DNA of 20,412 nt from IMG/VR virus record IMGVR_UViG_3300027985_000659, positions 1 through 20,412 of that record; one strand, written 5' to 3'. The notes under the pieces are model-generated. The model was not told the DNA's origin, did not search any database, and was given only the letters and a program-made list of their open reading frames with translations. Of the stretch, positions 1-20,412 are shown one piece after another. The first letter of the stretch is position 1, and each line of letters opens with the position of its first letter. The stretch comes from a virus. Both the position numbers and the translations under genes were made by a program.

Positions 1-93
1 AATATCATTAATATCTGTCATCTTGATATCATCATCTGATGGTGCTTCAAAAAGATGTGTAACATCAGTTATTAACTTGCGAAAATTATCCAT
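1..93 (-). CDS. 5' end of an unrecognised phage protein, cut by the window edge
   Basis: An ATG on the minus strand at 93-91 opens a frame of 31 codons that stays open to the window edge. An AGGA ribosome-binding site lies just upstream on the minus strand (around 100-104), and a late-promoter-like motif lies at 137-130. The visible N-terminus begins MDNFRKLI and contains THLFEAPS, then turns acidic. The L-F-E-A site resembles the [LI]-x-E cleavage site of T4 prohead protease substrates and matches the leaders of several proteins at 7.6-9.7 kb in this window. The gene is divergent from the sheath gene. Product unknown; an internal head or core protein is an inference from the leader alone. 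Confidence 0.6.
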   Translation of the reverse strand, partial: MDNFRKLITDVTHLFEAPSDDDIKMTDINDI

Positions 94-129
94 TATAAAT
101 TCCTAAAATTATAATTATACATATAGTAA

Positions 130-137
130 TATTTAGT
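130..137 (-). promoter_or_regulatory. T4-type late promoter (minus strand)
   Basis: On the minus strand the sequence reads AAGACTAAATATTAC, with core ACTAAATA at 137-130. It matches the T4 late consensus TATAAATACTATT in the TAAATA core. It points at the partial gene starting at 93. It is the exact reverse complement, over 11 bp, of the plus-strand late promoter at 163-173. Confidence 0.6.
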
Positions 138-165
138 CTTTTGATGGTATGCCACCGATAACAAG

Positions 166-173
166 ACTAAATA
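166..173 (+). promoter_or_regulatory. T4-type late promoter for the tail sheath gene
   Basis: ACTAAATA followed by CTGTT gives ACTAAATACTGTT, very close to the T4 late consensus TATAAATACTATT. Transcription would start near 179, leaving a leader of about 38 nt with a strong GGAGG at 206-210 and the sheath ATG at 217. Confidence 0.7.
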
Positions 174-216
174 CTGTTATTAAAGATTTTGAATAATTAA
201 TTCTTGGAGGACATAT

Positions 217-3189
217 ATGTCAACTTTAGTGAGCCCAGGCGTCTTAGTCACAGTAAGTGATGGTTCTGCTTATGCTGAATCCGGATCTGGTACAGTTCCT
301 CTTATCATCTTTGCAACTGCTCAAGATAAAATTGTTCCTGGTACAACTAGCACCATTGCCGTTGGTACAACAAAGGCAAATGCTGGTACTGTGTATGTAA
401 TGTCGTCTCAACAAGACGTTCTTACCACATTTGGTACTCCTATTTTTATGGAAACCTCAGGATCAATTAATCAAGGTGATGAGCTTAACGAATACGGTTT
501 ACACGCTTTATTCTCAGCAATGGGATTAACTAATAGTGCTTATGCAGTTAGAGCTGATATTGACTTGAATGAGTTAGTATCAAACGAAAACGAAGCACGT
601 TCAGCTCCGTTAAACCAGACATTCTGGATTGATCCGACTAGTACTGTATTTGGTTTATTCTATTATGATAGTTCAGCTAGTAACCCAAAAAATGCATGGG
701 TTAAAGCAACAGTAAATGTACCATTATTATCAGAAATTAGTAGTACTGGTGTTCCATTACCAACTTTTGGTGCAATTGACACATATGCTTTTGTTCCTTA
801 CTTAGATGATAGTGGCGCGTATGATACTAGTTCATACGAAGTAGATGGGTCAAATATTGTAAGTACATCTAAAATTAATAGATGGTTCTATAAATCAAAA
901 ACAACAAATACTTGGTTAGAAATATCATCTGATATTACTTATAAATCAATTTCTGCACCAGTAGACAGTAATAACAATCCTTTAACTCAGTATTGGGTTA
1001 AAACAGATTCATTAGCAAGTGGCGTTTCTTTTGATGTTACAAAATATAACGCAAGTAACGCTGCATGGGCATCAGTTGAATCATACGCTGCTCCTGACTA
1101 TGTTGAGTTAGAATCTACTATTGGAAGTAGTTTAGCAATTGGTGATGTAGGTTTAGTTACTAGTACTATTGACAATACTGAAGAATACTATAATTCACCA
1201 GTATTCAGCCGCTTAACTAGCACTAATTTAGTATCTGTTACAATGGCATCTGCTAATGTTACATTCACAACTAGTGCATATTTTAGACTTGAGTATTCAG
1301 ATGCTTCGCTTTATGGTGTTCAGTATTTTGAAAATGCATTTACTACTATAACTGATTTAGTTGCTGCAATTAATACATCAACTTCATTAGGCGCATCAGC
1401 AGTTGTTATCGGTTCTGATACTAACTTAGTAATTAATAGCCCTAGCGGTAGAGCATTTAGAATTTACCACGGAGTTTCTAGTACTGATACATTAACTAGA
1501 ATTGATAGCCCGAATAACTGGTCATTGTTATCATATTACTTCCAAACCAATATACCAAGCACTCCAGCAGTTGATGGTACTTATTGGTACGATAGTAATT
1601 TATATGCTGATATTATGATTAACGATGGTTCACGTTGGAGAGCATTACAGTCAGATGGTGGTAAAGCAGTTCTTCCGTATATTGGGGGTTCAAGTGACAG
1701 TTTAGTAGATATCCAAATTGAAACAACTCAACCAGATACTAAAATTGACGGTGTTACTGATTTAGAAATTGGTGATATTTGGATTAATCCACTAGATTCT
1801 GGTTATGTGTTCTATCAATACCAAGCAGATGGATGGTTTGAATTAGATAATACTGATCAAAGTACTATTAGCGGTATTTTATTCGCTGATGCTAGAACAT
1901 CAGATGAATCAGGTGTTGGTTATTTTAACTATAGCGAAAGTGTTGCTTATGCTGCATTAATTATTTCTGACTATGTTGATCCTACTTGCCCTGATCCGCG
2001 TAAATATCCTAAAGGGATGCTAATGTGTAACCTAGGTCAAACTGGTGGCGTTGTTCGTAAACGTGATAGCAATCCGTTTGAATCAATTAGCTTCACTGGA
2101 AACTATCAATACTATGTTGGTGATGCAAGAGCATATCCTGTAATTAGTGGTTACGAAACAACTCCATTAACATTAGCTACTGTTAATAGTGATCGTATGG
2201 GCAGATGGGTAACTGAATCAGGAACTGCTGCTAATGGATCAGGCTTATTTGGTAGAAAAGCACAACGTAAAGCAATCACAGAAGCAATGGCTGCTGTAAT
2301 TCAAAGTAACGATCATTTACGTTCAGAAGTACTAGAGTTCAACCTTATGGTAGCACCAGGTTACGTAGAAATGTTAGATGACTTAGTAACATTAAACACT
2401 GATAGAAAAGAAACAGCATATATTATTACTGATGTTCCAGCAAGACTAGAACCAACTAGTACTAATATTAGCAACTGGGCATCAAACTCAGCTAATGCAG
2501 TTGAAAATGGTGATGACGGTCGTTTAACTGCTTACTCTTATGCTGCACAGTATATGGGATGGGGCTTAGGAACTAACTCTGATGGATCAAATGTTGCAAT
2601 TCCTGGTAGTACTATTGCATTAAGAACTTACTTATATAGCGATAGCGTTTCATATGTATGGTTCCCGCCTGCAGGTACTGAACGTGGTATCGTGACAAAC
2701 GCTGCAAGCGTTGGGTATATTACATCAGAAAACGAATATGCATCAGTTGTTTACAACAACGGGCAACGTGATACTATGTACACAAATAATATCAATCCAA
2801 TCGCATATCGTCCTAACAGAGGATTGCTAGTATGGGGAGATAAATCTTTAGCAAGTTCAAGTACTGCATTAGATCGTGTAAACGTTGGTAGATTAGTTGT
2901 TTATATTAGAACAGAAATTGCGAAAATTGCTGATAGATTCTTATTTAAATTAAACACTGCTCGTGTTCGAGCTGAATTTGCAGCAGCATTAACCGCATTC
3001 TTATCTAATATTGTTCAATTAGAAGGTATAGAAGATTTCTCTGTTGTTTGCGATAGCTCTAATAACACAACTACTAGAATTAATCAAAACCAATTATGGG
3101 CAGATATTGCGATTGTTCCTACTAAGAGCATCAACTTTATCTATGTTCCAATTCGTTTAACTACCTCAACTAGTTCTAGTTCATCTTAA
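217..3189 (+). CDS. 18: Contractile tail sheath protein, T4 gp18-like, with large inserted region
   Basis: The protein forms the contractile outer layer of the tail and drives DNA injection. The N-terminus (MSTLVSPGVLV) and C-terminus are sheath-like: the last ~90 residues have the family pattern in which a VGRLVVYIRTEIAKIADRF helix leads to the IAIVPTKSINFIYVPIRL strand that links sheath subunits. ATG at 217 follows GGAGG by 6 nt. At 990 aa it is about 330 aa longer than T4 gp18 (659 aa). The excess lies around residues 130-545 and holds several short modules that each begin with a W after an aromatic or hydrophobic residue and end with a second W: near 137-161, 223-233, 260-284, 457-474 and 522-540. 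It ends in a Ser/Thr tract. First gene of the tail module, transcribed from its own late promoter. Confidence 0.93.
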   Translation: MSTLVSPGVLVTVSDGSAYAESGSGTVPLIIFATAQDKIVPGTTSTIAVGTTKANAGTVYVMSSQQDVLTTFGTPIFMETSGSINQGDELNEYGLHALFSAMGLTNSAYAVRADIDLNELVSNENEARSAPLNQTFWIDPTSTVFGLFYYDSSASNPKNAWVKATVNVPLLSEISSTGVPLPTFGAIDTYAFVPYLDDSGAYDTSSYEVDGSNIVSTSKINRWFYKSKTTNTWLEISSDITYKSISAPVDSNNNPLTQYWVKTDSLASGVSFDVTKYNASNAAWASVESYAAPDYVELESTIGSSLAIGDVGLVTSTIDNTEEYYNSPVFSRLTSTNLVSVTMASANVTFTTSAYFRLEYSDASLYGVQYFENAFTTITDLVAAINTSTSLGASAVVIGSDTNLVINSPSGRAFRIYHGVSSTDTLTRIDSPNNWSLLSYYFQTNIPSTPAVDGTYWYDSNLYADIMINDGSRWRALQSDGGKAVLPYIGGSSDSLVDIQIETTQPDTKIDGVTDLEIGDIWINPLDSGYVFYQYQADGWFELDNTDQSTISGILFADARTSDESGVGYFNYSESVAYAALIISDYVDPTCPDPRKYPKGMLMCNLGQTGGVVRKRDSNPFESISFTGNYQYYVGDARAYPVISGYETTPLTLATVNSDRMGRWVTESGTAANGSGLFGRKAQRKAITEAMAAVIQSNDHLRSEVLEFNLMVAPGYVEMLDDLVTLNTDRKETAYIITDVPARLEPTSTNISNWASNSANAVENGDDGRLTAYSYAAQYMGWGLGTNSDGSNVAIPGSTIALRTYLYSDSVSYVWFPPAGTERGIVTNAASVGYITSENEYASVVYNNGQRDTMYTNNINPIAYRPNRGLLVWGDKSLASSSTALDRVNVGRLVVYIRTEIAKIADRFLFKLNTARVRAEFAAALTAFLSNIVQLEGIEDFSVVCDSSNNTTTRINQNQLWADIAIVPTKSINFIYVPIRLTTSTSSSSS

Positions 3190-3214
3190 TTTAAGGGACA
3201 TCATGTCCCTTAAA
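3190..3214 (+). other. Strong stem-loop after the sheath gene
   Basis: An 11-bp perfect stem (3190-3200 with 3204-3214, core AAGGGACA/TGTCCCTT) closes on a 3-nt loop directly after the sheath stop codon. It is followed by A residues, not a T tract, so it is not a canonical intrinsic terminator. It more likely protects the 3' end of sheath mRNA or is a processing site. Confidence 0.55.
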
Positions 3215-3227
3215 AATGCAAAACTAA

Positions 3228-3235
3228 ACTAAATA
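3228..3235 (+). promoter_or_regulatory. T4-type late promoter for the tail tube gene
   Basis: ACTAAATA followed by TTTTT, between the sheath stem-loop and the tube gene. The core is identical to the sheath promoter core. The expected transcript start near 3241 coincides with the start of a second hairpin (3242-3256). Confidence 0.6.
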
Positions 3236-3241
3236 TTTTTA

Positions 3242-3256
3242 AAGAGATGATCTCTT
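3242..3256 (+). promoter_or_regulatory. 5'-terminal hairpin of the tail tube mRNA
   Basis: AAGAGA (3242-3247) pairs with TCTCTT (3251-3256) across a TGA loop, with three more A-T pairs outside a mismatch. It sits within the first bases of the predicted late transcript and upstream of the ribosome-binding site (AAGGAAAGAGAGGA), so it would cap the 5' end without blocking translation. Confidence 0.4.
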
Positions 3257-3282
3257 AAAATTTAAGGAAAGAGAGGAATAAT

Positions 3283-3921
3283 ATGGCGATTAGTGGTTTA
3301 GATAAATTTGGAGTACCTGTTACAGGAAGTACTACTCAAACTATGAAACAGCCAAAACGTAAAGATATGTTCAGATTGACATTTTACGGCTTTGGTGATG
3401 GTACTACTGCGGCAGTTTCACTTGATGTGAATACTGTAGGTACACCAAGCGTTTCATATGAAGACCATCAGGTACACGCATACAACTCAACTATGCACTA
3501 CAAAGGTAGATATACTTGGGATGAAATTGAAGTTCAAATTCGTGATGGTGTTGATAACGCTGCATTGAATTTAATTGTGAATCAATGGAGAAAAGAATTT
3601 GATCACTACACACAGGAATCACGTACTGGTGCAGGTGAATACAAATTTGATATGTTAATTGAAATGTTAGATGGTTCAAATAACGGTGATAGTACTGGTA
3701 GATTATCAGCTTGGATTTGCCAAGGTTGTTATATTAAATCAGTTAAATTTGGTGACGGTTTAGATTATAGTTCAAGTGATTTTAAAAATATGTCATTAAC
3801 TATTCAACCTGATAACTGCTTACCATTAGATGCTTCATTGAATGAAATTCGTGGTGGTAATGCATACGATACTGGTTTATTAAATCCAGATCAATCAAGT
3901 ATGGGCACAACACATTTCTAA
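3283..3921 (+). CDS. 19: Major tail tube protein, T4 gp19-like
   Basis: Predicted to form the inner tube of the contractile tail through which DNA passes. It directly follows the sheath gene, as gp19 follows gp18 in T4. The 212-aa protein (T4 gp19 is 163 aa) begins MAISGLDKFGVP and carries a tube-fold core at about 61-90 (VHAYNSTMHYKGRYTWDEIE, then VQIRD) and a conserved end strand MSLTIQPDNCLPLD near 170-183. The next gene shares these motifs, so the two are paralogues. A GAGG-type site lies just before the ATG. It has its own late promoter and its own intrinsic terminator, which suits a highly expressed structural protein. Confidence 0.88.
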   Translation: MAISGLDKFGVPVTGSTTQTMKQPKRKDMFRLTFYGFGDGTTAAVSLDVNTVGTPSVSYEDHQVHAYNSTMHYKGRYTWDEIEVQIRDGVDNAALNLIVNQWRKEFDHYTQESRTGAGEYKFDMLIEMLDGSNNGDSTGRLSAWICQGCYIKSVKFGDGLDYSSSDFKNMSLTIQPDNCLPLDASLNEIRGGNAYDTGLLNPDQSSMGTTHF

Positions 3922-3937
3922 TATTCAGATACATGAT

Positions 3938-3963
3938 AAAACCCGCTTATGCGGGTTTTTTTT
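3938..3963 (+). terminator. Intrinsic terminator after the tail tube gene
   Basis: AAAACCCGC (3938-3946), loop TTAT, GCGGGTTTT (3951-3959), continuing into a run of eight T residues (3956-3963). A canonical rho-independent terminator. Confidence 0.9.
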
Positions 3964-3987
3964 GTTTTTAAAAAAGCACATAAAATT

Positions 3988-3995
3988 GATAAATA
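3988..3995 (+). promoter_or_regulatory. T4-type late promoter for the 4023-7011 gene string
   Basis: GATAAATA followed by TCTAA, downstream of the tube terminator and 28 nt before the next ATG. It matches seven of eight positions of TATAAATA. AAGGA at 4011-4015 is the ribosome-binding site. Without it the genes that follow would depend on read-through of a strong terminator. Confidence 0.55.
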
Positions 3996-4022
3996 TCTAA
4001 AAGTATTCTCAAGGATAATATT

Positions 4023-4856
4023 ATGTCTTTTTCATTAAATAAATTTGGTGTTCCATCTCCTACGGGAGGTTCAAAAGTAATGGAACAACCAAAACCAAAA
4101 TGCAAGTTCAGAGTTCTTACATATGGCTTTGGTTCTGATACTACTTGGGGTGATTGCGGCGGATATGTTTGTTTTGCAACTGAATCAGTAAGCAGACCAA
4201 AATTATCAGTTGATGTAAAAGAAATACATTCATTTGATACAGTAACTCATTATTCTGATAAGTGTAGATGGAAAGATATAACTTTAAGTATTAGAGACAC
4301 AATAAGTAATGACGTTGCAACCGCAGTTCATTCGCAAATCCAAAAACAACGAGATTATTATAGAAGAATGGCTCCTAGAGCTAAAGGATATAGTTATAAG
4401 TTTGAAATGATGATTCAAACTATGACAGGCCAAGAAAACTCAAAATCAGCAGTTGATACCTTAGCTAACTTAGTTGACACATATGTTCTAGATAATTCTG
4501 AATCAGTAAGCACAACTTTATTATCAAGTACTCTTGAAACGTGGTTATTAAGCGGGTGCATTGTAACTGAATATGATTTTGGTGAATATGATTATAGTGA
4601 TAGTAATTATAATCTTATTACTTTAACAATTCAACCAGATAATTGTATTTTATTAGATGATTCTGGAAATGTAATGCTTCAAAGTTCTGCTAGTGCAGGT
4701 TTTGATATGAGTGGTTTTATGAGTGGATTATTTAGCACTCTTAATACTGGTGTTGGTAATGCATTAGGTTTAGGTGGATCTGTGACTTCAGTATTACAAT
4801 CTGCAGTTCAAACTGGGTTATCTAATGCAGTAAGTTCTGTTACGAGTTGGTTCTAA
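4023..4856 (+). CDS. Second tail-tube-family protein with insertion and hydrophobic Ser/Gly-rich tail
   Basis: A clear paralogue of the preceding tube protein. The shared features, in order, are an N-terminus with NKFGVP, an EQPKPK stretch, YGFG, a core at about 68-92 (EIHSFDTVTHY, RWKDITLSIRD) and an end strand LTIQPDNCILLD. It differs by an insertion of about 30 residues before the final core strands (VDTLANLVDTYVLDNSESVS region) and by a C-terminal tail of about 60 residues rich in G, S, A, L and V. Likely roles are a minor tube ring, a tube-end or baseplate-proximal protein (T4 gp54/gp48/gp3 are tube-fold relatives), or an alternative tube subunit. The sequence does not decide between these. 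Its stop overlaps the next start (TAATG). Confidence 0.75.
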   Translation: MSFSLNKFGVPSPTGGSKVMEQPKPKCKFRVLTYGFGSDTTWGDCGGYVCFATESVSRPKLSVDVKEIHSFDTVTHYSDKCRWKDITLSIRDTISNDVATAVHSQIQKQRDYYRRMAPRAKGYSYKFEMMIQTMTGQENSKSAVDTLANLVDTYVLDNSESVSTTLLSSTLETWLLSGCIVTEYDFGEYDYSDSNYNLITLTIQPDNCILLDDSGNVMLQSSASAGFDMSGFMSGLFSTLNTGVGNALGLGGSVTSVLQSAVQTGLSNAVSSVTSWF

Positions 4857-6010
4857 TGGCATTTAATTTAAAAGAATACGAGCATTTTAATAGTGCTCAA
4901 TTTAGATTTGGATCTACTGGTAGTACATTTAATGGTGCATCACATGAATACATGGATATACCAAAATCACGTTTTTGTTTTGTTGTACATTTTGAAATAT
5001 CTGATATAGCAAAACAAATGATTCAAAAAATGTATGGTACTAGTATTAATTTGGGCGAACTTTCAGCATTTATGATTAAAGATGTTGATAAGCCAGCATT
5101 CACTATTGATACAGTTGAAATGAATCAATATAATAGAACTAGATTGCATCAAGGCAAAATAAAATATTCGCCTATTAATATGACAATATATGATACTATT
5201 AGTTCATATGGTTCATTATTAATTGATGCTTATTTAAGATTTTATTACGGTGATTTTAGTGATAAGACTTTAAATTCGTGGAGATATAATAGTATCAGCA
5301 CAAAAAAGAATTTCGAAGAAACATTTTCACTAAGTAATTATATAAGTTCATCTATTGGTATTAAAAGTTCAACTGATACTACTGATTCAGATTATTCTTG
5401 GGGCAGAAGTGTATACAACCAAGGAGATCAGGATTTGGGTTATTTCTTTAAACGGATAGATATCTATGAAATTGATGGAAATACTTATACTGTTTATAAT
5501 TTGCACAATCCTGTAATTGAAAGTATTAAATACGACAATAAAACCCACGAAGGCGGTGAGCCAGCATCAATTCAAATGAGTTGGAAATATGAAGGTATAA
5601 GTAATATTTGTCCTGTTACTAATAGTAGAGCTATTGCTGCAACAACCTCACAAATCGCTAAAACACTTTCATTAACTGATGATGGCGAATTTAGTGCTTA
5701 TGGATTTTTTAAATATTGGGGTGAAATGGATAGTGCTGATATATCAGAATATGATCAGAACCAAATTGCAGGATTTCCTTCGCAAAATAGTTCAGGTTTA
5801 GATTTTAGTACTGCGACTAGTACTGTTAATAGTATATTGAAAATTGGAACATCTGCTACTGCGGTTTATAATGCGGTGAGTTCGAGCTCTCTTAGTGATA
5901 TTATTAATAATACAAAAAATGCAATGGGCGAGGGGAATGCTGTTAGTACTGGTTTAGGTGTAGTTGGTTCCAGTATGAGTAGTATCAGTAAAATTGGAGG
6001 TCTATTATAA
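4856..6010 (+). CDS. Third tube-fold tail protein, baseplate/tube-initiator-like
   Basis: Start placed at the ATG at 4856, which overlaps the upstream stop (TAATG, translational coupling). A TTG nine bases upstream is in frame but less convincing. The 384-aa protein has the tube core at about 83-113 (VEMNQYNRTRLHQGKIKYSP, then INMTIYDT), aligning with the corresponding EIHSFDTVTHY/IRD segments of the two preceding proteins. An N-terminal extension (about 60 residues) and a middle domain (about 120-270) are extra. Residues from about 315 to the end form a low-complexity S/G/A/T-rich tail ending SSMSSISKIGGLL. By family logic it could be a gp48/gp54-type protein that nucleates the tube on the baseplate. 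Confident as a tail protein, less so about the exact role. Confidence 0.65.
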   Translation: MAFNLKEYEHFNSAQFRFGSTGSTFNGASHEYMDIPKSRFCFVVHFEISDIAKQMIQKMYGTSINLGELSAFMIKDVDKPAFTIDTVEMNQYNRTRLHQGKIKYSPINMTIYDTISSYGSLLIDAYLRFYYGDFSDKTLNSWRYNSISTKKNFEETFSLSNYISSSIGIKSSTDTTDSDYSWGRSVYNQGDQDLGYFFKRIDIYEIDGNTYTVYNLHNPVIESIKYDNKTHEGGEPASIQMSWKYEGISNICPVTNSRAIAATTSQIAKTLSLTDDGEFSAYGFFKYWGEMDSADISEYDQNQIAGFPSQNSSGLDFSTATSTVNSILKIGTSATAVYNAVSSSSLSDIINNTKNAMGEGNAVSTGLGVVGSSMSSISKIGGLL

Positions 6011-6471
6011 TGGCAAAATTTAATCCAGCCGATATAGGAAGAACCAATCACACTCAGGGCTATTATGTACCAAAAAATCCTAGTAAATACGTAGGACAGA
6101 GTGTTAATCATATAATTTATAGAAGTTCTTGGGAAAAGGATTTTATTTATACTTGTGATTTAAATCCAGCTATTGTTAATTGGGCAATTGAACCATTTTC
6201 AATTCCATATATTGATCCTATAACAGGAACAAAGAAAAACTACTGGCCTGATTTCTTAGTATGTTATATGAAACGAGATGGCACAATTCATAGAGAATTA
6301 ATAGAAATAAAACCACAAAAAGAATCAATAATAGAAAAAGCGAAATCTAAACGAGATAAGGTTAATTTATTAGTAAATCAAGCGAAGTGGGCTGCTGCTG
6401 ATAGATTTTGTAAAGCTAACGGTTTAACTTTTAGAATTTTAACTGAAGCAGAATTATATAGGAAAAAATAA
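6010..6471 (+). CDS. 4: Head completion nuclease, T4 gp4-like (PD-(D/E)xK fold)
   Basis: T4 gp4 (also called gp50/65 by position) finishes filled heads before tail joining and belongs to the TnsA-like endonuclease fold. The N-terminus has the family signature: PKNPSKYVGQ, then IIYRSSWE, at residues 21-42. Likely catalytic residues are E42 in SSWE, D81 in WPDF, and E99 with K101 in LIEIKP. It is 153 aa, close to T4 gp4 (150 aa). It starts in a TAATG overlap with the preceding gene and is served by a GGAGG site inside that gene's last codons. Arginine is mostly AGA/AGG (6 of 8 codons), unlike the block at 11.4-15.2 kb. Confidence 0.88.
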   Translation: MAKFNPADIGRTNHTQGYYVPKNPSKYVGQSVNHIIYRSSWEKDFIYTCDLNPAIVNWAIEPFSIPYIDPITGTKKNYWPDFLVCYMKRDGTIHRELIEIKPQKESIIEKAKSKRDKVNLLVNQAKWAAADRFCKANGLTFRILTEAELYRKK

Positions 6472-6474
6472 AAT

Positions 6475-7011
6475 ATGAGTAAATTATCAAAATCTGGAAT
6501 TGAGGATGCTCTTGGTATTCCATCTATTGAGGAATTGTCTAATGCAATGAAAAAATTAGAAGTTCCTGAAGTAGTTGAAGAAGATTCAACTGATATAGAA
6601 ATTCAAGCTCCTAACCCTGAAGATATAAAAGAAGCCTACGCTGCGATTAAAAAATTTAATATAGAACCAACTGATAGCACTGTACTTTTAGGATCATTAG
6701 AAGATGATTTAAAACGATTAGATAATATAAGTGATATGTGCATGAAATACTTTGAAGATGTTATGGATAAAGGATTTAATGCGGAAGATAAAAGTGGTCA
6801 CTTTTATTTTGGTGCTGCTGCTGGGTTAATGAGAGAAGCAGTAAATAGTCATAATGCAAAAGCATTAGCAAAGATTAAATTTGCTGAATTTGAGCTTAAA
6901 CGCATTAAAATGGAACAAGATCAGAATAAATTAAATAATGGCGGTAGAGTAATCAATAACGACGGTATTATTTCTGATAGAAATTCTCTTCTTAGAGATA
7001 ACAATAAATAA
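6475..7011 (+). CDS. Probable small terminase subunit, T4 gp16-like
   Basis: The small subunit recognises or stabilises DNA ends and stimulates the packaging ATPase. The 178-aa protein has an acidic N-terminus and a central helical core (about 75-150). There, LEDDLKRLDNISDMCMKYFE is followed by a helix with the AAGLMREAVNSHNAKALAKI pattern and a charged ELKRIKMEQD helix. This resembles T4 gp16 (164 aa) in length, in its two long central helices, and in the position of a D/E-D-Y/L pair at the start of the core. A flexible tail rich in N, G and D follows. It lies 3 nt after gp4, with AGGA as ribosome-binding site. No large terminase is in the window, so context helps only weakly. Alternative: another helical head-assembly protein. 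Confidence 0.55.
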   Translation: MSKLSKSGIEDALGIPSIEELSNAMKKLEVPEVVEEDSTDIEIQAPNPEDIKEAYAAIKKFNIEPTDSTVLLGSLEDDLKRLDNISDMCMKYFEDVMDKGFNAEDKSGHFYFGAAAGLMREAVNSHNAKALAKIKFAEFELKRIKMEQDQNKLNNGGRVINNDGIISDRNSLLRDNNK

Positions 7012-7037
7012 ATAAAAATATATTTTTGGAGAATTGT

Positions 7038-7622
7038 ATGAAAGATTTAATGGGTGTTCTATTAAGCAACCAGGTAAGTACTGAATACCGTGTTAAGTTA
7101 GCATTTGAGCCATCTAAAAAACAAATTCAAGATTTAAAGTTTATATTTGATAAGTATGATTGCAAAAGTGTTTCCTCGTTGGATAGAACTATTTTTCAAT
7201 CTAAACCACTTGATTTTTATAGTTTAGATTGTGGTGAAATTTGGATTATTGATTTTGATTTACTAAAAGGTATTCAACCTGATTTAGTTCGTTCTGAAAT
7301 TAGTAAAGAACTGAATGTACCCGAATCATTTATTGTTGTTGGTTTAAAAGAAGTACCACATACTACTTATGAAGTAGAAGATGATATTGATTTTGATGAA
7401 GAAGAATATGTACCTAAAACATTAGATACTAATTATTCTGATATGCATGATGTTCCTGACGATGTTTATGGTGATAAACTTTTAGATAAAACTATTTCAT
7501 CTGCTAATAACGACTATAATAACGAACGCACACCGTATTCTGAATATATGATCGCTGGATATGAACAGTTGTATCAAATTGCAAAACCAGATGTGCAACC
7601 AGAGAAACCAAATAAGGTGTAA
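7038..7622 (+). CDS. Unrecognised 194-aa phage protein with acidic middle
   Basis: Start set at the ATG at 7038, 7 nt after TTGGAG. An in-frame TTG at 7026 would include the ribosome-binding site itself and is rejected. The N-terminal ~110 residues look like a compact alpha/beta domain (pattern YRVKLAFEPSKKQIQDLKFI, later EIWIIDFDLLK and ESFIVVGLKE). A strongly acidic linker follows (about 115-125, DDIDFDEEEY), then a low-complexity tail with NNDYNN, and a proline-rich end. It is packed between the small terminase candidate and a run of putative internal head proteins. It lacks the [LI]-x-E leader seen in the next four genes. I do not recognise the family; a head-assembly role is only positional inference. 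Confidence 0.8.
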   Translation: MKDLMGVLLSNQVSTEYRVKLAFEPSKKQIQDLKFIFDKYDCKSVSSLDRTIFQSKPLDFYSLDCGEIWIIDFDLLKGIQPDLVRSEISKELNVPESFIVVGLKEVPHTTYEVEDDIDFDEEEYVPKTLDTNYSDMHDVPDDVYGDKLLDKTISSANNDYNNERTPYSEYMIAGYEQLYQIAKPDVQPEKPNKV

Positions 7623-7625
7623 TTT

Positions 7626-8207
7626 ATGAAACTTCAAGAATTATTCGAAAATCGTGATTTAAATAAATCGGAACAATTAAATGAATTTACTAGACCTTAT
7701 GGGATTGGCTCACAATTAAAAGATAAGGCAGTAGGTTCATTAAAAGGCATATTTGGCGGCGGACAAGGAGAAGCTGGTAATCAAGTTTCTGGTCAGTTAG
7801 CAAATAGACTTTTCAAAGACTTCAAACATTATGTAGGTACACAAGGCCAATCAGGCCAATCACATATTGATAAACAATTGCTTATTGATTATCTAAATGG
7901 TAGAGGGTTTAATCCTGCATTAGCAAATGGTTTATTAGATACCATTACTCCAAAAGAAGCAGCGGATGTTCTGATGCAAGCAGCTAGAACAAAACGCCAA
8001 ATGGGTCAAACAAAAACATTTGATCAAGGAGAAAGCTCTTCAGATGAACTTTCTTATAACAATCAAAAATTGGCTTCTACTTCTCGAGCAAATAAAACCC
8101 AACCAAAAGATGCAGATTATTCAGAAATAATGCAAGCTCTAAGAAGCTTATCTACTCAGGAAAAAGCTGATTTAGTTAATTTACTTAGATTAACTCAAGG
8201 TAAATAA
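7626..8207 (+). CDS. Putative internal/core head protein with capsid-targeting-like leader
   Basis: AAGGTG precedes the ATG, 3 nt after the upstream stop. The 193-aa protein begins MKLQELFENRDLN. The L-F-E at residues 6-8 fits the [LI]-x-E rule for T4 prohead protease gp21, and the leader resembles the T4 internal-protein leader MKTYQEFIAEA. A Gly/Gln-rich region follows (about 40-60, FGGGQGEAGNQ), then a helical stretch, IDKQLLIDYLNGRGFNPALA, that looks like a small folded domain (about 75-125). The end is another amphipathic helix (EIMQALRSLSTQEKADLVNL). A 9-base tandem repeat at about 7844-7861 encodes QSGQS. Family not recognised; targeting to the prohead core is an inference from the leader and neighbours. 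Confidence 0.75.
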   Translation: MKLQELFENRDLNKSEQLNEFTRPYGIGSQLKDKAVGSLKGIFGGGQGEAGNQVSGQLANRLFKDFKHYVGTQGQSGQSHIDKQLLIDYLNGRGFNPALANGLLDTITPKEAADVLMQAARTKRQMGQTKTFDQGESSSDELSYNNQKLASTSRANKTQPKDADYSEIMQALRSLSTQEKADLVNLLRLTQGK

Positions 8208-8210
8208 TAT

Positions 8211-8747
8211 ATGAACAATAAACGGATTATTTTTGAAGCTCAAATGAAGACAATTGGCTTAGAATCTGAATCGTATATTATTGCATTTGCTGATGAAATT
8301 TTACCTTTATTTGAAGCTAGAACAATTAGTTTAGAGCAAAAGTTATCAATAAAAGAAATTGAAACTCTTTTTAAGCTAGTAACAAGCTCTAGTTCAATTA
8401 AAGGAAAAGCAACATCAGCAGTAAAGAAAGAATTTTCTTCAACTAAGTCAATAATTTCAAAAGATTCAATTAATAGAATTAAATCAAAAGCTCATATGCA
8501 TATTAACTTATTACCAGAAAAACAAATACTTCAGCATTATTTTGATAAATTTGTTGGTGTCTGTAATACAGAAACTGCTGAAAAATGGTTAGCTGCAATT
8601 AGTGGAGCGATTCTTACTGTTTCTGTTACTGATCCAAATAGTACTGATATTATAAAAGATATTATCAAGACTGGAATACAGAATGTTATTAAAAGCAAGC
8701 CAAAACATCCTAGAATTGAGCCTAAATTTGGTGCAGGTGGAGTATAA
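8211..8747 (+). CDS. Unrecognised 178-aa helical protein, possible head-core component
   Basis: The protein begins MNNKRIIFEAQ, and I-F-E-A at residues 7-10 fits the prohead protease site [LI]-x-E with a small residue after it. A second L-F-E-A occurs at about 33-36. The body is lysine- and serine-rich and mostly helical by pattern (LEQKLSIKEIETLFKLV, AEKWLAAISGAILTVSV). It ends in a basic, proline-containing tail (KSKPKHPRIEPKFGAGGV). It starts 3 nt after the previous gene, with an AAGG site overlapping that gene's end. A basic protein in a head-gene cluster could bind packaged DNA, as T4 internal proteins do, but that is speculation. No enzyme motif is visible. Confidence 0.75.
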   Translation: MNNKRIIFEAQMKTIGLESESYIIAFADEILPLFEARTISLEQKLSIKEIETLFKLVTSSSSIKGKATSAVKKEFSSTKSIISKDSINRIKSKAHMHINLLPEKQILQHYFDKFVGVCNTETAEKWLAAISGAILTVSVTDPNSTDIIKDIIKTGIQNVIKSKPKHPRIEPKFGAGGV

Positions 8748-8749
8748 TT

Positions 8750-9562
8750 ATGAATTTAAGAAAATTATATGAATTATGGGATGATTCTGATAGACCTAGA
8801 ACAGTAAATGACGTGGTTAACTTTTTACAGCAATCAGGAATTAATTCTGATCAAATAACCTCAGCATTTAAAAAAATGAAATACAATATTCATATACCTG
8901 AAGATAAAAAAACTGAAGAAAAAGTAGAACAGAATAGTGTTAAATCTGATGCACCTAAGAAACTAGAACCAAACCCAAATAAAGAAAAAAGTGCTTCTAA
9001 TACTTCTGAAATTCCAGTTGGTTTTACGGTTGATTATGAAAACACTACATTTACTTGGAAGGGTGCTTCATGGGTAGCTAATGGTAGATTGGCTAAGAAA
9101 GAATTAAAACCCATTTTAAATGATTTAGCACAAGAAAAACTTAAATCAGAAGATGCACCTAAGCCAGAAACTAAAATTAAGTCCACTGTAAAAGGGTTAG
9201 AAGTTGGAACTAAGATGTTAGGTCCAGATGGTGTTGAATACAGATGGAGAGGTGCTGCTTGGGTTAACCCTCAAAATAGAATAGCAAAAAAAGCGATAGC
9301 TGCTTATCTTAATGATCAAATTAGCTCAGAAAAAGAAAGTGCTCCTCCAACTGAAGTAGTAAATAAACAAACTACTAAACCTTCTAATAATGAACCAGTT
9401 TCACTAGGTTCAAATATTGAAGATATCTATAATAAGATCAGACATATTCCAAATGCAATTGATTTATTACAATCTACTGATCCTATGGCACCGTTAGCAT
9501 TAGCTATTTTAGCAAGCAATAAATCTAAAAATATAATTGATGCTTTAGAAAGAAATAAATAA
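8750..9562 (+). CDS. Two-repeat WKGA-WV module protein, possible head-core component
   Basis: The 270-aa protein begins MNLRKLYELWDD, and L-Y-E at 6-8 fits the [LI]-x-E leader rule. Residues 10-50 form a small helical domain (VNDVVNFLQQSGINSDQITS). Two copies of a module follow, near 89-125 and 151-189. Each reads G, then an aromatic position, then W-[KR]-G-A-[SA]-W-V, then R-[LI]-A-K-K and a helix ending LND. They are joined by K/E/P-rich linkers. The C-terminus (about 220-270) is a helical segment with IPNAIDLLQSTDPMAPLALA. The repeats suggest duplicated small beta-alpha binding modules. Function unknown. It starts 2 nt after the upstream stop, so it is probably translationally coupled. Confidence 0.75.
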   Translation: MNLRKLYELWDDSDRPRTVNDVVNFLQQSGINSDQITSAFKKMKYNIHIPEDKKTEEKVEQNSVKSDAPKKLEPNPNKEKSASNTSEIPVGFTVDYENTTFTWKGASWVANGRLAKKELKPILNDLAQEKLKSEDAPKPETKIKSTVKGLEVGTKMLGPDGVEYRWRGAAWVNPQNRIAKKAIAAYLNDQISSEKESAPPTEVVNKQTTKPSNNEPVSLGSNIEDIYNKIRHIPNAIDLLQSTDPMAPLALAILASNKSKNIIDALERNK

Positions 9563-9587
9563 TTAAAACTATTCTTGGAGAAAATAA

Positions 9588-10859
9588 ATGGCTAAGAGAT
9601 TAAACGAAGCGTCAGTAAAAATGGATATTACAGATTTTAACACATCTGATTTTTCCACTTTATCTCGTATGCTCGAATTAGCAGCTCAAGCAAATGAAGA
9701 TTCAAACTTGCCTATGGATATCGGAGCACCGGTAATTACATCACCAGAGACTGGTATTGAACAAACTTCAGTAGAAATGGAACCTGTATCAGATATAGCA
9801 CAGCCAGACATGATTTCTATTGATGATACAACAGATACATACCCAGATGAGGATTATTTTATGAATGAGGATATTAATCGTATTCTAGAATTAAGTGGTA
9901 TTAAATTAAACGAATCTGAGGACGAAGATACTGATTCAGAAGAATTAACTGAAACTGATGAAACATTAGATGATGAAGAAGCAGACGATTCATTTGCGAG
10001 CTCACCTGCATTTACTAAACTATTATCCCAATTTCAAGCAGCTCGTGAAAACTACTTACAGCAAGCTGATTCAATTAGCGATGGTTCTGATGATTTAGAA
10101 GAAGGCTCATTTAGCGGAGCATTATCTGGTGCAGCTAAAGGTGCTATGTCTGGTGCAAAACTTGGTGGCGAAGCTGGAATGATGGTAGGCGGCCCAGAAG
10201 GTGCTGTAGCTGGAGGAGTTACTGGAGCAGCAGTTGGTGGTATTGCTGGTGGTATTGATGGTTATAATTCAGAACCAGGTTTAGATGAAGAATTTTTAGA
10301 TATCCCTGATACAGAAGCAGAGTTTGAAGTTCCGGAAGAAATCGAAATTATTGAGCCAGGTTTTGAAGATGAGGACGAAAGACTAATCAGCTTGGGAAAT
10401 CCTGAAAGATCAATGGATCAAGGTCCTATGTCAATTAATGACTTGTTTAGAGAATCAATTGATGCAATTAATGAAGCATTTTATGATTTTAATTTAGACG
10501 AAGATCAAACTAATGAACTATCTTCACTTGGTATTGGCGACAATAGATTATTCGGACCATACCCTAGTGAACAAGCTGCAATCGTTGATGCGCAAAAAGA
10601 AATGCCAGGGTCAATGAAAGACGTTGAATTTATTGTTCTTACTAAGCCTGATGGTATTTTCTGGCAGAAAAAATTACAAGAAGATGTAAGCAATTCACGT
10701 CCAAATCCTGAAGATGTAGATCCTCAAGATTTTACTGGTGATAAACATTCAAACGAAGACAAAGAAATGGAAAAACCTGGTGATAACGGGTTAGAAGATC
10801 CACGAGATGCACTTGCTGAAAATATTTCAAAACGTTTCAAACAGTTTATGAAAAAATAA
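9588..10859 (+). CDS. Large acidic protein with glycine-zipper segment, possible scaffold or core protein
   Basis: TTGGAG precedes the ATG. The 423-aa protein begins MAKRLNEASV (L-N-E-A, an [LI]-x-E leader-like site). It is very acidic, especially at 80-135 and 230-265. Residues ~91-110 read NEDINRILELSGIKLNES, with another L-N-E-S site. Residues 175-226 are a long G-x-x-x-G/A glycine-zipper-like stretch (GALSGAAKGAMSGAKLGG and onward), able to insert in or span a membrane. Near 305-350 is a small domain (LFGPYPSEQAAIVDAQKEMP), and the extreme end is a basic helix (NISKRFKQFMKK). High acidity and the basic end recall prohead scaffold proteins (T4 gp22/gp67/gp68), while the zipper suggests an ejected, membrane-active internal protein. 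Followed by an intrinsic terminator. Confidence 0.72.
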   Translation: MAKRLNEASVKMDITDFNTSDFSTLSRMLELAAQANEDSNLPMDIGAPVITSPETGIEQTSVEMEPVSDIAQPDMISIDDTTDTYPDEDYFMNEDINRILELSGIKLNESEDEDTDSEELTETDETLDDEEADDSFASSPAFTKLLSQFQAARENYLQQADSISDGSDDLEEGSFSGALSGAAKGAMSGAKLGGEAGMMVGGPEGAVAGGVTGAAVGGIAGGIDGYNSEPGLDEEFLDIPDTEAEFEVPEEIEIIEPGFEDEDERLISLGNPERSMDQGPMSINDLFRESIDAINEAFYDFNLDEDQTNELSSLGIGDNRLFGPYPSEQAAIVDAQKEMPGSMKDVEFIVLTKPDGIFWQKKLQEDVSNSRPNPEDVDPQDFTGDKHSNEDKEMEKPGDNGLEDPRDALAENISKRFKQFMKK

Positions 10860-10860
10860 A

Positions 10861-10884
10861 AAAAGGCGCTAAGGCGCCTTTTTT
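10861..10884 (+). terminator. Intrinsic terminator closing the 4.0-10.9 kb gene string
   Basis: AAAAGGCGC (10861-10869), loop TAAG, GCGCCTTTT (10874-10882), with six T residues (10879-10884). Confidence 0.9.
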
Positions 10885-10897
10885 CTTAAGGATTGTT

Positions 10898-11284
10898 ATG
10901 ATAGACTTTAATAAATCTTCAAAATATGATTATAGTACACATAAAGAAATTCATCAAATTATATACAATATATTAGCACCTGAATTTAATATCCGTGATT
11001 TTAGAAGAGTTCTAAAAAGAGCTGTGGTTAATTATAGATGTGATAAAGGAATAGCATTATCAAGAGAAGGATTTGAAATTTTAAAAGAAAAAGGTCCATG
11101 GAAGTTCTGTCAATTCCCTTTTGAAATAAAATTCTTTGATTCAAAATTTATGCTGATTTTAGATCAAGCATCATCACCGTATTTTATAGATTCAAATAAA
11201 ACACTGTGGCTATCGGACGAAATACAAATAACACAATTTTCACTTACTGATAACCAAAATGAATTTCTAAATAGTTTGAAATAA
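10898..11284 (+). CDS. Unrecognised 128-aa phage protein
   Basis: AAGGA precedes the ATG, 14 nt after the terminator T tract. The protein has a helical N-terminal half with HKEIHQIIYNILAPEFNIRD followed by a basic segment RRVLKRAVVNYR. The C-terminal half is beta-rich with many aromatic residues (PWKFCQFPFEIKFFDSKFML). No enzyme motif, signal peptide or membrane segment is evident. Arginine codons are mostly AGA, as in the structural genes to its left and unlike the genes to its right. No promoter of its own is obvious, so it probably depends on read-through. Function unknown. Confidence 0.72.
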   Translation: MIDFNKSSKYDYSTHKEIHQIIYNILAPEFNIRDFRRVLKRAVVNYRCDKGIALSREGFEILKEKGPWKFCQFPFEIKFFDSKFMLILDQASSPYFIDSNKTLWLSDEIQITQFSLTDNQNEFLNSLK

Positions 11285-11306
11285 ACACTACAAACAACCA
11301 TATTAT
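11276..11306 (+). promoter_or_regulatory. Possible sigma70-type promoter upstream of the MoxR gene
   Basis: TTGAAA (11276-11281) and TATTAT (11301-11306) are separated by 19 nt, longer than the ideal 17. A late-type core, TCTAAATA, also lies at 11266-11273. Either could start the block at 11386; both are weak calls in AT-rich DNA. Confidence 0.3.
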
Positions 11307-11385
11307 CATGCTCCTGTATGTTAAATTAAATTGTAGCAAGCAAAACTCGCTGCATCCAATTAATTTTTATATAGGAAATTCTGTA

Positions 11386-12768
11386 ATGAAATCACAGTTT
11401 AAAACTCCGTTAAAACCATCTGAATTACTGTTAGCAATGAACTTAGCTCATAAAGCGCGTCGTTCAGTTATGGTTTGGGGAGCACCTGGTATTGGTAAAT
11501 CAGATATTGCACGTCAATTTGCTGATTATCGTTTCCCATTAGTTGAGCGAGAAGTTTCAGAAGAATCTTTAGAAGCTGAAGAGCAAGTTGCTACAATGCT
11601 AGAAGAAGCATCAGCGGATAGTACTTCACGTGCACCAAAACGCAAAACAGCAAAATTAAGTACCAAATATCCAGTTCTTAACCAAACACATAACATCGTG
11701 GACTTGCGTTTAGCACAAGTTGAACCAACTGACTTACGTGGTATTCCTGTACCAGTTAAGTTTTATGTCGATGCTGAAGGTAAATTTGTACCAGATGCAG
11801 TAATTAGTAAACTGTTAGCTGAAAATAAAGATATCAGTTCGTACACTCAGAAAAACCAAGTTGTTTGGGCACCACCTGCATTGTTGGACTTACCAGCAAC
11901 ATGGGAAGGCGTTATTTTCATGGATGAAGCTAACCAAGCGATTCCAGTAGTACAAGCTGCTGCATACCAGCTGTTCTTGGATCGTCGTATTGGTGAATTA
12001 GTTCTTCCTCAAGGCGCGTTTGTATTAGCTGCTGGTAACCGTGAAGGCGATGGTGGCGTAACATTTAAGTTAGCATTGCCACTGCGTGACCGTATGACTC
12101 ACATTGAGTTAAAACCAGATTTTGAAGAATGGAAATCCAACTACGCAATTCGTAAGCAAGTGCATCCTATGGTTGTTGGTTACTTAGCTACAAACACCAA
12201 AGACTTTAACACACTGAGCACTGACGATAAAAATATTTGTGGTGGCTCATCACCACGTTCATGGGTTACTGTTTCAGATTACTTGTACGAAGCTGAAGCT
12301 GATGGTATGGATCGTGATCAACGCCGCGTATTGTGGGCATTAATTGAAGGTACAGTAGGTGACGATATTACAGGTCGCTTTAAGACTTTCTACGAGAACG
12401 TTGCAAAATTACCTTCAACAATGGATATCCTTAACGGCAAGATTACTGATCTTAGCGCGTATAAAGCGGATATGGACATTTCAAAAGGATTCACTGTATG
12501 CTTGAACTTAGCGTACAAAATTATTAGCACACACGAAGAAGTTAAGTCAGGTGGTGCGTTTGAAACTACACTTAACAAATGGTACGACAACATGTTGCGT
12601 TTCTTACACGCTTCATTTGATGAAGAGCCAGAATTAATCATGATGGCAATGAAAACTATGTACATGCAGAAAATTTACATGTCACCATCAAAAATTCCTT
12701 ACTTCAAAACATTCTGTGGACGATATGCTAGTTTGTTGTTTAAATCACGCGAACAAGCATATTCTTAA
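11386..12768 (+). CDS. MoxR-type AAA+ ATPase
   Basis: Start placed at the ATG at 11386, behind TAGGAAA. An in-frame ATG at 11308 would add 26 residues with no ribosome-binding site and unlike the family. The 460-aa protein has a Walker A (GAPGIGKS, 32-39), a DLRLAQVEPTDLRGIP segment typical of this AAA_5/COG0714 group (about 106-121), Walker B with DEAN (VIFMDEAN, 176-183), sensor 1 (AAGN, N218) and an arginine-finger motif (LRDRM, 233-237). A ~50-residue charged insertion (52-102) separates Walker A from the next strand. MoxR ATPases form hexamers that act on a VWA-domain partner, and the next gene encodes exactly such a protein. All 23 arginine codons are CGN. Substrate unknown; assembly chaperone or remodeller is the best guess. 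Confidence 0.9.
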   Translation: MKSQFKTPLKPSELLLAMNLAHKARRSVMVWGAPGIGKSDIARQFADYRFPLVEREVSEESLEAEEQVATMLEEASADSTSRAPKRKTAKLSTKYPVLNQTHNIVDLRLAQVEPTDLRGIPVPVKFYVDAEGKFVPDAVISKLLAENKDISSYTQKNQVVWAPPALLDLPATWEGVIFMDEANQAIPVVQAAAYQLFLDRRIGELVLPQGAFVLAAGNREGDGGVTFKLALPLRDRMTHIELKPDFEEWKSNYAIRKQVHPMVVGYLATNTKDFNTLSTDDKNICGGSSPRSWVTVSDYLYEAEADGMDRDQRRVLWALIEGTVGDDITGRFKTFYENVAKLPSTMDILNGKITDLSAYKADMDISKGFTVCLNLAYKIISTHEEVKSGGAFETTLNKWYDNMLRFLHASFDEEPELIMMAMKTMYMQKIYMSPSKIPYFKTFCGRYASLLFKSREQAYS

Positions 12769-12781
12769 TCTTTTTGTTATT

Positions 12782-12807
12782 AAAAGGGCGCATTTGCGCC
12801 CTTTTTT
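12782..12807 (+). terminator. Intrinsic terminator between the ATPase and VWA genes
   Basis: AAAAGGGCGC (12782-12791), loop ATTT, GCGCCCTTTT (12796-12805), with six T residues (12802-12807). It sits in a 57-nt gap with no visible promoter after it, so the downstream partner gene must rely on read-through. Confidence 0.88.
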
Positions 12808-12825
12808 CATTTATAAGGATCAAAT

Positions 12826-14202
12826 ATGAGTAAACAGCCACACACTACTGCTGTACCTGATAATACAAATAAACCAATTGAAATTAAACCAGTTTCAAAA
12901 GAGTTATCAAATGAATGCTTAGAGCGCATTCGTATTGCTCGTATTGCATTGTTAACTGAGTGTCCATTCTTTGGTATTATTGGTTCGCAATTAAAATTAG
13001 TAGAAGATAACATTCGTTGTAGCACTATGGCAACTGATGGTAAGAACTTCTATTACAATGTGCGTTTTACAATGGGTGTACCACCAGGAGAAGAACGCGA
13101 TGATTATGAAGCTCAAATCCGAGAACGTTTTCCTGACGCAACAGAAGAGCAAATTAGTGAATCACTTGATGGTTTAAGTGATGGTAATTTACGTGCTGCT
13201 ATTGTGCATGAAATCTTGCACTGTATGATGAACCATTTTATTCGTCGTAACGGACGTGATCCTAAAAAATGGAACCGTGCAGCTGATTATGCAATTAATC
13301 AGATTATTAAACGTGAAGGAATTGGTGAACTCCGTAAAACATGGTTGTTTGATGAAAAATACGACCGTATGTCAGCTGAAGAAATTTACGACTTGCTTGA
13401 AGATCAAGATGGTGAAGGCCAAGGTGAATCATGGGATGAACACTATGTTGATGGATCTGGTGGCGATGGCGATACTAATAAAGGCAAAAAACGTGGCACC
13501 GTAGAATCTGTGTTTAGCGATATGTCAGATACTGATATGGAAGATAACATGGAATCATTCGATCAAACCATGCGCAACGCAGCGTTTAGTTCTGGTGTTC
13601 CTGAATCTTTGGGTGATTTATTCAAAGATATGACATCTTCTGTTATTGACTGGCGCAGCAAATTACGCCGTACCATTCAAGCGCTTATTAAACAGGATCA
13701 ATCATTTCAGCGACCTAATCGTCGTTCATGGAATATGGGAGTAATCTTCCCTGGTTTCTTGCCTGAAGAAACTATTAATATTGCAATTGCTATTGACTTG
13801 AGTGGTAGTATTAGCAACGCAATGGTTAAAGATTTCCTTGGGGAAATCTGGGGCATTACTGAACAATTCCCTCAGTTTAAAATTAAACTTATGTGTTTTG
13901 ATACTGAAGTGCATAACGTTCAAGATTTTACTGAAAATAATGTTGATGAAATCTTGCGTTACGATTTAGTTGGTGGTGGCGGAACAGTGTTTGACTGTGT
14001 ATGGAATCACATGAAAGAAACTGAATATGTTCCTGAACAAATTCTGTGGTTTACTGACGGTGAATGTTGGGGTGGTGGTGAAAACGGTGGTTGGGGTCCA
14101 AGCAACTACTGTGAAACATTATGGATTATTCACTCTAATCCTAAGTTGAAAGCGCCTTTTGGTGAAACAACTCACTACGAATATATTCCCGAAGCTGCAT
14201 AA
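12826..14202 (+). CDS. HExxH metallopeptidase-like plus VWA (MIDAS) protein, partner of the MoxR ATPase
   Basis: AAGGA precedes the ATG. The 458-aa protein has two parts. The N-terminal region holds a zinc-binding HEILH (128-132) preceded by a helix, then WNRAADYAIN (149-158), where D154 is the likely third ligand; this is the usual arrangement in DUF2201-type proteins. An acidic Gly-rich linker follows (about 190-245). The C-terminal VWA domain has a complete MIDAS: D324-L-S326-G-S328, T387 in GGGGT, and D411 in FTDGE. It pairs with the MoxR ATPase just upstream, as in RavA-ViaA and the MoxR/VWA pair of Acidianus two-tailed virus. All 25 arginine codons are CGN. Whether the HExxH part is an active protease or a metal-stabilised fold cannot be told. 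No signal peptide, so cytoplasmic. Confidence 0.88.
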   Translation: MSKQPHTTAVPDNTNKPIEIKPVSKELSNECLERIRIARIALLTECPFFGIIGSQLKLVEDNIRCSTMATDGKNFYYNVRFTMGVPPGEERDDYEAQIRERFPDATEEQISESLDGLSDGNLRAAIVHEILHCMMNHFIRRNGRDPKKWNRAADYAINQIIKREGIGELRKTWLFDEKYDRMSAEEIYDLLEDQDGEGQGESWDEHYVDGSGGDGDTNKGKKRGTVESVFSDMSDTDMEDNMESFDQTMRNAAFSSGVPESLGDLFKDMTSSVIDWRSKLRRTIQALIKQDQSFQRPNRRSWNMGVIFPGFLPEETINIAIAIDLSGSISNAMVKDFLGEIWGITEQFPQFKIKLMCFDTEVHNVQDFTENNVDEILRYDLVGGGGTVFDCVWNHMKETEYVPEQILWFTDGECWGGGENGGWGPSNYCETLWIIHSNPKLKAPFGETTHYEYIPEAA

Positions 14203-14220
14203 AACTCCTTCCTAAATCAG

Positions 14221-14271
14221 GTACCTCGTTAATATGTGTTATATTAACTCATAAGTTAATTAACGAGGTAC
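14221..14271 (+). promoter_or_regulatory. Long inverted repeat that pairs the ribosome-binding site of the next gene
   Basis: GTACCTCGTTAAT (14221-14233) is the exact reverse complement of ATTAACGAGGTAC (14259-14271). The GAGG at 14265-14268, the only ribosome-binding site for the ATG at 14278, lies in the right arm. A nested hairpin (14243-14249 with 14254-14260, loop CATA) partly overlaps it. An extended -10-like TGTTATATT lies at 14237-14245 inside the loop, so the repeat could instead be an operator; transcripts from there would lack the left arm. Confidence 0.6.
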
Positions 14272-14277
14272 TAAAAC

Positions 14278-14514
14278 ATGTCCGAACAAAAAACTCAAGC
14301 ATCACCTGAAATTACCCTTCCAGATTTAGTTAATGTTTATAACATTATGAAAGTTGCAATTGAACGCTCAGCGTTTAAAGCAGAAGAAGTTGGTGATGTT
14401 GGAGCAGTCTTTAATAAAATTGGCGCTTTCTTGAAAGCTGCTGAAGAAGTACAAAAACTCCAAGAACAAGCCGCAGCAGAATCCACTGACGCGCAGGAAG
14501 AAAAAGGCGAGTAA
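14278..14514 (+). CDS. Small helical phage protein (78 aa)
   Basis: The 78-aa protein starts 7 nt after the inverted repeat. Its core (about 15-62) reads LPDLVNVYNIMKVAIERSAF, then KAEEVGDVGAVFNKIGAFLK, which looks like a compact three-helix protein. A coiled-coil-like Glu/Gln/Ala-rich tail follows. From memory, short proteins with a similar layout (a hydrophobic first helix, R-x-A-F, E-E-V/L-x-x-V-G, K-I-x-x-F-L) are common in marine T4-like phages, where their role is unknown; I cannot verify this. It follows the MoxR/VWA pair and has its own hairpin-controlled start and its own terminator, whose stem begins inside the coding region. A regulatory subunit or adaptor is possible but unsupported. 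Confidence 0.75.
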   Translation: MSEQKTQASPEITLPDLVNVYNIMKVAIERSAFKAEEVGDVGAVFNKIGAFLKAAEEVQKLQEQAAAESTDAQEEKGE

Positions 14515-14523
14515 TCGCCTTTT
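14502..14523 (+). terminator. Intrinsic terminator overlapping the end of the 78-aa gene
   Basis: AAAAGGCGA (14502-14510), loop GTAA, TCGCCTTTT (14515-14523), then ATTTT. The stop codon TAA (14512-14514) lies in the loop, so terminating ribosomes would cover the hairpin and could couple translation to read-through. Confidence 0.75.
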
Positions 14524-14542
14524 ATTTTAGGGAGAATAAATT

Positions 14543-15229
14543 ATGGATAATCTAATTCGCCATCGTGCTGTTGTGCAAAATACTGGTACTCGTTGTGCTG
14601 TTGTTTTTCGTGAATTACCAGGCGATTCTGAACATTGTTTAGTAATCGAATCTGATTCACTACCTGAAATCTATCGAGATGAAGTTAATAGTGTTATTAA
14701 CAAAGAAGGGCAAAAAACAAAAGATTTATATGAAGTTTTGAATATCTCTGTTATGCCAACTGGTGAGAATATGCTCCGTGCATTACATGAACATAAACTT
14801 TTGTTACGCAAAGAAACATCTAATATTATGATGCAAGTAACATCATCTGATACTATTCGTTTAGATAAATTAAATGATCAACTCCGAGCACTTACTGATG
14901 GAGCTACAATTAAACAGCCAACAGATATTCAAGCTAAATTAAATCCGTACGAAGAAGTTAATGATGCAATTCAAAACGAAGATTCAATGAATATTGCTAA
15001 AAATTTACTTGTTCAAGCTAATGATTTAGAGCATGAAGTTTCTAAGAAGCGTGAACGTGCTTATGCGTTACGGCCAGAATTAAAACCGCAAGCTACTCCA
15101 TTAACTGAAGCTGAAGATTCATTTGTGTTTACAGTAAACGTTAAAAATCGCTCAGAACGAGAAGTAGTTCAAGAATTAAAAAAATTCATTAAAAGTATGC
15201 CTACTGTAGATACTACAAAAGGTGAATAA
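14543..15229 (+). CDS. Unrecognised 228-aa phage protein
   Basis: AGGGAG precedes the ATG. The N-terminal ~100 residues look like an alpha/beta domain that begins HRAVVQNTGTRCAVVFRELP and includes HCLVIESDSLPEIYRDEV. The middle (about 100-150) is a linker or helix, then a coiled-coil-like helix, AKNLLVQANDLEHEVSKKRE (about 152-171), and a C-terminal strand-helix (FVFTVNVKNRSEREVVQELK). No catalytic motif is seen. It shares the CGN-only arginine use of the MoxR/VWA block (14 of 14 codons), which suggests common origin or common expression with that block. Its leader holds no promoter, so transcription must read through the terminator at 14502-14523. Function unknown. Confidence 0.82.
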   Translation: MDNLIRHRAVVQNTGTRCAVVFRELPGDSEHCLVIESDSLPEIYRDEVNSVINKEGQKTKDLYEVLNISVMPTGENMLRALHEHKLLLRKETSNIMMQVTSSDTIRLDKLNDQLRALTDGATIKQPTDIQAKLNPYEEVNDAIQNEDSMNIAKNLLVQANDLEHEVSKKRERAYALRPELKPQATPLTEAEDSFVFTVNVKNRSEREVVQELKKFIKSMPTVDTTKGE

Positions 15230-15231
15230 AT

Positions 15232-15561
15232 ATGTCTTGGTTTGAACACACTAAAACAAATGGAGCTATTGCAAATAGCTCCACTGCTAATACTTCAAAT
15301 TATAATAACATTTATGGTTATATTACTGATGCAAATACTGTCGGAGTATCAACTAGCACATCAACTAAAAGTGGCCCAACATTAGTAGTCGGTAAATCAA
15401 CTTTTGATGGAGATAATGGTGTAATTACATATACTGATGCAGACGGAAAAACTATAGTATTTGATTTTAAAAAAGAGCACCAAGTTAGATTAATAATGGA
15501 TGAACTCAGAGAACACTTTCCTGAAGCACTATTTCATTTAATTATGAAAGGAATTATATGA
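15232..15561 (+). CDS. Small unrecognised protein (109 aa)
   Basis: AAGGTG lies before the ATG, which is 2 nt after the upstream stop. The N-terminal half (about 1-55) is low complexity, rich in T, N, S and G ([20 protein letters not shown]). The C-terminal half is more structured: a beta hairpin ([20 protein letters not shown]) and a helix ([20 protein letters not shown]). The final ATGA overlaps the thymidylate synthase start, so the two are translationally coupled. A perfect 10-bp hairpin lies at 15261-15283 within the coding region. Function unknown. Confidence 0.75.
15261..15283 (+). repeat. Perfect 10-bp inverted repeat inside the 109-aa gene
   Basis: TGGAGCTATT (15261-15270) and AATAGCTCCA (15274-15283) are exact reverse complements separated by GCA. 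The hairpin starts 30 nt into the coding region, has no T tract after it, and encodes NGAIANSS. Confidence 0.6.
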
Positions 15562-16409
15562 AACAATATATTGATTTAGGTAACCGTATTGTTAATGAAG
15601 GTACATGGATAGAAAATGCTCGTACTGGAAAAAAATGTTTAACCTTAATTAATGCTGAACTTCAATATGATGTTAAAGGTGGAGTATTTCCACTCTTAAC
15701 TACTAGAAAGAGTTATTATAAATCAGCAATTGCTGAACTTCTAGGATATATTAGAGGATATACATCCGCTGCTGATTTTCGCAAATTGGGTACAAAAACT
15801 TGGGATGCTAATGCTAACGAAAACCAAGAATGGTTAAAAAATCCAGCACGTAAAGGCGAAGATGATATGGGCTTCGTTTATGGATCAGTAGCTAGAAATT
15901 GGCCAGGATATGATGGTAAGCCAATTGATCTATTAGCTGGAATTGTAAAAGACTTAACTAATGGTATTGATAACCGAGGTGAAATTTTAACTTTTTATAA
16001 TCCTGGTGTATTTGATATTGGTTGTTTAAGACCATGTATGCACACTCATACATTTTCATTAGTTAACGATGATTTATATTTAACAAGTTATCAGCGTTCT
16101 TGTGATGTACCATTAGGTTTGAATTTTAATCAAGTTCAAGTTTATGTATTGCTCGCATTAATGGCGCAAATCACTGGAAAAAATGCATGTACTGCCTTTC
16201 ATAAAATTGTAAATGCTCATGTTTATGAAGATCAATATGATTTGTTTAAAAATGTTCATTTAATTCGTGAGCCACTAAAATCACCTAAATTGATTATTAA
16301 TCCTGATATTAAATCATTAGAAGATTTGGAAACTTGGGTTACAGTTGATGATTTTAAAGTTGAAGATTACCAATCTCACGGACCTATAAATTATCCATTT
16401 TCAGTGTAA
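15558..16409 (+). CDS. thyA: Thymidylate synthase (ThyA family)
   Basis: Converts dUMP to dTMP with methylenetetrahydrofolate, supplying thymidine for phage DNA synthesis. The 283-aa protein is full length (T4 Td is 286 aa). Catalytic Cys is C160 in LRPCMH. The dUMP-binding residues follow with a constant offset of 14 from E. coli: Q179-R180-S181 in YQRSCD, D183, N191 in NFNQ, and H221 with Y223 in AHVYED. N191 favours dUMP over dCMP, which argues against dCMP hydroxymethylase. R22 and E60 correspond to E. coli R21 and E58. The C-terminal GPINYPFSV is intact. The segment after TW82 is longer than in E. coli. No intron interrupts it. ATGA overlap with the preceding gene; AAGGA as ribosome-binding site. 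Confidence 0.95.
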
Positions 16410-16411
16410 AT

Positions 16412-16437
16412 AAAAAAGGCGCGTATGCGCCTTTTTT
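16412..16437. terminator. Bidirectional intrinsic terminator between thyA and the minus-strand fibre gene
   Basis: AAAAAAGGCGC (16412-16422), loop GTAT, GCGCCTTTTTT (16427-16437): an 11-bp perfect stem with six T residues on both strands. It lies between convergent genes and serves both. Confidence 0.9.
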
Positions 16438-16440
16438 ATA

Positions 16441-19400
16441 TTATACGGTTGGCATTATACTATGCCTCCATTCACCTGAAATAACTTTTGATGCATCTGA
16501 TGCGTTATATAAAATATACCCACCATAAGTCATTGTAATCTCTCCTGGTGCTGGAAAATTATTACTCATTGCGTTAATGGCGCATAATTCACCATTTAAA
16601 TACATAGGTCTTAAACCTAAGGTATAAAGATACATATGTAAATAACAGAAGTTACTATCCCATATACCAGTACCGCTACTATCACCTACTGCTACCTTTT
16701 GTAAATAATCAGTTCCGTATAATTTAATACCCCACGCACTAACTCCTCTTGTATAACCACTATTTGAGCCACGTATAGTAAACGAAGCTGGTACAAAATA
16801 ATTTGTATCAGTATCACTAACTGCGCAAGTATAAATTACAATATCATTATATATGATATCAACTGTTACTGCTCCTGTACCAGAATCAATATTCTTAATC
16901 ATTCTCCATTGTATTTTGGGATCGTAATCATCGATGGTTGTTGTTAGAACTAAAGATCCTGCTTTGTATACTTTACAGTTGACAACCTTTGCTGTCGCAA
17001 GAGTACTACTTCTAGGATATTGGATGTTAACAGCACAAAAAGTTGATGTATCTGAGGTAAAATCACCGCCGCTTGCTACTAGTGCATCAGTAGTAGTTAT
17101 ATCTTTATACATAAACCCGAAACCTTGGGAATACTGATCTAATAAATCATGGGAGTCATCATATCCTGATCCGGACGATAAGTAAAATGTAAGTTTAAAA
17201 TCGTCTTTAATTAAATATGGCCACATAGTAACACTTGAATTATTATTTCTTTCCCAGTCTCTTCCTATAGTAGTACATTGCCCAGCAGGCATAAAATCCT
17301 TGAATGCTTCGTTCCAATTCCAAACTCGTATTGATTCACCACTTAATACATTAGCATACGGTGTTGGTAACGTGCTAGGAGTAAATGTATCTCCTCCTGC
17401 GCTTATGCTACTTTCAATATATTGTGTTAACGTAAAAGACGTACTATCGTCTTTGAAAATTCCATCAAAAATATAAGTATAGAAATAATCGTCTACTGTA
17501 AAGTCAGTAATATCGTTATTGTACCCAGTCCAATCTAAGCGTAGATTAGTGGGCATTATATCAGTTGTTTCAGATGTTGCTTTATAAGTACTAACATCAG
17601 TTGTCCAGTTTGAACCGTCCCAACCATAAGTATCCCAAACATGAGGTTCCCATAAAGTACCACTACAATCAGATCCATTAACAACATCCCAACCAAAATA
17701 TGCGTAGCATATATTACTGCTCATCCATGTGAATAACCCCCTACCAATATACCAACCTGATGCGTTATAAGTTGTATCATTTATTTTAAATAGTTGCGTC
17801 GGATCATATGTAGCACTATCTATTAATGGTAGATTATCGAGATATCCAACATTTACTATCCATGATTGATTTGCATACGAACTATTAGAAGTACTAGTAG
17901 CATTTGTGTGCATAATATACTGAGGGATTCCATTAACAAATTTTCTTGTTGGGATAAACATAGGACAACGTTGATCGTACCAAGAACCAGTTCTTGTTGA
18001 ACATATATAATAATAATCTGCTATTGTAGTATTATTATGATTAGTATAGTATAAACGCTTTGTGATTTGGTTTCCAAACGCAGCAAAATACCATATACCA
18101 TCATAACAAAAAACAGCCCACTGCCATCCCCATCGAATATTCATTCCTGCTGGCACTGACACTATTGTTGATATTTGTGTTGATAAGCTATACCATACAC
18201 CTTGACCTAGCATTACACTAGATGAACTATAAATCACAGGATCTGAACCGTAATAACCTTGATTATCGATAATATATGAATTATTGTGTGGCGAGCTAGG
18301 ATAATTAATAAATAAGTTTTCACTTTCTGATGTCGGATCACAAACTATTCCATAAATGTTTGTATTTGCTAATTCAACTGTTAAATTTGTTACACTAAAA
18401 GCATCATCAACTAACCAAGTACTTCCTTGATCGATTGATGTTGCTAATTGCATCCCGAACAATGCATACCATTTTTTTGTTATATCTAAGTTTGCATCAT
18501 AATCAAAAACACAAAAACCGTTACAATTATCAGGGACATCAACATTGTTTGGGATAATCTGTTCAACTATTGCAGTATTGTATCCTATAGATCCGAATGT
18601 TCTTGATATTTTCCATAATCCTGTATTACCACACGCAATTATAATAGTACTATTATCTCCGTTTTCAAATTGCCTAATTTGTTTTATATTGCTAACTGGC
18701 AAGGCTGGTGAGCTATTACTATCAAATACAATAGGGTCAATTTCTGGGTTTGTGTTATAAATTACTAAACCTGATAAATTGTATGTTATAAATTCCGGAA
18801 AATGGTATTCAATTTGTAAATTATTATGAGAAGTATGATCAGTAATTTGCATTTTATTACCATCAACATCACTAGTTGAATCAAGAATTCTAGGCAACGC
18901 AATCCCATCAGGTTTGTAAGTAATAATTGAACTATTAAATGCAGTATAATATCTTGTTTGTACATTATACTCAGCTGTTCCTATAGCACCACTCGATTTA
19001 ATGTTTATCTTTTGGCACTCAACGATACCTTTACTATTATAATTAGTAAGATCTGATTCTAATTCTCTATCAGTTATGCTTGGTAATGCTACTCCGTTTG
19101 GTATTGATGTAGTATCAAGAAATGGTGCGGTTGACAAAGATAGGTTTGTTTTTCCAAATGTGCTTTGAACTACTGTGTCCTGTGGTCTTCTAATTTTCTT
19201 TTGATTTTTTGCCCACCCATCACTATATCTTCTGTATATATATGACCCAAATGGTTTTCCTGGTAAATCAGCTAGTGCTGTAGTTTGTGTTCCTGTATAT
19301 ACCATATCTACATTATAACACGAATTAAGAGTTGTTTCTTTGTATGATGGTAAATCGTTTCTTGTCATTTCTGGTAAAGGCTCGTATGGTGCAGCAATAG

Positions 19401-20160
19401 CTTTCATATAATACGGATTATGCCATTCTGAACCCCATGAACTATTGGATAACGAGCTATTAATATTATTACTACGCTCATTAGTTAACATCCAAATAAA
19501 TGCACTTGACGGATAAAACGATGGTGAATATTTTGATACATCTTGTTCAAATAAAATTCTGTATTTGATTACTAAAATTTCATCAGGATATTGATAGCAA
19601 GGCGAATCTAATTGCACTATTGATACTACTGGTTTGCAGCGATAACTATAGGTTACGTAATTATTATACAAATGTATAGTATTAATTTCTCTTGTTATAG
19701 TTGATGGAGGCTCAAAACGTCTTGTATAAACACAGCTACCAGGAGAAGTCTCAGTAGGAGCGGTGTACACAGGAAATGTAGATCCACTAATCCAATTGCC
19801 TACAATTAAATCATAATTATCGTTAACCGCGGAAGAGTTATAGTAATCGTAACATATATTAATTTCTGGGCCGTAGTATTTTCTTGTGCTTATTGCCATG
19901 TTAAACCCTAAGCGCCATACGTCCCAATAATGAATACCGGAATAATAAACACCATCAATTGTTGCGTAGGATGTGCTATAATCTTGACCTCCACAACCAG
20001 CACCAATAATATTACTTTTATACATAAATCCATTGTGTATTGTGTTTTGATGTTCCTCTTCTGATATTAAATCACCACATTGCAATTCACCATTTTCGTC
20101 TTTTATTGCTTTATATTTTTGGATAGTATAAAAACCAGTTATATCTTTTTTCTGTTCCAT
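16441..20160 (-). CDS. Large putative receptor-binding/tail fibre protein with BNR and lectin-like regions
   Basis: The 1239-aa protein starts at 20160 on the minus strand behind an AGGAT site that lies in the last codons of the small upstream ORF. No signal peptide. Residues ~350-435 hold two copies of a G-[VI]-A-L-P-x-I-x-D motif about 63 residues apart. Residues 575-582 read SIDQGSTW, an exact Asp-box (S-x-D-x-G-x-T-W) as in BNR beta-propellers. Around 838-905 is WDTYGWDGSNW followed by a beta-rich segment with DYFYTYIFDGIFKDD. Residues ~985-1150 resemble an L-type lectin/concanavalin jelly roll (DDFKLTFYLSSGSG, GFGFMYKD, IQWRMIKNIDSGTGAVTVDI). Aromatic, S/T/N/Y-rich composition fits an exposed virion adhesin. 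It is oriented against the tail genes. Receptor binding is inference; another large surface protein is possible. Confidence 0.72.
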   Translation of the reverse strand: MEQKKDITGFYTIQKYKAIKDENGELQCGDLISEEEHQNTIHNGFMYKSNIIGAGCGGQDYSTSYATIDGVYYSGIHYWDVWRLGFNMAISTRKYYGPEINICYDYYNSSAVNDNYDLIVGNWISGSTFPVYTAPTETSPGSCVYTRRFEPPSTITREINTIHLYNNYVTYSYRCKPVVSIVQLDSPCYQYPDEILVIKYRILFEQDVSKYSPSFYPSSAFIWMLTNERSNNINSSLSNSSWGSEWHNPYYMKAIAAPYEPLPEMTRNDLPSYKETTLNSCYNVDMVYTGTQTTALADLPGKPFGSYIYRRYSDGWAKNQKKIRRPQDTVVQSTFGKTNLSLSTAPFLDTTSIPNGVALPSITDRELESDLTNYNSKGIVECQKINIKSSGAIGTAEYNVQTRYYTAFNSSIITYKPDGIALPRILDSTSDVDGNKMQITDHTSHNNLQIEYHFPEFITYNLSGLVIYNTNPEIDPIVFDSNSSPALPVSNIKQIRQFENGDNSTIIIACGNTGLWKISRTFGSIGYNTAIVEQIIPNNVDVPDNCNGFCVFDYDANLDITKKWYALFGMQLATSIDQGSTWLVDDAFSVTNLTVELANTNIYGIVCDPTSESENLFINYPSSPHNNSYIIDNQGYYGSDPVIYSSSSVMLGQGVWYSLSTQISTIVSVPAGMNIRWGWQWAVFCYDGIWYFAAFGNQITKRLYYTNHNNTTIADYYYICSTRTGSWYDQRCPMFIPTRKFVNGIPQYIMHTNATSTSNSSYANQSWIVNVGYLDNLPLIDSATYDPTQLFKINDTTYNASGWYIGRGLFTWMSSNICYAYFGWDVVNGSDCSGTLWEPHVWDTYGWDGSNWTTDVSTYKATSETTDIMPTNLRLDWTGYNNDITDFTVDDYFYTYIFDGIFKDDSTSFTLTQYIESSISAGGDTFTPSTLPTPYANVLSGESIRVWNWNEAFKDFMPAGQCTTIGRDWERNNNSSVTMWPYLIKDDFKLTFYLSSGSGYDDSHDLLDQYSQGFGFMYKDITTTDALVASGGDFTSDTSTFCAVNIQYPRSSTLATAKVVNCKVYKAGSLVLTTTIDDYDPKIQWRMIKNIDSGTGAVTVDIIYNDIVIYTCAVSDTDTNYFVPASFTIRGSNSGYTRGVSAWGIKLYGTDYLQKVAVGDSSGTGIWDSNFCYLHMYLYTLGLRPMYLNGELCAINAMSNNFPAPGEITMTYGGYILYNASDASKVISGEWRHSIMPTV

Positions 20161-20161
20161 G

Positions 20162-20389
20162 TTAAAATCCTATGCTTATACCCTTTGAACGGGATATAGT
20201 AATTGTTGATAGATATACATTATTTAATGATGAAAGAAAAGTCACTTGTTTAGTATCCTCTATTAATGGTAATTGTTTTCCATGTGGTCTATCAATAACA
20301 AGAGCGTTATTATTTGAATGTGTTTTGTAATCTATAGCTAATTCTGTAGTTGCTTTTGTATCTGTATAGATTTTAATATTTAATCGCAT
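20162..20389 (-). CDS. Small ORF (75 aa) before the fibre gene
   Basis: The frame starts at 20389 on the minus strand and ends 1 nt before the fibre start, so it may couple translation to it. The protein begins MRLNIKIYTDTKATTELAID and is beta-rich and polar, with no recognisable domain. Two doubts exist: there is no clear Shine-Dalgarno site before the ATG, and a late-promoter-like GATTAAATATT on the minus strand (20385-20375) overlaps codons 2-5. If that promoter is real, transcripts would start inside the ORF and it would be a leader. The fibre ribosome-binding site lies in its last codons. Confidence 0.5.
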   Translation of the reverse strand: MRLNIKIYTDTKATTELAIDYKTHSNNNALVIDRPHGKQLPLIEDTKQVTFLSSLNNVYLSTITISRSKGISIGF

Positions 20390-20412
20390 TCTATTTATTA
20401 AGCTACTAATTT

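Follow-up and report, generated by a model that had tools for sequence, protein, structure and literature searches.

The window analysed here, a virus fragment of 20,412 bases, carries a gene for a MoxR-class AAA+ ATPase and, directly downstream of it, a gene for a protein in which a putative metallopeptidase domain is fused to a VWA domain. We suggest that the two proteins probably constitute a remodelling machine resembling NorQD, in which an intrinsic terminator between the two genes limits synthesis of the partner so that several ATPases are made for each partner protein. The genes for tail sheath, tail tube, head-closure protein and thymidylate synthase occur in the window in the same order as in phages XaC1, SE_PL, RaK2, GAP32 and CBB, and the window therefore originates from a RaK2-like jumbo phage.

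Sequence and predicted structure of the two proteins

Both open reading frames are complete at the positions given in the original prediction (coordinates here and below refer to the plus strand unless stated otherwise). The ATPase (11386..12768; 460 aa) belongs to the N4 gp24 family and to PHROG 1297 (E 2e-85 in a PHROG profile search). An alternative ATG upstream at 11308 would add 26 residues; we prefer the start at 11386 because homologues in the clade of the window have lengths of 425-466 aa in our ORF survey and because an AGGA sequence is located approximately 10 nt 5' of this start. The proposed Walker A motif (GAPGIGKS, residues 32-39, 11479..11502), Walker B motif (DEAN, residues 180-183, 11923..11934), N218 and arginine residues are borne out by an alignment of 70 sequences in which K38, D180, E181, N218, D222, R236 and R291 are invariant. 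The charged insertion at residues 52-102 (11539..11691) is likewise real and is specific to the RaK2-like clade, the distance from Walker A to DxRL being 55-66 residues in nine RaK2-like members versus a median of 15 overall; AlphaFold predicts two helices for this insertion with moderate confidence.

The AlphaFold model of the ATPase (mean pLDDT 88.8) has its best PDB matches among NorQ and NorQ-NorD structures in Foldseek, with NorQ at ranks 1-4 (e.g. 9qh4) and CbbQ2 (6l1q) lower in the list; the TM-scores, taken by target length, are modest at 0.54-0.62. In the model, strand 2 (104-108) is separated from the Walker B strand (175-180) by two strands at residues 120-128 and 154-162, and this beta-hairpin would, as judged from secondary structure alone, fit the MoxR helix-2 insert as expected. 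Profile searches for DUF2201 and AAA_5, proposed as a check of the two assignments, gave a divided answer: the partner matches DUF2201 (5e-15), whereas the ATPase scores E 0.075 with AAA_5, which is below the cut-off, as are the other Pfam AAA models. Given that the PBS1 and S-TIM5 relatives of the ATPase pass AAA_5, we attribute this miss to divergence and not to membership of another family. On the strength of its modelled structure and its relatives rather than of Pfam, we place the ATPase in the MoxR class, NorQ and CbbQ being the solved structures that it matches best. PDB searches with the single sequences of the pair gave nothing significant, and those with alignments returned general AAA+ and VWA matches only.

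The partner protein (12826..14202; 458 aa) belongs to the N4 gp25 family and matches PHROG 1314 (E 1e-109) and DUF2201_N (1.8e-30) in profile searches. As judged from sequence, DUF2201_N is a putative zincin domain, which is followed by the VWA-like domain DUF2201. The predicted HEILH zinc-site motif (residues 128-132, 13207..13221) is confirmed by comparison with 98 relatives, in which H128, H132, H137 and D154 are present in 98/98 and E129 in 97/98; H137 and D154 are candidate further zinc ligands of the HExxH site. Similarly, the MIDAS, consisting of DxSGS at residues 324-328 (13795..13809) completed by T387 and D411, had been described as full, and D324, S326, S328, T387 and D411 are indeed kept in all 98 relatives. 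The AlphaFold model (mean pLDDT 82.6) matches isolated VWA domains, including the MIDAS domains of Rea1 and MDN1, and among the Foldseek matches listed for this model the fused metallopeptidase is absent from solved structures.

The Atu_ph07 protein ASV44728 (L002:11971-13257) has HQILH and is thus without the catalytic Glu kept by 97 of the 98 relatives, and the Phosso VWA protein has HEVLH. We considered loss of the catalytic Glu as an argument against peptidase activity and rejected it because the loss is found in Atu_ph07 alone (1/98). PHROG 1314 is labelled 'HNH endonuclease', and this label on the DUF2201 protein is a misannotation that has been copied into many phage records: Pfam finds no HNH family, and sequence and model both point to a zincin plus VWA protein. 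Correcting this misleading label, which has spread through phage databases, is one gain of the analysis.

Co-retention of the pair

In a set of 50,697 phage records, each of the two genes has approximately 780-790 matches, distributed over genera almost identically for the two, and both genes are present in 36 of 37 individually checked records (for L116-L120, presence of the VWA gene was taken from the phage-record survey). The one record that departs from this is a fragment of 37.8 kb, at the edge of which the VWA gene lies. In rV5-type and Mydovirus phages, the two genes are divergent and separated by approximately 4 kb, in Vibrio 1.097.O the distance is approximately 6 kb, and in Vibrio phage Va1 they are unlinked, lying approximately 45 kb apart round the circle. 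Relatives carrying one gene without the other in unlinked places had been named in advance as evidence against a joint function; unlinked cases exist, yet both genes are kept, and this co-retention despite separation argues for a shared function. In total, the NorQ and CbbQ matches, the co-occurrence in the checked records and the co-retention of unlinked genes support the claim that the MoxR and VWA proteins are dedicated partners.

Extra genes are inserted between the ATPase and VWA genes in approximately 19 loci (e.g. L003:13414-14925 and L107:10529-12025), and the PA5oct insert includes an annotated homing endonuclease. In the proteobacterial plasmids L114 and L115, an ATPase gene, a gene for a protein of approximately 300 aa and a DUF2201/VWA gene are arranged in a row. 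DUF2201_N was detected in 2 of 14 control genomes. An origin of the pair in cellular genomes was considered and rejected; one genome scan yielded a single contig with an N4-like copy that is probably phage or mis-binned DNA.

The scope of the original prediction, the T4 supergroup, is too narrow, because podoviruses as well as Bacillus and Staphylococcus jumbo phages also carry the pair. The hosts of the carriers extend from Enterobacteriaceae to Bacillus, Staphylococcus and cyanobacteria. A host range this wide would fit a machine directed at the host, one that takes apart or cleaves a host complex for takeover or counter-defence, and expression together with the middle genes is plausible in N4 from gene position. 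However, the near-universal retention within lineages and the strong conservation are unlike those of typical fast-changing counter-defence genes, and PADLOC gave no match to its defence-system models apart from DolB, which was hit weakly over 24 residues (E 0.0085). We consider a host-directed machine of this kind improbable.

A terminator between the two genes

A strong intrinsic terminator hairpin (AAAAGGGCGC-ATTT-GCGCCCTTTT, 12782..12805; z -4.8) is located between the ATPase stop at 12768 and the VWA start at 12826. Counting gaps of 30-200 nt, a terminator is present in 51 of 55 adjacent ATPase-VWA pairs (93%) versus 49 of the 289 remaining same-strand gaps of these loci (17%; Fisher p ~5e-28), and in 43 of 47 pairs after identical hairpins are collapsed (Fisher p ~7e-24), with the qualification that these p-values ignore kinship and that most terminator loci belong to a single broad clade and cannot be counted as independent. 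The expectation from dinucleotide shuffling is 1.2%, and upstream of the ATPase a terminator is present in 6 of 73 gaps (8%). The hairpin sequences vary among relatives while the structure is kept. Staphylococcus, Aeromonas and Certrevirus phages also have the terminator, as does one Cupriavidus plasmid after its ATPase gene, and in PA5oct and Vibrio 2.275.O it lies directly 3' of the ATPase gene despite an inserted gene before the VWA gene. A terminator was not found in the six N4-like loci examined (N4, Kc283, SBP1, PA26, V13 and L097) or in PBS1, S-TIM5, Slickus01, slur16 and Atu_ph07, and it is thus not needed everywhere.

In the simplest reading, the position of the terminator suggests that more ATPase than VWA partner is made, as would be expected for a hexamer with one partner. 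A comparable imbalance has been described in Escherichia coli, with approximately 350 molecules of RavA versus approximately 90 of ViaA per cell (PMC3893208). An excess of ATPase would also agree with the phAPEC6 virion proteome, which includes the ATPase but has no protein of the size and position of the VWA protein. In many Atu_ph07-like loci, the terminator is followed by a promoter-like sequence, and at these loci it may serve to set the two genes apart in time instead of in dose. Alternatively, the terminator is ordinary phage punctuation without a part in the partner ratio, given that 17% of the other same-strand gaps also hold a terminator-like site and that the promoter-like sequences would restore expression of the partner. 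The difference between 93% and 17%, the 8% just upstream of the ATPase, and the preservation of hairpin structure while sequences differ speak against punctuation, which we regard as a serious possibility that nevertheless falls short of an even chance. Conservation of a terminator at this position is apparently unreported, as we found no published mention of a terminator between MoxR and VWA genes in a non-exhaustive literature search.

Gene neighbourhood and the five-gene cassette

A synteny survey for conserved third partners had been suggested as a check, and in the 98 loci three further proteins recur. U128, a small conserved protein encoded directly upstream of the ATPase (10898..11284; PHROG 15638, 8.8e-11), has homologues in 68 of the 98 loci, usually adjoining the ATPase gene, whereas the small conserved protein D84 (14278..14514; PHROG 13789) and the conserved protein D214 (14543..15229; PHROG 15894) are encoded downstream of the pair and occur in 77 and 74 of these loci, respectively. 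A second strong hairpin, an inverted repeat with 13-bp arms, lies between the VWA and D84 genes (14220..14272; z -5.6). D214 is present in 56 public phage records, with almost all of the matches listed being jumbo phages. The order in jumbo phages is U128, ATPase, VWA, (D93), D84 and D214, often followed by thymidylate synthase. The cassette is unchanged whether the genes upstream are head/tail genes, as in the window, or polymerase genes, as in Atu_ph07-like phages, and thus behaves as a unit. Exceptions are Sinorhizobium phage Phosso, in which D84 and D214 are located approximately 15 kb from the pair, and PA5oct, in which they are on the other strand. The correlation of genetic distances between ATPase and VWA protein is no stronger than that of D214 with either; because all cassette genes correlate, we regard such a correlation of tree distances as uninformative about direct interaction and rejected it.

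In the window, the cassette is followed by the gene for the thymidylate synthase ThyA, an enzyme that needs no metal; the unrelated ThyX is found at the same place in relatives, and the two are exchanged at this one site in jumbo phages (window 15558..16409; L002:21943-22893; L006:8642-9313). Immediately beyond the thymidylate synthase gene, the minus strand encodes a protein of 1239 aa (16441-20160); in this position, relatives carry genes for tail fibres or beta-helix structural proteins. Thymidylate synthase lies near the pair in jumbo, S-TIM5 and N4-like phages, i.e. in three of about ten lineages; it is approximately 12 kb from the pair in Slickus01, unlinked in rV5-type, Mydovirus, Certrevirus, Aeromonas, Va1 and PA5oct phages, and was not found in PBS1 and AH12. 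As it is unlinked or not found in many lineages, we rejected thymidylate synthase as a universal partner. The same distribution bears on the idea that the pair supplies a phage metalloenzyme with its metal cofactor, in the manner of bacterial NorQD. NorQ, the closest structural relative, is a metal-insertion chaperone (PMC13036017) and nucleotide-metabolism genes are frequent neighbours of the pair; however, proximity in so few lineages, with ThyA and ThyX used interchangeably, and the failure to find a constant metalloenzyme partner make metal insertion very unlikely.

In RaK2-like phages including the window, the cassette is located between head/tail genes and tail fibres. This location would suit the proposal of Iyer et al. 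2021 (PMC7824862), in which the pair would be a virion-assembly chaperone that remodels head or tail proteins and uses its zincin domain to trim them. The ATPase was detected in a virion preparation of phAPEC6 (6 peptides, with a mass equal to that of the 121Q orthologue) and also in virion preparations of PA5oct and Staphylococcus phage DC4, and these mass-spectrometry detections are compatible with a part in virion assembly; moreover, ATV p618/p892 acts in tail development. On the other hand, the detections stem from evidently contaminated preparations, that of phAPEC6 also containing SSB, RecA, topoisomerase and thymidylate synthase. The structural-protein table of CBB includes the neighbouring CBB_213, 214 and 224, but both proteins of the pair are missing from it. 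Elsewhere, the contexts are those of replication or middle genes, with the pair adjoining polymerase, helicase, gyrase or nucleotide genes in Atu_ph07, N4, PBS1, Kc283, SBP1 and PA26, and the pair is common to short-tailed and contractile-tailed phages. The replication and nucleotide-gene settings fit a role in the middle phase at least as well as virion assembly, which we consider doubtful as the function of the pair.

Discussion

The pair had been put forward as an undescribed system. This does not hold, because the same pair with the metallopeptidase fusion was described in jumbo phages by Iyer et al. 2021, who proposed a function in virion assembly with peptidolysis (PMC7824862). A MoxR pair in 0305phi8-36 was noted in 2007, and gp24/gp25 have been described in N4-like phages and are core genes of the Schitoviridae; the main text of the RaK2 paper has nothing on these genes. 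Among the individual phages compared, Agrobacterium phage Atu_ph07, whose proteins ASV44729.1/ASV44728.2 served Iyer et al. as their example, shares with the window the architecture and order of the pair, at 38% and 37% identity, and the downstream D84 and D214 families, but it has HQILH instead of HExxH, is without the ATPase insertion and the terminator, and has the cassette beside polymerase genes and not head/tail genes. N4 gp24/gp25 are adjacent members of the same two families with a thymidylate synthase, ThyX, a few genes downstream; however, N4 is a podovirus, the identity is ~22-25%, a terminator was not found, and U128, D84 and D214 are absent.

Among better-characterized systems, NorQ-NorD and CbbQ-CbbO include the best solved matches of the ATPase and have a VWA partner with a full MIDAS, but their targets are cellular and metabolic. 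To our knowledge, neither NorD nor CbbO has a DUF2201_N zincin domain. RavA-ViaA is also a MoxR plus VWA pair, and we know of no zincin domain in ViaA; RavA is outside the best 50 Foldseek matches of the ATPase model. ATV p618/p892 resembles the pair in being a virus-encoded MoxR plus VWA pair but is from an archaeal virus and has no peptidase domain (PMC7824862), and its p618 is a major virion component.

By analogy with NorQD, in which the VWA protein holds the target while the ring twists or pulls it (PMC13036017), we suggest that the pair most likely works as follows: (i) the ATPase would form a hexameric ring, (ii) the VWA domain of the partner would bind the ring directly by docking on it and would hold the target through the MIDAS metal site, (iii) ATP hydrolysis would twist or pull the bound complex, and (iv) the fused zincin domain would then cleave, or sense, the exposed segment of the target. 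In most examined lineages outside the N4-like phages, the terminator after the ATPase gene would limit transcription into the partner gene, giving several ATPases per partner as a 6:1 assembly would need. As the target, we favor a phage or host complex that is used mid-infection over a tail-specific one because of the broad taxonomic spread of the pair and its usual setting among replication and nucleotide genes. In a wider and distinctly tentative proposal, which we think unlikely to hold in full, the conserved terminator would set the ratio of ATPase to co-chaperone across many large phages and also in at least one bacterial plasmid, and U128, D84 and D214 would be further components of a five-protein cassette.

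While the pair itself was described in 2021, the conserved terminator and the cassette are what this analysis adds and are worth following. The survey provides a clear cassette, a testable expression rule in the form of the terminator and a natural variant of the catalytic Glu. The pair is present in hundreds of cultured phages and is part of the core of a whole family, and N4 and the 121Q-type E. coli phages make its function directly testable.
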